The position numbers were made by a program, and so were the translations under genes. From assembly GCF_039962255.1 (NCBI RefSeq), contig NZ_JAMPKY010000005.1, forward strand, positions 124,001-188,000: DNA of 64,000 bases. Reading direction: 5' to 3'. The notes under the pieces are model-generated. The model was not told where the DNA came from. It ran no database searches and saw nothing but the letters and a program-made list of their open reading frames with translations. This document shows positions 1-64,000 of this stretch, piece after piece. The stretch comes from Leptolyngbya subtilissima AS-A7 (GTDB lineage Bacteria > Cyanobacteriota > Cyanobacteriia > Phormidesmidales > Phormidesmidaceae). Positions within the stretch are counted from its first letter, which is position 1; every line of letters begins with the position of its first letter.

Positions 1-200
1 AGATTAAAGACGCCAAGCTATTTGCGAGCAAAACCCTGCCCACCTCAGCGGCAGTCGCCGCCTATGCCTACACAGCGATGGAAAAAGGCCAGCGCATTGC
101 CGTCCACGGAACGACTAACAAAATGATTTCCCTGGTAACCCGGCTGCTGCCCCGCAAAAATTTGGCCGACGTCACTAAGGGCCTGCAAAAGCCTGCCTAG
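1..200 (+). CDS. Short-chain dehydrogenase/reductase, C-terminal fragment
   Basis: An open frame enters from the left edge (first full codon at position 3) and stops at TAG 198-200. The ~65 visible residues (VAAYAYTAMEKGQRIAVHG, then NKMISLVTRLLPRK) look like the C-terminal end of DltE-type SDR oxidoreductases, where a Y.AM..G..VA.PG segment precedes a basic amphipathic helix. The Rossmann fold and the YxxxK active site lie outside the window, so substrate and cofactor cannot be judged. The following peptidase gene begins at the next base, which suggests co-transcription. Confidence 0.6.
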   Translation, partial: IKDAKLFASKTLPTSAAVAAYAYTAMEKGQRIAVHGTTNKMISLVTRLLPRKNLADVTKGLQKPA

Positions 201-1055
201 GTGAAGCCCTTGCCCGATACGGATTTGCGATCGCGCTTAGAGGCGCACTTGCAGCAGGTGGTGAGCGATCGCAACCCCTACTTTGCCTCTGCTAACCACT
301 TTTTTGTGCAGCAATACATCCAGCAGGAGTTCTCCCGCTGGGGCCAGTTCTCCGGCCACACCTTCGAGCATCGAGGTCAACAGCACACCAACTGGGTTTT
401 GAACCTTCCAGGGCGCGATGCTCGTCGTCCGCCTATCTTAGTTGGGGCTCACTACGACTCAGTGCCCGGCTCCCCCGGAGCCGATGACAATGCCACTGGA
501 GTTGCTGTGCTGCTGGAGCTGGCCCGTGCTTTTGCCGAGCAGCCAGGGAAGTCTCCCCTGCGCCTAGTCGCCTTTGACCTAGAAGAATTGGGGTTTGTAG
601 GTAGCCGACACTACGTTGCTGACCTGTACCAGGGCGGTGAACCTCTGGGACTCATGCTATCCCTTGAAATGCTGGGCTACTGCTGTCACCAGTCCCACTC
701 CCAGAATTATCCATCTGGGTTAGAGCGCATCTACCCTAACCAGGGCAACTACATTGCCCAAATCGGCCCCTGGCAGAGCGTGCTAACCATGATGGGGCTG
801 TGGTGGGGTTTTCGCACCGCCGGGGTGCGTAGCCAGTGGCTACCCGTTGTGAACCAAGGAAAGGCCGTGCCCGACACTCGCCGCAGCGACCACGTTCCCT
901 TTTGGGATTTGGGCTACCCGGCTATCTTGGTCACCGACACCGCATACCTGCGCAACCCTCACTACCACCAGCCTACCGATACGTTGGAGACGCTGGATCT
1001 AGATTTTCTCACCCAGGTTTGCCAGGGGTTAATCTATGGCCTGCGCCGTCTGTGA
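201..1055 (+). CDS. M28 family zinc aminopeptidase-like protein
   Basis: A 284-residue protein with the di-zinc M28 motif set: H84 and D95 in the AHYDSVPG...GADDNATG block, the catalytic/ligand pair E128-E129 in DLEELGFVGS, a probable acidic ligand in LEMLGY, and a late His in NPHYHQPTDT following SDHVPFW. This is the catalytic domain alone. No signal peptide is visible, so a cytoplasmic peptidase or cyclotransferase-like hydrolase is likely; the substrate is unknown. The start is GTG, directly abutting the stop of the upstream SDR frame, with no clear Shine-Dalgarno, which suggests translational coupling. The 3' end overlaps the convergent M23 gene by 27 nt. Confidence 0.88.
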   Translation: MKPLPDTDLRSRLEAHLQQVVSDRNPYFASANHFFVQQYIQQEFSRWGQFSGHTFEHRGQQHTNWVLNLPGRDARRPPILVGAHYDSVPGSPGADDNATGVAVLLELARAFAEQPGKSPLRLVAFDLEELGFVGSRHYVADLYQGGEPLGLMLSLEMLGYCCHQSHSQNYPSGLERIYPNQGNYIAQIGPWQSVLTMMGLWWGFRTAGVRSQWLPVVNQGKAVPDTRRSDHVPFWDLGYPAILVTDTAYLRNPHYHQPTDTLETLDLDFLTQVCQGLIYGLRRL

Positions 1056-1664
1056 GGCCTGCTGATAGTCAAAAGTTGCTCTGAGCACCAGAGCTGGGTC
1101 AACCCAAGCTCCCTCATACTTGAGGCCCCAGTGCAGGTGTGGGCCAGTAGTGCTGCCGGTCATGCCCACGCGACCAATGCGCTGGCCTGCAGTCACCATT
1201 TGCCCCTGGCGAATCTCGATGCCGCCGTCGCGATCGACCAGTACCCGGCCGCCTTCTTTTTCAATCACAATGCTGCCCTGCATATGGCAGTAGATGTGAG
1301 TCCACGAGCCGGATTGAATGATAGCGGCGGTGCCGCAGGCGGTGTGGTCGTGCACTTCGACTATTTTGCCCTCCCACCAGCTGCGAATATAGCTGCCCAT
1401 GGGAGCGGCCAGGTCTAGCCCGTAGTGAAAGCGGTGCCCGCCCATAGGGTGTTGACGGTAGCCAAAGGGTGACGTGTAGCGCGAAAAATTTTCTAGGGGA
1501 AAAGATGATCCTAGCCAGGGGTTAGCAGGGGCTGTCTCCGCGGCAATCTGCTCTTCGGCAATCACTTGGGGAGTTGATCGAGTGAGTTCTGTCATCGTGC
1601 CAATGCCAACGCTAAGCGCAACAATCCAACCCAAGGCTTGCGCCCTGTCAAAACGACCATCCAT
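1029..1664 (-). CDS. M23 family metallopeptidase (LytM-like)
   Basis: About 211 residues from the ATG at 1664. The open frame extends upstream to 1763, but that stretch runs through an operator-like palindrome, and the 1664 start gives a clean N-terminal hydrophobic segment (ALGWIVALSVGIG) acting as signal or anchor. The C-terminal half is an M23 domain: SPFGYRQHP then HRFHYGLDLAAP with the HxxxD zinc pair, HIYCHM, and the final GPHLHWGL motif. Such proteins cleave peptide cross-links in peptidoglycan or act as scaffolds; with all zinc residues present it is probably active in the periplasm. Confidence 0.88.
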   Translation of the reverse strand: MDGRFDRAQALGWIVALSVGIGTMTELTRSTPQVIAEEQIAAETAPANPWLGSSFPLENFSRYTSPFGYRQHPMGGHRFHYGLDLAAPMGSYIRSWWEGKIVEVHDHTACGTAAIIQSGSWTHIYCHMQGSIVIEKEGGRVLVDRDGGIEIRQGQMVTAGQRIGRVGMTGSTTGPHLHWGLKYEGAWVDPALVLRATFDYQQASQTAQAID

Positions 1665-1696
1665 AGCTGCAAAAACCGAGTTGCTGGGGCCTGCAA

Positions 1697-1735
1697 TAGT
1701 ACAATTGCATTCATAAAGATAGTGCAATTGTACTA
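1697..1735. promoter_or_regulatory. Perfect 13-bp inverted repeat upstream of the M23 gene
   Basis: Arm TAGTACAATTGCA at 1697-1709 is the exact reverse complement of 1723-1735, separated by 13 nt. It lies 33-71 bp upstream of the chosen M23 start, in the promoter position. Each arm holds the 6-bp palindrome CAATTG, so the site could hold two dimers of a regulator on the same face of the helix. The binding protein is unknown. Hairpin formation in RNA is an alternative, but no T-run follows. Confidence 0.6.
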
Positions 1736-1928
1736 ATTTGCCAAGCTTTTTCTCTAGAGTCACCGGAGGGGCTAGTAGGGCTTGACTCTATAGCCAAGCT
1801 AGGGGCGAACTTTGTTGCTCTGCTCCTATCTGCTCCTAATTGAACAGGGCAAACACCGTTTGCACCTACAGACCTCCCTTGCGTTGAATTGGGGTTGTGG
1901 AGTCCAGAGTTGAGCTCAATCCATCGCT

Positions 1929-4898
1929 CTATTCGTTACCGGCTTCTAAGGCCAGACTGTTTGTGGGTGGTTCTAGCACCTCGACAACGCCGGTTTCGCC
2001 ATTTATTCGTACCCACTGGTCAGTGTGCAGCCGCTGGGTGGCGTTGGTTACATCCATAACGGCGGGGATGCCGTATTCGCGGGCGATGATTGCCCCGTGG
2101 GAGAGACGACCCCCCACCTCGGCAATCAATCCCTGGGCGCGGGCCAGCAGGGGTGCCCAGCCAGCATCGGTGTAGGGCACCACCAGAATGAAGGGTCCAT
2201 TGGCGGCAGCTACGGCTTCAAGCTGGGTCACTACCAGCACTGGACCCGCAACGGTGCCGGCACTGGCGCCAATGCCAGTGAGCTTTTGCTGCACGGTAGC
2301 TGTCGGCATCAGGGGAAGCTGGCGGCTGGGGGGCTCGTTGCCAAACACTAGGTAGGGAACGGCGGGCATCTTCTTGTCTCGCTCGTACTGGGCTTTGCGA
2401 TCGCCAACCCGCTCCTGCACCGCTCTCCAGTTGGGCGTTCCATTCCCCACCAGCTCCTGAATTTCCTCCAGGGTGAGCAAGAAAATGTCGTCCCGCTCCT
2501 GCAAATGCCCCTGCGTTTGCCACTGGGTGGCCAGGGCTAGAATGCTCCAGCGCAGCTCGGCCAGCAGCCGGTTGTAGAGGGTGTTCACCTGCCCCTTTAG
2601 ATCTAGGCGGCGTTGGACGGTAGTGGCTTTGCCTTGGGAGGCGGCAGATTTGGGAGGTGGCGGCTGCCGTACGAACTGGGCTAGCAGTTCACGCACTGGG
2701 CCAGGGCTTTCTTGCCAGGTAGCCACGGCAATGTCGGTTCCCACGGGGCTGAGGTAGCCATATTGCTCAATAAACTGCCCCATAGCCTTGAGCAACGATT
2801 CGCCGTCGGTGCTTTCGGCTAAGGCCGTCATCAGCGACGAGCTGTCGGTAATGCGGGCTAGCTCGGGCTTCGAGAGCGTTTGGCGAATGTCTTGGGCGAT
2901 CGCCCGCAACGCTTCCAAGGCTGCAATCTCGTCATTTTGCATGGGGTTGAGGCTTTCTTCCGGCACCTTGAGCAGGGCGCGGCGCAGGGCAAAGCTGAGC
3001 GGGCCGAGGATGTTGTAGTAAGTGACCCGCTTCAGCAGATCGAGAATGGTGTCTACTCGGTCGAGCAATTCCTGGGGCGTGAGGGCATCCCTGGGAGTCT
3101 CGGCTAAGGCTTGCAGGGCTGGGGCGAAGCGATCGCGATTCTCCTGGGCAAACTGCTGCTCCAGCTTGAGTTCACGGCGCAGCAGGCGCACCAGACCGGG
3201 CATATTCCGCAGCGTGGAGCCGAGGGGAGGGCGGCTAAACTTAGCTCCGCGTGTTAAAAACTCCAAGCTTTCGGCCGGCAGACCCATGCGGCGGAAGATG
3301 TCTCCCAGCAGGGTGGCGTTGAAGTAAGCGTGGGCGTGGTGCAGCGTAGCGGTGGCTTCGAAGTCGAGCCCACGGGCGCGATCGCCCAACACCACCGTAA
3401 AAATCTCGCCCCACACGCCGCAGGTCAAAGGCCGATTGATCGACCAGGTCAGCGGACGAATCGTGCCAGGGATGACCTCAGCGGCAATCTTGCGCGTCCA
3501 GAGCGGTTGCAATGTAGTGATGGGGCGACTCTGCAACAGCCATAGGGTGTTGCCGTCGTAACTCCACTCAAGGTCTTGGGGAATGCCCTGGTAGCGGCTC
3601 TCCAGGTGGCGGGCCAGGTAGGCCACCTGCTGAAGCAGCCGCGAGGGTGTCTGGCCTTGGCCCTCTACCGTCAGCGTCAGCGCGTCGGAGAGCTGCCAAT
3701 CGGCCTCAGCGATCGCTGCCAGGGGGGGCACATCGTCGGGCTGCACCAGCACCCGATACTGTTCGGGCGTCACCTGACCTCCCACCACCTGGTCGGCCCC
3801 GCCAGGTAACGCTTCGATCACCACCGCATCGCCGCAGCGAGCAATGGGGTCACGGCTAAAGGCCACCCCCGAAAACTGCCCCTGCACCTGCTGCTGCACG
3901 ATTACCGCCAGCCCCTGCTCGGGTAAACCCTTGCTCTGCCGATAGGCCTTTGCTTGAGGTGCGCTGTAGGACGAGAACACCCGCACGATCGCCGCCGCCA
4001 GCGCCTCCTGGTCAGTGATATTCAGAAATGATTGATACACTCCCGCCGCCGAGGCCGTGCCCGTGTCTTCGTCCTGGGCCGAGGAGCGGACGGCGAGGGG
4101 CTGGGTGGGGGAGGGCTCCGCGATCGCCAGTAGCGCAGTCGGATCATCCCCGGCGGGCAGCACATAGCCGCGTGGCACCGGGTAACCCCAGGCTGTTAGC
4201 TGGCCCAAGGTGGCCGCTTTGTGGCCAAACTTGGTGGGGTCAAGGGCGCGATCGAGGGCAACAAGGGCGCGATCGCCGCGAAAAAACCGAAACATGGTGC
4301 GAGACTCCAATCGTCCTTCGTCGTCAGGCAAATCGAGATCGTCAGGTAGCTTTTGATAAATCCAAGCGATCAGCCCGCTTAGGCAAGACATCGCCAATAC
4401 CAGCTCTCCATCTGAGTGGCGCAGAGCGGTGATCAGCGGCAGCAACACCAGCGACAGCAGGCGACCCTGACGCCGCTCGCGAAAGATGGTAAACCCCAGC
4501 CCGCTGAGCATAAACGTTAGCAGTGCCGTCGGCCAGTCATAGGCTGCGACGCCCCACACCACGTTGGTAGTGCCCGCTCCCTTGGCAAACCAGTAGCGAC
4601 CCATCACCAGCCCAATCAGAGCAATAAGTTCCCACACCGGGTCTGCTGGGAAGTAGTGCCGCGCCAGTAGCACGACCCCAATGCCCTTGGCCGCCTCCAG
4701 TAAGACCGCCACAATGCCTGCCACTTTACCACCGTGGTAAAAAGCAGCCGACACGCCGACATTGCCCGTGCCCACTCGCCGCAGCCGTTTTCCCGAGATC
4801 AGCCGAGTCGACCACCCCGTTAGGGGCAACCCGCCCACTATCGGAGACAGCACGAATATTAAAAAGGCACCCCAAACCTGGGTAAGGGTCATAGCCAT
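1929..4898 (-). CDS. PlsY-like membrane domain fused to PEP-utilising phosphotransferase-like protein
   Basis: A 989-residue fusion. Residues ~1-195 form a multi-helix membrane domain resembling glycerol-3-phosphate acyltransferase PlsY (GTGNVGVSAAFYHGGKVAG, then EAAKGIGVV). The third PlsY motif is altered (MGRYWFAKGAGTTN where GH..PV..GGKG is usual), so acyltransferase activity is doubtful. Residues ~215-470 are a PPDK/PEP-synthase N-terminal ATP-grasp domain (KAATLGQL, PLAVRSSAQDED, GVAFSRDP, LEWSYDG..LWLLQSRP). After a long helical linker comes a swivelling phosphohistidine domain (GGRLSHGAIIAREYGIPAV). There is no C-terminal PEP-binding TIM barrel. The order ATP-grasp, linker, His domain matches rifampicin-phosphotransferase-like enzymes more than PEP synthase. 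The substrate is unknown; a membrane-tethered phosphotransferase is an inference. Confidence 0.8.
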   Translation of the reverse strand: MAMTLTQVWGAFLIFVLSPIVGGLPLTGWSTRLISGKRLRRVGTGNVGVSAAFYHGGKVAGIVAVLLEAAKGIGVVLLARHYFPADPVWELIALIGLVMGRYWFAKGAGTTNVVWGVAAYDWPTALLTFMLSGLGFTIFRERRQGRLLSLVLLPLITALRHSDGELVLAMSCLSGLIAWIYQKLPDDLDLPDDEGRLESRTMFRFFRGDRALVALDRALDPTKFGHKAATLGQLTAWGYPVPRGYVLPAGDDPTALLAIAEPSPTQPLAVRSSAQDEDTGTASAAGVYQSFLNITDQEALAAAIVRVFSSYSAPQAKAYRQSKGLPEQGLAVIVQQQVQGQFSGVAFSRDPIARCGDAVVIEALPGGADQVVGGQVTPEQYRVLVQPDDVPPLAAIAEADWQLSDALTLTVEGQGQTPSRLLQQVAYLARHLESRYQGIPQDLEWSYDGNTLWLLQSRPITTLQPLWTRKIAAEVIPGTIRPLTWSINRPLTCGVWGEIFTVVLGDRARGLDFEATATLHHAHAYFNATLLGDIFRRMGLPAESLEFLTRGAKFSRPPLGSTLRNMPGLVRLLRRELKLEQQFAQENRDRFAPALQALAETPRDALTPQELLDRVDTILDLLKRVTYYNILGPLSFALRRALLKVPEESLNPMQNDEIAALEALRAIAQDIRQTLSKPELARITDSSSLMTALAESTDGESLLKAMGQFIEQYGYLSPVGTDIAVATWQESPGPVRELLAQFVRQPPPPKSAASQGKATTVQRRLDLKGQVNTLYNRLLAELRWSILALATQWQTQGHLQERDDIFLLTLEEIQELVGNGTPNWRAVQERVGDRKAQYERDKKMPAVPYLVFGNEPPSRQLPLMPTATVQQKLTGIGASAGTVAGPVLVVTQLEAVAAANGPFILVVPYTDAGWAPLLARAQGLIAEVGGRLSHGAIIAREYGIPAVMDVTNATQRLHTDQWVRINGETGVVEVLEPPTNSLALEAGNE

Positions 4899-5013
4899 TG
4901 TCGTTGCGGGTTAGATGACATCAGCAAAGGGCCAAGGCGTTGTAATACCCCTTAAACCTTACACCGGGAACCTTAAACCCTCTGTATCTCTGAGCCGTTG
5001 CAGGGACGTAGCC

Positions 5014-5688
5014 CTATTCATAGGGTCTAACGTCGTACTGTATGTAGGGCTGCGGCTGGGCAGGCGGCGGTAGGGGCTGCTTTTCGTAATAGAAGTAGGG
5101 ATTGGGCGGCATGCGCACCGGATACATCATCGGTTGGGGAGGCTGCGGGGTACGCCGTTGAAGGTGCATGAGCCACAGGGCAATGATGGCAAAGGCCGTG
5201 CCACCCCCTAAGACCAGCAGCATAAACAGACCCAAAATGCCCCACAGCAGCATGGTCTGAGTCTCGTTGCTGCGTGGTATTGACTCAATCAGCCGCACCT
5301 GCTGAGAGGTCATCTCCTCTACCGCCGTCTGGTAGGTGTCGAGTTGCTCCATCACCGCTTCGGTTTCGGCCTGCTGGCGCTCAAGCTGAGCCTTGAGGTC
5401 ATCGGCCAGATTCTCCTGGGCGCGCAGCTCGTCCTGTAAACTGTTCACCAGATCTTGCTGCCGGTTTAGATCGCGCTCAAAGCGGTCTTGCTGTAAATCT
5501 TGGCCAGCAGTGGGCGGCGACGGCACCGGTACGGTCTGAACGTTGAGACTTTCTGCGCTGGGAGGGGGTGGCGGCAGCGACGGCGTTGTTCCCGTGCCGG
5601 TTTTGACCAGCAGCGTCAGAATAAACAGCGCACCACCGGCAGCGCAACAGGTGATTAAGATAGGTTTTTCCCTCGTCAATCCCTGCAA
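5014..5688 (-). CDS. Hypothetical membrane protein with coiled coil and Pro/Tyr-rich tail
   Basis: A 224-residue protein of no recognised family. A first hydrophobic segment (ITCCAAGGALFILTLLV) is followed by a Pro-rich linker, then a Gln/Glu-rich coiled coil (roughly residues 65-135), a second strong membrane helix (LWGILGLFMLLVLGGGTAFAIIALWL), and a Pro/Tyr-rich tail (PYFYYEKQPLPPP...PYIQYDVRPYE). The coiled coil is therefore probably on one side of the membrane, held by helices at both ends. The start is TTG, chosen because AGGGA lies about 8 nt upstream. Role unknown. Confidence 0.6.
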   Translation of the reverse strand: MQGLTREKPILITCCAAGGALFILTLLVKTGTGTTPSLPPPPPSAESLNVQTVPVPSPPTAGQDLQQDRFERDLNRQQDLVNSLQDELRAQENLADDLKAQLERQQAETEAVMEQLDTYQTAVEEMTSQQVRLIESIPRSNETQTMLLWGILGLFMLLVLGGGTAFAIIALWLMHLQRRTPQPPQPMMYPVRMPPNPYFYYEKQPLPPPAQPQPYIQYDVRPYE

Positions 5689-5956
5689 GATCTCATTCCC
5701 TTGTTGTGGTGGTGTTAATTAGATTTTCAGGAACGGTCTTAAAGACGATCAAACCCAGCCTAAGGGAAGGGTAACGCAATGGTAGGTTTCCCAAGAGCGA
5801 TCCAGTAACCGATCTGCTGTGGGAATCGCCAGATATCCTGAGACCTACGGCCTGCTGCATCCCATTAACAGTAAACAAGATGCAGAAGAAATCCGTGATT
5901 TCTAAGACCTATACATCAGATCATTATACATCGGCCCAGAATTGGCACAACAAAAA

Positions 5957-6010
5957 CCGGGTTTCTGCCAGGGTAGCCAACAAAAGCTAGCTATTTTGGC
6001 CGAAACCCGG
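5957..6010. repeat. CCGGGTTTC nested hairpin repeat, copy 1
   Basis: Arms CCGGGTTTC (5957-5965) and GAAACCCGG (6002-6010) are perfectly complementary and enclose a 36-nt loop that itself holds an inverted repeat around AGCTAGCT. The same outer arms and an AGCT-containing loop recur at 31089-31155, so this is a dispersed element and not a local terminator. It lies in the spacer between the coiled-coil membrane protein and the Trypco1 gene. Confidence 0.6.
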
Positions 6011-6044
6011 CTGGGTGACGATGATTTCTAGTTCTAAAGGCAGT

Positions 6045-6419
6045 TTAGTTGAACGAGCACTCTACGGTAATTTTCAAGTTGCTCTCTGCGGTGCCTTTAG
6101 TAACATAGGGAACGCCTGCCTCTCCGCCGACCTTAAGGCCAAACTCTAGGGTGACTTTTTCGACGTTGGCGGTGGCCATGTCTTTGAAGGCACTCATGGT
6201 GTGACTGGTGTAGGTGCGAATGGTGCCTTCAATGGCCTTGAAGCTCTGAGCTGCCTGAATTTGAACGGCTTGGTTGGCGCTGTTCCATCCCTTAGCGGTG
6301 CGGGTGGTTTCGCCAGAGGAGTCGAGGATTGGGGCCGAGTCGGGAGTAACCACGTCATCGGTGGCCTCCATGTAGATCTCGGTGCCATCCTCTAAGCGGA
6401 TGGGGACCAGTTGAGTCAT
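6045..6419 (-). CDS. Trypco1-type (CU044_2847 family) protein
   Basis: A 124-residue protein starting MTQLVPIRLEDGTEIYMEA; this ATG is preferred over an upstream in-frame start because the family begins at this strand. The C-terminal block VEKVTLEFGLKVGGEAG followed by ESNLKITVE is characteristic of the trypsin-co-occurring domain 1 / CU044_2847 family: a short beta strand with DG near the N-terminus, a helix, then VxxEFGLKxxxEAG. Family members often sit beside trypsin-like proteases or NTPase conflict-system proteins. No such partner is adjacent here; the upstream neighbour is a DUF1838 protein. Function unknown. Confidence 0.7.
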   Translation of the reverse strand: MTQLVPIRLEDGTEIYMEATDDVVTPDSAPILDSSGETTRTAKGWNSANQAVQIQAAQSFKAIEGTIRTYTSHTMSAFKDMATANVEKVTLEFGLKVGGEAGVPYVTKGTAESNLKITVECSFN

Positions 6420-6525
6420 AGTGCACACTCCGATGGTTAAGATGCGTATCCGATCGCTAGCATTCCCAAAATTCAAGGCTGCTTGCCAACTCTGGGTGAC
6501 TTTTCTGGGCAGCGCAGCACTCAGC

Positions 6526-7407
6526 TCAAGGCTGACCGTCTAAAAAGTCGCGAAAGTTGGTCCAGGTAGTTTGGTTGGGGCGATTGTCGTCTAGAGGGGG
6601 CGGGGTTTGATAGAGAGCAAAGTTATCTGCAATTTGGCTCCGCAGGGGCTCGGGTAACTGTTGCCACGTGCCTACACGGGTGCCGGCCGCATGCACCACG
6701 AGTTCGCCGGGGTGCCCTCCCATTTTCATCCAGGGTAGCCAGGGAGATATGCGATTCCAGCTGACAGCTATATCGTCTATGTCCTGATCTGCTGAGGCCA
6801 GTAGGTGCGATCGCCGGGCCGAAAAGGTGAACATTTCCATCGCATGGTAATGGCCACCAACGTAGTCTTGATAATCCCCTCCTAACGGATCGGCGTAGAA
6901 CAAGGGCAACGTCACCGTGAAGAAGAGGAGGTCTGTGTCACCAAAACTTTGAAACTGAAGGCGTTGCCCAGTGGTGTCGACCCAAAACGGGGAAGAGTTG
7001 ACGGGATCGTTGGCTACTGGGTGTACGGTCGTGGTTTCCCCAGTCCAAGGGTTTTCCCAGGTGTTCAGAAGGGCGTTCGTTTCAGGGTCAAGGTAGATCA
7101 TCACTTCTCGGGTGACTTGCCGAAATCCTGCCGCACCGGTTTCAGACGTTAGCGAAGTGCAGGCGCGAGTACTCACACCTTGCACATTAAACAAATGGCG
7201 GTCGGCTTCTCCGGGCCGGCGGCTAAAAACCTTACCCTGCCAGACAAAATACACAGTTTTGCCGTCTTCCACCGAGCAAAGCAACTTGCGAAATACCTGA
7301 AGCGCATCCTCAGGGCGATTGAGGTTGAGCGGGATGGCGATCGCTGCCCCAGACCAAGTGGTGGCAGCCCAAGGCCCGACCATGACTCCCAACAATTTTG
7401 ACAGCAT
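6526..7407 (-). CDS. DUF1838 family protein, exported
   Basis: About 293 residues from ATG 7407, preferred over an in-frame TTG at 7422 because GAGGAG lies ~8 nt before the ATG. The N-terminus (LSKLLGVMVGPWAATTWSGAAIA) looks like a signal peptide or lipid-facing segment. The remainder is a beta-rich DUF1838-type domain: KLLCSVEDGKTVYFVWQGKV, REVMIYLDPETNALLNTWENPWTG, HYHAMEMFTF, WNRISPWLPWMKMG and a late HAAGTRV. Family members are periplasmic or envelope proteins of unknown function. The gene is followed on the same strand by the Trypco1 gene after ~106 bp, so they may share a transcript. Confidence 0.75.
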   Translation of the reverse strand: MLSKLLGVMVGPWAATTWSGAAIAIPLNLNRPEDALQVFRKLLCSVEDGKTVYFVWQGKVFSRRPGEADRHLFNVQGVSTRACTSLTSETGAAGFRQVTREVMIYLDPETNALLNTWENPWTGETTTVHPVANDPVNSSPFWVDTTGQRLQFQSFGDTDLLFFTVTLPLFYADPLGGDYQDYVGGHYHAMEMFTFSARRSHLLASADQDIDDIAVSWNRISPWLPWMKMGGHPGELVVHAAGTRVGTWQQLPEPLRSQIADNFALYQTPPPLDDNRPNQTTWTNFRDFLDGQP

Positions 7408-7667
7408 GAGCGTTCTCCTCAACGACTGGCAACTGATGGGCCGCTGATTGCCGGTTGACAGGCCCGTATGCTTAGCCCAAGGCAGAGATCTCCAACCATA
7501 TCAAATCAGGCTGTTTGGCCATTAACTCTGGTCAAGGTTGTTGATGCGAGCCAGCAACCTGCGATCGCTCGAGTCTGTGACAATAGGTTTCCCGTACCGC
7601 AACCGACCACCAAACCCTTTGCTTTTTGTTTATAAGAAAGAAGGGAATCTCGGCTGAGAAGGTGACG

Positions 7668-8180
7668 ATGGCAGATTTGGCGACGGATGCTTACACCAAC
7701 AGTGGTGAGTTTTTATACCAGGCTGAGGATGCTCAGCAGATTTTGAGTATAGCGATCGCCCGCCAAACCGAGTCAGGTGAGCTTTCCCGCACCCAGCTGC
7801 TAGAAATTGCCGATGAATTGGGTATCTCTGCCGACACCATAGCCGCCGCCGAGCGCGAGTGGGATATGAAAAAGTACGAGCTTGCCGACCAAAGGCTGTT
7901 CGATAGCCAGCGCCGGCAGCGGTTTCAGCACGGTCTAACCCAGTTTTTGATCACCGCTGGCTTTGTGTTGGTGTTTCAACTCGTAACTGGTGGCTGGCTC
8001 TGGAACTGGTTGATTTATCTAATCCTTGGTCCCTGGGCGTTGCAGGTTAGCTGGAATGCCTGGCGTGTCTATCGCCCCACTGAATACGCCTACCGCCAAG
8101 AATTTCAGCGCTGGCGACGTAACCAGCAGATGAAGCGGGTGGTTGGCGGTGCCATGCGGCGACTGCTGGGGCCGTCCTAG
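7668..8180 (+). CDS. 2TM domain protein
   Basis: A 170-residue protein from ATG 7668; an in-frame TTG at 7626 is possible. The N-terminal ~70 residues resemble a small helical SHOCT/HTH-like region (TQLLEIADELGISADTIAAAEREW). Then comes a classic two-helix membrane hairpin (FLITAGFVLVFQLVTGG...WNWLIYLILGPWALQVSWNAW) with the charged flanks of the 2TM family. A short basic tail follows. Such modules occur as membrane anchors beside histidine kinases; here no kinase is adjacent, and the gene converges on hypB with 76 bp between. Confidence 0.7.
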   Translation: MADLATDAYTNSGEFLYQAEDAQQILSIAIARQTESGELSRTQLLEIADELGISADTIAAAEREWDMKKYELADQRLFDSQRRQRFQHGLTQFLITAGFVLVFQLVTGGWLWNWLIYLILGPWALQVSWNAWRVYRPTEYAYRQEFQRWRRNQQMKRVVGGAMRRLLGPS

Positions 8181-8256
8181 CGGCCTGCCAGGTATTTCAA
8201 TTTTTAACTCTCGATGGGGAGCACAAACAACGGGTGCATGCGCGCAGCGGTGCAGC

Positions 8257-8958
8257 CTAGGCGTGGCTATGGGTTTTGGTCAAAGGGGACGCCTGAACGC
8301 GCGATCGCACCCACCCAAACCATTCTTCTAATCCTTCGCCGGTCTTAGCCGAAACCGAAATAATCGTGCAGTGGGGATTCATCTGCCGCACGTTGGCCGC
8401 GATCTGCTCTATGTTCGCGTCTAGGTAGGGAGCCAAATCTACCTTTGTGATCAGCAGACAGTCGGCCTCTTGAAACATGATCGGATACTTGAGGGGCTTA
8501 TCTTCTCCCTCAGTAATGCTCAGCAGAGCGACTTTGGCGTGTTCGCCTACCTCAAATTCGGCGGGGCAGACCAGGTTGCCCACGTTTTCGACCAGCACCA
8601 GATCGAGGGCATTCGGGTCGTACTGGTGCTCTAAAGTGTGAATGCCACCGGCCACCATCTTGGCGTCTAAATGGCACGATCGCCCCGTGTTAATCGCCAC
8701 TACCGGCACCCCGTACTGGCGCAGGCGATCGGCATCCAGTTCGGTGGTCATGTCGCCTTCGATGACGGCGATCGCTAGCTTTTGGTGCAGCCCTTCCAAG
8801 GTTCGTTCCAGCAGCGCCGTCTTACCCGCCCCTGGGCTGCTCATGATGTTCATGCAGGTGATGCCCCAGGCGTCGAAGTGAGTGCGGTTATGGTCGGCCC
8901 CCGCCTGGTTGACGTGGAGCAGATCGATTCCTAAGGCAGCGTCAAAGGTTTGGTGCAT
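8257..8958 (-). CDS. hypB: HypB-type GTPase, Ni insertion chaperone (gdmH operon)
   Basis: A 233-residue SIMIBI-class GTPase. The P-loop SPGAGKT is at residues 41-47, followed by [12 protein letters not shown], the G-domain metal site Cys-His in GRSCHLD and the Cys in ENVGNLVCP, and TKVDLAPY for guanine recognition. The His-rich N-terminal nickel store of some HypB proteins is absent. Order gdmH-hypA-hypB matches the set known from Synechocystis (sll1077-1079), where these chaperones deliver Ni to the guanidine hydrolase rather than to a hydrogenase. No hydrogenase gene is in the window. This is the last gene of the operon. Confidence 0.95.
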
Positions 8959-8998
8959 GGGGGGAACAATTTTTGAATTGGGAATTTTGGATATCCGG

Positions 8999-9036
8999 CT
9001 CCCCTCACCCTCTGGGAGAGGGGCTGGGGGAGAGGG
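8999..9036. repeat. CCCCTC/GAGGGG spacer hairpin
   Basis: In the hypA-hypB spacer, CCCCTC (9001-9006) pairs with GAGGGG (9018-9023) and is followed by a G-rich tail. This is a common type of cyanobacterial intergenic repeat. Its effect on hypB expression is unknown. Confidence 0.4.
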
Positions 9037-9084
9037 CTGCTGAGGGATTCTAGATAATTCGGTCGCTATAGCGAGACTTTGGAT

Positions 9085-9118
9085 GGTGCATTGCTGCGCG
9101 AATGCACCCTACGGTTGG
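9085..9118. repeat. GGTGCATT...AATGCACC dispersed repeat overlapping the hypA stop
   Basis: GGTGCATT (9085-9092) pairs with AATGCACC (9101-9108), followed by CTACGGTTGG. The same element, with the same CCCTACGGTTGG tail, recurs at 34995-35030. The CTA inside the tail is the hypA stop codon read on the minus strand, so the repeat forms the 3' end of that gene. Confidence 0.7.
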
Positions 9119-9474
9119 GCGATCGCCTCTGCATACTCTACCCGATCGATCTTTAGCTCGCGCCCTGAGCGAATGTCGCCCATCGGCGACTTGCAGGTGG
9201 GGCAGGCGTATTGCAAACCAATTTCAGGCCGATATTCACTCTGGCAGTCGTGACAAAAGGCCACCAGCGGCGTTTCGTTGATTACCAGCTCGGCCCCGTC
9301 CAGAAAGGTGCCCTTGGTCTGCACCTCAAAGGCAAACTGTAGGCCCACCGGCTCCACACAGGTGAACTTGCCCACGGTCAGGTGAACTTTTTCGATCGCG
9401 GGCTGCCCAGGCTGCACCTCCCACCAGTCGCGCACGGTGAGAATCAGGGCCTTAGTCATGTCGGTTTCATGCAT
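9109..9474 (-). CDS. hypA: HypA-type nickel chaperone (gdmH operon)
   Basis: A 121-residue protein starting MHETDMTKALI, with the N-terminal Met-His of HypA that binds nickel. The zinc site is intact: CHDCQSEYRPEIGLQYACPTC gives two CxxC pairs 12-13 residues apart. It lies between gdmH and hypB and, by the Synechocystis precedent, loads nickel into the guanidine hydrolase. The last codons and the stop fall inside a dispersed palindromic repeat. Spacing to hypB is ~150 bp and to gdmH ~136 bp; both spacers are filled by repeats. Confidence 0.94.
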   Translation of the reverse strand: MHETDMTKALILTVRDWWEVQPGQPAIEKVHLTVGKFTCVEPVGLQFAFEVQTKGTFLDGAELVINETPLVAFCHDCQSEYRPEIGLQYACPTCKSPMGDIRSGRELKIDRVEYAEAIAQP

Positions 9475-9482
9475 GGCAGGAA

Positions 9483-9580
9483 AGTAAAAAGTGAGGAGAT
9501 GAGGAAGATGAGGAGGTCAGGAGGTGGGGAGGGCTGCTTTCTTTCACCTCACCATCCTCACCACCTCATCCTCCTGACCT
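9483..9580. repeat. Purine-rich/pyrimidine-rich inverted tract between gdmH and hypA
   Basis: A purine-only left arm (GAGGAGATGAGGAAGATGAG then GAGGTCAGGAGGTGGGG) faces a pyrimidine-rich right arm ending CATCCTCCTGACCT. The arms can pair imperfectly across a CTGCTTTCTTT loop. Similar runs are present near 16330 and 59870. Confidence 0.5.
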
Positions 9581-9610
9581 AATGAACTCTTGACGCTAGA
9601 GCTAGTTCAC

Positions 9611-10807
9611 TTACTGCCAAGGCTCATCCACACTCATGTTCGCTTCCTCATGGATGTAGCTGGGCTTCTCGCGGCGGGGCAGCTGACCCGACTTCACTAG
9701 GTGGGCCATGGTGTCGCAGATCACGCGGGTGGCCATCAACGCCGTCATGTCGCTGACATCGTAGGGGGGTGAGACTTCCACCACTTCGATGCCGCAGACA
9801 GTGGTTTCTTGAATGATGCGCTTGAGCAAGTAGAGGGCTTCGCGGGGCAGCAGGCCACCGGGTTCGGGCCAGCCGGTGCCGGGCACAAAGCCCGCGTCGA
9901 TGCAGTCGATGTCGAAGCTAATCCAAACGCAGTCGGTGCCGTCGGTGGCGCGGGCGATCGCAAAATCGGCAGCGGCGTCGAGGCCCATTTCGGTAATGTC
10001 GGTGACCGTGAGAATGTTGGTGGCCCGCTCGCGGCACACCTTCACCCCCTGGCGGGGCACCTGCCAACCGCCAATGCCCATCTGCACCAGGTTTTTGGCT
10101 GGAGCATTGGCCATGTTGGTGGCGTGGAACCAGGGGCAGGTGTGCATGCGCTCATCCAGGTCGGTCTCCTGGGTGTCAACGTGGCGATCGAAGTGGATGA
10201 TGCCGACTTTCTTGTCGCCCAGGTGGCGACAGATGCCCCGCACCGTCGGGAAGCCAATGGAGTGGTCGCCCCCGAGCAAAATTGGGAACGCCCCCGAGGC
10301 AAACACGTGAGCCACGCCCTTAGAAATCTGGTCGAAGGATTTTTCGTTATTGGCCGGAATGGTGAACACATCGCCCACGTCGCAGAGGGTGATGCTCTCG
10401 CGCAGGTCAATCCCCATCTCAAAGTTGTAGGGGGTGTAGAGGGCTGAAATGCGGCGAATGCCCTGGGGGCCAAACCGGGTGCCGGGGCGATAGGTGGTGC
10501 CCGAGTCGTGGGGAATGCCGACGATCGCCACGTCAAACTCGCCCACCCGGCGCACATCTTCTATGTAAGGTGCCTTTAAGAAGGTGTTGATGCCCGCGTA
10601 GTGGGGCAGCTCACCGCGAGAGAAGGTAGGGATGGTGCGATCGCGAATGCTCGCCGCTGCCTCTAGGCCATACTCTAGCCCCTGGGAAACTTCCTGCTGC
10701 CAGCCCGTCATGGGTAGGCGGGCTTCCATCTCTAGGGCACGCTGGGCCTCGGTCGAGTTGCCGTTCGGGCTTTGAAATACAGGGTCATTGGATGGGTCGG
10801 TGGTCAT
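9611..10807 (-). CDS. gdmH: Guanidine hydrolase GdmH (Ni-dependent ureohydrolase family)
   Basis: A 398-residue ureohydrolase: GGDHS, FDRHVDTQ, SFDIDCIDAGFVPGTG and the late EVVEVSPPYD give the bimetal ligands. In the DAHxD motif of arginases and agmatinases the Ala is Arg (DRHVD). The long N-terminal extension, the guanidine-I riboswitch upstream and the hypA-hypB genes downstream identify it as the guanidine-hydrolysing branch (Synechocystis Sll1077), which makes urea and ammonium, rather than an agmatinase. The start is ATG 10807, preceded by GAGGCGTTCCG; the open frame continues upstream, but that stretch is riboswitch leader. It lets the cell use or detoxify guanidine. Confidence 0.93.
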   Translation of the reverse strand: MTTDPSNDPVFQSPNGNSTEAQRALEMEARLPMTGWQQEVSQGLEYGLEAAASIRDRTIPTFSRGELPHYAGINTFLKAPYIEDVRRVGEFDVAIVGIPHDSGTTYRPGTRFGPQGIRRISALYTPYNFEMGIDLRESITLCDVGDVFTIPANNEKSFDQISKGVAHVFASGAFPILLGGDHSIGFPTVRGICRHLGDKKVGIIHFDRHVDTQETDLDERMHTCPWFHATNMANAPAKNLVQMGIGGWQVPRQGVKVCRERATNILTVTDITEMGLDAAADFAIARATDGTDCVWISFDIDCIDAGFVPGTGWPEPGGLLPREALYLLKRIIQETTVCGIEVVEVSPPYDVSDMTALMATRVICDTMAHLVKSGQLPRREKPSYIHEEANMSVDEPWQ

Positions 10808-10915
10808 CGGAACGCCTCGCAGGATTGCACTGAGCACTACACTAAACGCGATTCCCAGGGTGAGTATAGTAAAGCCCAGGAAAACCACGGAAGTTGAATG
10901 GTTCAACTCCTAGAA

Positions 10916-11042
10916 TTCTCCCGGGCTTTTGTCCCGCCGTGTAGTTAGCGATGGCCCTTTAGGGGCCGGTCTTTGACCATCACCAACCTGCCTCTCTCGG
11001 ACCAGGCGTTTGACCCATTAGCCAAACCGGAACCCTAGAGAC
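10916..11042 (-). promoter_or_regulatory. Guanidine-I riboswitch (ykkC)
   Basis: Read on the minus strand, the leader carries the class consensus in order: CTAGGGTTCCG, GGTCCGAGAGAGGCAG, and ACACGGCGGGAC followed by AAAAGCCCGGGAG. These form the aptamer whose ligand is guanidinium. It lies ~110 nt before the gdmH start and ~45 nt after the cobM stop, so it controls gdmH-hypA-hypB. The 3' aptamer strand AAAGCCCGGG can also pair with CCTGGGCTTT at 10871-10880, a possible expression platform. Confidence 0.95.
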
Positions 11043-11086
11043 ATAAATTTTTCATGCAGATACTCTAAGCCCAGAACTCTCCCTGG

Positions 11087-11965
11087 TCAAGGCTGAGGCG
11101 ACACAGCATCTTGGGTAGCGTCTGAAGGAGCCGCTGAGCCGTTGCGGGGGCGAAATAGGTGGGTGTGGCCGGGGTTGTAAAGGCGTGACCTGACCTTCTG
11201 CCCTCGCAGCGCTGGGCTAATTATGTAGAGCGTGGTGCGAATCAAGTCTTTTTCGCGGGTGGTTTTGGCCATCTCTGACAAGGGCACTACTAAAAGCTGC
11301 TCATCGGGCCAGCCGATGCGAAAGCAGATGGCCACTGGGGTATCTGGCTCGTAGTGCTGCAAGAGTTGTGCCTGAGATTCTTCCACATGGCGGGCGCTGA
11401 GGTAGAGGCACAGACTAGTCTTGTGGGCCGCCAGCGAGGCCAAGTCCTCCGCCTCGGGCACCTGGGTGCGCCCGCTGATTCGGGTGAGAATGATCGACTG
11501 CACCAGCCCCGGAATCGTCAGTTCGGCATTGAGCTTCGCCGCCGCCGCCTGGTAGGCGCTAATGCCCGGCACCACCTCAAAGGGCACTTCTGCTTCCGCC
11601 AGCGCCTGGATTTGCTCGTGAATGGCGCTGTAGAGGCTAGGGTCGCCCGATTGCAGTCGAATTACCGACTTTCCCGCCCGTACCCGCTCTACCATCAGCG
11701 GCAAAATACCTTCCAGGGTCATAGTGGCAGTGCCGATGCGCTCGGCGTCGGGACGGGTCCAAGCCAAAATTTGCTGAGGTACGAGAGAGTTGGCGTAGAG
11801 AATCACATCTGCCTGGCTCAGCAGTCGCTGGGCTTTAACCGTCAATAGCTCTGGGTCGCCCGGCCCCGCCCCGACGATGTACACTCCCGGCGCTAGGGCC
11901 GCCCCCGCAGTAGGGGCATGGGCGGGAAAATCTTCGATTCTAGAGGAGGTCACAGGGCTAGCCAT
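11087..11965 (-). CDS. cobM: Precorrin-4 C11-methyltransferase
   Basis: A 292-residue SAM-dependent tetrapyrrole methylase of corrin (B12) synthesis. Visible blocks are VYIVGAGPGDPELLTVKAQR, ADVILYANSLVP, RLQSGDPSLYSAIHEQ, EVVPGISAYQAAAAKL and RISGRTQVPEAEDL, all typical of the CobM/CbiF branch. It has a short non-conserved N-terminal extension and a polar C-terminal tail (~40 residues after the fold). No other cob gene is adjacent. The gene ends 45 bp before the guanidine riboswitch. No cobalamin riboswitch was seen upstream. Confidence 0.9.
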   Translation of the reverse strand: MASPVTSSRIEDFPAHAPTAGAALAPGVYIVGAGPGDPELLTVKAQRLLSQADVILYANSLVPQQILAWTRPDAERIGTATMTLEGILPLMVERVRAGKSVIRLQSGDPSLYSAIHEQIQALAEAEVPFEVVPGISAYQAAAAKLNAELTIPGLVQSIILTRISGRTQVPEAEDLASLAAHKTSLCLYLSARHVEESQAQLLQHYEPDTPVAICFRIGWPDEQLLVVPLSEMAKTTREKDLIRTTLYIISPALRGQKVRSRLYNPGHTHLFRPRNGSAAPSDATQDAVSPQP

Positions 11966-12098
11966 AGGGCAAACGTCAACAATTCACACAGCCATTGGAT
12001 CATAGCCACTTTGTTTCAAGTAACCGTGAACTCTAGGTATTTCCCCGGGATTTAGCGATCGCTCTAGGAGATTGGAGCGGTAGATGCACCCTGATTCG

Positions 12099-12132
12099 GA
12101 CCCCTGAGGATAGCTAACTCAGGGGTCTTTTT
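12099..12132 (+). terminator. Orphan plus-strand intrinsic terminator
   Basis: GACCCCTGAG (12099-12108), a 9-nt loop, then CTCAGGGGTC (12118-12127) and TTTTT. The perfect 10-bp stem and T-run make a strong rho-independent terminator reading rightward. No plus-strand gene precedes it: cobM is on the other strand and starts at 11965. It may end an unannotated small RNA in 11966-12098. Confidence 0.8.
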
Positions 12133-12398
12133 GTCTTGGGGGCGAGAGCTATTCCCTCGTTGCTGCACCCTAGAACCAGGAACTTAATGCCTTTCGATGG
12201 GCTTGTTGCCGACTGTGGAGCCGCGACAGCGCCGGAGTAACTCAGATTTCTGTGTTTAGAAATGCGCTTCGAATTGGCTCACGTTACAGCCGAGTCGGTG
12301 GCCCGAGCGGAATTGAGCAGCGGTGCACCAATGCCCAGCTCCGCCAGGGGTGACCCACTTTAGCCGTTCACAGAAATAGTGCGGGTTTGCGCTAATCT

Positions 12399-14483
12399 GT
12401 GACAGATGCATCGAACGCAACACTAGATAGCTGGGTTCAGCAGTACGCACCTATGGCTGAAGCAGGACAGGGAGAACGATTGCTCGGAGGCCACTACCGA
12501 GTGCTGCGGCAGCTCAGTCGGGGCAGCTTTGGCGATACCTACCTGGCCGAAGACACCCACCGATTTCAAGAACTCTGCGTGCTGAAGGAGTTTAACCCTC
12601 AGGTGCCCGGCAAGCTGGCTTTGGATAAAGCCCAAACTCTGTTTGAGCGCGAGGCTAGCATTCTCTATCAGATCAACCATCCCCAGGTGCCTCGGTTTCG
12701 TGAACTGCTGAGGGATCAGGGACGGCTGTTTTTGGTGCAAGACTACGTCGAAGGCCCCACCTACCGAGAACTGCTCGATCGCCGCCGCGCCGTGGGTGAG
12801 AGCTTTAGCGAAGCGGAGGGGGTGCAGTTTTTGATGCAAACGCTGCCGCTGCTGCAATACCTGCACAGCATAGGTATCGTGCATCGCAATATTTCGCCCG
12901 ACAACTTGATTCAGCGCAATGCCGACGGTCGGCCGGTACTCATCGACTTTGGCGGCGTGAAGCAGCTGGTGGTGAATGTGCGCTATCAGCTGGGGGTCGC
13001 CCAGCCCTACCAGGCCGCCGATGGCACCATCACTCGCCTGGGCACCGTGGGCTATGCCCCCGAAGAACAGCTTGAATCAGGTCAAGTGAGCCCGGCTACC
13101 GATCTCTACGCTCTGGGCATGACCACCTTGGTGCTGCTGACGGGCAAAGACCCCGACGCCCTCTACGACGATCGCCGCGATCGCTGGATTTGGCCAGAGC
13201 AGGTTGAGCTATCGGCTACCCTAAGCCAGGTGCTGACTCAGCTGGCGGCTCACGATCCGAGCGATCGCTACCAGTCGGCGGGGCAGGCGCTGGCTGCCCT
13301 CAACCTGGCCCACCCCGACGCGCTCTCAGCGACCTGGTCGCAGCCCATGCCCGTTCGCATGCAGCCCACGGTGCCACCGCCCCAACCCGAACCGCCAAGG
13401 CTAGCGCCCACGATGGCGGTCGCCCCAGCGGCTTCCTATGCGCCACCCATGGCCCACGACCCCACGGCCACGGTGGCTCCGCCGCCTCGGGCGGTGCCGG
13501 TGCAAAAAACATCGCCGGGGTGCTGGCCGGCCTTAGCGGGGCTATTGGTTTTGGTGGGAGTCGCCGGAGGGCTGTGGTGGTGGCTCGACCCCCTGAGCCA
13601 GTTTGGGGGGGCTAGCTCCGAAGTCGTCTCGCCTGGCGGCAGTGATACCAGCAATCCCAACCTCAGCGAGGCCGAGCGCGATCGCAAACAGGCCCTGCGC
13701 GATCGCGCCGTCGCCCTCAGCGTTGACTGGTCCTACGTCACCAGCCTGACCGACCAACTGTTTTATGAACAAAACCCTGATCGCCAGGGCACCCAGCTTA
13801 CCGATCAGCCCCAGGATGAGCCCCTGCGGGCGGCGTGGGATGCGATCGCCGCCGATAATCTAAACCTGATCGAAGCCAACCTCAGCACTGACGCCCGCAG
13901 CAAGCTAGGCCGCTATAACCCCACCGACAGCGATCGTTGGAAGCAGCAGGTTAATGCCCTCTACGTCAGCAGCAACGCCCTCTATGATTTAGCTGACGCC
14001 CGCTTTAGCCAGCTGTTTCCAGGGCGGGAAAGGGAGGGCTTTGTCGAAACCGCTGTTGACCAAATCTGGTTTGCGCTGGCCCAAGACCAAGTTAACGCCA
14101 TGGAATCTGGCGAAAACCTGACCGAGGTTACCTTCGAGCAGGGCACCTTCAACCAGCAGCAGGAAGGCAATCTTAGCCCTGGCCATGGCCAGATCTATGT
14201 TGTCAATCTCACCGCTCAGCAGTTGCTTCGACTAAACCTGCAAGCCCCACCGGAGAGTACCCGCCTCTCGCTCTACGTGCCGGTGCCTACCGACGAACTG
14301 ACCCACATTCTGGCCGATGCCCAACAAAACACCTGGGCTGGAGAGCTGCCCCAGTCAGGTTACTACGAGATTGTGGTGGTATCTCAATCAGAGAATGTCA
14401 TTCCCTACCGCCTCACCGTGGCAGTTGATAACGTCATCAACGACATTATTAACCAACCAGATCCGCCTGAAAAGAACAATTGA
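12399..14483 (+). CDS. Serine/threonine kinase-like membrane protein (HRD Asp replaced)
   Basis: A 694-residue protein with GTG start; ATG 12453 is an alternative. Residues ~33-305 are a Hanks-type kinase domain: GSFGDTY glycine loop, VLK Lys63, FEREAS helix C, HRNISPDN at 162-169, DFG at 183-185 and GYAPEEQ. The catalytic Asp of HRD is Asn164 (codon AAT at 12888), so phosphotransfer is probably weak or absent. Then follow a Pro-rich linker, one membrane helix near residue 380 (WPALAGLLVLVGVAGGLWWW), and a ~290-residue outer region: helical first, then a beta domain like pre-peptidase C-terminal domains (GQIYVVNLTAQQLLRLNLQ). Likely an envelope sensor or scaffold. Confidence 0.85.
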   Translation: MTDASNATLDSWVQQYAPMAEAGQGERLLGGHYRVLRQLSRGSFGDTYLAEDTHRFQELCVLKEFNPQVPGKLALDKAQTLFEREASILYQINHPQVPRFRELLRDQGRLFLVQDYVEGPTYRELLDRRRAVGESFSEAEGVQFLMQTLPLLQYLHSIGIVHRNISPDNLIQRNADGRPVLIDFGGVKQLVVNVRYQLGVAQPYQAADGTITRLGTVGYAPEEQLESGQVSPATDLYALGMTTLVLLTGKDPDALYDDRRDRWIWPEQVELSATLSQVLTQLAAHDPSDRYQSAGQALAALNLAHPDALSATWSQPMPVRMQPTVPPPQPEPPRLAPTMAVAPAASYAPPMAHDPTATVAPPPRAVPVQKTSPGCWPALAGLLVLVGVAGGLWWWLDPLSQFGGASSEVVSPGGSDTSNPNLSEAERDRKQALRDRAVALSVDWSYVTSLTDQLFYEQNPDRQGTQLTDQPQDEPLRAAWDAIAADNLNLIEANLSTDARSKLGRYNPTDSDRWKQQVNALYVSSNALYDLADARFSQLFPGREREGFVETAVDQIWFALAQDQVNAMESGENLTEVTFEQGTFNQQQEGNLSPGHGQIYVVNLTAQQLLRLNLQAPPESTRLSLYVPVPTDELTHILADAQQNTWAGELPQSGYYEIVVVSQSENVIPYRLTVAVDNVINDIINQPDPPEKNN

Positions 14484-14588
14484 TGTCAGCACAGCCTGCT
14501 CTCTCTACCGTTTCCGATTGTTACCTTTTGCAACTTTGGGAGCAACTTAGGGCGATATTTGTTGGGGTCAACGCACTTTCCCACGGTT

Positions 14589-15056
14589 ATGAACCACATT
14601 CTGCTCAACTCCATTCGGGAGTCTGAGGGTCGGTACCTAAGCGATTCAGAACTACGGCCCCTAGCCCAGTTTGTGGCGTCCTTCGATACACGTTTTAAGA
14701 CCTATACCCGCCTGAGAGCAGACGGTAAAACCCTGGTACTCAACGCCCTGCGCCAGCTCATGGTGGGTTCCTATCGCGAGGTGGTGCAGGTCCACGGAGC
14801 CAAGTGTCAGCGCGACATGCTCTATACCCTAGAGTGCATTGCTAAAGCCGTTCTGCTCGATGACCCGGACGGCTTTATGGAAGAGTATGTGATGTGGATG
14901 CAGAACATTACCCGCGCCCTGCATAAACAAGACTCTGCGATCGCCGCCTATCGCTGCCTGCAAGCTCAAGTTCTGGCTACCTTACCCGAAACCTCAGCTC
15001 AGCTCATCAATAGCTATTTAGACAAACTCATCCAAGCCTTGAGCGATGGCCTGTAG
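14589..15056 (+). CDS. Phycobilisome-domain (globin-like) protein without obvious bilin site
   Basis: A 155-residue all-helical protein from ATG 14589 (TTG 14559 is an in-frame alternative). The pattern RYLSDSELRPLAQFVASFDTR, LVLNALRQLM, CQRDMLYTLECIAKAVLLDD, MQNITRALHKQ and a final helix AQLINSYLDKLIQAL matches phycobilisome/phycobiliprotein-fold proteins (globin-like helices B to H). The CxRD position resembles a chromophore-binding neighbourhood, but the rest of the site is not clearly conserved. It may be a linker, lyase-like or sensor relative rather than a light-harvesting subunit. A degenerate RAYT gene follows. Confidence 0.6.
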   Translation: MNHILLNSIRESEGRYLSDSELRPLAQFVASFDTRFKTYTRLRADGKTLVLNALRQLMVGSYREVVQVHGAKCQRDMLYTLECIAKAVLLDDPDGFMEEYVMWMQNITRALHKQDSAIAAYRCLQAQVLATLPETSAQLINSYLDKLIQALSDGL

Positions 15057-15155
15057 ACCAGCCGCAACAACACCGTAACTTCATCCCCAACGTTGATACT
15101 GGCCCGAGTCGGCTGGGAAGACTTAGGGTACTGGTGCTTTCATGGTTTGGCGCTC

Positions 15156-15665
15156 ATGAGTCTACGCAATAACGCCTACGCCACAGTTGCTTCGAGGGCA
15201 AATATTTTGACTCATTCCGCTGCGCCTAAGCCTTACCTGATCAGGCTTTCGACCTTTCAGCAGCAGCCGCTACTGGGCGACTATAGGCAGGGTCAGCTGT
15301 GCCTCAACGACTGCGGCCAGATTGTGGCCGACGAGTGGGTACGAGCTGCCGCCAACCGCAAAGGCATCGACCTTGATGTCTGGACGATCACCCCCACTAG
15401 CCTACAAAGCGTTGTCTTTTTGCAAGTGCCAGCTACAGTTGGTGCTGGGCTAACCGGCCTCCACGAAGGCCAAAAACCCTGGCTGCTGTCGTCATTTATT
15501 GCCAGCTTTAAAGCGGTAGCGGCCAAGCGCATTAACCTACGGCTAAACCAGCTGGGGCAGTCGGTGTGGCAGCGCAACTATGACGAGCACCTGATTGGTG
15601 GCGATGACTATCTAGCCGAGCTGCGCTATAAGCTGCAAAGCCAGAACCAACAGCCCACTGTATAG
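15156..15665 (+). CDS. Degenerate RAYT (REP-associated tyrosine transposase) relative
   Basis: About 169 residues from ATG 15156 (TTG 15093 is possible). The layout follows Y1/HUH RAYT transposases: GQLCLNDCGQIVADEWVRAA, a middle strand, SFIASFKAVAAKRINLRL, then VWQRNYDEHLI. The HUH metal motif, usually PNHVHG, reads PTSLQS here, so both His are lost. The usual second Tyr of NYYEH is Asp. Strand cleavage is therefore unlikely. The frame is intact over its full length, which suggests a domesticated DNA-binding protein rather than a decaying pseudogene. Confidence 0.7.
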   Translation: MSLRNNAYATVASRANILTHSAAPKPYLIRLSTFQQQPLLGDYRQGQLCLNDCGQIVADEWVRAAANRKGIDLDVWTITPTSLQSVVFLQVPATVGAGLTGLHEGQKPWLLSSFIASFKAVAAKRINLRLNQLGQSVWQRNYDEHLIGGDDYLAELRYKLQSQNQQPTV

Positions 15666-15704
15666 ACATCTCCAAAAGGTTATGCAAAGTGTTTTAAGGG
15701 GTCT

Positions 15705-15736
15705 GGCGATCGCTAGGTCTCTTGTAAGCGATCGCC
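15705..15736. repeat. HIP1-bearing inverted repeat between convergent genes
   Basis: GGCGATCGCT (15705-15714) and AGCGATCGCC (15727-15736) pair perfectly over 10 bp. Each arm holds one HIP1 octamer. It separates the RAYT relative from yqeY and may act as a bidirectional transcription barrier, although no T-run follows. Confidence 0.55.
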
Positions 15737-15780
15737 CTATGCCTCCACAAACGGGGAATTAAGAGGCTTTAAACTCAGCT

Positions 15781-16239
15781 CTAGCCCGCTAGTTTGGCCT
15801 TAACTAAAGCCTGCACCTTGCCGCCATCGGCGCGGCCTTTGAGCTGCTGCATGACTGGTCCCATCACTTTACCCATATCTTTGGGCGACGAGGCCCCGGT
15901 CTGGGCGATCAGATCGTCAATGACGGCTTCGACTTCGGCATCGCTGAGCTGCTGGGGCAGATATTCTTCAATAATGGCTAGTTCTTCAGCTTCCTGGGCA
16001 GCCAGCTCGTCGCGCCCGGCTTTTTGGTACTGCTCGATTGAGTCTTTGCGCTGTTTGGCCAGCTGGGTCAGCACCTCTAGTTCTTGGTCGGCGGTAAGCT
16101 CATCTTGTCCGCTGGGGCGCACCAAAGACTCTTTTTCGAGAATCACTTTTTTAATGCTGCGAACCGTCTCTAGGCGCACCTTGTCTTTGGCCTTCATGGC
16201 GGTTTTGATGTCGTCGCTGATGCGGTCTTTCAGACTCAT
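15781..16239 (-). CDS. yqeY: GatB/YqeY domain protein
   Basis: A 152-residue protein of standard length. Helical N-terminal segment MSLKDRISDDIKTAMKAKDK, then RLETVRSIKKVILEKE, LAKQRKDSIEQYQKAGR, ELAIIEEYLPQQLSDAEV and the closing DMGKVMGPVMQQLKGRADG, all signature blocks of YqeY. It shares the tRNA-binding tail domain of GatB amidotransferase subunits and is linked to tRNA metabolism, with no precise reaction known. Its 3' end faces the RAYT relative. Confidence 0.93.
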   Translation of the reverse strand: MSLKDRISDDIKTAMKAKDKVRLETVRSIKKVILEKESLVRPSGQDELTADQELEVLTQLAKQRKDSIEQYQKAGRDELAAQEAEELAIIEEYLPQQLSDAEVEAVIDDLIAQTGASSPKDMGKVMGPVMQQLKGRADGGKVQALVKAKLAG

Positions 16240-16405
16240 GGGGAAGATCCTTACGCCTATCTCGACGGCGCGCTGTAGGCTACCCTTTCACTTTAATTCA
16301 AACCGCTGGTTGGACGATCAGGAGATGGGGAGGTGAGGACGATAAGGGGAGAGAGCAAGGTAAAAGGCAGACATCTAAGCATCTCTGTCTTCCTCATCCA
16401 CCTAT

Positions 16406-16852
16406 TTACTCCATCTCTTCATCTTTCCGACTCTCCAACTGCTGTTCTAAAAAATTCACTAAATCAGCGCAGGTGAACAGCTGGGTTTCGTCGAAGTACT
16501 CGCTGATATCGAGATCAAAAGTTTCGTAGAAGTCTTCGCAGAGGGTGAGGCTCCAGTCAAACCAGCACACCGCTGGAAACGACAGATCGTCAACCAGGTT
16601 ATCGCTGGGTTTTACGCAGCCGATTTCGAGGCCGGAGTAGGCGGTGAGCTGCTGGTAGACAAAGTCAATCAGCGGTTTGGGCAGAGGCCGACGCACTGCT
16701 GGCGGGGTCCAATGGTAGCGGTACCACTCGTCGCAGGTGAGGCATCGGCGCGATCGCAGCCACTGGTTCACCCGTTGACGGGCGACCATGTCGGGGCTGA
16801 GGGCCATATAGGTGGTAAGGCTATTGACAAAGTTTTTCAACGGTTGCCACAT
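16406..16852 (-). CDS. Hypothetical protein with acyl-carrier-like C-terminal region
   Basis: A 148-residue, Trp- and acidic-rich protein. The N-terminal half (YMALSPDMVARQRVNQWL, CLTCDEWYRYHW) has a CxxC-like pair that is not clearly a metal site. The C-terminal 75 residues (LIDFVYQQLTAYSGLEIG..KPSDNLVDDL, then LCEDFYETFDLDI and FTCADLVNFLEQQL) follow the helix pattern of acyl-carrier-like proteins, but the DSL phosphopantetheine Ser is absent. Function unknown. It is a standalone gene between yqeY and aroA on the same strand. Confidence 0.55.
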   Translation of the reverse strand: MWQPLKNFVNSLTTYMALSPDMVARQRVNQWLRSRRCLTCDEWYRYHWTPPAVRRPLPKPLIDFVYQQLTAYSGLEIGCVKPSDNLVDDLSFPAVCWFDWSLTLCEDFYETFDLDISEYFDETQLFTCADLVNFLEQQLESRKDEEME

Positions 16853-16963
16853 CGGTTGCTTGAACGTCGAGCCCTAAAATTGCTTCTGGGGCTTGGCCTC
16901 TGGGGCTTGCTTAGAGTGTGCCCAGGGCAACGGTCTAAGTCATGATTTCGGCATGAACTTAGC

Positions 16964-18319
16964 TCAGTCCAGGCTCAATCCGCAAAGCTCAGCTAGGGTA
17001 GCGGTAAAGCTCGGGTAGGAAACCGCTGCCGCTTCGGCCCGCTGTACCTGCATTGAGCCTTTGACTCGCAGGGCAGCAATCGCCAGACTCATTGCGACTC
17101 GATGATCAGTGTAACTGTCGACGACGGCCCCTGTGAGGGGGGTGCCACCATAGATGGTGAGGCCGTCGGGGTGTTCTTCAACGCGGGCACCCAGTTGGGC
17201 AAGCTGGCTGGCCATAACGGCGATGCGATCGCACTCCTTCACCCGCAATTCTTCGGCGTCAGTGATTACCGTGGTGCCCTCGGCAAACAGAGCTGCCACC
17301 GCCAAAATCGGCACCTCGTCGATCATGCGGGGGATCAGATCGCCGCTCAAAGTGGTGGCCTTAAGGCGGCTGTGGCGTACCCGCAGATCGGCCACGGGTT
17401 CTCCGGTAACCTCACGCAGATTCTCTAAGGTGATGTCGGCTTCCATGGCTTCTAGGGCGTCGAGAATGCCGGTGCGAGTGGGGTTGATGCCCACATTCTC
17501 AATGACTAGATCGGAGCCGGGGGTAATGGCTCCAGCTACCAGCCAAAAGGCAGCCGAGCTGATGTCGCCAGGTACCACCACGGTTTGCCCGGTGAGGGTG
17601 GCTGGTCCGCGCACGGTGACGCTACAGGTGTCGGCGTCTACGGCAATGTCGGCCCCAAAGGCTCGCAGCATACGCTCGCTGTGGTCGCGCGACAGGCTGG
17701 GCTCAGTGACAGTGGTTTCGCCCTCGGTCAGCAGCCCGGCCAGCAAAATGCAGGACTTGATCTGGGCGGAGGCCACGGGGGAGCGGTAGTGGATGGGTTT
17801 AAGAGACTGCCCCCGCACCGCTAGGGGAGCAAGGCGGTTGTTCTGCCGGCCCCAAATCTCTGCGCCCATCTGACTGAGGGGTTTAATCACCCGGTCCATG
17901 GGGCGCGATCGCAGTGAACCATCGCCCGTGACTGCAAAATAGCGATCGGGGTGGGACGCCAGCAGCCCCAGCATCAGCCGCAGGGTGGTGCCTGAATTTC
18001 CGGCGTTGAGCACGTCCGCCGGTTCTTGCAAATTGCCTAAACCCACTCCCTGCACCGTTACCCATTCGTCTTCAAGCGATGACATGGTAACGCCCATGGC
18101 TTGAAAGCAGGCGGCGGTGCTGCGCGGATCTTCACCCAGCAGCAGGCCCTGAATGCGAGTTTCACCTTTGGCAATCGCTCCTAGCATCAGCGATCGGTGG
18201 GAAATTGACTTATCCCCCGGCACCCGCACCCGGCCCCGCAGCGCCACCCCATCGTCAGGGAATTCAAGAGTCAGGGTTTGATGTGGGGCAGCGTCAGTCA
18301 ACTCAATGCGGGCAGTCAT
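16964..18319 (-). CDS. aroA: 3-phosphoshikimate 1-carboxyvinyltransferase (EPSP synthase)
   Basis: A 451-residue shikimate-pathway enzyme joining PEP to shikimate-3-phosphate. Landmarks: [18 protein letters not shown] with the PEP/S3P-binding Lys and Ser, [71 protein letters not shown] and a late [15 protein letters not shown]. The GDKSISHRS and GEDPRSTA wording resembles class II enzymes. Length and all blocks are normal, so the gene is intact. It lies 50 bp downstream of the PIN-TRAM gene on the same strand. Confidence 0.96.
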
Positions 18320-18368
18320 GGCAGCGGTAATAAAAGCCGATGCTGATCGTACCCTATTGCAGTCCGGC

Positions 18369-19451
18369 CTAGGAGGCCACTATAGAGGTCTTGGGGCGAG
18401 CAAAAATCATCCGCCCAGCGGAGGTTTGCAGTGACCCTGTCACCACCACCTCTAGCTCTTCGCCAATATAGTCGCGGCCTTCTTCGACCACGACCATGGT
18501 GCCGTCGTTCAGGTAGCCCACACCCTGGGAAGGCTCTTTGCCTTCTTTGAGAATCTTCAGGTCAATGTCGTCACCGGGCAAATAGGCAGGACGAATAGCC
18601 TGGGCTAGATCGTTGATGTTGAGGACTTCGACATCTTGGAAGCTGGCGACTTTGTTGAGGTTGTAGTCGTTGGTGAGCAACATGGCGTTGAGTTCCTGGG
18701 CCAGCTTCACCAGCTTGGCATCCACGGTGGGGATGTCGTCGTAGTCGACGGAGTTGATCAACAGGCGGTTGGGGTAGGACTCGCGAATGCGGTTGAGCAC
18801 ATCCAGCCCACGCCGACCGCGATCGCGCTTTTGGTCATTGCTGGCATCGGCCACATTCTGAAGCTCTTGCAGCACAAACTGGGGCACCAGCAGCTGCCCC
18901 TCCAAAAAGCCCGTCTCCATTAACCCTTCGATGCGGCCATCGATAATGCAGCTGGTGTCAAGCACCTTGGTTTTGCTGGGCTTGAGGGTGCCCTCGGCCA
19001 CCAAGGTTGACTCCAGCGTGCTGGGGCTGATCAGGCGCAGCAGCGATCGCCCGTGGGTATCGGCTAGGTTCATGCCTGACACCGCAAACAGCACGCTGCC
19101 TAGTACCGCCGTCATCGGCTTAATAAAGCCAAACTCTGAGGGAATGGGCAGCAAAAACAACGGCGCCAGCATCAGGTTGGCGATTAGCAGGCCCAGCACC
19201 AGACCCACGGCGCGGGTGAGAATGCGATCGGGCGGTAGTTCTTTAACCTGGCGTTCTAGACGGCGGTAGCTGGTCTGCATGACCAAGCCCAAGCCAGTGC
19301 CAATCAGCCCACCGAACACGGCGGTTACCGCACCCAGCGCCTCAATATTGGTGACCTGCTGCAAAATCGGCTGGGGCAGCAGATCAATGCTGTAGAACCC
19401 AATGCCCGCCCCGGCCAGGATAAATGAAAATATAATCAGTGCGTCTAGCAT
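18369..19451 (-). CDS. PIN-TRAM domain membrane protein (YacL-like)
   Basis: About 360 residues from ATG 19451, where a hydrophobic helix begins ([20 protein letters not shown]); the frame is open upstream. Four membrane helices occupy residues ~1-130. A PIN nuclease-like domain follows ([36 protein letters not shown]) with the acidic residues D, E and D in place. The C-terminus is a TRAM RNA-binding domain ([21 protein letters not shown]). YacL-like proteins are proposed membrane-bound RNases; the target is unknown. Confidence 0.9.
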
Positions 19452-19653
19452 GGTGGTCTGCGGCTCTGGCCTTGATTTTGCAGCGGGTAGAGGCTGAGTG
19501 CCTATCCCTCTCAGTGTACTCCCCTGGATCAAAAGCAACCGATGAAACGCCACTAGGGGAGCCAGGTTGGCAAAAGTATACCGCTAATGCCCATCTTCCT
19601 AGCCGCCCCACCGGCTCTGCAATAATGGGGGGGTTACTGCACTTGCGTTCTTC

Positions 19654-20778
19654 ATGGCTTTGCCCTTTTTGCGATCGGCGGTGGTTCAACTGACGGCCTA
19701 TACCCCTCATGTTGAGTCGGCAGACGACCCATCCCCAGCTAGTTTCGACATTCTTGATACCAACGAGTGCCCCTACGACCTGCCTGAGGCGCTCAAAGAA
19801 AAGCTGGCCTGGCACCTGCACCACGATGTCGCCGCCAACCGCTACCCCGACGGTGGGCATGGGGCGTTGAAGAGCGCGATCGCCCAGTACGTCACCGAAT
19901 CCGCCAGCGGAACCGCGGTTAGCGCCGCTCATATCTCCGTCGGCAATGGTTCTGACGAACTGATTCGCTCGCTGCTGATCGCCACCTGCATTGGGGGTGA
20001 AGGGTCGGTGCTGGTAGCCAATCCCACCTTTTCGATGTACGGCATTCTCGCCCGCACCCTAGGCATTCCGGTGGTGACGGTGGAGCGGAGCGAGGAAACT
20101 TTTGAGGTGGATCTGGCGGCGGCGCAGCAGGCGATCGACTCTCCCTCAGAATTGCCGGTGCGAGTTGTGTTTATGGTGCACCCCAACTCTCCCACGGGCA
20201 ACGCCCTCACCGCCGCAGAGTTGGATTGGCTCAGATCTTTGCCTCCCGAGATCTTGGTTGTGGTGGATGAGGCCTATTTTGAATTCAGCCAGCAAACCAC
20301 CGTGGCTGAGGTGCTGCCTCGGCCCAACTGGGTGGTGATGCGAACCTTCTCGAAAGCCTTTCGCCTAGCGGCTTACCGGGTGGGTTATACAGTGGCGAGC
20401 TCAGAGTTGACTCAAGCGCTTGAGAAAGTGCGACTGCCCTACAACCTGCCCAGCCTCACCCAAGCGGCGGCTCAACTGGCTCTAGCTCACCGGCAGGAGC
20501 TATTGGCGGTGGTGCCTGAGATTCAGCAGCAGCGGCGGGAATTAGCGGCGGCGATCGCCCAACACACCCCCTTACATCTCTGGCCCAGCGACGCCAACTT
20601 TCTCTACGGGCGACTGCCAGTGCCCTCTGGCCAATCCCCAAACGCAGAGCTAGAGCGCTGGTTCAACTGTCTGCGCAGGCAGGGAACGCTGGTGCGCCAC
20701 ACGGGCGGCGGTCTAAGAATTACTATCGGCACTCCGGCGGAGAATCAGCGAACTTTAGCTCACATGCAGCAGCTGTAG
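19654..20778 (+). CDS. hisC: Histidinol-phosphate aminotransferase
   Basis: A 374-residue fold-type I PLP enzyme: [11 protein letters not shown] near the N-terminus, [55 protein letters not shown], the PLP lysine in [15 protein letters not shown], and the closing arginine region [11 protein letters not shown]. These blocks match HisC, step 7 of histidine synthesis; paralogues acting on aromatic or phosphonate substrates cannot be excluded. No his operon surrounds it, as is usual in cyanobacteria. It is divergent from the PIN-TRAM gene. Confidence 0.9.
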
Positions 20779-20813
20779 GATTCTCCGCCGAAATCCTGTC
20801 CAGCACCAGCAAT

Positions 20814-20842
20814 GTAGTTGGGCAAATGCCATTTGCCCCTAC
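20814..20842. repeat. GTAG..GGGCAAATG palindromic repeat
   Basis: The left arm GTAGTTGGGCAAATG faces CATTTGCCCCTAC, an imperfect palindrome related to the GTAGGGGC class at 27882, 38240 and 62842. It lies 36 bp after hisC, and its right edge supplies the minus-strand stop codon of the next gene (CTA at 20839-20841). A weaker relative is at 1848-1869. Confidence 0.6.
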
Positions 20843-21414
20843 ACTAGGGCGCGGGCGCGGCGAACGGTGTAGGGAAGCACGCCTACTAGCAGGGCAAAGG
20901 CCTCGTCGGGCACGTTATCGACAATGTTCTGGTCAAAGTAGCTCTTGAACTGTTCGAGGATGAGCTGGGCACGATCGATGGGCACCGGCTTGTCGGTAAA
21001 ATTCTGGGTTAGCCGCACCCACTGCAGGCGAATTTTGAGGGCTTTTTGCTGGGCCTCGGCTGACTCGGGAGAAATTAGCGACAGGCTGCCCAGGGGAATC
21101 ACGGCTCGGCAATCGGCATCCAAGCCACCACCCACGGCGGCACCAGGGCCAGCAAATTCGGTGTAAAACTCTTTGTGGATAATCAAACCGTTGCGACGGC
21201 GGCTGTTGACAACCCACAGTTCGCCGCCGCGAATCCTAGCCAGAATGTCATCTTCCTCTGACAGCAGGCCAGACTCAAAAAATGGGTTTGACAGGCTATC
21301 CACTGGGCTAACGGCGTAGGGACGCATAGGCCGAGATGCCGCAGAAAATCCAGGGGAGTGCAGAGAACTCCCGTATCTAGGTCCTGGAATATTCTGCTCA
21401 AAATTGGAGATCAT
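20839..21414 (-). CDS. Conserved cyanobacterial hypothetical protein
   Basis: About 191 residues from ATG 21414 (the frame is open to 21444). The first ~60 residues look disordered (SSLHSPGFSAASRPMRPYA). The rest is a mixed domain: EEDDILARIRGGELWVVNSRRRNGLIIHKEFYTEFAGP, then PLGSLSLISPESAEAQQKAL, and a helical end QLILEQFKSYFDQNIVDNV. No catalytic motif is visible and I do not recognise a named family. The stop codon lies inside a dispersed palindrome. Confidence 0.55.
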   Translation of the reverse strand: MISNFEQNIPGPRYGSSLHSPGFSAASRPMRPYAVSPVDSLSNPFFESGLLSEEDDILARIRGGELWVVNSRRRNGLIIHKEFYTEFAGPGAAVGGGLDADCRAVIPLGSLSLISPESAEAQQKALKIRLQWVRLTQNFTDKPVPIDRAQLILEQFKSYFDQNIVDNVPDEAFALLVGVLPYTVRRARALV

Positions 21415-21612
21415 CCCCGTCACATAGTAGCGACAACAGCTCAATTAGCTACAGTCTTGGGTTCTTTTTGGGTGCTCTGATTACAGAGGTGCCCAGGCCT
21501 TCATTCTAGGGTAAACGCCTACCAGACCCTCCGTGAAGTGTTTAGCTACGCTGAAGTAGGGATAAATTTCTCTGCTTGTAGCTTGATGTTTCTGTGAAGT
21601 TGCCCGGTTGGA

Positions 21613-22230
21613 CTAGGGCTTGGTTGGATGAGTCGGCAGCTGTAGGGTTTTATGCATCATCAGCCGACGGGCCTGTAGCCCTAGCCACGAGGCTGGTGAG
21701 TCTTCGGTCTGCACGACTGAAAATCCGGCCTTGCGGTAAAGCGCTCGGGCTGCCAAGTTGTCTTCCATGACGTGGAGTTGCAGCTCACGGATACCCCACC
21801 GTTGCGCCACCTGTTCGCACGATCGCAGCAGGGTAAGAGCAACGCCCTGCCGCCTAAAGGTTTGATCTACAGCCAGATTTGAAATGTAGACATGGCGATC
21901 GCCCTGCCAGGGCCAGGGCTGGCGTAGCGAGGCTTCAACAGTGCCAGCAACTGCCTCTTCATTGCTTGCAATAGAACCTGCGGTGGGGATAGCGACGGCA
22001 GCTAGGCAAGCGTAGCGAGGCGACTGGGCCTTGAGTCGCTGCTTTAGATCTTCGTAAATGCCGAGTCGAATGAAGGGATATACCCACTGCCGCCAGCCAT
22101 CGCGATCATAAAAGCTGGCGGTGAGCACATCGGTAAGGCGATCGAGGTCGCGCAAAGTGGCTGTGCGAACGTGCGGCTGGGGTGCTGCCGAGGCCGAAAG
22201 GGGAGAAATATTTGGGTCGGCCTGTACCAT
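21613..22230 (-). CDS. GNAT family N-acetyltransferase
   Basis: About 205 residues from ATG 22230, preceded by AGAGG; an earlier in-frame ATG lies at 22251. A GNAT fold is clear from HVYISNLAVDQTFRRQGVALTLL, the acetyl-CoA loop (Q/RxxGxA), followed by ELQLHVMEDNLAARALYRKAGFSV (motif B). This resembles RimI-like and plant-plastid-type N-terminal acetyltransferases. The substrate is unknown. It is divergent from the TonB-like gene across a ~205-bp spacer. Confidence 0.85.
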   Translation of the reverse strand: MVQADPNISPLSASAAPQPHVRTATLRDLDRLTDVLTASFYDRDGWRQWVYPFIRLGIYEDLKQRLKAQSPRYACLAAVAIPTAGSIASNEEAVAGTVEASLRQPWPWQGDRHVYISNLAVDQTFRRQGVALTLLRSCEQVAQRWGIRELQLHVMEDNLAARALYRKAGFSVVQTEDSPASWLGLQARRLMMHKTLQLPTHPTKP

Positions 22231-22435
22231 GAGCCTCTGCGGCAAACACAACTACTGCCAGCGCTGCCGTTCGCGGAGCGAGTGCGCAGCACTTAACCGG
22301 ACGTTGGCCATCGCCTTAGCAGTCAATATACCCTTCTCTCCCTGCTCAAGGGGTACGATCTAGAGAATCGTTTTATTTACAGCTCGACAACGCTGATACT
22401 GCCTTTGGTCTGCCCTAGCGAGGGCATCGCTAGCT

Positions 22436-23425
22436 ATGGCCAACTCTCCATTTCTGACGACCTTTGCCCGCCACCGCGACCCCAAGCTGCTGTGGCCAGT
22501 GGCCGCTGTAGCCTCAGTGCTAACCCACGGCCTGGCCCTGGGCATGGTACGGACTCTTGCTATTCAAACCCCTACCCTGCCCGAGGGCGAAGTGGCTCCG
22601 TTACCCATTCAGCTAGTGGAGTTGTCTGCCGAGCAGGCTGCCCCTGGACCGACCGCTGAAGACACAGGTGCCGCATCCTTGGCTGAAGCCTCGATCGCAG
22701 CAGTGCCATCGACAGATGCCGCTACGCCCCTAGCGGCTCAAGCCGTCCCAGCCGCAGAGGCTCCGTCTGTTACCCCCCTGCCCCCGACGCCAGAACCGTC
22801 GGTTGCACCAGCCCCTCAGCCAGCGGCTCCTCCAGTGGATAGTCCGCCGGTTGCACCAGCCCCTCAGCCTACTCCCGCTCCAGCGACATCGGCACCACCT
22901 GTGGCTTCAGCTCCCCCCCGTCCAGAGCCAGTGGTGCCCGCCCCGGAGGTCAGCCGACCGCCAGGAGCAGAGGGCTCGCCTGGGGTGGAGAATCCTGCCC
23001 CCGTTGCGCCGCCACCGTCGGCACCCCCAGGGAATGCCGCACCGGGTGGAGCTGAAGGACAGGGCGGACAGGTGGTGCCCGTGGGTCTTCGCCTTGATCC
23101 CAATGGCAGGGATATTCCTGAAACGGCTCCCCAGCTGTTAAATACCAGCGCCATTGCCATGCGGCCTTTGGCATCGAGCTGTGGGTTTGCCAACCTAGAC
23201 GCGCTGCTGGCGGGAGTTCCGGCTGCCTCGGTGCAAATGCAAATTCGGGTGGAGCCTAACGGCGAAATTTCCAACGTTCGGTTGCTACAGGGCACGGGCA
23301 GCAGCGCGGTGGATGATTTGGTGGGTTGCGTAGTGCGGCAGCGTCTACGCCTGCAACCGGCTAGCTCGGCTGGGGTGTCTCAGCTGACGGACGCGTTTAT
23401 TTTGGATGCTCAGATTCAGTTCTAG
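22436..23425 (+). CDS. TonB-like energy transducer protein
   Basis: A 329-residue protein with TonB layout: a short cytoplasmic N-terminus, one membrane helix (LLWPVAAVASVLTHGLALGMV, ~residues 19-39), a long Pro/Ala-rich periplasmic stretch (~55-215), and a C-terminal TonB-type beta domain (VQMQIRVEPNGEISNVRLLQGTGSSAVDDLV...VVRQRLRLQP). Such proteins couple ExbBD energy to outer-membrane transporters; no exbB, exbD or receptor gene is nearby. The Pro-rich span is strongly biased and may vary between strains. Confidence 0.85.
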   Translation: MANSPFLTTFARHRDPKLLWPVAAVASVLTHGLALGMVRTLAIQTPTLPEGEVAPLPIQLVELSAEQAAPGPTAEDTGAASLAEASIAAVPSTDAATPLAAQAVPAAEAPSVTPLPPTPEPSVAPAPQPAAPPVDSPPVAPAPQPTPAPATSAPPVASAPPRPEPVVPAPEVSRPPGAEGSPGVENPAPVAPPPSAPPGNAAPGGAEGQGGQVVPVGLRLDPNGRDIPETAPQLLNTSAIAMRPLASSCGFANLDALLAGVPAASVQMQIRVEPNGEISNVRLLQGTGSSAVDDLVGCVVRQRLRLQPASSAGVSQLTDAFILDAQIQF

Positions 23426-23485
23426 CAATGCCTACAGTGGACGGGGCTTTTGCATGCCGGTAGTGGAGTTTTTAGGAAAGTAATT

Positions 23486-24253
23486 TTGGGACGACAGCGC
23501 AACAACCTCGATTTTTACGATCAGCAGGCTGCCCACTGGTGGGACGAAACCGCCACCATTGCGCCGCTCAATCGCTTGAATCCACTGAGGTTCAAATATT
23601 TTGATCGGGTCATACCCCACTGGAAAGAGCTGAGGGTGCTGGATGTGGGCTGTGGCGGGGGCTTTACCTGCGAGTTTTTGGCTCACCAACAGGCTCAGGT
23701 GTGGGGGCTAGACCAGTCGGCCAGCTGTATTGCGGCAGCTCAGACCCATGCCGAGGCGGAGGGCTGGCCGATTACCTACTGCCAGGGCGTGGCAGAAGCG
23801 CTGCCCTTTGAGGCAGCTGCCTTTGATGTGGTGGTCTGTGTGGATGTGCTAGAGCATGTGGCCGACCCTCTGAAATCGGTGCAGGAAATCAGCCGGGTGC
23901 TGAGACCTGGCGGGTTGTTTTGCTTTGACACGATCAACCGCACGGCGCGATCGCGCTTAGTCATGATCTGGCTGCTAGAGAACATCCTGCGCCAGATTCC
24001 GGTGGGCATTCACGACTGGGAGAAGTTCATCACCCCCGATGAGCTGCGCGCCATGCTGGCCCAGGCGGGCTTTGGGGAAGTGAAGATGGCTGGCTTCAAT
24101 ATGTTTGGCAGCACGGTGAGGGAAGTGGTGGCGGCCTATCGGCTGTATCAGACGGCGGGCAAGTTTGAGGCGCGCTTCGATGAGGATATGCGAGTGATGT
24201 ATATCGGCACGGCAGTAAAAGGGGGTGCGGAGCAGGTGGGTGAGTGGGGTTAA
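23486..24253 (+). CDS. ubiG: UbiG-like class I SAM methyltransferase
   Basis: About 255 residues from TTG 23486, preceded by TTAGGAAAG; TTG 23450 is the other option, and no in-frame ATG is near. It opens QRNNLDFYDQQAAHWWDE, as UbiG does, then has VLDVGCGGGFTCEFLA (SAM loop), LDQSASCIAAA, DVLEHVADPLKSVQEISRVLRPGG and INRTARSRL. UbiG O-methylates quinone precursors; cyanobacteria make plastoquinone, so the true substrate may be another quinone-like or phenolic compound. The stop codon overlaps the end of the convergent phosphatase by 4 nt. Confidence 0.8.
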   Translation: MGRQRNNLDFYDQQAAHWWDETATIAPLNRLNPLRFKYFDRVIPHWKELRVLDVGCGGGFTCEFLAHQQAQVWGLDQSASCIAAAQTHAEAEGWPITYCQGVAEALPFEAAAFDVVVCVDVLEHVADPLKSVQEISRVLRPGGLFCFDTINRTARSRLVMIWLLENILRQIPVGIHDWEKFITPDELRAMLAQAGFGEVKMAGFNMFGSTVREVVAAYRLYQTAGKFEARFDEDMRVMYIGTAVKGGAEQVGEWG

Positions 24254-25002
24254 CGTCCGTGCGGATGGTGTAAATGGTTGGTGTCGTTGAAGCGTCTGAT
24301 GCGCCACAGTTCGCTATTGAGGCGGTTGGGGCCAGTTTGGGGCCAGCGATCGCGATCGATCCAAAACTCAAACAGGGCGGTGTTGGCCATGGGCAGCCCC
24401 CAAGCGCGATCGCAGCCCATCAGGCAGGCAATCACATGCTGCAAAATCCAGTGGTGGCCGACGACGAGAACGCGATCGCCGTTGCGGTGACGCTCGATCA
24501 GCCCATCCACCACCCGCTGGGCTCGGTTGTGGCCCTGCTCTAGGGTTTCAGCCTGCGGAATGGGCTGCCAGTCGAGGCTGGTTTCGAGCTGGTGGCAGAG
24601 GTCGGGATGGCGATCGCAAGCTTCAGCCCAGGTCAGACCGGTAAAGATGCCGGCGTCGTATTCTCTGAGGTCATCCAGCAGGGTCACGGGCACTGTCTGA
24701 CCAAAGGCTTGGAGCGTTCCTGCGATCGCAGCCTGTGGGGCTGAATTCGGTTCATTAACAGCCTGAAAAGCCTCTTTCCCCAGGCCGTTGATTATTTCTG
24801 CCAAAGTGGTGGTTGAGCGTGCCAAGGGGCTGCAATAGATGTGGGTAGGATGCCAGCCGGTAGTGGCCAGATGTTGGCCCAACCGTCGCGACTGCTCAAC
24901 GCCCAGGGGGGTTAGCCCGGTAGAGCTGCATCCTTCCATTCGGCCCTCGGTGTTGCCCACCGACTGACCGTGACGCACAAGCAGCAGTTTGAGAACAGTC
25001 AT
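24250..25002 (-). CDS. Histidine phosphatase family protein
   Basis: A 250-residue protein with the branch-1 motif LLVRHGQSVGNTEGRMEG at the N-terminus (phospho-acceptor His in RHG), THIYCSPLARSTTTLAEI, an acidic DLREYDAGIFTGLTWAEA, and VLVVGHHWILQHVIACL with the second catalytic His. This fits a phosphoglycerate-mutase-like phosphatase (PGAM/PhoE type). The substrate cannot be told from sequence. It converges on the ubiG-like gene with a 4-nt overlap. Confidence 0.9.
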   Translation of the reverse strand: MTVLKLLLVRHGQSVGNTEGRMEGCSSTGLTPLGVEQSRRLGQHLATTGWHPTHIYCSPLARSTTTLAEIINGLGKEAFQAVNEPNSAPQAAIAGTLQAFGQTVPVTLLDDLREYDAGIFTGLTWAEACDRHPDLCHQLETSLDWQPIPQAETLEQGHNRAQRVVDGLIERHRNGDRVLVVGHHWILQHVIACLMGCDRAWGLPMANTALFEFWIDRDRWPQTGPNRLNSELWRIRRFNDTNHLHHPHGR

Positions 25003-25042
25003 CGGCTCGACTCAACAGTAAGCTATCCCAAACCTAAGTTTA

Positions 25043-25065
25043 GGTCGCCCATTGGGCGACCTTTT
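25043..25065 (+). terminator. GGTCGCCC hairpin with T-run
   Basis: GGTCGCCC (25043-25050), loop ATT, GGGCGACC (25054-25061), then TTTT. It reads as a rightward terminator but lies 40 bp upstream of the leftward phosphatase gene, so it has no plus-strand gene to end. It may insulate the phosphatase promoter or end a short transcript. Confidence 0.45.
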
Positions 25066-25198
25066 CCATAGACGGCTAGATTCAGAGGGTGATCAACCAG
25101 GTGCGCTTGGGCTTGCTCGAGAGCGATCGGCAGAAGATTCTCTGGATCTGGAGGGGAAGCCGTCGATGGGGTTTAGGGGAGTAGAGGGTGAGTAGGCA

Positions 25199-25228
25199 GG
25201 GGATGAGGGGTAGGCTAGGGGAATGGGG
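25199..25228 (+). repeat. Four-run G4 tract upstream of the CDF transporter
   Basis: Four runs of GGGG are separated by loops of 4, 7 and 3 nt (ATGA, TAGGCTA, AAT), which meets the standard G-quadruplex motif. Further G-runs lie just to the left (25156-25190). It sits 79 bp before the CDF gene start in the coding-strand sense. Confidence 0.6.
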
Positions 25229-25306
25229 AAAGTGTCTATTGATGCGCCCAGAATGCTGGAAGCATGCCAAGATGCTATGAAAATTGCCTAGATTTACGGT
25301 TTACCC

Positions 25307-26128
25307 ATGGTTTGTTCGGTTCACCCAACGTCGCCGTTTGCCTGTCGCTGTGGTCTGGATGCTGTCGATCGCCAACGGTTGGGCCTATTCCTTAGCGTAG
25401 TGCTGGGGTTTGCGGTGGTGGAATGGCTGGTGGGCAGTCAGAGCCACAGCCTGGCACTTCAGTCAGACGCGGGGCACATGCTAACGGATGTGGGGGCGAT
25501 CGCCCTGGCGCTGTCGGCGAGCTGGCTGACCCGGCTGACGCTGGCCCGCCCTCGACCGGGGCAGCCGCGCCTGGAAGCGATCGCGGCTTTGGTAAATGGG
25601 CTGGGGCTGCTGGCCATGGCGGGGTTGATCTCTCTAGAGGCCTGGCAGCACCTAAGTGCGCCACCTGTGGCCTTGGTCAGCGGGCCAATGCTAGGAACGG
25701 CTCTGGTGGGCTTGGGCATTAACGGATTTGGGGTTTGGCTGCTGCACGGCCAGGGCGATGAGTCGCTGAACCGGCGCGGGGCGTTTTTGCATGTGGTGGC
25801 CGACCTGGTGAGCTCGGTGGGGGTAATCGTGGGGGCGCTGTGTATGGCGCTGTTCCACTGGTTTTGGGTGGATGGGGCCTTGAGTTTGGCGATCGCCTTG
25901 CTAATTGGCAGTAGTGCCCTGCCGCTGATCTACCAAAGCTGGGGCCACCTGAGGGGCAATAGGGGCAATGCTAGCCTAGACCTATCCGCCCTCGGGTTTT
26001 TAGAGGCCGGGCGCACTGACTTGAGTGCCCACATCTTGGGGTCATCCTCCTCTAGCGCGCCGTTGGTAACGGCTTTGGGTAACAAACCTGGTGTATTGGC
26101 GACAAAACTGCACCACAACGGCTTTTAG
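25307..26128 (+). CDS. Cation diffusion facilitator (CDF) transporter, divergent C-terminus
   Basis: A 273-residue membrane protein with about six helices. Two HxxxD metal motifs are present: SDAGHMLTDVGAIALAL (TM2) and HVVADLVSSVGVIVGAL (TM5), the CDF zinc site. After TM6 (DGALSLAIALLIGSSALPLIY) the usual cytosolic beta-alpha metal-sensing domain is not recognisable; instead ~60 low-complexity residues follow (GSSSSSAPLVTALGNKPGVL). Likely Zn or Co efflux driven by protons. A late frameshift is possible. Confidence 0.85.
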   Translation: MVCSVHPTSPFACRCGLDAVDRQRLGLFLSVVLGFAVVEWLVGSQSHSLALQSDAGHMLTDVGAIALALSASWLTRLTLARPRPGQPRLEAIAALVNGLGLLAMAGLISLEAWQHLSAPPVALVSGPMLGTALVGLGINGFGVWLLHGQGDESLNRRGAFLHVVADLVSSVGVIVGALCMALFHWFWVDGALSLAIALLIGSSALPLIYQSWGHLRGNRGNASLDLSALGFLEAGRTDLSAHILGSSSSSAPLVTALGNKPGVLATKLHHNGF

Positions 26129-26200
26129 ATTCTAATATTCATAGCTAGGTGGCCATCTCTGCATGGGCCAGCACTGCACTGTGTCTACGGGAGTTAAACC

Positions 26201-27754
26201 ATGGGTACCTGGGTTAAGGAAACCGATGAAGCTTTTTACTTGATGCAGGGAAACCAGTGGATCTCCCGCATTCAGAAGCGCCCCTCTGCCGGAAACCCCA
26301 ACGAGCGGGTGCTGAATGTGGAAGGCATGCGGGAGTGGTTTTTGCGATCGGATTCGCCCCTGGCCATGACGGTGTCGGTAGGAACTGGCGGGCCAGAGCC
26401 AGAGCAGGCTGGCTCCTCGAGTGGCGGCCAGACTCCACCGCCTGAGGGAGAAACCCCACTCCCCATAGGCGGCGACACCTCGCCCGAAGAGCCTGGTTCA
26501 GGAGCAGAACCCGCTCCCGAACCAGCCAAGAACCTGGCGCTGCGAGTTAAGAGCACGACCTACTTTAAGCTCCAGCCCAAGCTGGCCAACGAGCTGACCG
26601 ATGCCGAGAAGGTGCTGGTCACCAACGGCACGACCTTTAACATTCAGTACTACATCGACGTAGGCAAAAACCACTGGCAGGTGCAGCTGCTCGAACCCAC
26701 CCTGGGCGATAAAACCAATCGCACCTGGTATGTCTACACCCCAGACATTGATGTGCTGACTGGCGTTCGGCTACGGGTGATCAGCGATACCCTCTTTAAG
26801 ACCGAGCCTAAAATATCGTCGCAGCTGAGCGAGTCGCAGAAGTTGTTTGTCAAAAACGGCACGCAGGTAAGTCTGCTGGCCTTTAAGCCAGCGGCAGGCG
26901 ACCACTACGAGATTGAACTCGCTGATGCGATCGCGGGGGCCGAAGTCAACACCAAGTGGTATGTCTACAGCCTCGACACCAAGGTGGACGGCAACCGTCA
27001 GACCTTAGAGGTTACAGGCGACACCATCTTTAAGGCTCGGCCAGTGCAAGCTAGCCAGCTCTCTGATGCCGATAAGGTGCTGGTGAAGAAGGGCACGGTG
27101 TTCTTGTTGAACTCCTACGCTCAGCCCGAGAGCAACCATGTGCGGGTGGCCCTGCAAGGCGCCTTTCTCGGCCCCCAAAACCGCACGTCTTGGCATGCCT
27201 ATGTGCCTGATATTCAAATTTCGGGCACCGAGCTTGGCAACCGTCCCAGTGACCAAGGGCCAGGGCAGCCCACTAACCCAGCCGATCGGGGCGTGGCGAT
27301 GAGCTTCCCTGGGTTTACGGGCACCTACTACTCCAACGACCCGATTCAGCCTAAAAACCGCTACGGGGTGCGGGGCAACTTTACCTGGGGCGAGGCTCTG
27401 CACGTCAATCGCTCTACGGGGGCCTACCGTCGCCCCGCCAACGCCGGCGTCATCTACAACATTTTGAAAGTGGCCGATGCCATGGAAGAAATTCGCAAGA
27501 TGTACGGCGATAAGCCACTAAAGATTAATTCCTGGTATCGTGACCCGGCTACCAACGCAGCGGTCGGCGGAGCCTCGATGTCGCGTCACCTATCAGGCGA
27601 CGCGGTGGACTTTGTGGTGCCCGGCGTGCGGTGCTATGACGTGTATGCGCGGCTCAACGGCTGGTGGGGCAGCCGGGGCGGCTTGGCCAGCTCTTCAGTG
27701 TTTACCCACATCGACGTGCGGGGCTACCGAGCCCGCTGGAGCTACGGCTACTAG
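26201..27754 (+). CDS. M15 family D-Ala-D-Ala carboxypeptidase-like protein with three SH3-like repeats
   Basis: A 517-residue protein; ATG after GGGAG. After a Pro/Glu-rich linker (~65-110), three ~75-residue repeats follow, each with LxVxxDT.FK..P..xSQLSD.xKVLVKxGT and a closing TxWYVY-D. These look like SH3-type wall-binding modules. The C-terminal ~150 residues are an M15A domain: INSWYRDPATNAAVGGASMS, RHLSGDAVDF (His and Asp zinc ligands) and FTHIDVRGYRARW (last His). It probably acts on peptidoglycan stem peptides, but no signal peptide is visible, so its export route is unclear. Confidence 0.85.
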   Translation: MGTWVKETDEAFYLMQGNQWISRIQKRPSAGNPNERVLNVEGMREWFLRSDSPLAMTVSVGTGGPEPEQAGSSSGGQTPPPEGETPLPIGGDTSPEEPGSGAEPAPEPAKNLALRVKSTTYFKLQPKLANELTDAEKVLVTNGTTFNIQYYIDVGKNHWQVQLLEPTLGDKTNRTWYVYTPDIDVLTGVRLRVISDTLFKTEPKISSQLSESQKLFVKNGTQVSLLAFKPAAGDHYEIELADAIAGAEVNTKWYVYSLDTKVDGNRQTLEVTGDTIFKARPVQASQLSDADKVLVKKGTVFLLNSYAQPESNHVRVALQGAFLGPQNRTSWHAYVPDIQISGTELGNRPSDQGPGQPTNPADRGVAMSFPGFTGTYYSNDPIQPKNRYGVRGNFTWGEALHVNRSTGAYRRPANAGVIYNILKVADAMEEIRKMYGDKPLKINSWYRDPATNAAVGGASMSRHLSGDAVDFVVPGVRCYDVYARLNGWWGSRGGLASSSVFTHIDVRGYRARWSYGY

Positions 27755-27881
27755 GTCAGGTCGCGTTTTGCAAGTTTGGATGGCTCTGCGATGGCAAAAA
27801 ACTCGTCGTAGAGCCGTTTTGCGATGTCGGTATCCTTGGCCAAATCGCGCTGCAATAGCTTCGATTGACACCTCACGTGCT

Positions 27882-27909
27882 GTAGGGGCGCAGCATGCTG
27901 CGCCCCTAC
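27882..27909. repeat. 28-bp perfect palindrome, GTAGGGGCGCAGCA class
   Basis: GTAGGGGCGCAGCA is followed directly by its own reverse complement. The identical 28 bp occurs at 38240-38267 inside gltB, and a longer variant at 62842-62883. It lies 41 bp upstream of the alpha/beta hydrolase start. Confidence 0.85.
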
Positions 27910-27950
27910 GCGGGGAAATTAGAGATGTCAGAAGGTTTTTAGCTCTGACA

Positions 27951-29588
27951 ATGCTCACGCTGGCGCTGAGCTTGGGGGGAATACTGGTACCGGGCCTGGC
28001 ATTCTTGCCGCCCCCTAATGCTGATCTCACCCCTGATCTGGCCGATTTCCCCTTAGTGAAATCCTACGATTTGGGGATGTCTAACCTGGCCCAGAGCGGG
28101 GATGAATTTGACACCATGCCGCTGGCGCTGACTGGGGCGATCGCCCTCCCTCCCGGCGATTCCTCTATTCCCTGGGTTGTGGTACTCCATGGTCGCCATG
28201 CCGGCTGCCATTTTCAGCCCGAGGCTACTAGCCAGTGGCCCTGTGACCCTGAACCTCGCTTTGATCTGGGCTTTGCCTACCTGGCTCAGTCTTTGGCTGA
28301 AGCGGGCTACGGCGTGCTGATGCCTAATCTAAATGCGGCCTTTAGCGAAACCTACGGGGCCACCGCTGACACCCGCAACGACTTTGCTGACCAGCGCAGC
28401 GGCCAAATTATTGACGCCCACCTAACCCGCCTGGCCCTGGCCCACCAAGGGGATGATGCCGGCTTTGAAATTTCTCTGACTGGACGGGTTGACTCGACTC
28501 GTCTGGCGATGGTGGGTCACTCTATGGGCGGTGGCGCAGCGGCCCTCAGCGCTCTGCAAGGCAGAACCGTCTCTGGCCTCAGCCCGTCGGCCTTGGTGCT
28601 GATTAGCCCTACGCGCAGCTACCCCATGGCCCAACGCCCCGAGGCCTATCAGCTACCCGATGTGCCGACGGCGGTGATCGCTGGGGGATGCGATCGCGAC
28701 ATTTTTGACCTTAGCAGCCTCTACTACGTCGAAATGGCCCGCCAGCAGCCCCGCACAACGCCGGTTGTGGGGCTACTGCTGACGGGGGCCAACCACAACT
28801 ATTTCAACGCTGCTGTGGCGGAGGATGACTACTACCGCAGACCCAACAATGGGCCGTTGTGCAACCCGCAGCGATCGCGCGATCGCCTATCGCGGGTGGC
28901 CCAAGAAAATTTTCTTGCTCAGTATACCCAGGCGTTTTTGCGCACCGCCTGGCCTGCCTCTGGGGAGGCAGCCCTCGCTGAGGTGGGCATGGCTCCTGAT
29001 CGAGTAGCCCCAGCGGAGCTGTTTGGCCAGCCGGTACTTACCACTCTCGTGTCTCCCAATGCCGAACGCTACACCGTGTTTGAGGCCGAGAATACTCCGG
29101 CATCTATTCTCACCGCTGGGCTAAAGGCAACCTTCTGCGAACTGTTAACCGATTGCCAGCAGCCCTCGCGGCCCTATCCCCACTTTCCGACCCTGCTCAC
29201 GCTAGGGTGGGATGCCGCTACAGAATCGCTGCAGGTGCCGTTGGAGGGTGTCAACGTCAGCGACTTTACTAGCCTTGAACTGCGTCTTGCCCCTGACCCA
29301 TCTTGGTCGCTACCCCAAGGGCAACCAGCGTTTGCGGTGGTGCTGCGCGATCGCCAGGGGAACGCTGCACGGGTTGAAATTCTCTCTATGGTGCCTGCTC
29401 TGCCGCAGTTTGAGGCTGACCCTACCCACGGAGCTACAGCGCCTCTCTACCCCAGCGCCCTGCGCATTCCTCTGGGGCAGTTTGCAGGCGTGGATCTAGC
29501 GGCGTTGGCGAGTGTCGAGTTGGTGTTTGATCAAGTTTCTCAGGGCAAGCTGCATCTGGCCAGTATTGAGTTTGTGGGGCAGAATTAG
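27951..29588 (+). CDS. Exported alpha/beta hydrolase
   Basis: A 545-residue protein from ATG 27951. The frame is open further left, but that part overlaps the M15 gene and the palindrome and lacks domain sense. A signal peptide is evident (MLTLALSLGGILVPGLAFL). The hydrolase core has WVVVLHGRHAGCHF (oxyanion loop), LAMVGHSMGGGAAAL (nucleophile Ser in GHSMGG), AVIAGGCDRDIFDL (acid) and GANHNYFN (His). A ~200-residue C-terminal beta domain follows (TVFEAENTPASI...). It resembles chlorophyllase/dienelactone-hydrolase-like folds; the substrate is unknown, probably periplasmic. Confidence 0.8.
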   Translation: MLTLALSLGGILVPGLAFLPPPNADLTPDLADFPLVKSYDLGMSNLAQSGDEFDTMPLALTGAIALPPGDSSIPWVVVLHGRHAGCHFQPEATSQWPCDPEPRFDLGFAYLAQSLAEAGYGVLMPNLNAAFSETYGATADTRNDFADQRSGQIIDAHLTRLALAHQGDDAGFEISLTGRVDSTRLAMVGHSMGGGAAALSALQGRTVSGLSPSALVLISPTRSYPMAQRPEAYQLPDVPTAVIAGGCDRDIFDLSSLYYVEMARQQPRTTPVVGLLLTGANHNYFNAAVAEDDYYRRPNNGPLCNPQRSRDRLSRVAQENFLAQYTQAFLRTAWPASGEAALAEVGMAPDRVAPAELFGQPVLTTLVSPNAERYTVFEAENTPASILTAGLKATFCELLTDCQQPSRPYPHFPTLLTLGWDAATESLQVPLEGVNVSDFTSLELRLAPDPSWSLPQGQPAFAVVLRDRQGNAARVEILSMVPALPQFEADPTHGATAPLYPSALRIPLGQFAGVDLAALASVELVFDQVSQGKLHLASIEFVGQN

Positions 29589-29593
29589 GCTTC

Positions 29594-30418
29594 CTAAATG
29601 CCTTCAAAGGTGCTGTGGCGAAAGGTGTAGCCTGCTGCTTTGAGCTTTTGATTCGACACGCGCACGTTGTAGGGTCGAGCACTGGGTTGTGATGGATCCC
29701 ACTGTACGGGGTCTAGGTTGTTGGCTTGGCAGACGCGATCGATCAGCTCGCGCACGGTGGGAATCTCGTCTTGCACCAGGTTGTAGAGGCCGCTGAGGGA
29801 GTGGGTTTGGGCATGGGCGATCGCCCCTACGATGTCGTCTAAATGAATCCAGTTGCTGCCTTCGTGGCCGGAGCCGGGGCGGGTTGTGCCAGCGGCGCGG
29901 CTGTAGATTTTGACCAGCTCTCGTCCGGGGCCGTAGATGCCGCCGAGGCGGAAGATGCAGACTTGGCGATCGGGTGTAGCCGCTCCTAGCAGCGTTTGCT
30001 CGGTCTCGGCCATGATACGAGCATTATCGGTGGCGGGTTTAACTGGGTCGTCTTCTCTTACCCAAGCCCCGTCGTAGTTGCCATACACGGAATAGCTGCT
30101 GGTGAAAATAATTTGCTTCAGGTTGGGAGCGCGATCGAGAGCGCCCACAACCGTTCGAGCAGTCTTTAAGTAGACTTCTTCGTAGTTGGCCTGGCGACCG
30201 GCCCCTACGCAGATGAGCAGTGTGTCTTGATCTTGTAGGAGAGTGACAATGCCGCCTGCATCTGACCCCTGCACTACCTGCACAGCCGCTGCTATGGAAC
30301 GTAACTCCTCAATCCGGTCGGGGTTGGTAGTGGTAGCGGTGACCTTGACGCCTTGACTGCCCCAAAGCTGGGCCACTGCTTTGCCCACGTATCCACAGCC
30401 CAAAATTGCTGCATTCAT
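29594..30418 (-). CDS. NAD-dependent epimerase/dehydratase-like protein (extended SDR)
   Basis: A 274-residue Rossmann protein. AAILGCGYVGKAVAQLW is the nucleotide-binding GxGxxG, TTTNPDRIEEL ends the second strand, and IIFTSSYSVYGNYDG holds the active-site Ser and Tyr of extended SDRs, though the YxxxK Lys is not clear. FRLGGIYGPGREL and WIHLDDIVGAI are family landmarks. Closest in style to YeeZ-like epimerases of unknown substrate. It overlaps rnc by 4 nt and is translated after it. Confidence 0.82.
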   Translation of the reverse strand: MNAAILGCGYVGKAVAQLWGSQGVKVTATTTNPDRIEELRSIAAAVQVVQGSDAGGIVTLLQDQDTLLICVGAGRQANYEEVYLKTARTVVGALDRAPNLKQIIFTSSYSVYGNYDGAWVREDDPVKPATDNARIMAETEQTLLGAATPDRQVCIFRLGGIYGPGRELVKIYSRAAGTTRPGSGHEGSNWIHLDDIVGAIAHAQTHSLSGLYNLVQDEIPTVRELIDRVCQANNLDPVQWDPSQPSARPYNVRVSNQKLKAAGYTFRHSTFEGI

Positions 30419-31068
30419 GGCTTTAAAATCCTCAGTGCTGCGATCGCGGCGTTTTTACGTGCTTCTTTGATGCTGCGGCCTTGGCCGATGCCATAGCTTG
30501 TTCCGCCCGCCCAAACTTCTAGGGTAAACACTTTGGCGTGGTCTGGGCCAAGCCGCTCTTTTTCTAGGTAGCTGGGCAATGTACCACCCATGTGGGCCTG
30601 TACATATTCTTGCAGCTCGGTCACGGGGTCGGTGGCCTGACGGTCTAGGGCGCGATCGATCAGGGGGCTCATGAGCGCCTCAACATAGCTATAGGCGGCG
30701 GCAATGTCAGCGTCTAAGCGGTAAGCGCCAATCACCGCTTCAAATATGTCGGCCTGAACGCTGGGATTGTGGCGCTCGTGCTGGGCTCCAGCCCCTAGGC
30801 GCATTTGGTTGGGAATGCCTAGCTGCACTGCTATCTCTGCGAGGGAAGGCTCATCGACGAGGCGATCGCACCGCTGCGACATTTCTCCCACTGCCAGGTG
30901 AGGATAGCGGGCAAAGATTAAGTCGCGCACCACAACTTCAAGAATGCCGTCGCCCAAAAACTCTAGGCGATCGTAATCGGGGCCTTCGTTGGGGTGTTCG
31001 TTGGCGTAGCTGCTGTGGGTGAGCGCTTGCCGAAGCAAAGCTGGATTTTGAAAACTAGGCAGAAGCAT
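30415..31068 (-). CDS. rnc: Ribonuclease III
   Basis: About 217 residues from ATG 31068 (the frame is open to 31116 across a repeat arm). The signature RLEFLGDGILEVVV with catalytic Glu/Asp, the second acidic site in VQADIFEAVIGA, and a C-terminal dsRNA-binding domain (TELQEYVQAHMGG through GRSIKEARKNAAIAAL) are all present. The enzyme cleaves double-stranded RNA in rRNA and mRNA processing. Its start overlaps a dispersed hairpin region upstream; the epimerase-like gene follows with a 4-nt overlap. Confidence 0.93.
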   Translation of the reverse strand: MLLPSFQNPALLRQALTHSSYANEHPNEGPDYDRLEFLGDGILEVVVRDLIFARYPHLAVGEMSQRCDRLVDEPSLAEIAVQLGIPNQMRLGAGAQHERHNPSVQADIFEAVIGAYRLDADIAAAYSYVEALMSPLIDRALDRQATDPVTELQEYVQAHMGGTLPSYLEKERLGPDHAKVFTLEVWAGGTSYGIGQGRSIKEARKNAAIAALRILKP

Positions 31069-31088
31069 TTTAGGCGCACTAGACAGGA

Positions 31089-31155
31089 AAACCGGGTTTC
31101 TTGCTCTAAACTTCAAAGCTAATTTAGCTATTAAAGCTTAGTCGAAACCCGGTTT
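31089..31155. repeat. AAACCGGGTTTC nested hairpin repeat, copy 2
   Basis: AAACCGGGTTTC (31089-31100) and GAAACCCGGTTT (31144-31155) pair perfectly over 12 bp; the loop holds AGCTAATTTAGCT-type sub-repeats. It is the same design as 5957-6010, just upstream of rnc. Confidence 0.65.
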
Positions 31156-31169
31156 CAAAACTGGTGAGC

Positions 31170-31208
31170 CTAGAACAGTTAATTGGTGCTCATGAGGTAG
31201 CGATCGCA
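31170..31208. repeat. Left direct repeat of the J-domain/HNH cassette (gltD-end copy)
   Basis: This 39-nt stretch matches 33406-33444 at 32 of 39 positions (25-nt core, two mismatches: TGGTGCYCATSAGGTAGCG then ATCGCA). On the minus strand it reads CDRYLMSTN-stop, the counterpart of the gltD C-terminus [12 protein letters not shown]. Similarity stops at both edges. It looks like an attachment-type duplication; part of the match is a HIP1 site. Confidence 0.6.
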
Positions 31209-31279
31209 GTTTCCTACAACCCGCATCCTAATCGCTTGCCATGTTGCTAGTGAAGTAGGGCGTAAAGCCTATGTTACTG

Positions 31280-32293
31280 TTAGGCCGCAGGTGGAAAAGA
31301 CTTATAACCTAATGCAGATTTTGGACTGTGCTGACCAAACAAGGTTTTGACCTTGTAAAGCTTTAGCAAGGCTTCTTCAGCGTCAGGATATCGCTCCATA
31401 AGGAAGTTGATCATCTCATCGGCCGTACAGCTTTTCTGAGTGCCACCGTTCCAGCTATGAAACTCCTTATGAACCTCCTCATTAAGGGTTATAAGGTTAT
31501 CTATGCAAGCGGCTAAGTCTGGATAGTCTCTGTCGGAGTAAATATGGTGAGCAGCGAGATTAAACTTATGAGACTTACCATATTTACTGCGAGTAATTTG
31601 GCAAGTTTCTTTATCTCGCTTTTTGGCAGCCGCTTTGGCTTTAGTAATCTCTTTTTGCCGAGCTGTCTCGGTGTCAATGATTAAATTAAGCGTCTTCTTC
31701 CCTACTACCTCGACGGCTTTACACCATTCTCTACGGTCTTTTATAGTCAATGACTGAGCTAGTTCCCGGCTTAAACGATCAAAACCAGATAAAGAGTAAT
31801 ATCTAACTCCATCGAAATCGTCGAAATCTTCAAATTTAACAAGTGGCCTTTCAGAGCGTTGAATTGAATCAAAAGCTCGGTTAAGCCGGGCATAGCTTGT
31901 GCAGAAGATGTTAACTACATCCTTCTTAGACAAAAAGTATCTGTTGTTTCTAGGACTTAGAGAACTACAGTTTTCATGGATTTTGCGGCGAACAAAAGCA
32001 TTCCGGAGTTTTTCTTTATGTCTCGTTATAAACTCAACCAGGTTTTCCCAGAGGCTTTTTGGCTCTACTGAGTCCATGTACTTTGCGATCGCAAAGGCTC
32101 CATGCTCTGCAAAGATCCGTTCTTTGAGCTTCTTGTTTAAGTAGATGTAGTGATCGTTCTCTCTTAAATCCCACTCGTCATTAGGATCAGACTCAAAGAA
32201 GACTATGATTTTATCTAACTTACTAACAGAAATCCCTAAGGCATCTGCTAGATCTTTCTCCTTGATGGTGAAATTCGAGGTGTCCTTTGCCAT
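31280..32293 (-). CDS. HNH endonuclease-like protein of a J-domain cassette
   Basis: A 337-residue, Lys-rich protein, clearly more AT-rich than the neighbours. The N-terminus starts with an HTH-like segment (LADALGISVSKLDKIIVFF). The C-terminal third is an HNH domain: C231, His249-His250 in AAHHIYSDRDYPDLAACIDNLITL (Asn266) and HKEFH (275-279), with the ββα metal fold expected. The second zinc-binding CxxC of some HNH proteins is absent. It begins 2 bp after the J-domain gene stop, so the two form an operon. DNA cleavage is an inference. Confidence 0.75.
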   Translation of the reverse strand: MAKDTSNFTIKEKDLADALGISVSKLDKIIVFFESDPNDEWDLRENDHYIYLNKKLKERIFAEHGAFAIAKYMDSVEPKSLWENLVEFITRHKEKLRNAFVRRKIHENCSSLSPRNNRYFLSKKDVVNIFCTSYARLNRAFDSIQRSERPLVKFEDFDDFDGVRYYSLSGFDRLSRELAQSLTIKDRREWCKAVEVVGKKTLNLIIDTETARQKEITKAKAAAKKRDKETCQITRSKYGKSHKFNLAAHHIYSDRDYPDLAACIDNLITLNEEVHKEFHSWNGGTQKSCTADEMINFLMERYPDAEEALLKLYKVKTLFGQHSPKSALGYKSFPPAA

Positions 32294-32295
32294 TT

Positions 32296-32853
32296 TTAAG
32301 CCTCCGCACCAATGCTCTGGTACATGGTGTTGATGCGGTCAAAAACTTTCGTGTCGTCCGTGCCCGAGCCGTCTGGATGATACGTTCTACTTAAAGTGTG
32401 ATAAGCCTTTTTGATATCTTCTTTTGAAGCCGACTTTGGATCGAGGTCAAATACTCGCCAAGGTAAGAAGTACTTGAAAATATCAATCCCATTGATGCAG
32501 CCGTAGCCCTCTTCCTGATCTTCTCCAGGAAGAACGCCGATAAACTTCCGATATAAAACTTCCCAAGAATCTTTCAAGCCTAGGTTCATTTGCTCCATGC
32601 CATCTGTGGCCATTTTGAATGAACTAGATTTCTTCAGCTCATTTGTATTTTTAACCTCAAAATAGTTATAAACAGCCTTTTTAAGTTCAGCCATTGGCAA
32701 AGGCTTGATTTTCTTATCTGCTTTATCTTTCTTCTTATGATTTTCAATAACGAATTGAGCAAATTCCAGAAGTAATTCAGAGTCAACTTTGTAATCCTTG
32801 GCGAGGCGACTGACCTCTTTTTGAATAAGTGAATTAAGCTGGTTGGACGGCAT
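32296..32853 (-). CDS. Protein with C-terminal J-domain
   Basis: A 185-residue Lys-rich protein. The J-domain is at the C-terminus: WRVFDLDPKSASKEDIKKAYHTL, the HPD triad at residues 159-161 and FDRINTMYQSI. The HPD that stimulates Hsp70 ATPase is intact. The N-terminal ~110 residues (LLLEFAQFVIENHKKKDK...) are not recognised. Paired with a downstream HNH gene, this could be a defence or toxin-type module in which the chaperone system controls the nuclease; this is speculation from synteny only. Confidence 0.75.
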   Translation of the reverse strand: MPSNQLNSLIQKEVSRLAKDYKVDSELLLEFAQFVIENHKKKDKADKKIKPLPMAELKKAVYNYFEVKNTNELKKSSSFKMATDGMEQMNLGLKDSWEVLYRKFIGVLPGEDQEEGYGCINGIDIFKYFLPWRVFDLDPKSASKEDIKKAYHTLSRTYHPDGSGTDDTKVFDRINTMYQSIGAEA

Positions 32854-33277
32854 AATAAATTCGCTTTAGATTTGAGGGTAGAAACCGCGTATAGCTACCT
32901 ATCGTCTGGTAGGCACTACTAGCTTTCCCTAAATTTTGCTCCACTCCAACAACCTAAAAGATTTTTGCTCGGAGGTTCAAATGTTCTATTTAAGGTTGTG
33001 ATTCGCTCAATTTTTTGCTGACTGGTAAAACTGAACTAGTGAATTCCCTGAAAGAAAGTGTTTTCTTTATACATAACGGTATGAGTTGAGCGGCGATCAC
33101 CGTCTGTCATTTACTCAAACTATCATTGCTACTTAGCAGAGGGTTACTCAATATATTTAGATGGCTAAAAGTTTATTTAGCCTTGGTTAAACATTTATCC
33201 AACCTTGCGATCGCCCGTATCAGTCTCTCGCTACAACCATTGCAACCTCTGGTAACCTCACCCGCCACTACAGAATG
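32854..33277. other. AT-rich spacer upstream of the cassette, no protein gene
   Basis: About 420 bp between the J-domain start and a plus-strand terminator. No convincing coding frame is visible. A minus-strand promoter for the cassette must lie here, and the terminator at 33278 implies that a plus-strand transcript may cross it. The base composition is like the cassette, not like gltD. Confidence 0.5.
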
Positions 33278-33306
33278 AATCCGTTGATTGAAACAGCGGA
33301 TTTTTT
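33278..33306 (+). terminator. Plus-strand intrinsic terminator without upstream gene
   Basis: AATCCGTTG (33278-33286), loop ATTGAAA, CAGCGGATT (33294-33302), then a T-run (TTTTTT with the stem end). One G-T pair is in the stem. It reads rightward; no plus-strand protein gene precedes it within the cassette spacer. Confidence 0.7.
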
Positions 33307-33319
33307 GTAGGCAAGCCAC

Positions 33320-33373
33320 AAAAACTCAACCCTCCAGGCTCATAAGTCGTGCTTACGGGTCTGAAGGGTTGAG
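33320..33373 (-). terminator. gltD transcription terminator
   Basis: On the minus strand CTCAACCCT (33373-33365) pairs with AGGGTTGAG (33333-33325) and TTTTT follows at 33324-33320. The stem is 9 bp with a ~31-nt loop. It lies 33 bp after the gltD stop and so ends the gltB-gltD message. Confidence 0.75.
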
Positions 33374-33405
33374 CTGGACAATAGATTCGACTTCGAGTTA
33401 GTGGG

Positions 33406-33444
33406 CTAGGGCAGCTCAGTGGTGCCCATCAGGTAGCGATCGCA
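33406..33444. repeat. Right direct repeat of the cassette = gltD 3' end
   Basis: The last coding nucleotides and the stop codon of gltD; imperfect copy at 31170-31208. See the left repeat for the comparison. Confidence 0.6.
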
Positions 33445-34890
33445 CTCCCGCGCCGCCCCACGCCCTTCATTGATCGCCCACACCACTAGGCTCTGGCCCC
33501 GACGACAATCCCCAGCCGCAAACACGCCCGGAATTGAAGTGGTGTACTGCTCATGCTCAGCCTTCACATTGCTGCGGCCATCCTTTTCTAGGCCCAAAGC
33601 ATCGATCAGCGGCTGCTCCGGACCAAGGAAACCCATGGCCAGCAGCACCAGATGGGCGGGAACAACCTTCTCGGTGCCGGGCACGTTCTGCGGCACAAAC
33701 CGCCCGTTTTCGTCCTTGCCCCACTGAATCTGCACCGTGTGGACAGCTTTCACGTTGCCCTGCTCATCGCCCTCAAACTTGGTGGCTGTAGTCAGGTAGG
33801 CACGGGGGTCGTCGCCAAACATAGCGGCGGCTTCCTCCTGACCGTAGTCCATCTTGTAGACCTTGGGCCACTCGGGCCAGGGGTTGCCCGCCGAGCGGGT
33901 TTCGGGCGGCTGGGGCATAATTTCCACCTGGGTGACGCTGTTGCACCCGTGGCGAATGGATGTGCCCACGCAGTCGGTGCCCGTGTCGCCGCCGCCGATA
34001 ATTACCACATCCTTGCCCGCCGCCGAGATGTAGTCGTTGCCGGGGTAGCCATCCAGCAGCGATCGCGTATTGGCGGTGAGAAACTCCATCGCAAAGTGAA
34101 TGCCCTTCAGCTCGCGCCCTTCGATGGGCAGGTCACGGGGCTTAGTGGAGCCAGTGCAGAGCACTACAGAGTCGAACTCATTGAGCAGATTTTCAGCTGA
34201 AATGTCTTTGCCGACTTCAGTGTTGCAAACAAAGGTCACACCTTCGGCTTCCAGCACATCTAAGCGGCGTTGCACCACCTGCTGCTTATCGAGCTTCATG
34301 TTAGGAATGCCATACATAAGCAGGCCGCCGGGGCGATCGGCCCGTTCGTACACGGTCACCCAGTGGCCTGCCGAGTTGAGCTGGGCGGCAGCGGCCAGTC
34401 CAGCGGGGCCAGAGCCAATCACCGCGACTTTCTTGCCCGTGCGCTGCTGCGGTGGCGTGGGGGTAATCCAGCCCGATTCCCAGCCCTTTTCGGCAATGGA
34501 ATACTCAATATTTTTGATTGTCACCGGGGGGTTGGTGATGCCTAGCACGCAAGAACCCTCGCAGGGGGCGGGGCAAACGCGCCCGGTAAACTCGGGGAAG
34601 TTGTTGGTCTTGTGCAGTCGCTCCAGGGCTTCTTCCCACAGGCCGCGATAGACCAGGTCGTTCCATTCAGGAATCAGGTTGTTGACGGGGCAACCGCTGG
34701 CCATGCCGCTAATGGTCATGCCCGTGTGGCAGAAGGGGGTGCCGCAATCCATGCAGCGCGCGCCCTGGGTGCGGAGGTTTTCCTCCGGCATGTGGAGGTG
34801 GAACTCGTCCCAGTTGCGAATGCGATCGGCAGGGGCGACTTCTTGCGCCACTTCCCGCAGATATTCCATAAAGCCAGTCGGTTTTCCCAT
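33406..34890 (-). CDS. gltD: Glutamate synthase small subunit (NAD(P)H, GltD)
   Basis: A 494-residue protein with an N-terminal Fe-S region ([32 protein letters not shown]) and two dinucleotide-binding folds: [17 protein letters not shown] (FAD) and [15 protein letters not shown] (NAD(P)H), plus [21 protein letters not shown] at the end. It passes electrons to GltB for glutamate synthesis from glutamine and 2-oxoglutarate. It lies downstream of gltB with a ~140-bp spacer holding a dispersed repeat. Its 3' end is the insertion point of the J-domain/HNH cassette. Confidence 0.95.
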
Positions 34891-34952
34891 GGTGTTTATC
34901 CTGAAAAGCGTGTTGATGGGGGAAATGTACTTTGCCTAGGGCAGGTGTGTAA

Positions 34953-35030
34953 GGTGCATTCGCGAAGCAATGCACCATAATCCGAGGTTTCGCGCGCGGT
35001 GCATTGCTGGCGCGAATGCACCCTACGGTT
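34953..35030. repeat. GGTGCATT...AATGCACC dispersed repeat in the gltB-gltD spacer
   Basis: Two inverted units: GGTGCATTCGCGAAGCAATGCACC at 34953-34976 and a second GGTGCATTGCT...GCGAATGCACC at ~34998-35022, followed by CTACGGTTGG as at 9085-9118. The element ends 3 nt before the gltB stop codon. Confidence 0.7.
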
Positions 35031-35033
35031 GGT

Positions 35034-38000
35034 CTAACTGCCGCCGATGCGGGCGACGTCGCGGGCGTTTTCTTCAAAGGCGGCGGTGAGGGCATCATCG
35101 CCGGTCAGCCCATCGGCCAGGGCCTTTTGGATGTGTTGCAGCACGCGCTTGTAATCGCGGGGCATCACCTTCACAAACTTGGCGATCGCACTATCCCAAT
35201 CTTCTAGCAGACTCAGCCCCCGCTTGCTCTGGGTGTAATCGACATGGCGCTGGATCAGCTCTTGCAGATCGCGAATTTCTTCGGGGTCGGTGAGCTGCTC
35301 CAGATCCACCATTTCGGTGTTGCAGCGGGTGGCAAAGTCACCCGCCTCATCCAGCACGTAGGCGATGCCGCCGCTCATGCCTGCCGCAAAGTTGCGCCCA
35401 GTTAACCCCAGCACGATCGCCTTGCCGCCGGTCATATATTCGCAGGCGTGGTCGCCAACCCCTTCTACCACCGCCGTTACCCCAGAGTTGCGCACGCAGA
35501 AGCGCTCGCCCGCCAGGCCGCGAATGTAGGCTTCACCGCTGGTAGCTCCGTAGAAAGCGACGTTGCCAGTGATGATGTTTTCAGCGGGCACGAAGGTCGA
35601 CTGCTTAGGTGGGTAGACAATCAGCTTGCCACCGCTGAGGCCCTTGCCCAGATAGTCGTTGGCTTCGCCTTCGAGTTCGAGCGTGACGCCCTTGGGCACA
35701 AAGGCCCCAAAACTCTGCCCGGCGCTGCCCTGGAAGTGCAGGTGCACGGTGTCTTCGGGCAGCCCTTCCCAATGGCGCTTGGTGATTTCGTTGCCGAGAA
35801 TGGTCCCTACCACCCGGTTGATGTTCTGAATGGGGAGACTGGCGGTAACTTTCTCGCCGCGCTCAATGGCGGGGGCACATAGATCCAGCAGCTTGGTCAT
35901 ATCGAGGGATTTTTCTAAACCGTGGTCTTGGGCCATCTGGCAGTAGCGGCCCACCTCTGGCCCCACCTCCGGCTGGTGCAGCATGGGGGAGAGGTCGAGG
36001 CCCTTGGCCTTCCAGTGCTCAACGGCCGCCTTTGGCTCTAGCACATCGGTGCGGCCCACCATCTCGTTGAGGGTGCGGAAACCCAACTCGGCCATAATCT
36101 CGCGCATGTCTTGGGCAATGAACTGCATGAAGTTGACCACATGGTCGGGGTCACCCATGAAGTGCTTGCGCAGCTCAGGATCTTGGGTGGCGACGCCTAC
36201 GGGGCAGGTATTCAGGTGACAGACCCGCATCATGATGCAGCCCAGGGAGACCAGGGGTGCAGTGGCAAAGCCAAATTCTTCGGCCCCCAGCAGAGCCGCA
36301 ACGACCACATCGCGGCCGGTTTTCATTTGGCCGTCGGTTTCGACGATCACCCGACTGCGCAAGTTGTTCATCACCAGGGTTTGGTGGGTTTCCGCTAGGC
36401 CCAGCTCCCAGGGTAGACCGGCGTGCTTGATTGAGGTTTGAGGTGAGGCCCCAGTACCGCCATCAAACCCAGCGATGAGAATGACATCGGCGTGGGCCTT
36501 GGCCACCCCGGCGGCGATGGTGCCAACGCCCACCTCAGACACCAGTTTGACGTTGACTCTGGCCTCACGGTTGGCGTTTTTGAGGTCGTGGATCAGCTCG
36601 GCCAGATCCTCAATGGAGTAGATGTCGTGGTGGGGCGGAGGCGAAATTAGGCCGACGCCGGGGGTCGAGTGGCGCACCTTAGCAATCCAGGGATAGACCT
36701 TGCGGCCCGGTAGCTGCCCACCTTCGCCTGGTTTCGCGCCCTGGGCCATTTTGATCTGGATCTCTTGGGCCTGGGACAGATAGAGACTGGTGACGCCGAA
36801 GCGACCAGAGGCCACCTGCTTGATGGCGCTGTTTTTGGAGTCGCCTTTTTCGTTGGTCCAGGTGTAGCGATCGGGGTCTTCGCCGCCTTCGCCCGTGTTG
36901 GACTTGCCACCGATGCGGTTCATGGCGATCGCCAGCGCCTCGTGGGCCTCCTTGGAGATCGACCCGTAGCTCATCGCTCCGGTCTTAAACCGCCGGGTGA
37001 TGGCCTCTACCGGTTCTACCTCGTCGAGGGGAATCGGCTCGCGCTGCTTGAATTGCAGCAGATCGCGCAGGCGAAACATCTGCTTGTCTTGCGCGTTTAC
37101 CAGGGCGGCGTAGCGCTTGTAGGCATCGTAGTCACCAGTTCTCACCGCTTTTTGCAAGGTGTGGATCACCTCAGGGCTGAGCAAATGAGCTTCGCCTTCT
37201 TTGCGCCACTGGTAGTCGCCGCCTACATCAAGGGTGACACGGTCGGTGGGGCGATCGGGGAAGGCGTGGCAGTGCCGCTTGATAGCTTCCTCGGCCAGCA
37301 TGTCTAGCCCGATGCCCTGAATGCGCGAAGCCGTCCAGGTGAAGTATTGGTCGATGACGGTTTGGTTCAGGCCCAGGGCCTCAAAGATCTGCGCGCCGCG
37401 ATAGCTCTGGATGGTGGAAATGCCGATCTTGGAGGCGATTTTGATCACGCCCTTGGTGACGGCCTTGATGAAGTTCTGGCAGGCTTTCTCCAGATCCATG
37501 GGGGGGAGAAGCTGGTCGGCAATCATGCCCTCAATGGTGTCGAACACTAGGTAGGGGTTGATGGCCCCACAGCCGTAGCCGATCAGGGTGGCAAAGTGGT
37601 GCACTTCGCGCGGTTCGCCCGACTCGAGGACGAGGCCGACGCGGGTGCGGCTGCCATTGCGAATCAGGTGGTGGTGCAGGCCAGCAACGGCCAGCAGCGC
37701 GGGAATGGGGGCATGGTCGGCGTCAATAGTGCGATCGCTCAAAATAATGAGACTGGTGCCGTTGGCGATCGCCTCATCCGCCGCCGCAAAGATCCCATTC
37801 AGCGCCGCTTCTAGCCCCGCTTCACCATCAGCCGCCGTAAACACAATCGGCAGCGTCGTCGAAGGAAATCCGCTAGCCTCAGCATTCTTCAGCTTGGCCA
37901 GCTCCGCATTGGTAATGATCGGCGTTTTGAGGTTGATCAGCCGACAGCTCTCCGGCTCAGGCTTGAGCAAATTGCGTTCGCTGCCGATGGTGGTGTCTGC

Positions 38001-39668
38001 CGAGGTGATGATCGCCTCGCGGATGGAGTCGATGGGCGGGTTGGTCACCTGCGCAAACAGCTGGTGAAAGTAGTCGTACAGCAGCCGAGGCTTATTCGAC
38101 AGTACGGGCAGTGGCGTGTCGGTACCCATGGCACCGACGGCTTCGACACCGCTCTCGGCCATGGGCTTGAGCAGCAGGCGCAGCTCCTCGAAGGTGTAGC
38201 CAAAGGCAGTTTGGGCGATCGATAGGGGTGCAGGGGTGGGTAGGGGCGCAGCATGCTGCGCCCCTACGGGGTTAGTGCCATTGCCGTTTAACCCTGCGGG
38301 GTCTGTGGACTCTGGCAGATCGCCCAGTTTCACTAGGTGCTGATCGAGCCATTCCCGGTAAGGTTGCTCGGCGGCGATCTGGTGCTTGATCTCTTCGTCG
38401 GAGACAATGCGGCCCTCGTCCATATTCACCAGGAACATGCGGCCCGGCTCTAGGCGACCCTTGTAGGCGACGCGCTCGGGCTCGATGGGTAATACCCCGG
38501 CTTCCGAGGCCATGATCACCAGATCGTCCTTGGTGACGGTGTAGCGGGAAGGGCGCAAGCCGTTGCGATCGAGCACCGCACCCATCATGGTGCCGTCGGT
38601 GAAGGCGATCGCAGCCGGGCCATCCCAGGGCTCCATCAGGCAGGCGTGGTATTCGTAAAAGGCTTTTTTCTCAGCGCTCATCGACTCGTGGGCCGTCCAG
38701 GGTTCGGGCACCATCATCATCATGGCGTGGGGCAGCGAGCGGCCCGCCAGGGTCATGAGTTCCAACGTATTGTCGAAGATGCCAGAGTCGCTGCCTTCTT
38801 TATTGATCAGTGGCTTGGCGCGATCGAGATCGCCGCCAAACAGCTCTGACTCAAACATCGACTGGCGAGCATACATCCAGTTGATGTTGCCGCGCAGGGT
38901 GTTGATTTCGCCGTTGTGGGCCACATAACGGTAGGGGTGAGCCCGCTCCCAACTGGGGAAGGTGTTGGTGCTAAAGCGCGAGTGCACCAGGGCCAGGGCG
39001 CTTTCCATCGCCTCATCGGCCAGGTCGGGGAAGTAGAGCCCCACCTGTTCTGGCGTCAACATGCCCTTGTAAACCACCGTACGGCAGGACAGGCTAGTGG
39101 CATACCAGTAGGGGTCGGTGGGGTGAATGGCCGAGTGGGTGCGCTTGCGAATGATATAGAGCTTGCGTTCAAAGGCTTGGTCGTCGGCCAGATCGGGCGA
39201 TCGCTGAATGAACACCTGCTGCATAAACGGCTCGCTGGCCTTGGCCGTATCGCCTAGGGAAGCGTTGTCGGTGGGCACATCGCGCCAGCCCAACACCTGC
39301 TGCCCTTCTTCTGCGGCAATTCGCTCAAAGATGCGACGACCTTGTTCGCGGTCTGCCGGGGTGGGTGACGAAAAGAAAAAGCCGACACCATAATGCCCTG
39401 GCCCTGGTAGGGTAATGCCCGCTTCTGCTGCTACCTTTGCCATAAATTTGTGGGGCATTTGCAGCAAAATACCTGCCCCGTCGCCGGTGTTGGCCTCAGC
39501 CCCCACCGCACCTCGGTGGGCCAGATTGACCAAAATCGTCAGCCCCTGCTGCACAATAGTGTGCGACTGAGCGCCCTTCATGTGGACGATGAAGCCAACG
39601 CCACAGGCATCGTGTTCGTACTGTGGATGGTAAAGACCTTGAGCTTGGGGCGGTTGAGATAGGGTCAT
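35034..39668 (-). CDS. gltB: Glutamate synthase large subunit (GltB)
   Basis: About 1544 residues from ATG 39668. It opens with the glutaminase domain ([16 protein letters not shown]; Cys nucleophile near residue 24, so a short propeptide is removed). The synthase barrel carries [25 protein letters not shown]-type flavin contacts and the 3Fe-4S cysteines ([20 protein letters not shown]). The C-terminal beta-helix follows ([10 protein letters not shown]..., [16 protein letters not shown]). Odd point: near residue 475 a 28-bp palindrome adds VGAQHAAPL in frame, within a variable linker between the glutaminase and central domains. Confidence 0.95.
38240..38267. repeat. 28-bp palindrome inside gltB coding sequence
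   Basis: Identical to 27882-27909. In the gltB frame it reads VGAQHAAPL, flanked by a Gly/Asn-rich stretch before and PTPAPL after. It adds no frameshift or stop. Confidence 0.85.
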
Positions 39669-40932
39669 TGATTTATCGAGCAACAGGAAGGAACTCAAAC
39701 AGACATAGCTATGGACCGTGCCTAGCTATTCTGCGATGAGCCATGGGGTATTGACTAGTCCCTTAAGAAAATAATCAGATCAATGTCTTAAGAAGTTTGC
39801 GAAATATCACAAAAGCTAGGGCTTTTTAACCGCCAAGAATTTCTGCTAAATCGAGCACATCTATAGGAAAAGATATATTGTGCTCGCCAGTGAATTGTCT
39901 TGGGTGAGCCAGAGTCGCTTGTGTCTATGCTAGCAGCCTGATTTTTGCCAAGTTGAAAGGCTGTTTGCAAAGGGACCTGTCGCAACTTGATTCACAGCCC
40001 CTTGAAAGAGTGTATTCAACCCCAGAATCTCTTTTGAAGAAGGATATTTAAGGATAAACTCAGATTCTTGCTATGTAGGGATAGAACCTCTAAATCAATA
40101 TTCAAGCATATTGCTGCGATGAGTAATCAGCAACAAAGCTAAGCTTAATCAGGCCTTATTTTTGCTCGCATATACTGGCTGAATCAGTTTAAAGTGTAAC
40201 TACCCTGCCGTAATCTTTATGAGATTTAAAGGGCTGGCAAATTGTGCACTCTATCTATTGAATGGCAGCAGTTTCAAAGATCACATTCTCCTGCAGGCTG
40301 TGTTGATTAGATCGATTGATCTGGTTATCGCTTCCTTTGGTCAGAAAAATGCTGTGAAAAGACCATGGTTTGTTCGACTACTGAGAAATGCCAGCCTCAT
40401 TTTGTTGCTTTTAATGTTGTGGCGAAGAACATAGGGCGATCGCCTCACAAGGCTGACATGCCATTGAGCGGAGTTCCCTGCTTCCTTAACCTTCTCAAAA
40501 GTCTGTCTCTGCTTCCTCACCGCTTCCTTCCTAAGCAGTTAATAAGCTTTTCCTCTATCTAAGCTTTCTATAGGCCTGTCTAACGAGATTAGACCCGTAC
40601 ACAAATTCTTGCCAAATGTCAATATTTCGCTCGATGGTTATTCTGTCAGAGCCTGAGAGTTTTTTGGCAGCGCTCTAAGGCACCTGACCCTTGATTTTGC
40701 GTTCTTCTAGTACCTATTCCCAAAGGTAGATGACGGAAAAAAGCAACTCACTGTGCCATTAGCTTTATGGAAATTTCATTGAAGTTTATCAAAACTTTAA
40801 TTAACCTCTAGTTAATCTTACCTACCATAACTTAAGTATAAGTTTACCTTTAGATAACCTTTGACCTTCTTTTGCATAGGTTATCTGTCGCCATTGCTAT
40901 TAAGTTTTGCCCCCAACTTAGGATTCATAGAC
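39669..40932. other. AT-rich gene-poor region upstream of gltB and the sulfotransferase
   Basis: About 1.26 kb, clearly AT-richer than its surroundings. It must hold the gltB promoter on the left. A 71-codon frame at 40219-40434 (MRFKGLANCALYLLNGSSFK...) contains one hydrophobic helix and a weak resemblance to the N-terminus of lasso-peptide B2 proteins, too little to call. A TA-rich block (40790-40860) likely contains the sulfotransferase promoter. No RNA gene was recognised. Confidence 0.45.
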
Positions 40933-41967
40933 ATGGTGAAGCAAGGTGCATCGCCCCGCCTTACTGCGACTTCGGCTGTTGATACGTTAACCCGAGGGCT
41001 CAGCACTCAGCGCCCTCTCGTAAAATCTCCCTTCTTTATTTGTTGCTCAGGGCGGTCTGGTTCTACCCACCTACGCCTCATGCTGGATCACCACCCTCAG
41101 TTATCTTGTGTTGATGAAGTGGGTTACATCACTGAACTGGTGTCTGATGATGGCGATATGCCTGATGTGGCAACGTACCGCCAGTGGCTAGAATCTGATT
41201 TCATTTTTCAATCTTGTTGCGACTTCACTATCGACCCTGATTTAGACTTCTATGAATTGGTAAACGATTTTCTTTGCCAACAGAAGGATTGCAGCAATAA
41301 GCAGGCAGTGGGTGCAATCAGCCATTTTGATTTCATTCGGCTTTTAAAGCTTTGGCCAGATGCACGTTTTATTCACATGGTGCGAGATGGGCGAGATGTC
41401 GCCTATTCCTGGATGAAGGAGATGCATCTCTTTGAAAATCCTTGGTTCGCCGCTGAGAAATGGCGTGAGGCAGAGCAGGCTTGGGAGCGGTTGGCTCAGC
41501 GTCTTCCCGAGGGACAGTATCTAGAAATTACCTATGAGGATATGGTCAACGACACGGTAGGTACACTGACAGAGATTTGTCAGTTTCTAGGTGTTGACTA
41601 TGATGCTGAAATGCTGAAATTTAGTAAAGCAGGAAGCTACTTCACTTTGCCAGATCCAAAGTTTAGTGGTCTATGGCGATCGCATCTCTCGCCCTGGGAA
41701 ATACAAGTAGCAGAAGCTAACATTTCAGACTTGCTTATCGATAGAGGTTATAAGCTCAGCGAACTGCCCAGATTGACTGTTAGCTCTCTAGATCTCAAGC
41801 GGTTTAAGCTAATGGAGAAAGTGTTTATGTGGCAGCGCCGCATTAGCTTCTTTGGCTTACGCCTATCAGCAGTTGAGTACCTTTCACGTCGCCTTGGTCT
41901 ACGTGGGTGGCACAGCCAGGTAAAGCAAGAGATGCATGCGATCGCAATTCCTGCTCTGAAGCGCTAG
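40933..41967 (+). CDS. Sulfotransferase family protein
   Basis: About 344 residues from ATG 40933; the frame is open to 40861. The PAPS 5'-phosphosulfate loop is CSGRSGSTHLRLMLD and the 3'-phosphate site is RFIHMVRDGRDVAYSWM, with a conserved LEITYEDMVND segment. These match bacterial sulfotransferases acting on carbohydrates, lipids or peptides. Codon use and base composition are less GC-rich than the housekeeping genes nearby, and it stands alone in a gene-poor stretch, which suggests acquisition. The substrate is unknown. Confidence 0.85.
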   Translation: MVKQGASPRLTATSAVDTLTRGLSTQRPLVKSPFFICCSGRSGSTHLRLMLDHHPQLSCVDEVGYITELVSDDGDMPDVATYRQWLESDFIFQSCCDFTIDPDLDFYELVNDFLCQQKDCSNKQAVGAISHFDFIRLLKLWPDARFIHMVRDGRDVAYSWMKEMHLFENPWFAAEKWREAEQAWERLAQRLPEGQYLEITYEDMVNDTVGTLTEICQFLGVDYDAEMLKFSKAGSYFTLPDPKFSGLWRSHLSPWEIQVAEANISDLLIDRGYKLSELPRLTVSSLDLKRFKLMEKVFMWQRRISFFGLRLSAVEYLSRRLGLRGWHSQVKQEMHAIAIPALKR

Positions 41968-42603
41968 CAGAGCGACGAGACTGCCTCCGCTTTTGCCGCA
42001 TTCATCTTCATCCCCAGCCCTTTTCGAACAAGAGAAGATCTGGGGATTTCTATATCTATAAGGTGTGGGGACCGCAGGCCGATCGCACCAGACCAAAGTC
42101 GGCCCGTAGGGTGGGCGCGATCGCTAGACTCATCATCGTAGCCATAATGGCGGCATAAGGCATAAGGCCGTACTAACTTTTCCGATTTTGGATCCTCAGC
42201 ACGACGCATCAGAATAGCGCAGGATGAGGCGGCGAGCTGGGTGAGCGATCGCCCTAAACAGGCCAATCCCCCACCTGTAAAGCGATGCGGCCAAGTCAGT
42301 CTGCCGAATCCTATCGCCGATGCATGGGCCTTGCTGCGAATAAAACGCCCTTATTGAAAATCTGTTGCATTAATCCCAGGGCTTGGGTATCTTAGTAACA
42401 ACGATAGTCAATAGCAACAGCAACCGAGTCCCCAGGATATCGCGTTCAGTAATTTTTAGAAAAATGCCCTAATGCTTTCTAGGAAAGGGTTTCAGCTTTT
42501 TTAAGCCTCGGCTGAGCCCCATACCTTAGCGTTTAGCTCAGAGTTAGTTTCAATAAGTTCAGACCATTGGCGGTCAACACTATGGAGATTCAGTCGAGTT
42601 AAT
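41968..42603. other. Spacer without gene, 640 bp
   Basis: No convincing coding frame. It holds an inverted ATCCCCAG/CTGGGGAT pair near 42030-42060 shortly after the sulfotransferase stop (possible terminator region), several HIP1 sites, and the promoter of the 95-residue gene at its right end. Confidence 0.45.
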
Positions 42604-42891
42604 ATGCACGTTTTAGAGTCAGATTATTTAGGGTCAGGGCAAGACCTGCAAAATACTGCCCCCGCTCAAACCGTGGTTGATTTAGACCGGGTAACCCGCT
42701 GGAACGTCTACCGCCGCCTGCAAGAGCTGAACCTAGTGTGCGCCTGTGGTAGCGATCGCCCGCTTACCGTCGCCATCCATACCCCTGCCGATGCTTTGCT
42801 GGTTTGGAGCGTGGTGCAGGCTGCTATCCAGCCCAAGCTATGCCTCGCCGACCACCTGAAGCGCTGCTGGCAGCAAAGGAGCTTGACATGA
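42604..42891 (+). CDS. Small conserved hypothetical protein, coupled to the 2Fe-2S gene
   Basis: A 95-residue protein: an acidic start, RVTRWNVYRRLQELNLVCACGSDRPLTV and a hydrophobic helix (ADALLVWSVVQAA). No named domain is recognised. The stop codon overlaps the ATG of the next gene by 4 nt (ATGA), so the two are translationally coupled and probably act together. Neighbouring Dps and Fur genes point to iron or redox functions; this is context only. Confidence 0.6.
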   Translation: MHVLESDYLGSGQDLQNTAPAQTVVDLDRVTRWNVYRRLQELNLVCACGSDRPLTVAIHTPADALLVWSVVQAAIQPKLCLADHLKRCWQQRSLT

Positions 42892-43469
42892 GCCGCCACG
42901 AGCCCGCCACCCTAGAGGCTGGTACTGTTCCCACTGGCCAAGTGCTCAAGGGTCAATACAGTGGGGTCTATCGCTCCGACAAAGGCAAGATCAAGGGGCT
43001 GCTGCTGCAAGCCGGTGAGGCCAAATTCACTGTTAAGCTGCCCAAATATTTGCGTCCCATGCTGATGCGTGAGTTAGCACCGGGTGACTTCGTGCAGGTC
43101 TGGGCCTATCCCGAAGACGATCGCTGGCGGGCAATTAATGTTTTGCCTCTGCCCAAGTGCGAGGCGGAGATACTGCAACAGCAGTGGGGCGACCTTGCCC
43201 CTGTCCCAGAGCTGACTCGAACCTCGCAAAAACGCATGTGCATCGAGATTTGCACTAAGGGCAAATGCTACAAGCAGGGGGCGCGTCAAGTCCACAGCGC
43301 CCTGCAAGAGGCCGTGGATCGCGATCCAGCTTTGGCCCACGTTGCTATCAAGGAAACTGGCTGCATGAAAGCCTGCAAGCAAGGCCCAAACCTTCGCCTG
43401 CCCAATGGCCGAATGCTGCACCGAGTCAGCCCCGCCGACGCTTTAGCGCAGCTAGACGCAAAACGATGA
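42888..43469 (+). CDS. (2Fe-2S) thioredoxin-like ferredoxin domain protein
   Basis: A 193-residue protein; ATG 42888 follows AAGGAG by ~6 nt. Residues ~15-100 are a small beta domain (GQVLKGQYSGVYRSDKGKIKGLLLQAG, then APGDFVQVWAYPE). The C-terminal ~85 residues carry the thioredoxin-like [2Fe-2S] pattern: ICTKGKC, then ETGCMKACKQGPNLRL, giving four cysteines. Such proteins serve in electron transfer or as iron/redox sensors. It is cotranscribed with the 95-residue gene. Confidence 0.82.
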   Translation: MSRHEPATLEAGTVPTGQVLKGQYSGVYRSDKGKIKGLLLQAGEAKFTVKLPKYLRPMLMRELAPGDFVQVWAYPEDDRWRAINVLPLPKCEAEILQQQWGDLAPVPELTRTSQKRMCIEICTKGKCYKQGARQVHSALQEAVDRDPALAHVAIKETGCMKACKQGPNLRLPNGRMLHRVSPADALAQLDAKR

Positions 43470-43670
43470 CCGCTCAGGAATCTAATCCCCAGCGGTAGAA
43501 CTATTGGCTGGTGATTGTGACTGGGCGCTTTCAAACTGGATTATCTAGAAGGTGTATCTCGATTCGTAGGTGGTGAGCGTGAGTGATCGTCCGCTGGAGG
43601 ACAACTACAGCAAAATAACCCTGCCCTCAATGAATGAGCAGCAGGGTTTGCAAATGGCTCTTCTCAGCAA

Positions 43671-44207
43671 CTACCAGCCCAGCTTGAGGCTGTCTGGAGT
43701 GAGGAAGTGCTCTAGATGGTAAGCCCGCTCCTCGGTTTTCAGCAAAATTTGCTCGTAGAGGTAGCGAGTAGCGCGATCGCCCAAGCTCTCAGCCTGGGCA
43801 GCCAGCCGACGAATCAGTTCGATCAGCGATTGCTCAGCCTTCAGATCGTGGTCGATCATGATGCGGCAGCGGTAGGTGTCGTCGTTTTCCATGTCGAAGC
43901 AGCACAGCTCAGCCAGCTTGCCAAAGCTGAGAGGAGGAATTCCCCCCAGCCCGTGCAGGCGCTCTCCCACCTCGTGGGCATGGCCTTGAGCCGCTTCGTA
44001 GCTCTCCTCGAAATAGTTGTGGAGCATGTAGTACTCAGAACCTTCCACAACAAAATGGTGCTTTTGGTACTGCAGCGACAGGGCTGTAAAGCTGGCATAG
44101 AGCGTCGCCAGTCCATCCACCACTGGTTCTGTAACCGACTTCTCCAGCAATACTGGGTTGTTTGCCACCTCGCCATAGGTTTGCAGCAGAGTCTCAGTAA
44201 TCGGCAT
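43671..44207 (-). CDS. Dps family ferritin-like protein, His-type ferroxidase site
   Basis: A 178-residue Dps. Aligned on E. coli numbering, His51 and His63 are kept (KHHFVVEG, YMLHNYFEES), position 67 is Glu, position 78 is His instead of Asp and Glu82 is kept (HAHEVGER). This substitution pattern matches the His-type ferroxidase centre described for Nostoc Dps4. The protein should form a 12-subunit shell that stores iron and consumes peroxide or oxygen. Start at the second of two close ATGs (MPITETLLQTYG). Divergent from fur. Confidence 0.87.
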   Translation of the reverse strand: MPITETLLQTYGEVANNPVLLEKSVTEPVVDGLATLYASFTALSLQYQKHHFVVEGSEYYMLHNYFEESYEAAQGHAHEVGERLHGLGGIPPLSFGKLAELCCFDMENDDTYRCRIMIDHDLKAEQSLIELIRRLAAQAESLGDRATRYLYEQILLKTEERAYHLEHFLTPDSLKLGW

Positions 44208-44355
44208 AAGCATCCCCCTTTTTTAGCAGTGAAAGCAGCCCTAGCCTTTCAGGGTTGCTTATTGAGCCTAGCTCATTTTTTTGAATCTAGCTAATAACTT
44301 TGTTTGCCTAAAAAAGTATAGAGAAGTGCAGAATTCAACTGTTAATAGAGATAGC

Positions 44356-44368
44356 GAAAATGATTTTC
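44356..44368. promoter_or_regulatory. Candidate Fur-family operator between dps and fur
   Basis: GAAAATGATTTTC is a 6-1-6 palindrome in the AT-rich intergenic region, in the form of bacterial Fur boxes. A second weaker inverted repeat (AATAG...CTATT) lies near 44435. Either could serve the divergent dps and fur genes. Binding is not shown. Confidence 0.45.
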
Positions 44369-44527
44369 AATAGGTTTAATTCTTTGTATCGAAACTGATT
44401 GGCGATAGGCTCAAACCCTTTGGTGAAAGCCACTTTCAATAGCAATGACTATTTTAATAAGCCTGGGCGATCGCTCAAAATCCTGCTTTAGTTATTCCCT
44501 TCGTTAGATGTCAATGCTCTGATTTAT

Positions 44528-45043
44528 ATGGTCAACCTAACTGCTTTCTTCAATTGTGACGACCAGACGATGGAACAAGATCCAGCTCTGCCTAGCTTAA
44601 ATCAAGAGCCCGAACTACTCAAAACCGTTCTTAATAAGGAAGGGTTTCGGTTCACCAACCAGCGACAAAAAATACTGGACTTGTTTCAGTCGGCAGCTCT
44701 GGGTCATCACCTCAATGCTGAAGAAATCCATCATCAGTTGCTAGATCAGGGTGAAAAAATCAGCTTTTCTACCATCTATAGAGCGTTGCACGTCATGGTC
44801 AGACTAGGGTTGCTGCAAGAGCTAGAGCTAGCTGAGGGCAGAAAGTATTACGAACTCAATACTCCCTTTATGAATCAGCACCACCATTTGGTCTGTGTTC
44901 ACTGCGGCGATGTAGAAGAGTTTGAAGACGCCAAAATGACCCAGGTGGGCAGCAATGAGAGTGCCTCCCATGGGTTCTCGCTGCTGAACTGCCAGTTTAC
45001 GGTGTACGGCATCTGCCCTAGCTGCCAGTTACTGCTGGGCTAG
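44528..45043 (+). CDS. Fur family transcriptional regulator
   Basis: A 171-residue protein; ATG 44528 or 44570. The winged-helix DNA-binding domain is clear: GFRFTNQRQKILDLFQS, LNAEEIHHQLL, ISFSTIYRALHVMVRLGLLQELEL. The dimerisation domain has HHHLVCVHCGDVEEFED and the second Cys pair ICPSC, a structural Zn site. It is of the Fur/PerR type rather than Zur by this wording, but PerR and Fur cannot be separated without alignment. The Dps neighbour makes a peroxide or iron sensor plausible. The 3' end overlaps the alkA-like gene by 15 nt. Confidence 0.88.
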   Translation: MVNLTAFFNCDDQTMEQDPALPSLNQEPELLKTVLNKEGFRFTNQRQKILDLFQSAALGHHLNAEEIHHQLLDQGEKISFSTIYRALHVMVRLGLLQELELAEGRKYYELNTPFMNQHHHLVCVHCGDVEEFEDAKMTQVGSNESASHGFSLLNCQFTVYGICPSCQLLLG

Positions 45044-45697
45044 ATGTCGGTAGTAGTGCCACAGTAGGTGGGCCACCGCACCTTGGTAGGGATCGAGAGT
45101 TGCTGTAGAAACCAATAGGTCTTTGCGCGTGGGGCGGCTTTCCAGATTGTGTAGCCGCTGGTAGCTAATTTGAATGGCCAAATCTGAGGCGGGGAAACTG
45201 CTCAACCGCTGGAGGCAAAACAGCAGGTAGACTTCCGCCGTCCAAACGCCAATGCCTTTAATCTGAGTCAGATGTGCGATCGCCTCTGTGTCGGACAAGG
45301 TGGCGAGGGTTTCTAGGCTGAGCTGGCCCGATAAAATGGCGTTGGCAAGTCGTTGGCAAGTGGCGATTTTAGCCTGGCTGAGCCCCACCTGTTTGAGGGT
45401 GCTGTCTGGGGTAGAGGCGATCGCTTCAGGGGTCAACTCTATGGTCGCCATCAGCCGCTGAAAGATTGCCTGGGCCGCTCTAGACGACAGCTGCTGTCCC
45501 ATAATGATGCGCACTAGCGATGGCAATCCGGCGGCCCAGGCGCGGACGGTGAGGGGGCCAGCTTCGGCCTCAATGCGCTGAAAGGTGGGGGCGCGATCGC
45601 ACACCACCGTCACCGCCTGCCGCAACTGAGGGCTAGGTGGCAGTAGCTCGCTATCCAAGATCTTGGCTACATCACTACGCGGCATCGCAACAATCAT
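45029..45697 (-). CDS. DNA-3-methyladenine glycosylase II (AlkA-type HhH-GPD)
   Basis: About 222 residues from ATG 45697 (45685 is an equal option; upstream frame overlaps the AEC gene). HhH-GPD fold: LVRIIMGQQLSSRAAQAIF, the helix-hairpin-helix IKGIGVWTAEVYLL and the catalytic Asp in FPASDLAIQ. It removes alkylated bases from DNA in base excision repair. Shorter than E. coli AlkA; the N-terminal beta domain is missing, as in many bacterial homologues. It follows the AEC gene by ~28 bp. Confidence 0.87.
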   Translation of the reverse strand: MIVAMPRSDVAKILDSELLPPSPQLRQAVTVVCDRAPTFQRIEAEAGPLTVRAWAAGLPSLVRIIMGQQLSSRAAQAIFQRLMATIELTPEAIASTPDSTLKQVGLSQAKIATCQRLANAILSGQLSLETLATLSDTEAIAHLTQIKGIGVWTAEVYLLFCLQRLSSFPASDLAIQISYQRLHNLESRPTRKDLLVSTATLDPYQGAVAHLLWHYYRHLAQQ

Positions 45698-45725
45698 CCT
45701 AAATCCAGAATCCGAAATCGCCCGA

Positions 45726-46613
45726 TCAACTGCTGAGCCAAAGCACCACGGGTAGGGTAAACACGCTGAGAAAGGTCGAGAGCACAATGGTTCTAGCCAC
45801 GCGGGTTCTGTCGCCACCCAGTTCCGTCACCCAGATCAGCGAGTTGACGGCCACGGGCATGGCCGCCTGGAGCACCAGCACCTGCCGGTCTAATCCTTGC
45901 AAACCCAGCGCCGTACCAATGCCGTAGGCCAGCAACGGCGCCACCACCAACCGCAGCACCGCACCGATTAATTCATAACGGTCGAATACCAGCTCCGTCC
46001 GCGCTAGCTGCACCCCCAGCGTCAGCAGCGCCACCGGAATTGCGCCCTCCCCCAGTAGCGCCATGCCCCGCTCCAGCGGCAGCGGAAACGCTTCGTGTGT
46101 AGCCTGGAGACCGATGCCCGCGAGGGCGGCCCAAAATACCGGCAGCCGCAGCGTGACGTTGATCCCGGCCTTTAGCCCTGCCTGCTGCAGCACAATGGGG
46201 AAGACGGTGGCGATCATGACGCTAGAGCCCACCAGATACACCACCGCCCGCTCTAGCCCGGCCTCGCCGAGGGCAAACAAAATGAAGGGCAGCCCCAGGT
46301 TGCCTACGTTTGAGAACATCACGATGGCAATGAGACTCTTTTGCTCATCTACCGAAAAGTCGAGGCGACGGCTCAGCCCCACCGCCAGCAGGTACAGCAC
46401 CACGGTATTGAGCAAAAAGCTGGTGATGATCGCGATCGCACTGCCCATCGCCAGCGTGGTCTCAGCCAGGCTAGTCAACACCAGCGCGGGCAGCAGGGCG
46501 TAGATGTTCAACCGCGTCAGGGTTTGCATGTCTAGCTCAAAGCTGCGGCCCACGCCAAACCCCACTAGGGCGACCAGGGCCACAGGCAGCATCGCCGAAA
46601 TCAAAACTTCCAT
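45726..46613 (-). CDS. AEC family (auxin efflux carrier-like) transporter
   Basis: A 295-residue protein of about ten membrane helices in the AEC style: N-terminal LISAMLPVALVALVGFGVGR, then LTRLNIYALLPALVLTSLAE, MFSNVGNLGLPFILFALGE (the conserved N..GN.GLP), and a C-terminal mirror half ending AAMPVAVNSLIWVTELG. This family exports small acids; the substrate is unknown. It probably forms an operon with the alkA-like gene. Confidence 0.87.
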   Translation of the reverse strand: MEVLISAMLPVALVALVGFGVGRSFELDMQTLTRLNIYALLPALVLTSLAETTLAMGSAIAIITSFLLNTVVLYLLAVGLSRRLDFSVDEQKSLIAIVMFSNVGNLGLPFILFALGEAGLERAVVYLVGSSVMIATVFPIVLQQAGLKAGINVTLRLPVFWAALAGIGLQATHEAFPLPLERGMALLGEGAIPVALLTLGVQLARTELVFDRYELIGAVLRLVVAPLLAYGIGTALGLQGLDRQVLVLQAAMPVAVNSLIWVTELGGDRTRVARTIVLSTFLSVFTLPVVLWLSS

Positions 46614-46698
46614 AAATACCTAGTGATTTTCACCCTACCACCTGTGACAGGGTGACTGTTCGGGGGGCGATGCGGCGACTGAACCACGGCGATGACTT

Positions 46699-48231
46699 CT
46701 AAAACTGCCGACTCCACTCCTGCGGCCAGCGCTCGACTACTACCTTGGTCTGTGTGAAAAATTCCATCGCGTGGGCTCCCTGCCCGTGGAGGTCGCCGAA
46801 GAAGCTATCCTTCCAGCCGCTGAAGGGGAAGAAGGCCATCGGTGCAGCCACGCCGATGTTGATGCCGATGTTGCCAGCGGTAGCCTCGTAGCGAAACTGG
46901 CGAGCGGCGGCGCCGCTGTTGGTGAAGAGGCAGGCCATGTTGCCCCAGGGGCTGCGGTTCACTAGGGCGATCGCCGCCTCAATCGTATCCACCGGCATCA
47001 GCCCCAGCACGGGGCCGAAGATTTCGGTGTGGGCGATTTCTCCAGAGGGTGGCACGTTTTGTAGCACCGTGGGTTTGACGAAGTGACCCGCTTCTAGGGT
47101 GGGAATGTGAGCGTTGCGGCCGTCTACTAAAACCGTTGCCCCTTCATCAGCGCCGGTTTGAATCAGGCTCCCAATGCGCTGCTGGCTCTGGGCTGTAATC
47201 ACCGGCCCCATCTGCACCTCGGGGTCGAGGCCATTGCCAACGGTGCGGGTGGCGGCGGTGTGGGCGATCGCATCAGTAAACCACTCGGTCGCTTCTCCCA
47301 CCGTCACCGCTAGGGACGCCGCCAGACAGCGCTGACCGGCACAACCAAAGGCGCTATCGGCCACAATTCGTGTTGTCATCTCCTGGTCAGCATCGGGCAG
47401 CACAATCACCGGGTTTTTGGCCCCGCCCTGGCACTGCACCCGCTTGCCGTGGGCCGCCGCCTGGGCGTAGATATATTTGGCGACCGGCGAGGAGCCGACA
47501 AAGCTGATCGCCTGAATGGTGGGGTGTTCTAGAATCGCATCCACCGTTTCTTTGGCCCCATTTACCAGGTTCACCACGCCGGGGGGAAAGCCCGCCTGAT
47601 CTAGCAGCTCGAAGATGCGCTGCATAGTTAGGGGCACTTTCTCGGAGGGTTTGACGATGTAGGTGTTGCCGCAGGCCAGAGCGTAGGGCATAAACCAAAA
47701 GGGAATCATGGCGGGGAAGTTGAAGGGGGCGATCGCCGCTGCCACCCCCAACGGTTGCCGAATCATAAACTCATCAATGCCGCTGGCAATATCCTCCAGC
47801 ACCGTGCCCTGCATCATCATCGGGATGCCGCAGGCCACCTCTACGTTTTCGATCGCCCGCCGCAGCTCGCCCTTCGACTCAGCCAGGGTTTTGCCACACT
47901 CCTGGGTAATAGTCTGGGCCAGCTCCTCTAGGTGCGTTTCTAACAGGTCTTTCAGCTTAAATAGGTACTGCACTCGCTGGGGCGGGGGAACTCGACGCCA
48001 CTCCTCAAACGCTGTTGCCGCTGCCTGGGCAGCCTGATCGACCTCCTGCTTAGGAGAAATGGGAACTTGGGCCAGCACCTCTCCGGTCGCCGGGTTATTG
48101 ACCGAAAGCACATCCCCCGCCGCCGACGGCAACCACTGGCCGTTGATGTAGTTTCTCAAAAGCCCCGATTGCGTCATGCTCGATCGCGCCCCCAACTGCG
48201 TCATGTTCGTGCTGTGATTACTGCTCACCAA
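46699..48231 (-). CDS. mmsA: CoA-acylating methylmalonate-semialdehyde dehydrogenase
   Basis: An aldehyde dehydrogenase of up to 510 residues; ATGs at residues 1, 10 and 19 are possible, and the conserved part begins at [11 protein letters not shown]. Landmarks: [61 protein letters not shown], the catalytic Cys in [16 protein letters not shown] and the C-terminal [17 protein letters not shown]. These are MmsA hallmarks: valine and thymine breakdown with CoA. No other valine-degradation gene is nearby. Confidence 0.9.
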
Positions 48232-48348
48232 GCATCATAGACGCCGCTCTACCCACGTAGGGCTATTGTGCCGCCTCAGCAAGCAAGGATGCGGCAATGG
48301 CATCAATACTGTTTAACAAGCCAGGTCTTCTACTAAAGCACTCAGCCC

Positions 48349-48795
48349 TTAGGTTTGGCATTGAATCATGGAGGCACAGCGGTAGACCATGGCTGCCCGG
48401 CTATCGACCCCCAGCTTGAGAAAGATGCGTCGCAGGTGTGTCGATACTGTCCATTCACTGATTCGCAACTGGCGGGCAATTTGTTTATTGGGTCGCCCCA
48501 TAGCTACCAGGGTAGCTACCTGCAATTCGCGATCGGTTAACAGCCGAGTCAGGTCATTGGCAGCTGAGAGCTCGGGCTCGACTTTAACCACGGCACAGAG
48601 GTAGCCATTAACTTCAAAGCGGCTGATTTCAATAAATTGGGCTTCCTCATCCTCGCTCTCTGACCCATTGACCCCACTGGCGGAGTCTGCCAACATCACC
48701 ACGCAGTAGTGCTGCTGATTGATGTCAAAGCTGTCTAAAATTCGGGTTGATAAATTAAACTCTGTTGGCGTCTGAACCGAGGAAAAAGGTTGCAT
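48349..48795 (-). CDS. LuxR-type HTH regulator
   Basis: A 148-residue protein with strong GGAGG 5 nt before the ATG. The C-terminal ~65 residues are a LuxR helix-turn-helix: LTDRELQVATLVAMGRPNKQIARQL, SEWTVSTHLRRIFLKLGVDSRAAMV. The N-terminal ~75 residues (CVVMLAD...FEVNGYLCAVVKVE) are a small sensor of no recognised ligand; there is no receiver domain. It is the gene immediately after the ten-gene block, same strand, ~155 bp downstream, so it may regulate that block. Confidence 0.85.
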   Translation of the reverse strand: MQPFSSVQTPTEFNLSTRILDSFDINQQHYCVVMLADSASGVNGSESEDEEAQFIEISRFEVNGYLCAVVKVEPELSAANDLTRLLTDRELQVATLVAMGRPNKQIARQLRISEWTVSTHLRRIFLKLGVDSRAAMVYRCASMIQCQT

Positions 48796-48882
48796 TTAAA
48801 CCTCCAGGGGGGGAGAAGTGCAATCACTAGCCTCTAGGCTGGGGCCTGGACTCCCCTAGCGAGTTGACTGCAAAAAGAGAAA

Positions 48883-48901
48883 TTAAAAATCAAATTTTTA
48901 A
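48883..48901 (-). terminator. AT-rich hairpin between DUF4438 gene and luxR
   Basis: TTAAAAAT and ATTTTTAA pair perfectly around CAA. On the minus strand TTTCTCTTTTTG follows. It could partly end the long operon before the LuxR gene; the stem is too weak for a firm call. Confidence 0.35.
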
Positions 48902-48935
48902 CACCATCAAGAAACTGAAGGAACTCCTGACCAGG

Positions 48936-49952
48936 TTAGCGGGGCTCAAGATGACGAATCGAGGGAACACGAGGGGTAACCGGCTGACGATGAGGAGCAG
49001 CGGGGATAGATGACCCGGCTAAAGGGCGATGAACTCTAGCGGGGGGAAGCGTGCGCAGATTAAACCAAACGGCCAGGTTGGCCTGGGGGTCTAAAACGGG
49101 CTGTAGGCTGCTACCCGGCCCGGTGAGCAGGGGAGTGACTCCTGGCCCATGACCACTGACGGTGCTGTCGCCATGCACAATAATTCCAAGGGTAACCCGC
49201 CCTTGTCGGTAGGCTGGTCCAAACCGGGCGTCACCATCACAAATTGCAACAAAATCACCAAAGCGCAGGCTGCCTAGGCGGTAGCGATCGCGTATCCCCT
49301 CATCGAACAGCTGAATATCATAATCGCCCCGCCATACGGTATTTTTGCCCAACCCTGACCCCATAATCTGTGACGGAATCATGTGGGTGACGGGCACCTG
49401 CAATCGCCGTTGGCTGGGGTGCAAGCCCCACCGCCGCAGCAAAACTGGAGAACAATTGCTGACGGTCACCTCGGGATAGTCGAGCAGCCGCAGCCCCAAG
49501 CCGTGGCTGTAGATTTGAATGCGATCGCCAATTTGTAGCCGCCCCAGCACCGGGGGGGCAAAGTCAACAATGACATGATCGACACCGCCGTGTTTGCCCG
49601 TCACTAACCCCCGCTGGCCGGTACAGGGGCCGCTGATTACCCGCGCCAGGTTGCCCACGCAAGAGTAGGTAAGCAGAGCCAGATTAGGTCCCCGGCGGCT
49701 GCCGATCACCTCGCGGTTGTTGTTGTGCAGGGCCACTCCCGGCTCAATGTGGTCACCCATCAGGCCGACGCAGCGATCGCCAATGCGCTGGTTGAGCACA
49801 ATGCCCCCCGTGGCGGGCAGCACCCGCGACACCCCATCGTGGCCCATGCGGTAAGGGTTAACCGCCCCCACTGGGTGCGCCACCTGGCCCATCACCGCCA
49901 CCATCACTAGGTCAGGCTGGTTGGTGCGGAGAGTATGTCTGACTTTAGCCAT
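48936..49952 (-). CDS. DUF4438 family protein
   Basis: About 338 residues from ATG 49952 (TTG 49970 is the longer frame). DUF4438 traits: DLVMVAVMGQVAHPVGAVNPYR, GVSRVLPATGGIVLNQRIGD, GDHIEPGVALHNNN, GKHGGVDHVIVDF, and a C-terminal half (GDFVAICDGDARFGPAYRQG, VTLGIIVHGDSTVSGHGPGV). The family function is not known to me. It is the last gene of the ten-gene block, so it may be a late or accessory member. Confidence 0.8.
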   Translation of the reverse strand: MAKVRHTLRTNQPDLVMVAVMGQVAHPVGAVNPYRMGHDGVSRVLPATGGIVLNQRIGDRCVGLMGDHIEPGVALHNNNREVIGSRRGPNLALLTYSCVGNLARVISGPCTGQRGLVTGKHGGVDHVIVDFAPPVLGRLQIGDRIQIYSHGLGLRLLDYPEVTVSNCSPVLLRRWGLHPSQRRLQVPVTHMIPSQIMGSGLGKNTVWRGDYDIQLFDEGIRDRYRLGSLRFGDFVAICDGDARFGPAYRQGRVTLGIIVHGDSTVSGHGPGVTPLLTGPGSSLQPVLDPQANLAVWFNLRTLPPARVHRPLAGSSIPAAPHRQPVTPRVPSIRHLEPR

Positions 49953-49994
49953 GAGTCCATGCCTACCCAATAGGTACTATGCGAAGGTAAGAGT

Positions 49995-50378
49995 TTAAGT
50001 CACCGTAATATCGCCTAGCAGGATGCAGTTTGGATTGGTATTACCTACCCATATTTCGAGGTAGTAATTGCCAGAGGGCAAGTTATTCCAGGTAAAATTA
50101 GCAGGTCGAGAAATTGGAAACCTGGCTGATCCAAAACTTCGATCTGGCCGATACCAAGACTCGCTCTTGTGTAGCTGAATATGATATTCAGCTACTGGAC
50201 AACTCGCGGGCCGATCCCATCGTGCCGAGCTGCTAACTGTAACAGCACCACGAGTGACTGGAAAGATTCTTGAATTGGGTAATCGAGCCCGAATTCTAAA
50301 TGTGCTCGTGAATTCATCGATATCTGTAAAATCGTCGAAGTCAAGATCTAGATTATCAATCTGGAATTTCCGATACAT
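49995..50378 (-). CDS. Hypothetical beta-rich protein
   Basis: A 127-residue protein with an Asp-rich start (NLDLDFDDFTDIDEFTS), then alternating hydrophobic strands ending in SGNYYLEIWVGN and CILLGDITVT. This suggests one small beta-sandwich. TGGAG precedes the ATG. No family is recognised. It lies 43 bp from the DUF4438 gene and 111 bp from its upstream neighbour. Confidence 0.55.
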   Translation of the reverse strand: MYRKFQIDNLDLDFDDFTDIDEFTSTFRIRARLPNSRIFPVTRGAVTVSSSARWDRPASCPVAEYHIQLHKSESWYRPDRSFGSARFPISRPANFTWNNLPSGNYYLEIWVGNTNPNCILLGDITVT

Positions 50379-50488
50379 GACTTAATCTCCACAGATTAAC
50401 CACAAAGGACTATCAATATAAGAAGATAGACATCCTGCTGCTATCGCTCTTCGTAACAAGTAAAGTTAAAGCCACCTATTGAATTAGG

Positions 50489-51355
50489 CTAATGCAGGGA
50501 ATACCAAAACCCCTGAGCACCTTGCCAGAGGTCTATAGAGGGCTCCAAAAACTCCGATGACTCCAGCGCAGTGAAGGGCAAACTTTCTGACCAATTTTGT
50601 GTCGTGCCCAAAGTTGCAGCGGCGGGCACAACGAGATGAATAATACTCAAATTCAAGCCAGACCAGAGAAATTTAGAGACCCCAGCATGAACTAGAACAC
50701 TACGAAAGTAATTTTGCTCAATATCGGCCATTACATTGTCAAATCCAATTTCTTGACAGGCAATGCCCCATTTGGTGAGCGTGCTACAAACACGAGGAGG
50801 CTGATTCTGAGCTAGTTCTGCGGTGGTTCGGTGGGTCAAAATGCAGGCAGGTCGGGCGGCGGCTAAGGCCGCTAAATCTCGGTAGGCTAGGGTTAAGACA
50901 TCATCCCTGGCCAACTGTTCTCCTATCTGACCATCAAGACTTTGGGCCAGGGATTCCCAACGCCAAATCAAATCGCTATCAGCTCCAGCGGGTACAAACG
51001 ATTCGCCAATCACATCAGCTAAAAAGTTGATGTTGCGGGTGGTGGGGTCAACTCGAAGCCGCAGGCGCTCCCACTCTTGCAGCGATCGCAACATCTGCTG
51101 CGACACCTCCTGTCGCTCAGTTGGGGGCAACACCTCAATCTGCTTTCCTAGCAGAGCTTCTGGCTGCTCCACATAAAACTGCGGGTTGTCGAGCATATGC
51201 CAAAACTCCCGCACAATCCACAGCTCCATCAGCTCGCTGAGCTGTTTGACTAGGGGCAGGCCGTAGATTGACAGCGCCAGGGCCGGGTCAAGCACACAGG
51301 CCCACCGCCGCTGGGTGAGGGTAATCGATACATCCGAGACCAGGGTTCCTGTCAT
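50489..51355 (-). CDS. Hypothetical protein of the ten-gene block
   Basis: A 288-residue protein with AAGGGG before the ATG. Mixed alpha/beta: an N-terminal CVLDPALALSIYGLPLVKQL, helical middle (VSQQMLRSLQEWERLRLRVD), an Asp/Ala-rich segment (ARDDVLTLAYRDLAALAAARP), ACILTHRTTAELAQNQ, and a hydrophobic C-terminus. VLDP near the start and the later DD/D residues loosely recall PIN-like proteins, but the motif spacing is not convincing. I do not recognise a family. Confidence 0.5.
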   Translation of the reverse strand: MTGTLVSDVSITLTQRRWACVLDPALALSIYGLPLVKQLSELMELWIVREFWHMLDNPQFYVEQPEALLGKQIEVLPPTERQEVSQQMLRSLQEWERLRLRVDPTTRNINFLADVIGESFVPAGADSDLIWRWESLAQSLDGQIGEQLARDDVLTLAYRDLAALAAARPACILTHRTTAELAQNQPPRVCSTLTKWGIACQEIGFDNVMADIEQNYFRSVLVHAGVSKFLWSGLNLSIIHLVVPAAATLGTTQNWSESLPFTALESSEFLEPSIDLWQGAQGFWYSLH

Positions 51356-51397
51356 TGTTCTACCCCTTGCTTAAACTGCTATTGATTGAACGAATCG

Positions 51398-51973
51398 CTA
51401 GCGATCGAAATCCAACACATCCCGAGGCCTTAAATCCTGGTTGCTCACGGTGGTTCTGCGGGTAAGTGGGTCATAAACATGCTTTTCGAGGGTTCGCCCT
51501 GACTGAGGATCAATGAGTAAGAACACGCTACGTGCCCCTGGATCGTTGCCAATCACTTCTCGCTGATGACGCTGCAGGTCATGGCGGCTAGTATCTACCT
51601 CAATGTTGATGCGTCGCCCACTACGAGGATCGACCGCTTGAATATCGGGTTGATTGCGGGCTGTGACTAGGCGCTCAATGCGTCGTCGCTGCCCCCGTCC
51701 CCGAATAACGGGTCGCTGGCGAGGAATGACCTGGGCCTGCTCGTTGCGCAGGGTATTTCGAGATACCCCCCACTGCTGCAGCCTTCTCATAATTTGGTTC
51801 CATCGCGTCACCTGAGTATTGAGGGCGGAACGACCCCGGTTTGGGGGAGGCGGAAAACCCCCTCCTCGGGCGTAGTCACCCTCTTTCTCCTGAAGCCAGT
51901 CGTCTAGGCGATCGCGGCCATCGAAGGCTGATACTGCTCTTGGCAAGTAGGCCATACCGTAGGGTCTTCTCAT
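51398..51973 (-). CDS. Possible nuclease-like protein of the ten-gene block
   Basis: About 191 residues from ATG 51973, preceded by AGAGG; ATG 51982 is also in frame. A Pro/Arg-rich N-terminal half (GGGFPPPPNRGRSALNTQ, PRQRPVIRGRGQRRRIERL) leads to a compact C-terminal domain: NQPDIQAVDPRSGRRINIEVDT, RHQREVIGNDPGARSVFLLIDPQSG, YDPLTRRTT. The D...xEVD spacing recalls restriction-endonuclease-fold cores, but the Lys of ExK is not there, so activity is uncertain. Confidence 0.5.
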   Translation of the reverse strand: MRRPYGMAYLPRAVSAFDGRDRLDDWLQEKEGDYARGGGFPPPPNRGRSALNTQVTRWNQIMRRLQQWGVSRNTLRNEQAQVIPRQRPVIRGRGQRRRIERLVTARNQPDIQAVDPRSGRRINIEVDTSRHDLQRHQREVIGNDPGARSVFLLIDPQSGRTLEKHVYDPLTRRTTVSNQDLRPRDVLDFDR

Positions 51974-52016
51974 AGCTAGCATCCTCTAAAGCGTTGCGTG
52001 AGGCGTTACCACCGCA

Positions 52017-53108
52017 TTACAGTCGGGCAGAGTTGATCCCGATCACCCGCTTGAGCGCCGGGGTTACCCCCGCAAACCCCCGGCCTTCGGGGGTCATGCG
52101 GTAGGCGGCAAGCCAGGCTTCTGCATGGGACCCCATGGGCCGCAGCTCCGACTGGAAGAGGATGGGGTCGATCGCGGTCTTGAAGTCGTTGTCGGCCACA
52201 AATTGCAGTATGCGCCGCCCGCTCTCGGCCATTTTGGCCCGCTGCGACGGTTCCGAAATGCCCCCCAGGTATCGGTTCGACACAATTTCGATCACATCCC
52301 ATTTGGTGTTGGCGTCAAAGGCTTTTTTGATGTCAGGGGTGTCAAGCAGCTCTAGCACCGAGTTGAGGTAATGACCGGTCTCGACCGTCAGGGCCAAAAT
52401 GTTGCCATAGGTAGAGCGATCGAGGGCATAGCGCAGGTCCAACCCGATCCGCTGCACTGTGCCGATGCTGCCAAAGGGGCGCTGCTCAATCAGCGGCCCG
52501 CCGCGGATCACTTCGCCGATCAACAAATCGCGAAAGTATTGCCCCACCGCCACCATAAAGCCCACAAACTGGCGGTGAAACTGCTGGTTGACGATCGCCC
52601 CCGCCGGAGCCGGAGCAGTGCCGTAGTTGAAGGCGCGGCGGTAGGCCACCATGCGATCGCGCACCCCGTAGCGCAGTGGCTTCCATTTCTCTAGCAGGTA
52701 AAGCCCCCTAGCCCCTGGCCCCCGCTGAATGCGCATACGACCCTCGCGAAACAGCCGCTGCAACACCTGCACTACCTGGAACACTTTCATGCGCTCGTGC
52801 TGATAGATGTAGTACAACTCTGCCGCCGCGTGGAGCTGGCTGGGCACCACCGAGTCGTCAAAGTTGGGCTGAATGTAGGGGTAGGTGACGTTTTCAAAGG
52901 GCACGGGGCCTTTGCCGCCAAAGCCAATTAAATCGAGAAAGCCATCGGGTGCGCCTGTTCCATCAGCAGCATCTTTGAGTAGCTCCCCAAAGCGGTCTTC
53001 AAGCTGCTGTTCATACTGCTGGCGCTCCTCTGGCGGCATTGAGGACAACTGCTCTCGCAGAAAGTTTGCCCACAAGCGTTGAATTGTCTCTGTCGTTTGA
53101 AAGCTCAT
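52017..53108 (-). CDS. Hypothetical helical protein of the ten-gene block
   Basis: A 363-residue, mostly helical protein: an acidic start with MPPEERQQYEQQLEDRFGEL, FENVTYPYIQPNFDDSVVPSQLHAAAELYYIYQHERMKVFQVVQVLQRL-type helices, basic RIQRGPGARGLYLLEKWKPL, a gly-rich segment and a long C-terminal helical region. No motif or family is recognised. It is 58 bp after the 225-residue gene. Confidence 0.5.
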   Translation of the reverse strand: MSFQTTETIQRLWANFLREQLSSMPPEERQQYEQQLEDRFGELLKDAADGTGAPDGFLDLIGFGGKGPVPFENVTYPYIQPNFDDSVVPSQLHAAAELYYIYQHERMKVFQVVQVLQRLFREGRMRIQRGPGARGLYLLEKWKPLRYGVRDRMVAYRRAFNYGTAPAPAGAIVNQQFHRQFVGFMVAVGQYFRDLLIGEVIRGGPLIEQRPFGSIGTVQRIGLDLRYALDRSTYGNILALTVETGHYLNSVLELLDTPDIKKAFDANTKWDVIEIVSNRYLGGISEPSQRAKMAESGRRILQFVADNDFKTAIDPILFQSELRPMGSHAEAWLAAYRMTPEGRGFAGVTPALKRVIGINSARL

Positions 53109-53165
53109 GGCATTCGTCCTTAGCCTAAGGAATAGTTACTACGGGTTTGGTGTTGCTGAGGGCTT

Positions 53166-53843
53166 TTAGCTACTGGTTGTGTCACCCTGCACTAAAGAAA
53201 TTTGGGTATTGACTGTGGGTTCAGTAGGTTCAGTATTAGGTGCTTCTAGCTGCTCGCTGCACCGTTTGGCAAAGAACTTCAGGATGCGATCGCGAAACTC
53301 ATGTATCTCTACCAGTCGCTCGGCGCGATCGCTAAAGTCAGGCTCAACGTCCTCAAAAAGGGCATTAAAATAAGCCGTAAATTGGTTATATTGTTCTGCG
53401 CTAAGACGGTCTAGATTTCTCTGCTCATCTAGAATCTCAACGCAGTTTCTATAGAGAGCGTGGTCGGAGTTTTTATAACTAGCAAGCGTGTCATTGTTGC
53501 TAGCTTTACTGCCCCTGCCTTTGCCTTTTTTAGCCGTGAAGCTTGAATCTGTCATCAAGCTTTCAATCTCATTTAGCGTACGCATAAACGTAAACGCATG
53601 CTGAATACAAAAATCATCTGCATCTTTTAGAAGAATTAAGTCAGGAATTCCCGCTACTTCTCGGATTAGAACTCCTATTTGCTGAGGTAGCAGGTCAACT
53701 GCCTCCGTTAAAGCCTGAACCTTAGTCGCTAAAGTGGCATTAGATGCAGTATTGGTATCGCTTAACGTAAGTAAACCGGCATTGAGAGAATTAACGGACG
53801 CTTGAATGTCCTCCCAGATGCCAATGAAAGCGGTTGAAGGCAT
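53166..53843 (-). CDS. Hypothetical helical protein with Lys-rich linker
   Basis: A 225-residue protein with GAGGTG before the ATG. An N-terminal helical, Ser/Thr/Leu-rich part (LNAGLLTLSDTNTASNATLATKVQ) resembles coiled-coil segments, followed by FCIQHAFTFMRTLNEIESL, a KKGKGRGSKAS linker and a second helical part (AERLVEIHEFRDRILKFFAKRC). No family is recognised. It is 24 bp downstream of the 654-residue gene. Confidence 0.5.
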   Translation of the reverse strand: MPSTAFIGIWEDIQASVNSLNAGLLTLSDTNTASNATLATKVQALTEAVDLLPQQIGVLIREVAGIPDLILLKDADDFCIQHAFTFMRTLNEIESLMTDSSFTAKKGKGRGSKASNNDTLASYKNSDHALYRNCVEILDEQRNLDRLSAEQYNQFTAYFNALFEDVEPDFSDRAERLVEIHEFRDRILKFFAKRCSEQLEAPNTEPTEPTVNTQISLVQGDTTSS

Positions 53844-53867
53844 AAGAACACCTCACGGCAGTAAAGA

Positions 53868-55832
53868 TCAGTAATCACGGTTGAGGCCATCGGGCAGCAC
53901 ATTGTTAACTAGACCATCTAAACTAGTTTCGTAGTGAGGCGGCAGGCTAATGTTGTATTGTTCGCAGATAGGAGTGCCGCTCACCATCTCGATGGCGCGC
54001 TCAATTACCTGCGACAACCCTGTAAAGACTTCATCGTAAGTAATGCAGCTAGGTGCCATGGTCATTACCAGGTCTCGCCAGCGCGATTCGGTTTCTCGTT
54101 GAATGCACAACTCCTGATGCAAAATGTTTAAATAAGGCGCTAGGACTGCAGACGGTTCAAGTCTGTCAGCCAACCTAGAGTTTGATCGCAAAAGCTGAGC
54201 ACGACCCTGATGAGAAAGCCCATAGACTCGACCAATCGACCCAACCGTTAAAGGAGAGGATTTTAGTTCGCTTAAAGACTCATTTAGCTCCCTTTGCTGG
54301 TTAGGGAAATTAGCTAATTGAGCTAACACGCCCTCGCCAAACCAAGTCACCTCTTCCACAATCCGCCGAATAATTGGATCATTTTGACTAAGGGTTGGCC
54401 ATAGCTGGGCTTGAATGCCGCCGTTCAACCCTAAAACACGATGGAGCGGGTTTTCTGGCAAGATGCATGGACGTTCTACTTGGCCTAAAAACACCTCAAT
54501 TAAGAAACCATAGGCTGCCGCCCGCCGTTCGGGTTCGCCAAAGTTTTCGTTGCCCAAGGCGTAGAGGTCGATGGAGCGATCGACATCGTAGAGAATCTTG
54601 TCGAGAATAATCTGGCAGCGTACGGCCTCGGAGGTGCAGCCACACTGCAAGAAGCAATCGAGCTGTTCTGCCAGCACGCCGCGCTGGATAATTAAGGCTA
54701 ACAGGCGTTGGTCGGCGTCTTCTAGCCCGCCGATGCCGTAGAGACCATAGAACAGGATAGGTGGACGGGCAACGCGCAGCAGACGGAAGCCGCCAGAACT
54801 GTTAAACGAATCGGCAAACAGTTGCAGCGCTGAGAGAAACGTGGTCAAGGGGGGCGACTCAGGTACGACCAGGCGCTGACCAATCGTGATCAACCGACGG
54901 AACCGTTCCAGATCGAGTTGAGCCGTTGCGCCCAAAGCTCTGAGGCCATCGGCATTGCCGTGGGCGGCCCGTTGAATTAATACATCCATCATGCGCGACA
55001 GCTCGCCTTCTACGAGCAAAGCGCGCAGGTCGCCCTGCCCCTGCTGCTCTAAGGTGTCGTAAAGACGGCGGTAGGCATCAAGGCCGCGAGGCCATTCATT
55101 AGGGCCATAGGCATCTTGGGTGGAGCCAACCAGGTTGCGGAGGGCATAGATGGCAGCATCGCGCCGTACCTGGAGTTCGCTGTAGGGAGCCTGGAGCAAA
55201 AACCGGCCGCCGCTAAAGCTGACATTGGCCAGCGATTCACCCATTATGACCAGCAGCACGGCGGCGGCTTCGTCGAGGCTCTGGGCTAGTTTGCGGTAGT
55301 TGATGTTGAGCGCTGGAGTCAACGCTCCTACTAGGCGGGCAATGCGTGCGTAGTCTCCCAGCGATCGCCTGGCCCCAAAGGCTTTATCTCGTTGGCGGGG
55401 ATCGAGGGCAAATCGGGCTGCCATTGACCCCTCCACCAAGGTTGAACGGATGGCGCTGGCCCACCCCTGGAGTTCTAGGGTGATATCTTTCAAAATGGTA
55501 TTGGTGGTCAACTCCTGCAAATCCCGCTCGATATCATCCATAGCCTGTTGCAATTCGGCATCGGATGAAGTGGAGGCTCGAGCAAGATTGAGCGGTGCGG
55601 TGGATGTCGTTAGAAACGGTACACCCTGGGCTTCGCGGCTGATGGCGATCGCCTTGGGTGTATCTTTGTAGCGAGTCAGCAGAGCCTCGGCCACCAACTT
55701 GGCATCGTTGGGGTCGCTGACCTTGAGTTCGCGGCGCAGCAGGTTATCCAATGCCATTCGCGCCGGGGTCGCGGGTACCGCTGAGGCAGCACCAGAACTG
55801 TTTTGGAACGGGTTGGTGGGTTGAGTGGCCAT
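53868..55832 (-). CDS. Large hypothetical helical protein of the ten-gene block
   Basis: A 654-residue protein, the largest of the block. A Ser/Pro-rich N-terminus (MATQPTNPFQNSSGAASAVP) is followed by almost continuous amphipathic helices with repeated ARxxALxxL patterns; YGLYGIGGLEDADQRLLALI and a CxC pair (LQCGCTSEAVRC) stand out in the middle. No catalytic signature or transmembrane helix is evident. It could be a scaffold or shell component; that is a guess from size and helicity. Confidence 0.5.
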   Translation of the reverse strand: MATQPTNPFQNSSGAASAVPATPARMALDNLLRRELKVSDPNDAKLVAEALLTRYKDTPKAIAISREAQGVPFLTTSTAPLNLARASTSSDAELQQAMDDIERDLQELTTNTILKDITLELQGWASAIRSTLVEGSMAARFALDPRQRDKAFGARRSLGDYARIARLVGALTPALNINYRKLAQSLDEAAAVLLVIMGESLANVSFSGGRFLLQAPYSELQVRRDAAIYALRNLVGSTQDAYGPNEWPRGLDAYRRLYDTLEQQGQGDLRALLVEGELSRMMDVLIQRAAHGNADGLRALGATAQLDLERFRRLITIGQRLVVPESPPLTTFLSALQLFADSFNSSGGFRLLRVARPPILFYGLYGIGGLEDADQRLLALIIQRGVLAEQLDCFLQCGCTSEAVRCQIILDKILYDVDRSIDLYALGNENFGEPERRAAAYGFLIEVFLGQVERPCILPENPLHRVLGLNGGIQAQLWPTLSQNDPIIRRIVEEVTWFGEGVLAQLANFPNQQRELNESLSELKSSPLTVGSIGRVYGLSHQGRAQLLRSNSRLADRLEPSAVLAPYLNILHQELCIQRETESRWRDLVMTMAPSCITYDEVFTGLSQVIERAIEMVSGTPICEQYNISLPPHYETSLDGLVNNVLPDGLNRDY

Positions 55833-55931
55833 GGTGGTTACAACATCCTGCGTACAAGGGGTTGAAAACGAAGCTTGGGCAAGGCTAGGGAATAGCCTGA
55901 GGGCCGACAGTCAATCGGGTTTGCTAGTGAG

Positions 55932-57218
55932 TTAGGCCGCAACGGCCTGTTGGGCCTCAGTCAGGGTCGCGATCGGCTGAGCATTGAGGGATGCCAGATG
56001 GCGAATCACCTGTTGTGACAACTCTTGGGACGAAATTTGACCCGAGGCCAGGGCGTAGCTAGCAGCACTGACGACGAACCGGGGCGGCAAATCGTCGGGC
56101 ACCCGCCCCCGGCTCAGGGCTCGCGAACCAGCGAGGATAGCCCTCTGGTCATCGCGGGTGAAGGGGATGACATCTGCCAGGGCACGCTGGGCCAAATTGC
56201 GCCGGGGCTGAAAGACAATTTCGTCCACAATCTGGGGAATTAGCTGGTCGGCGGTCGTCATTAGATAGGGGGGAATGCGCCCTGGGGCCTGGGGGGTATA
56301 GAGCCCCTGCCAGACCCGGCGCAGGCGGCTGGCCTCACCCCCAAAACCCAACCGCTGAAGCATTTCAGCCAAGATAAATACCCGTAAAAAGGCGGTAGGG
56401 TGGGCGCTGCCGGGGCGAAAGCTCAGCACCCGAGGAGCAGGGTTGGCTAGAAATATGGCCATGCCCCAGGCGGCGGCGGGGCCGCCCAGCAAAATTGCGG
56501 CCAAATCGGCAAAGATTTCCTTGTGCCAGCGGGCGTAGATGCGGGTGAGCATGGGGTTACCACTAAAGCGCAGGGCGCGGCGCACTACCGCCTGCCGATT
56601 CTCTTGCCAGATGCCCAAATCAGCCTGAATGTTGTGGGCTACCTCGTGAAGGAAGACGGCCTGCCAGGGGCTCTCCCGATCCCACGGGATACGGATGATA
56701 GGGAAGGGGTTGGGCTCGCCTAGCAGCCGGTTGAGCACCACCCCACGCCGAATGGTGGCGGGAGAAAAGCCATGCTCCATATAGCTCAAAGGCTTAAGCA
56801 GGGGGCCGCGAAACAGGTCGGGGGCGGTTTGACGAATGATGGCGTAGCAGTCAACGGCGATCGCATCGTGGGTTGCCAACCCTGGGGCAAAGGTAGTGCC
56901 CCGCTGGCCAAACACCTCGAAGAAAAGACCAAAGGCGCGTCGGGCGCGATCGAGTTCTCGCTCGACCAAGGCAATGTCGACAAGCATCTGCTGCTCGGGC
57001 ACCGCAGAGCTGTGGCGCTGCACCCGGCGCAGCCGCCGCCGAATTTCTCGGCCAATCTTGCTCAGCCGCTGGTTGGCGGCCCGAAAGTGAGCTGGGGACG
57101 GGGCGTAGGGCAGGTCTTGGGGGCGAATGCCCACTGAGGCATAGTCGATGCGGGTCAACCGCTTAGCTCGGGCGGCCAAGCCCCTGATTTTGACCCTTAA
57201 GAATTGCCGAGTGACCAT
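55932..57218 (-). CDS. HExxH zincin metallopeptidase-like protein
   Basis: A 428-residue protein; CGGAG precedes the ATG. A basic N-terminal helical half (KIGREIRRRLRRVQRHS) is followed by the zinc motif HEVAH at residues 191-195, E234 in KEIFADLAAILLGG as likely third ligand, then a hydrophobic AAAWGMAIFLANP and H273. HExxH with a Glu ~39 residues later points to a gluzincin-like fold. No signal peptide. As part of the block it could process one of the partner proteins. Confidence 0.65.
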   Translation of the reverse strand: MVTRQFLRVKIRGLAARAKRLTRIDYASVGIRPQDLPYAPSPAHFRAANQRLSKIGREIRRRLRRVQRHSSAVPEQQMLVDIALVERELDRARRAFGLFFEVFGQRGTTFAPGLATHDAIAVDCYAIIRQTAPDLFRGPLLKPLSYMEHGFSPATIRRGVVLNRLLGEPNPFPIIRIPWDRESPWQAVFLHEVAHNIQADLGIWQENRQAVVRRALRFSGNPMLTRIYARWHKEIFADLAAILLGGPAAAWGMAIFLANPAPRVLSFRPGSAHPTAFLRVFILAEMLQRLGFGGEASRLRRVWQGLYTPQAPGRIPPYLMTTADQLIPQIVDEIVFQPRRNLAQRALADVIPFTRDDQRAILAGSRALSRGRVPDDLPPRFVVSAASYALASGQISSQELSQQVIRHLASLNAQPIATLTEAQQAVAA

Positions 57219-57241
57219 GATCAGCTCCGGTGATTAACCCA

Positions 57242-57282
57242 GGGAAAGGGGTGGGGATGGATGGGTGATGGGGTGACCGGGT
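57242..57282 (+). repeat. G-run tract between zincin and acidic-repeat genes
   Basis: GGG and GGGG runs separated by 1-6 nt (AAA, T, ATGGAT, TGAT, TGACC): at least six runs, enough for a G-quadruplex on the plus strand. It lies in the ~105-bp spacer of the operon, so the run is on the template-opposite strand of the block. Confidence 0.55.
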
Positions 57283-57323
57283 AATGAGGTTGTGACTCCA
57301 TCAGGCCCATCCACTAGAGGCGG

Positions 57324-58490
57324 CTAACCGTGGCTGCGAACGGTCAGTGTGACCGGGCCGCGCAGGTTGAACTGGCGGGCTCTGCCGCAGGTGGGGCAGC
57401 CAGCCACGCGACCAATGCCACCGACAACGCCAGGGCGCGCCCCAGGTCGCATTACCCCAGGCCGTATGCCTCCCTGGCGACGCAGGGGTCGCCGAGCGGT
57501 CATGCCAGGCCGTGGCCGTGGGGCTCCCATCCGGCGGCGACGGCCCGTGGCTCCTCCAGGCCGTGCCCCCGGAGCTAGTGGCCGAGAGAGGCGGCGCACT
57601 ACCCCAGGGCGACGGGCTACCTGGGGAGTAATGCGGCGTACCGCTGGTCCTACTGCCCGGGCCGGCACGGGGCGGCGACCTACCGCTCGGGTCACCCGCA
57701 CCGCTGCTCTAGCGGCTGGGGCTCCTTGCTGGCGAGCTAGGGTTTGTACGGATTGCGATACTGCTCGCACCGCCTGCCGTCTGACAGGTAGCGCCGCTCG
57801 GGCCACCCGGGGAGCCGCTGTACGCAGGGCCATACCAGCAATCATTGGGGCGGCAGCATCAATGGCATCTTCTTCTTCGGCCATATCGATCATGGCATCG
57901 AGGACTTCAAACTCATCGGCTCCATCGGCTAGCAATCGTCCCGCCACACTGGCAATGCGGCCAATAGCCTGAGCCTGGGGTAAGGGAATGGCGCTGGCAA
58001 TGGGGGCAACGGCTCGGGCGACGCGGCCCACGACGGGGGCTACACGACGGGCGACATTCCCCACAGCCCGAGCCGCCCGCCGAATCCGCCGCAGAAATTC
58101 GTCGGTATCTTCAGCATCGAGGGCATCGGCCATGGCGTCTTCGAAGCTATCCATGGCGCTGTAGTCGTCGTACTCGTCGTAGGCATCATACGCATCGTAT
58201 TCGTCGAATTCGTCATAGGCATCGTAGGCCTCAAAATCGTCATAGGCATCGTAGGCATCGTCATAGTCATCAAATTCATCACCGCCCAAAACGCTGCCAG
58301 CGGCTTGACCAACGCCCCTGGCCAAGCCGCTGAGAAAGGCATCATCATCATCTTCAGCAGCGTCGTAGTCATCAAACTCGTCGCCGTAGTCGTCGTACTC
58401 GTCGTAGGCATTTTGAGCGACGGCAGGGCCCTCCGCTGCATCAAAGGACAGATCGTCCATCACATCCATTTCAAATGAGTTTTGGTACAT
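57324..58490 (-). CDS. Acidic-repeat/Arg-rich protein with DVMDDL start (paralogue A)
   Basis: A 388-residue protein with GAGGATTC before the ATG. The N-terminus FEMDVMDDL leads into a ~120-residue Asp/Tyr tract of EYDDY/AYDEYD units; then TDEFLRRIRRAAR and PIASAIPLPQAQAIGR. A helical region (AAPMIAGMALR, RAVSQSVQTLARQ) is shared with the neighbouring paralogue. A strongly Arg/Pro/Gly-rich tail (~residues 280-360) precedes CPTCGRARQ and the strand GPVTLTVRSHG. An extreme acidic-then-basic protein suits self-association or nucleic-acid binding. No known family was recognised. Confidence 0.6.
   Translation of the reverse strand: MYQNSFEMDVMDDLSFDAAEGPAVAQNAYDEYDDYGDEFDDYDAAEDDDDAFLSGLARGVGQAAGSVLGGDEFDDYDDAYDAYDDFEAYDAYDEFDEYDAYDAYDEYDDYSAMDSFEDAMADALDAEDTDEFLRRIRRAARAVGNVARRVAPVVGRVARAVAPIASAIPLPQAQAIGRIASVAGRLLADGADEFEVLDAMIDMAEEEDAIDAAAPMIAGMALRTAAPRVARAALPVRRQAVRAVSQSVQTLARQQGAPAARAAVRVTRAVGRRPVPARAVGPAVRRITPQVARRPGVVRRLSRPLAPGARPGGATGRRRRMGAPRPRPGMTARRPLRRQGGIRPGVMRPGARPGVVGGIGRVAGCPTCGRARQFNLRGPVTLTVRSHG
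58155..58410. repeat. In-frame codon repeat encoding the Asp/Tyr tract
   Basis: Short, imperfect units such as GTCGTAGGCATCGTA and CATAGTCATCAAATTC recur in phase within the DxYD-rich segment of paralogue A. Slippage during replication could change its length without frameshift. Confidence 0.6.
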
Positions 58491-58693
58491 GGTGAATCCT
58501 CGTCATGTCGTCGGTTATAAGCAGAGTCAATCAAAGCCATGTCTAGAAGCGGAGTTTTGCTTGTGAAAAACCACAAACCCTGAGCTGGAGTTGGCATGGA
58601 CCAAATCCAGTTTTAGCCGTGGAGTTTTGCCCGAAGAAAAACTCCCAGCTCACGCTAGGCGTAGGAGCAAGCGCAAACCTCAAATCTGGGAAC

Positions 58694-59638
58694 TTACAAA
58701 TAGCGAATCGTCAGCTCTACTGGACGGTCGAATACCAGCCGCTGCACGGTTCCTTTGGTCACGGTGACGCGCTGTTTAGTCGGTGCGGAAGCAGGGGGTA
58801 AGGTTGTTTGGGCCAGGCGATGTACCAGATCGTCGTTGGCGGCGACTTGGCGAGTAATGCGCTGAATTGCTCCCGGTAGCTCTGAGGGAGGGATTTGCTG
58901 CGCGCTGGCGTTACGCTGCACCACGTCCAGAATGCGGGGCATAGCAGCCATGGCTTGGCTACCGTGGTGCTGGGCTATGGTCTGGGTCGCCTGGCTGACG
59001 CTGTGCACTAGCCGCTGACGCTGGGTACGGGTGCCGCCCAGGTGATCAGCCAGAGTGCTGTGCAAACTCAGTCCAGCAATTACTGGAGCCACTGACGGGT
59101 TGTCGGGCTCAGCATCGGCCAGATCGAGAAAGGCCTCTAGGGCATCCTGTGGTTCGGCTCTTGAGCGGGCAAGCTGGGCCGCTAGATTGGCCACTGGGGT
59201 GATCGCCCGTCCGCTAGCGATCGTCGATTTGGGCGATGTCTTGCGGTGGGTAGAGCGCTGGCCATTCTTTCTAGCTGGGATGGGCTCACTGGCTATCTCT
59301 TGCAGCCCCTGGCTCAGCCGCCGCAAGAATGTATCCGTTGAAGGAGCGCTCAAAGCTGCTGCGATCGCCGCTTCAAGAGCATTGGGCAAGCTCCTGACGG
59401 CCCCTCTTGTCTGGGCACCCGTTGATAACTCTTGATGAATAGCCTGGTCAAATGAATGGTCTAGATCACTCAAGTGATCGCGGGAGTCGCCATAGTCATC
59501 TAGACCCTCTGCAAACGAGTCTTCCCCATCGTACTCATCCTCCGTATCCTCATAGTTATCGTAGAGATCGCGAGTAGATGAAAGGGGCGTTTCTGCAGCC
59601 AAGTCATCCATTACATCGCTCTCAAATGGCTGATCCAT
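58694..59638 (-). CDS. Paralogue B: DVMDDL-start protein, first gene of the block
   Basis: About 314 residues from ATG 59638, with GGAGGG before it. It begins FESDVMDDL as in paralogue A, has a shorter Asp/Glu tract (~residues 20-60), TDTFLRRLSQGLQEI, PVANLAAQL, APVIAGLSLHS, LVHSVSQATQTIAQH and ends RPVELTIRYL. The two proteins thus share one architecture; B lacks the Arg-rich tail and CxxC. As first gene, its transcript start is in the spacer facing thiC. Confidence 0.6.
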   Translation of the reverse strand: MDQPFESDVMDDLAAETPLSSTRDLYDNYEDTEDEYDGEDSFAEGLDDYGDSRDHLSDLDHSFDQAIHQELSTGAQTRGAVRSLPNALEAAIAAALSAPSTDTFLRRLSQGLQEIASEPIPARKNGQRSTHRKTSPKSTIASGRAITPVANLAAQLARSRAEPQDALEAFLDLADAEPDNPSVAPVIAGLSLHSTLADHLGGTRTQRQRLVHSVSQATQTIAQHHGSQAMAAMPRILDVVQRNASAQQIPPSELPGAIQRITRQVAANDDLVHRLAQTTLPPASAPTKQRVTVTKGTVQRLVFDRPVELTIRYL

Positions 59639-59775
59639 GGGACACCCTCCAAGGGTTAAACACATTGGCTTAATCACTACGATAGGCCGGTGTTTTAGGG
59701 AGCACTAGTCACACAATCTGGTTCACCTAAATCGTGTCCCACAAATGGAGGATGGAGAAATACCTAGGATTGAGT

Positions 59776-59826
59776 GGGGGTTAGGGAGTGGGAGGGTAAG
59801 GGGTGGATGGGTGAGGGGTAGATGGG
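59776..59826 (+). repeat. Eight-run G tract between thiC and the ten-gene block
   Basis: Runs of three to five G are separated by TTA, AGT, A, TAA, TGGAT, TGA and TAGAT: a strong quadruplex motif. A complementary C-rich tract lies at 59850-59900, so the pair can also form a long hairpin. It sits at the 3' end of thiC and near the block's upstream end. Confidence 0.6.
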
Positions 59827-59900
59827 TGGTTGATTGCTACATTCCCAGATATCCCACTCCCTACCCACTTTACTCTCCCACTCCCTACCCTCCCACCTAC

Positions 59901-61274
<1,374 letters not shown>

Positions 61275-61461
61275 TTACCTCTGATGTGGCGCTAGAGGGA
61301 TTGCCTGATGAATCACGTCGGGTTAAGTGAGGATGAGTTTGACCGAAAAAGGTGGAGCAATCGCAGGCAAAGCTCAGCAATCTGCTGAATCTTCACCTAA
61401 TCCCTGGCATAGTGCCAGAACGTTCAATTTATCCGTCGTTTCGGTTGGTAACCTCAAGCAA

Positions 61462-61541
61462 CGCTTTCCTCCGCTGGTATTAACCAGGTCAGGTTCTGAG
61501 GGTATGATCTCAGTCCGATGCGATCGGACACCCCTAGCTTG
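61462..61541 (-). promoter_or_regulatory. TPP riboswitch (thi box) for thiC
   Basis: On the minus strand the leader reads TAGGGGTGTCC, ACTGAGATCATACCCT, GAACCTGACCTGGTTAA, then CCAGCGGAGGAAAGCG: the TPP aptamer consensus in order. It ends ~190 nt before the thiC start. It lowers thiC expression when TPP is abundant; the expression platform was not resolved. Confidence 0.95.
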
Positions 61542-61545
61542 CTGG

Positions 61546-62115
61546 CATCGTACCACCGATATTTAAGGGCAGCGCGAATTAGTTACGGTTCCTCACAGAG
61601 CGCGCCACCCCCCTACTGTCAGGACACAGAGGGCCTAGGGAAAACGAAAAAGGCTCTTTACAACGAGTTTTCGTCAACCTGAACTGCCCTAATTATTGTT
61701 TGCTGGCTATAGCTAGTTTTGTAGGTTATCTATGACGAATTTCAACGAGTAAGCAGCTAAGTATAGCAATTAGAGCCGTTCACTAGCTTTAGGTATTCCT
61801 ACAGATAGGTAAAGCGTTCCCCAACTTAGTTCTTCAGGGAGAGGAAGGGGCATCGCGCAGTTTCTATGATGCACCTAGTGCCACCGTAATCTTTTTCATC
61901 GAGAGTAGTGACGCTACTAGCTGAGACCATGAAGTCTCTCTGAGCATAGAGTTCGAAAGAATAGAAAGGCCTGCTACTACAAGCAGCAACCAGTCGAGTT
62001 CTACAGTCTAGATAGTTAACAGCATTATGGTCTAGGAATATAGCTAACGCTTTTATTTGCTAATGATAGACAACGCTGTTTTTACGAAAAATTTTGTCGC
62101 AAGGAGTATCTTGAT
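61546..62115. other. Spacer between thiC leader and DUF4383 gene
   Basis: About 570 bp with no convincing protein gene. The left part belongs to the thiC promoter; the right part is AT-rich and ends with AAGGAG before the DUF4383 start. No RNA gene was recognised. Confidence 0.45.
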
Positions 62116-62616
62116 ATGAACAGCATGAATAGTGAACAAAAATGTGCATTAGCACTGGGAATCATCTTTACCTTTTTAGGAATTGCTGGTTTCATTCCCG
62201 CTCTTATCAACCTGCCTGGCGGAGGAATGGGAGCTAGTGTACCGGTAGACACAAGCGCAATTCCAGTTAGCGGTGGGCCTACTTACATAGCTGCTTACCT
62301 AAGAGGTTTTGGCTATTTGTTTGGGCTCTTCCCGACTAACCTACTTCACAACATGGTTCACTTAGCCATCGGTGGTTTTGGTCTGTTTTCGGCTACGGGT
62401 AAGGAAGGGGCATTTAGATACAATCGATTCTTTGCTATTAGCTATTTGCTGCTTGCCGTTATGGGGTTGATTCCGCTCTCAAATACCCTCTTTGGTATCA
62501 TGCCCATCTTTGGCAACAACGTTTGGTTCAACGCTGTAACAGGGGCGATCGCGGCTTACTTCGCCTTCGTCTGGCATCCTAGCCATCCCGAATCGACAGC
62601 TCCTTCTACTCAATAG
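62116..62616 (+). CDS. DUF4383 membrane protein
   Basis: A 166-residue protein; AAGGAG ~8 nt before ATG. Four membrane helices (CALALGIIFTFLGIAGFIPAL, LLHNMVHLAIGGFGLFSA, FFAISYLLLAVMGLI, NAVTGAIAAYFAFVW) with the family's FPTNLLHNMVHLAIG motif, which carries conserved His residues. The function is unknown; homologues often respond to stress in cyanobacteria. A strong hairpin follows 65 bp downstream. Confidence 0.85.
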   Translation: MNSMNSEQKCALALGIIFTFLGIAGFIPALINLPGGGMGASVPVDTSAIPVSGGPTYIAAYLRGFGYLFGLFPTNLLHNMVHLAIGGFGLFSATGKEGAFRYNRFFAISYLLLAVMGLIPLSNTLFGIMPIFGNNVWFNAVTGAIAAYFAFVWHPSHPESTAPSTQ

Positions 62617-62680
62617 TCGTTTAATAGCTTTGCTATTGGCTGGCGCTATAAATTGACTCTATAGACGTCAGGTTTTGCCC

Positions 62681-62713
62681 TAAGCGCACGGTTGATTTTT
62701 GACCGTGCGCTTA
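62681..62713. terminator. Perfect 12-bp hairpin downstream of the DUF4383 gene
   Basis: TAAGCGCACGGT and ACCGTGCGCTTA pair perfectly around a 9-nt loop, with TTTAG after. It can end the DUF4383 transcript. The flanking T-run is short, so efficiency is uncertain. Confidence 0.6.
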
Positions 62714-62841
62714 TTTAGTTCTCAGCTGTCGCTTACCGCAAGGCTTAGATTAATCCTGTTTACGAGCTGCGGGCTCAATGTCTCGGTCTTGAAGACGACT
62801 GATAACGAAATCGATTTGGTAAACCCCGATCCATAATCAGG

Positions 62842-62883
62842 AACCCCGTAGGGGCGTAGCATGCTACGCCCCTACGGGGTTCA
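62842..62883. repeat. 42-bp perfect palindrome, extended GTAGGGGCGTAGCA class
   Basis: Each half reads GAACCCCGTAGGGGCGTAGCA and its complement follows immediately. It is the longest copy of the palindrome class in the window and differs from the 28-bp copies by C to T (and complement) at one pair. It lies 20 bp after the symporter stop codon. Confidence 0.85.
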
Positions 62884-62902
62884 TTCGGAATTTGGTTGAG
62901 AC

Positions 62903-64000
62903 CTATAGCAGTGGATCATTCGCCTGGCGCTGTGTATCGGTCAAACCATCAGCCGCAAGCGTATTGTTTTCCCCGTAAGCGCGGATGTCGCGGCTGAGAA
63001 TGCCGAAGTCGAAGACCTCCGTCTTACCGCTCTGGGCTTTAATCTGGATCCATATCAGGCAGACTAGCGTCGATACCACGACGGGGGCGGCAAAGCTAAC
63101 CAGCAGATCGCCTGCAAAGGGTAGACCGTTCCAGGGGCTGAAGTCGGGTCGGGGGAAGAATAGAGCACCCGTTGCGATCGCCACTACTGCACTCCAAAAC
63201 GCCATCGTTCCCGTCAACCGTCGCGAATATAGGCCAAACAGCACCGGAAATACTGCTCCGGCGCAAATCAAGTCGGCCAGCAAAAACAGGTACAGCACGT
63301 TGTATCCCTGAGAGGCAATCAGAATGGCGGGAATGCCGATTAGCACGGTTAGAATGCGCGAGGCCCGCAAAATGCCCGCCGTGGGCGTGGTCGGCATCAG
63401 CCGCACCAAATCGAGGGTAAAAACACTCGCGATGCCGTTCAGTAGTGCACTCAGGGTACTCATCACCAGGGCTAGCACCAGCAGCAAAATGCCCATGCCC
63501 ACCCAGGTAGGCAGCTCCAAGGCCTGAACCAGCGAGAAAAAGGCGCGATCGTCGTTGAAGCCAAAGTGCATAGCCAAGATGCCCAGCATCCCTGCGAGCA
63601 ACAGCATGGGCCAAATGACTAAAGACGACCCTAGAAAAGACCGCCGCACAACGGTGTTGGTTTTGCAGGCATAGACCCGTTGCCAGTTGCCCTGGTTAAA
63701 CATTTCGGCTGCAATCACGGCGATCACCAGGGTGGCGCCAAACTTAATGCCGGGGCCGTTAGCTAGGCTCAGCAGTTCTGGCGCAGACTGGGTCACGGGG
63801 GCGATCGCATTCCCCCATCCTCCTAGGGCAACTACCGCTACGCCAAAGCTGAGCAGCAGCAGCGGCACGATCACCACAAACTGCAGGGCATCGGTAAAGA
63901 TAGACGCCTCTAGCCCGCCGACAACGGTGTAGATGAAGACCCCGGTAATGACGAGCAGGGCAGTTAACCAGAGGGGCACCCCGGCCATCAGTTCGACCGC
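62903..64000 (-). CDS. Sodium:solute symporter (SSS) family protein, 5' end truncated
   Basis: About 366 codons visible; the frame runs off the right edge, so the start is outside. Repeated membrane helices (LWLTALLVITGVFIYTVVGGLEA, TDALQFVVIVPLLLLSFG, LLLVLALVMSTLSALLNGIASVFTLDLV) match the C-terminal part of the SSS family, where TD.LQ and the STLSALLN segment belong to the sodium site. The hydrophilic tail ends QRQANDPLL. Substrate (proline, urea, acetate or other) cannot be given. Confidence 0.88.
   Translation of the reverse strand, partial: AVELMAGVPLWLTALLVITGVFIYTVVGGLEASIFTDALQFVVIVPLLLLSFGVAVVALGGWGNAIAPVTQSAPELLSLANGPGIKFGATLVIAVIAAEMFNQGNWQRVYACKTNTVVRRSFLGSSLVIWPMLLLAGMLGILAMHFGFNDDRAFFSLVQALELPTWVGMGILLLVLALVMSTLSALLNGIASVFTLDLVRLMPTTPTAGILRASRILTVLIGIPAILIASQGYNVLYLFLLADLICAGAVFPVLFGLYSRRLTGTMAFWSAVVAIATGALFFPRPDFSPWNGLPFAGDLLVSFAAPVVVSTLVCLIWIQIKAQSGKTEVFDFGILSRDIRAYGENNTLAADGLTDTQRQANDPLL

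Follow-up and report, generated by a model that had tools for sequence, protein, structure and literature searches.

The gene analysed here encodes a domesticated, catalytically dead derivative of the RAYT (TnpAREP) transposases. It lies in a 64,000-nucleotide stretch of DNA (the window) on contig 5 of the source genome (G000; 5.66 Mb in 18 contigs). The protein is best read, at somewhat better than even probability, as a stand-alone, nuclease-dead putative binder of hairpin-forming single-stranded nucleic acid with a regulatory or structural role in the host, exercised elsewhere than at the GTAGGGGC palindromes of the genome.

Results

Loss of the catalytic residues

The reading frame is open over its full length, as the earlier note had stated, and residues 80-85 differ from the PNH[VLIF]HG motif of active RAYTs (PNHVHG reads PTSLQS), a loss common to 50 orthologues (Table 1). 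The substitution of the second Tyr of NYYEH, on which the note had also relied, is present as Asp (NYDEH) but does not affect a catalytic residue. When a live member of the family is aligned by phmmer with TnpAREP (PDB 4er8), a weak match at E 0.21, the second NYYEH Tyr falls on W99 while the YIHSNP Tyr falls on Y115, the residue altered in the Y115F catalytic mutant of TnpAREP (accessible text of PMC8266576). The catalytic loss is nevertheless more complete than the earlier note saw, since Lys159 occupies the Y115 place and the third metal ligand, N119 in TnpAREP, is mostly lost as well, with Asn at its place in 2 of 50 dead orthologues. The N-terminal HHRRSIRL motif of RAYTs is likewise lost in the alignment of the dead proteins with active RAYTs.

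Table 1. Features of the dead RAYT gene and its upstream region (window coordinates)
Feature	Position	Strand	Basis
Catalytically dead RAYT derivative, CDS, 169 aa, ATG start	15156..15665	+	orthologues, dN/dS
PTSLQS, residues 80-85, HUH place (PNHxHG in active RAYTs), both His gone	15393..15410	+	orthologue comparison
KPWLLSSFIASFKAVAAKRINLRL, residues 107-130, alpha3-place helix, most conserved part	15474..15545	+	pN/pS, model, identity
VWQRNYDEH, residues 137-145, conserved W-Q segment; Asp is the noted substitution, non-catalytic position	15564..15590	+	
Residues 150-165, helix bearing the catalytic Tyr in active enzymes; evolves fast here	15603..15650	+	
Lys159 at the catalytic Tyr place (Y115 of TnpAREP)	15630..15632	+	Tyr in 0/50 orthologues
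Upstream intergenic stretch with block ctgggaagacttagggtactggtgc before the ATG	15057..15155	+	9 Nodosilinea loci aligned

The NCBIfam match of the window protein to the RAYT family NF047646 is weak (19.4 bits against a cut-off of 80), and the same model matches 40 of 42 dead orthologues at E <= 0.01. Searches of the window protein gave no match in Pfam or PHROGs and a single one in PADLOC, at E 0.05 and to no trusted family; a single orthologue of the 42 hit Pfam Y1_Tnp (E 0.00029), and a single one hit a phage family (E 0.006). A phage origin was considered and rejected, the region 14400-15800 having no DNA-level match in the phage collection.

Distribution and descent of the dead clade

A first search covered 96 genomes, 58 of them from the same family (G000-G057). 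The 71 loci read comprise 50 proteins lacking both the HUH pair and the catalytic Tyr and 21 that have HUH. The 50 dead proteins come from as many genomes, with no genome carrying two among the copies read, and all belong to one cyanobacterial family, in which they occupy 50 of 58 genomes (21 of 26 of the same genus and 29 of 32 of other genera) and 14 of the 14 genera sampled. Neither HUH histidine survives in most of them: 0/50 have both and 6/50 keep one, the first in three and the second in three. As Tyr is never found at position 159 and the single His remnants differ among orthologues, the Tyr was probably lost early and the histidines drifted later in separate lineages.

The gene is dispensable in some genomes, as five of the 26 same-genus genomes lack it (G002, G006, G014, G018, G021); the window's YqeY gene is unmatched in four of these and placed elsewhere in the fifth, and the five may form a separate lineage. 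Absence from two other genomes (G041, G043) is unsafe because their contigs end 36 and 376 bases past the M48 peptidase gene, where the dead gene would come; one further family genome, G052, is 61% complete.

A second search ran a profile of 42 dead proteins (alignment A1) against 388 genomes from across the class (50 of these from the family, some already in the first set), scored at most nine candidates per genome, and found matches in 150, of which 46 lie in the family and 104 outside. Among 19 frames at 17 top-ranking loci of the class-wide list (G183:C82 skipped) there was no HUH-less RAYT outside the family, and the YxxxNP pattern was matched in 16 of the 19. HUH is kept at L048, L057 and L066, also outside the family, and both HUH and the YxxxNP pattern are missing at L161-L163, from three further family genomes. 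A scan of named genomes returned 42 loci, and 41 of these belong to cyanobacteria (Nodosilinea, Leptolyngbya PCC 6406 and PCC 7375, Adonisia turfae, Phormidesmis, Vasconcelosia, Halomicronema, Oscillatoria CS-180 and others); the one non-cyanobacterial match (L114, Pirellula) keeps SNHVHC and YIGRNP and is a live RAYT. Alignment A2 (41 rows: 40 named-genome orthologues and the window protein) contains no protein with both histidines and none with the catalytic Tyr.

The dead proteins share descent with HUH-positive RAYTs, as seen in the NF047646 matches, the alignment and the tree. In a maximum-likelihood tree, 45 dead proteins separate from 38 live (HUH-positive) ones with a single change of label and 100/100 support for the dead branch, and the split remains when the N-terminal, HUH and Tyr columns are removed (SH-aLRT 100). 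The dead protein at L029, in which the first His is still present, is drawn beside the live branch. A PNHxHG-class RAYT would thus have been domesticated once, in an ancestor of the family that holds Nodosilinea, Leptolyngbya PCC 7375 and PCC 6406, Adonisia, Phormidesmis and others. From this single origin we infer one later move to the Nodosilinea locus, at least one move being called for by the two main loci described below.

Genomic neighbourhood

In the window the gene order is kinase, phycobilisome-domain gene, dead gene, and then YqeY, a small gene and aroA, these last three on the reverse strand. Across 47 loci compared, the kinase and/or YqeY adjoin the dead gene in 18 of 18 Nodosilinea loci, the kinase of L087 and L088 being a distant one with WD repeats. 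Most other loci run MurA, M48 peptidase, dead gene, RimM and then a reverse-strand valine-pyruvate aminotransferase; M48 is present in 21 of the 47, RimM in 18 and at least one of the two in 25. A kinase lies upstream at L023, L035 and L091, and L096 has none of the kinase, YqeY, M48 or RimM neighbours. The six genomes read outside the family have no dead gene next to M48: G122, G195 and G198 carry a SpoU-MurA-M48 array that lacks it, and G183, G296 and G071 have M48 but no MurA there. These M48 neighbourhoods make the dead gene look like an addition in its own cyanobacterial family. No mobile element was seen around it.

The earlier note had looked to the upstream phycobilisome-domain gene as a conserved partner, and this association proved local to Nodosilinea. 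By tblastn the gene lies upstream in 13 of 21 Nodosilinea loci (at L014 the match is a 40-residue piece only) and in 0 of 29 dead loci of other genera, where the upstream flanks searched measured 2-4020 bases. A functional tie between the two genes was rejected, given that they are adjacent in part of Nodosilinea only. The neighbour itself (14589-15056) encodes a divergent phycobilisome-domain protein (Pfam E 7.9e-20) that scores far under the cut-offs for phycocyanin and allophycocyanin subunits, and it is the fastest evolving of the four genes compared.

Purifying selection

Among seven Nodosilinea orthologues the median dN/dS is 0.099 over 21 pairs (dS 0.016-0.83); the corresponding values are 0.041 for YqeY, 0.081 for the small gene at 16406 and 0.186 for the phycobilisome-domain gene (five sequences). 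The constraint is unevenly spread along the protein. In the same seven sequences pN/pS is 0.185 for residues 1-26, 0.067 for residues 27-79, 0.053 for the six codons of the HUH place (residues 80-85), 0.237 for the loop 86-106, 0.030 for the alpha3 stretch (residues 107-129), 0.062 for residues 130-146 and 0.272 for the former Tyr helix and C-terminus (residues 147-169).

The frame disruption in relatives that the earlier note had named as the sign of simple decay was not found: one open frame covers the core (residues 26-158) in 49 of 50 orthologues, and the remaining one is cut by a contig end. A functionless, decaying transposase remnant would account for the missing catalytic residues, and a survey of RAYTs counts sequences without the core motifs as non-functional (accessible text of PMC6006769). 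Such decay is already refuted by the dN/dS of about 0.1, the open frames, the conserved loci and the single clade with 100/100 support, unless the orthologue set is wrong. Domestication, which the note had put forward as a possibility, is borne out by vertical inheritance at conserved loci together with this selection and these intact frames.

Constraint is not confined to alpha3. The former HUH loop is also held within Nodosilinea while varying between genera, so a picture in which alpha3 alone matters is too simple, and the loop may have taken on a new role. A new catalytic activity in the same fold would fit the constraint on this loop and the invariance of E60, W138 and Y142 in both alignments of the dead orthologues (A1 and A2). 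Against it, the former active-site loop ranks with the more variable regions when genera are compared, and inspection by eye of the conserved columns revealed no new cluster of acidic or nucleophilic residues, which makes it very improbable.

Predicted fold and conserved surface

An AlphaFold2 model built from 41 sequences (40 orthologues and the window protein) has a mean pLDDT of 80.5, with 101 of 169 residues at or above 90, low confidence only at residues 1-21, 96-104 and 166-169, and a helix at 109-130. The top 30 PDB matches of the model in Foldseek are all Y1 transposases, many of them hairpin-bound. In VIA-align, 2a6m scores Z 13.4 and the TnpAREP-REP complex 4er8 scores Z 11.6 over 116 residues, with the first unrelated entries at Z 8.3 and lower. 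We are therefore confident that the predicted fold is that of a Y1 transposase. A profile search of the PDB sequences gave no match at E <= 1, so that fold comparison was needed to link the protein to solved structures.

Mean pairwise identities within 20 dead and 34 live proteins show where the two groups part. Identity is lower in the dead set for the HUH region (0.38 vs 0.87), the Tyr helix (0.26 vs 0.50), beta1 (0.46 vs 0.72) and beta4 (0.49 vs 0.70), and about equal for VWQR (0.61 vs 0.63), whereas in alpha3 it is higher (0.77 vs 0.56). The live set spans more families, which raises dead-set identity in itself and may explain part of the alpha3 difference; the regions other than alpha3 run the opposite way. 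The window helix is matched to alpha3 by the order of the elements and by the fold.

The accessible text of PMC8266576 names alpha3 as the helix through which TnpAREP binds DNA, and K82 as a residue in contact with the bulge. In the alpha3-place helix and the W-Q segment of the dead protein, K119, R125 and W138 are present in 50 of 50 dead orthologues and K124 in 49 of 50, and live RAYTs conserve the K119 and K124 places at 1.00 and 0.94. The same source locates the contacts of TnpAREP to GTAG in beta1, around beta4 and in the C-terminus, and describes Q95, D100 and R104, among the GTAG-contacting residues, as relatively conserved in group 3. Of the 50 dead orthologues, 46 have Gln at the Q95 place and 1 has Arg at the R104 place. 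The loss at the R104 place and the weaker conservation of beta1 and beta4 relative to live RAYTs mean that the DNA contact surface is partly altered. From these alignments hairpin contact may have been kept, while the reading of GTAG has probably changed.

The conservation of alpha3 could alternatively reflect packing or contact with another protein. A protein-protein scaffold that kept the fold and lost nucleic-acid binding would be in keeping with such an interface and with the partly altered GTAG-contact surface (R104 place, beta1, beta4). The conserved basic residues of alpha3, however, are also kept by active RAYTs, which fits nucleic-acid binding better, and we regard a scaffold as improbable.

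REP palindromes and live RAYTs

The genome does carry palindromes of the kind described earlier: 42 of the form GTAGGGGC...GCCCCTAC were counted, against 0 for a reversed control pattern. Three lie inside the window as perfect REP palindromes with cores GCAGCATGCTGC or GTAGCATGCTAC (27882-27909, 38240-38267 and 62848-62875). The source genome also holds at least five HUH-intact RAYTs missed in the earlier note (L002, L168-L171), and REP-like hairpins occur near four of them (L002, L169, L170, L171). The live RAYT at L002 is flanked by another core, ATTGCAGTGCAAT, and not by GCAGCATGCTGC or GTAGCATGCTAC.

Dead and live genes differ in their association with such elements. A search of the 700 bp around each gene found REP-like hairpins at 4 of 50 dead loci vs 14 of 21 live loci (Fisher p 9e-7), with 0.01 per kb in both groups alike after shuffling in 50-base blocks; none lies within 700 bp of the window gene (L001). 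Among the 50 dead-gene genomes, some of which are incomplete (G034, for example, is 69%), GTAGGGGC palindromes are absent from nine, number zero or one in 20 and at least eight in 22. The 20 poor genomes indicate that retention of the dead gene does not depend on these palindromes, and a family-wide link between the gene and the palindromes was not upheld. Within the genus, at least eight palindromes are found in 17 of 21 genomes with the gene and in 0 of 5 without it; we do not trust this association, since the five gene-less genomes also differ in their surroundings. The dead protein may bind other REP classes, as at least one palindrome-poor genome, G001, has another REP-like class adjoining other RAYTs. 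The earlier proposal that palindrome binding was kept therefore stands only in a general form, through the alpha3-place helix as the best conserved part; GTAGGGGC as a conserved target finds no support in the genome counts or at the 46 dead loci that have no REP-like hairpin within 700 bp.

These data bear on the main rival, in which the dead protein silences active RAYTs by binding REP hairpins or by pairing with active subunits and so blocks transposition. Active RAYTs coexist with the dead gene in its genomes, the alpha3-place helix is kept, and the palindrome-rich genomes of the genus are those with the gene, which may be a single phylogenetic event. IS200-type TnpA works as a dimer (accessible text of PMC6006769), so a dead subunit able to form dimers could poison active ones. 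What counts against a silencer is the near-absence of GTAGGGGC palindromes from 20 of 50 dead-gene genomes and of hairpins from the surroundings of most dead loci, together with dead-gene genomes such as G011 that have no other member of the class at the search depth used, albeit with other REP classes existing in G001. We consider it unlikely.

In G011 (L016, L174-L177) there are 50 GTAGGGGC palindromes, and the dead gene is the sole PNHxHG-clade member at the search depth used; of the 11 NF047646 matches in that genome, the four read are three PNHYH-class frames and one without matched HUH.

Discussion

Proposed function

In the preferred reading the protein is a nuclease-dead hairpin binder. 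No copy read has the catalytic Tyr or more than one HUH His, which leaves the protein unable to cut or rejoin DNA by the Y1 mechanism. It keeps the predicted compact Y1 fold, with purifying selection bearing on the alpha3-place helix and the W-Q segment, parts that, judged from active TnpAREP, would include contacts to the folded DNA hairpin. The putative ligand would be a hairpin-forming single-stranded nucleic acid, DNA being likelier than RNA, and the protein would serve the host in a regulatory or structural capacity, away from the GTAGGGGC palindromes. More tentatively, and with less than even probability, the whole family could possess a dedicated nuclease-dead hairpin reader that descends from a REP transposase but has targets of another kind than REPs, such as structured single-stranded DNA where replication or transcription takes place, or hairpins in RNA. 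If so, it would be a Y1/HUH-derived host factor in which catalysis has gone and recognition alone is selected.

Relation to known systems

The closest known system is that of the RAYT/TnpAREP proteins (NF047646), specifically the cyanobacterial PNHxHG class, which the dead protein resembles in its Y1 fold, descent, alpha3-place helix and W-Q segment. It differs in lacking the HUH pair, the catalytic Tyr and HHRRSIRL, in having mostly lost the third metal ligand place, in standing more than 700 bp from any REP-like hairpin found at 46 of 50 loci, and in occupying shared loci. The best structural matches come from the IS200/IS605 TnpA proteins (ISHp608, ISDra2), hairpin-DNA complexes among them, at 10-16% identity in the structural alignments. 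These are active enzymes of mobile elements, unlike the dead protein with its missing catalytic residues and surroundings devoid of any visible element.

Domesticated bacterial transposases in general, reportedly treated by Bertels, Gallie and Rainey in 2017, are likewise vertically inherited, selected descendants of transposases. Vertical inheritance, purifying selection and an absence of mobility signs are all found for the dead gene.

RAYTs themselves are discussed as domesticated transposases, and the dead clade presents a catalytically empty RAYT held by selection across 14 sampled genera. In the accessible text of PMC6006769, the survey kept only RAYTs with HUH and Tyr, both of which the dead clade has lost, and set sequences without the core motifs aside as non-functional; this may account for the clade going unmentioned in the literature searched. 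That literature, which included the accessible text of PMC6006769, PMC8266576 and PMC3733652 and took in few subscription papers or bioRxiv preprints, contained no description of a RAYT clade that is conserved yet catalytically dead. A recognition-place helix more conserved in the dead clade than in active enzymes presents recognition separated from catalysis in nature, and a dead clade with live relatives in the same cells offers a clean system for asking what hairpin binding by a RAYT gives its host.

Upstream region and start codon

The ctgggaagacttagggtactggtgc block before the ATG is partly conserved in the nine aligned Nodosilinea loci and may be the site of the gene's promoter; no conserved palindrome was seen by eye upstream of the gene in the same alignment. 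At 11 of 25 printed loci (L026, L027, L031, L036, L038, L044, L051, L052, L053, L056 and L062) the dead gene's frame has no ATG from the stop before it up to its conserved core, and a TTG is found there at a roughly constant position. This pattern suggests that a weak start codon is conserved outside Nodosilinea.

Follow-up and report, generated by a model that had tools for sequence, protein, structure and literature searches.

What is a pair of genes doing between a housekeeping gene and a second copy of that gene's own last codons, and how did it get there? The question is raised by gltD in a 64,000-nucleotide stretch of DNA from Leptolyngbya subtilissima AS-A7 (the window). Behind this gene lie a J-domain protein gene and an HNH endonuclease gene, and beyond them a decayed gltD end (Table 1). 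The explanation that best covers the whole locus, and that we hold with moderate confidence, is that a mobile J-HNH cassette was inserted at the gltD end by one-sided recombination and carries a toxin- or defence-like module.

Table 1. Features of the gltD locus, in window positions.
Feature	Position	Strand	Remarks
rnc-like gene (RNase III)	30415..31116	-	Beyond the insertion; ORF as listed
Original gltD terminator-type stem-loop	31087..31157	-	GAAACCGGGTTTC ... GAAACCCGGTTTTC; behind the distal copy, in front of rnc
Distal repeat copy, decayed original gltD 3' end	31170..31208	-	Reads CDRYLMSTN-stop
HNH endonuclease gene	31280..32293	-	337 aa; C-terminal HNH: H249 H250 ... N266 ... H275 ... 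H279
J-domain protein gene	32296..32853	-	185 aa; conserved N-terminal domain and C-terminal J-domain, HPD = H159-P160-D161
Stem-loop directly behind the gltD end in use	33325..33373	-	CCCGTAAGCA hairpin; inverted repeat with 22-nt arms; probable incoming terminator
Near repeat copy, gltD end in use	33406..33444	-	12 residues and stop; non-native flank behind
gltD (glutamate synthase small subunit)	33406..34890	-	Anchor gene; last codons are the replacement copy

The borders of the cassette are marked by a 39-nt direct repeat whose copies are identical at 32 of 39 positions and lie 2236 nt apart. Across 30 shuffles of the flanks the best match reached 22/39, and self-BLAST of the repeat gave E = 1.5e-5. 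Its 25-nt core, searched with up to 3 mismatches, occurs twice in the window's genome, and the reversed core used as a control had zero matches across 28 genomes. Between the repeats G+C is about 40-43%, against 57-60% outside, and the enclosed DNA holds two intact open reading frames, 2 nt apart and both in the direction of gltD. The locus has a gene-end repeat at both borders and a restored gltD, as integrase-type genomic islands do. No recombinase gene lies within the cassette, and a search of 13 Nodosilinea genomes gave no Phage_integrase match in the vicinity of gltD. The sequence-only reading had reported this repeat around about 2.2 kb of AT-rich DNA with two genes, had identified its copies as the last gltD codons and a second version that reads CDRYLMSTN-stop, and had noted that no integrase lies inside; all of these points were reproduced.

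Comparison with relatives gives the event a polarity. By its nearest named records the window falls in the Nodosilinea group. Among the 28 Nodosilinea genomes whose gltD 3' flanks were compared, the J-HNH pair lies behind gltD in 7. In cassette-free genomes, gltD is often trailed by CTCGCTCACC and a stem-loop (GAAACCGGGTTTC...GAAACCCGGTTTC), and this native stem-loop sits after the distal gltD-end copy in the window, G019, G004, G011 and G012; its stem motif is rare, with one other partial match in the 64-kb window. When the flanks of these five occupied genomes were aligned to the native gltD flanks of eight other genomes, the distal flanks scored z = 4-14 and the near flanks, behind the gltD end in use, z = -1.4 to 2.3, about 0. 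The hairpin directly behind the gltD end in use was not found in native gltD flanks. A native stem-loop behind the distal copy and an unrelated flank at the near copy identify the distal copy as the original gltD end; the incoming DNA apparently brought both a new end and a new hairpin.

Read in this way, the flanks show that DNA was inserted at the 3' end of gltD, since they supply both cassette-free sites and a direction for the event. This bears out the earlier proposal that insertion restored gltD and left its old end as a remnant. Neither of the two outcomes that had been named as refuting it was seen: the flank of empty sites matches that of the distal copy, and the cassette is far from universal among the relatives. 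A second gltD end is found only in genomes with a cassette at gltD, plus one orphan end in G025, and G022 keeps a degenerate distal copy and has no J-HNH pair. In G004 the copies are homologous from about -52 up to the stop codon and in G013 between -42 and +12, but in the window and G019 the homology begins only at TGCGATCGC (-36). The orphan gltD 3' end (L198, G025:C155:10387-10412) lies behind a dus-like gene, far from gltD, and is joined to a BrnT-like remnant; a HicB-like ORF is close by. Next to the insertion in the window, the true start of rnc is probably an ATG near 31068.

The two cassette genes belong to a recognisable family. The J-protein matches Pfam DnaJ at 36.1 bits (cut-off 27.8), and the HPD motif is present in 97% of 40 members. 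The HNH protein matches phrog_119 of PHROGs (E 4e-9) and falls below the cut-off of Pfam HNH_2; among 39 homologues, H249, H250, N266 and H279 are invariant, as are C231 and C289, and H275 is conserved in 97%. Its N-terminal part possibly comprises two winged-helix-like repeats, according to a low-confidence prediction. Structure predictions of both proteins from 6-7 sequences, with pLDDT of 57 and 45, were too poor for use, and searches of solved structures returned only generic J-domains for the J-protein and nothing meaningful for the HNH protein.

A survey of 386 cyanobacterial genomes found HNH homologues in 34 (about 9%) and J-protein homologues in 32. At nearly all of about 40 loci, as far as contig ends permit a view, the J gene lies immediately ahead of the HNH gene in the same direction, and the pairing within Nodosilinea is 14/14. 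The sequence-only reading had considered this pairing unusual and suggested looking for it elsewhere; the search succeeded at some 40 cyanobacterial loci, and the pair proves to be a conserved and widespread two-gene module. Within pair types dN/dS is 0.03-0.16, which indicates purifying selection on both intact cassette genes. Searches of phage, plasmid and viral collections returned no match to the HNH protein, and none of the literature searched connects J-domain and HNH genes in defence. As far as the papers and family libraries searched here extend, the J-HNH pair is previously undescribed, widespread and mobile, an uncharacterised family in roughly a tenth of the cyanobacterial genomes sampled. 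A very divergent J-domain and HNH pair with the same gene order occurs in G132 (G132:C77, L248), and it suggests that the two-gene architecture is older and broader than the family searched for.

The place behind gltD is not reserved for one cassette. In the five closest occupied genomes gltD itself shows uniformly small divergence (dS 0.28-0.33), and their HNH proteins share 97%, 93%, 75-77% or about 30% amino acid identity, with an HNH dS of 2.8 for WIN-L070. With gltD distances nearly equal and HNH identities running from 97% to about 30%, two subtypes of a single pair type must be present in the clade, together with a second type in G012. This second type, about 30% identical to the first, also occurs in G013 and G009; the G009 pair lies farther from gltD and has no repeat. 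BrnT/BrnA, HicA/HicB and DUF2283 genes are found behind gltD in various combinations in G001, G007, G019, G021 and G022. Gene and protein comparisons thus show a swapping of cassettes in the gltD slot. Beside this slot in G019 (L069:5266-7222), a native rnc 5' fragment is followed by an NYN-domain gene and then by a divergent complete rnc; judged by its layout, this is a second displacement event in the same style as that at gltD.

Beyond gltD, the family occupies dozens of unrelated sites in cyanobacteria. Another cyanobacterial family has the pair downstream of a CHAT-domain gene that is unrelated to gltD (L214-L216, L109). This slot is empty in G344, where the next gene lies 36 nt from the CHAT gene. 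In G434 and G254 it holds the J-HNH pair, and a copy of the CHAT end, 170-188 nt long, begins 5 nt after the HNH stop codon; G254 has an additional small ORF and a third partial CHAT-end copy. In G056 the slot is filled by a UPF0175 and DUF3368 pair. On this comparison the CHAT 3' end offers exchangeable gene pairs a second slot. Two further sites come from genomes that are each the sole member of their genus in the sample. In G181 (L127/L235/L236, G181:C135:56743-67348), a 42-nt repeat occurs seven times in the same orientation within 10.6 kb and separates HicBA-like genes, N6/N4 and C5 methyltransferases, the J-HNH pair, XisHI, a ParE-like toxin gene and Uma2. In G323 an EVE-domain gene has its 5' end repeated on either side of the pair, over a stretch of 64 nt.

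Not every J-HNH insertion creates a repeat: most sites outside gltD lack one in their flanks. Flank repeats scoring at least 20 within 600 nt were found at 3 of 39 J-HNH loci, counting L129, whose copy lies just past the limit, versus 0.9% of control intervals; none was found at seven other Nodosilinea J-HNH sites. At L126 (G302:C1:1050599-1053099), a 105-nt element with 23-nt inverted ends stands on both sides of the pair. With these ends it resembles a miniature inverted-repeat transposable element (MITE), and it was left out of the gene-end duplications.

This spread of sites also weighs on a selfish reading of the cassette, in which the HNH protein would be a free-standing homing endonuclease that cuts cassette-free gltD ends, repair copies the cassette in and the J-protein is an accessory. 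In its favour, the protein is an HNH nuclease whose N-terminal part may bind DNA, again by low-confidence prediction, the cassette occupies the target that it would destroy, and the distribution is patchy. A homing enzyme fits poorly, however, with one family at dozens of unrelated sites, with two types about 30% identical sharing the same place at gltD, and with toxin-antitoxin genes that lack an HNH gene filling the same slots, and this reading is improbable. The pair resembles free-standing HNH homing endonucleases and phage HNH proteins (phrog_119) in its catalytic motif and its mobility, but differs in its obligate J-domain partner gene, its many unrelated sites and its absence from phage, plasmid and viral collections.

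The junctions suggest that entry took place by homology-anchored one-sided (homology-facilitated illegitimate) recombination and not by an integrase. Incoming DNA would arrive with a gltD end and a terminator of its own, which would keep gltD whole. A normal crossover inside the shared gene would anchor this DNA, an illegitimate join somewhere in the final ~40-55 nt of gltD would duplicate that stretch, and the original end with its native stem-loop would be pushed about 2.2 kb downstream, where it would decay. One-sided recombination is preferred because no integrase lies nearby and because duplication lengths vary from 39 to 188 nt: 39-55 nt at gltD, up to 188 nt at CHAT, 42 nt seven times in G181 and 64 nt in G323. 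It also accounts for the involvement of gene 5' as well as 3' ends and for the orphan gltD end. A homologous anchor on one side and a displaced native end on the other are seen at gltD, at CHAT and at the rnc of G019. Less favourable to it are the closely spaced gltD junctions and the lack of a flanking repeat at most J-HNH sites elsewhere.

Integration at gene 3' ends with the gene restored is the classic pattern of integrative elements, and it commends another view of the same junctions. The gltD 3' end would be attB for a small integrative element, the repeats of about 55 nt would be attL and attR, and a tyrosine integrase would have acted in trans or since been lost. At gltD the crossover positions lie close together (-36 to -52), as a site-specific recombinase would also make them, and an integrase acting in trans there is for this reason possible. 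At one J-HNH locus (L128) a tyrosine integrase is encoded at a distance of about 1 kb, and the host carries integrases elsewhere. Yet none lies at gltD in any of the 13 genomes, the length and position of the duplication change between sites (42 to 188 nt at other genes), gene 5' ends are duplicated in G323 and at the G019 rnc, and most J-HNH sites have no repeat. An att site is on this evidence a doubtful account of the locus. The suggestion that the cassette is a degraded element of the integrase type is not supported, with both genes intact and under purifying selection, no integrase nearby and a duplicated stretch that varies by site. Integrative elements at gene 3' ends do share with the cassette a gene-end duplication around foreign AT-rich DNA, a restored gene and empty sites; they differ in that the cassette has no integrase, is only about 2.2 kb long and makes duplications of inconstant length.

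One-sided recombination has a described counterpart. Effector-immunity arrays of the Vibrio cholerae type VI secretion system (T6SS) have been proposed to be built by homology-facilitated illegitimate recombination (PMC5361080). There, as here, a homology-anchored module displaces an old gene end that is kept downstream, repeated rounds build arrays, and intact antidote-type genes can outlive effectors. The present cassette departs from those arrays in being anchored in a housekeeping gene (gltD, CHAT), in carrying a gene pair that stands by itself and in leaving a displaced part that has no function. The ordered array in G181, in which each small cassette is preceded by the 42-nt repeat, recalls integron gene cassettes in layout, and unlike in integrons the repeats at other J-HNH sites are unrelated to one another. 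The J-HNH loci provide clear natural examples of how a small module can enter a genome downstream of an essential gene, with that gene left intact and apparently no integrase involved.

What the cassette does is inferred more weakly: the module may be an HNH nuclease toxin or defence effector, with the J-protein restraining or targeting it. The strict pairing, the mobility, the company that the pair keeps and the loci at which the J gene stands alone suggest a nuclease effector for which the J-protein serves as antidote or adaptor. Two intact J-only loci were found (G078, G171) and no intact HNH-only locus, only fragments; this imbalance in the genomes hints at a nuclease and its antidote. The tightly paired two-gene operon is of the kind that defines type II toxin-antitoxin modules. 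Like BrnTA, HicAB and UPF0175/DUF3368, the pair is compact, patchy, horizontally exchanged and found in the same gltD and CHAT slots; unlike in those modules, its proteins are larger (185 and 337 aa) and one partner is a J-domain protein.

The J-protein may link the module to the host. HPD-bearing J-domains in general act with Hsp70 (DnaK), and because of this behaviour DnaK is putatively involved. A new kind of chaperone-gated nuclease can then be imagined. The J-protein would hand the HNH protein to host Hsp70 to silence or aim it, an infecting phage or the loss of the cassette would set it free, and the modules would spread as cassettes that land at gene ends and provide the target gene with a new 3' end. 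This scheme is speculative and, taken as a whole, unlikely. If the J-protein does restrain or aim the nuclease, host Hsp70 would be tied to a toxin or defence switch.

A defence role of the pair, raised by the sequence-only reading, is possible. An anti-phage system without toxin-antitoxin behaviour would suit a nuclease with a regulator that is mobile and patchy, and in G181 the pair stands alongside HicA, restriction-modification, XisHI, ParE and Uma2 genes. Against it, the suggested search in defence islands placed most loci elsewhere: a scan of 124 neighbours of J-HNH loci showed no defence-island enrichment and mostly housekeeping genes, G181 excepted, and PADLOC had no match for the window's J-protein. 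Defence of this kind is a tentative alternative, rather unlikely as it stands. The only PADLOC matches of the HNH protein, weak ones to REase_II (E 5e-5), would also agree with a restriction-modification remnant, in which the HNH protein would be a restriction enzyme left without its methyltransferase, and a C5 methyltransferase gene lies directly upstream of the pair in L127. That is the one adjacent methyltransferase in about 30 contexts, however, and the conserved partner is a J-protein; such a remnant is very improbable. Elsewhere in the window, a series of ORFs on the minus strand, unclear in function, extends over 49995-59677, with patches of lower G+C.
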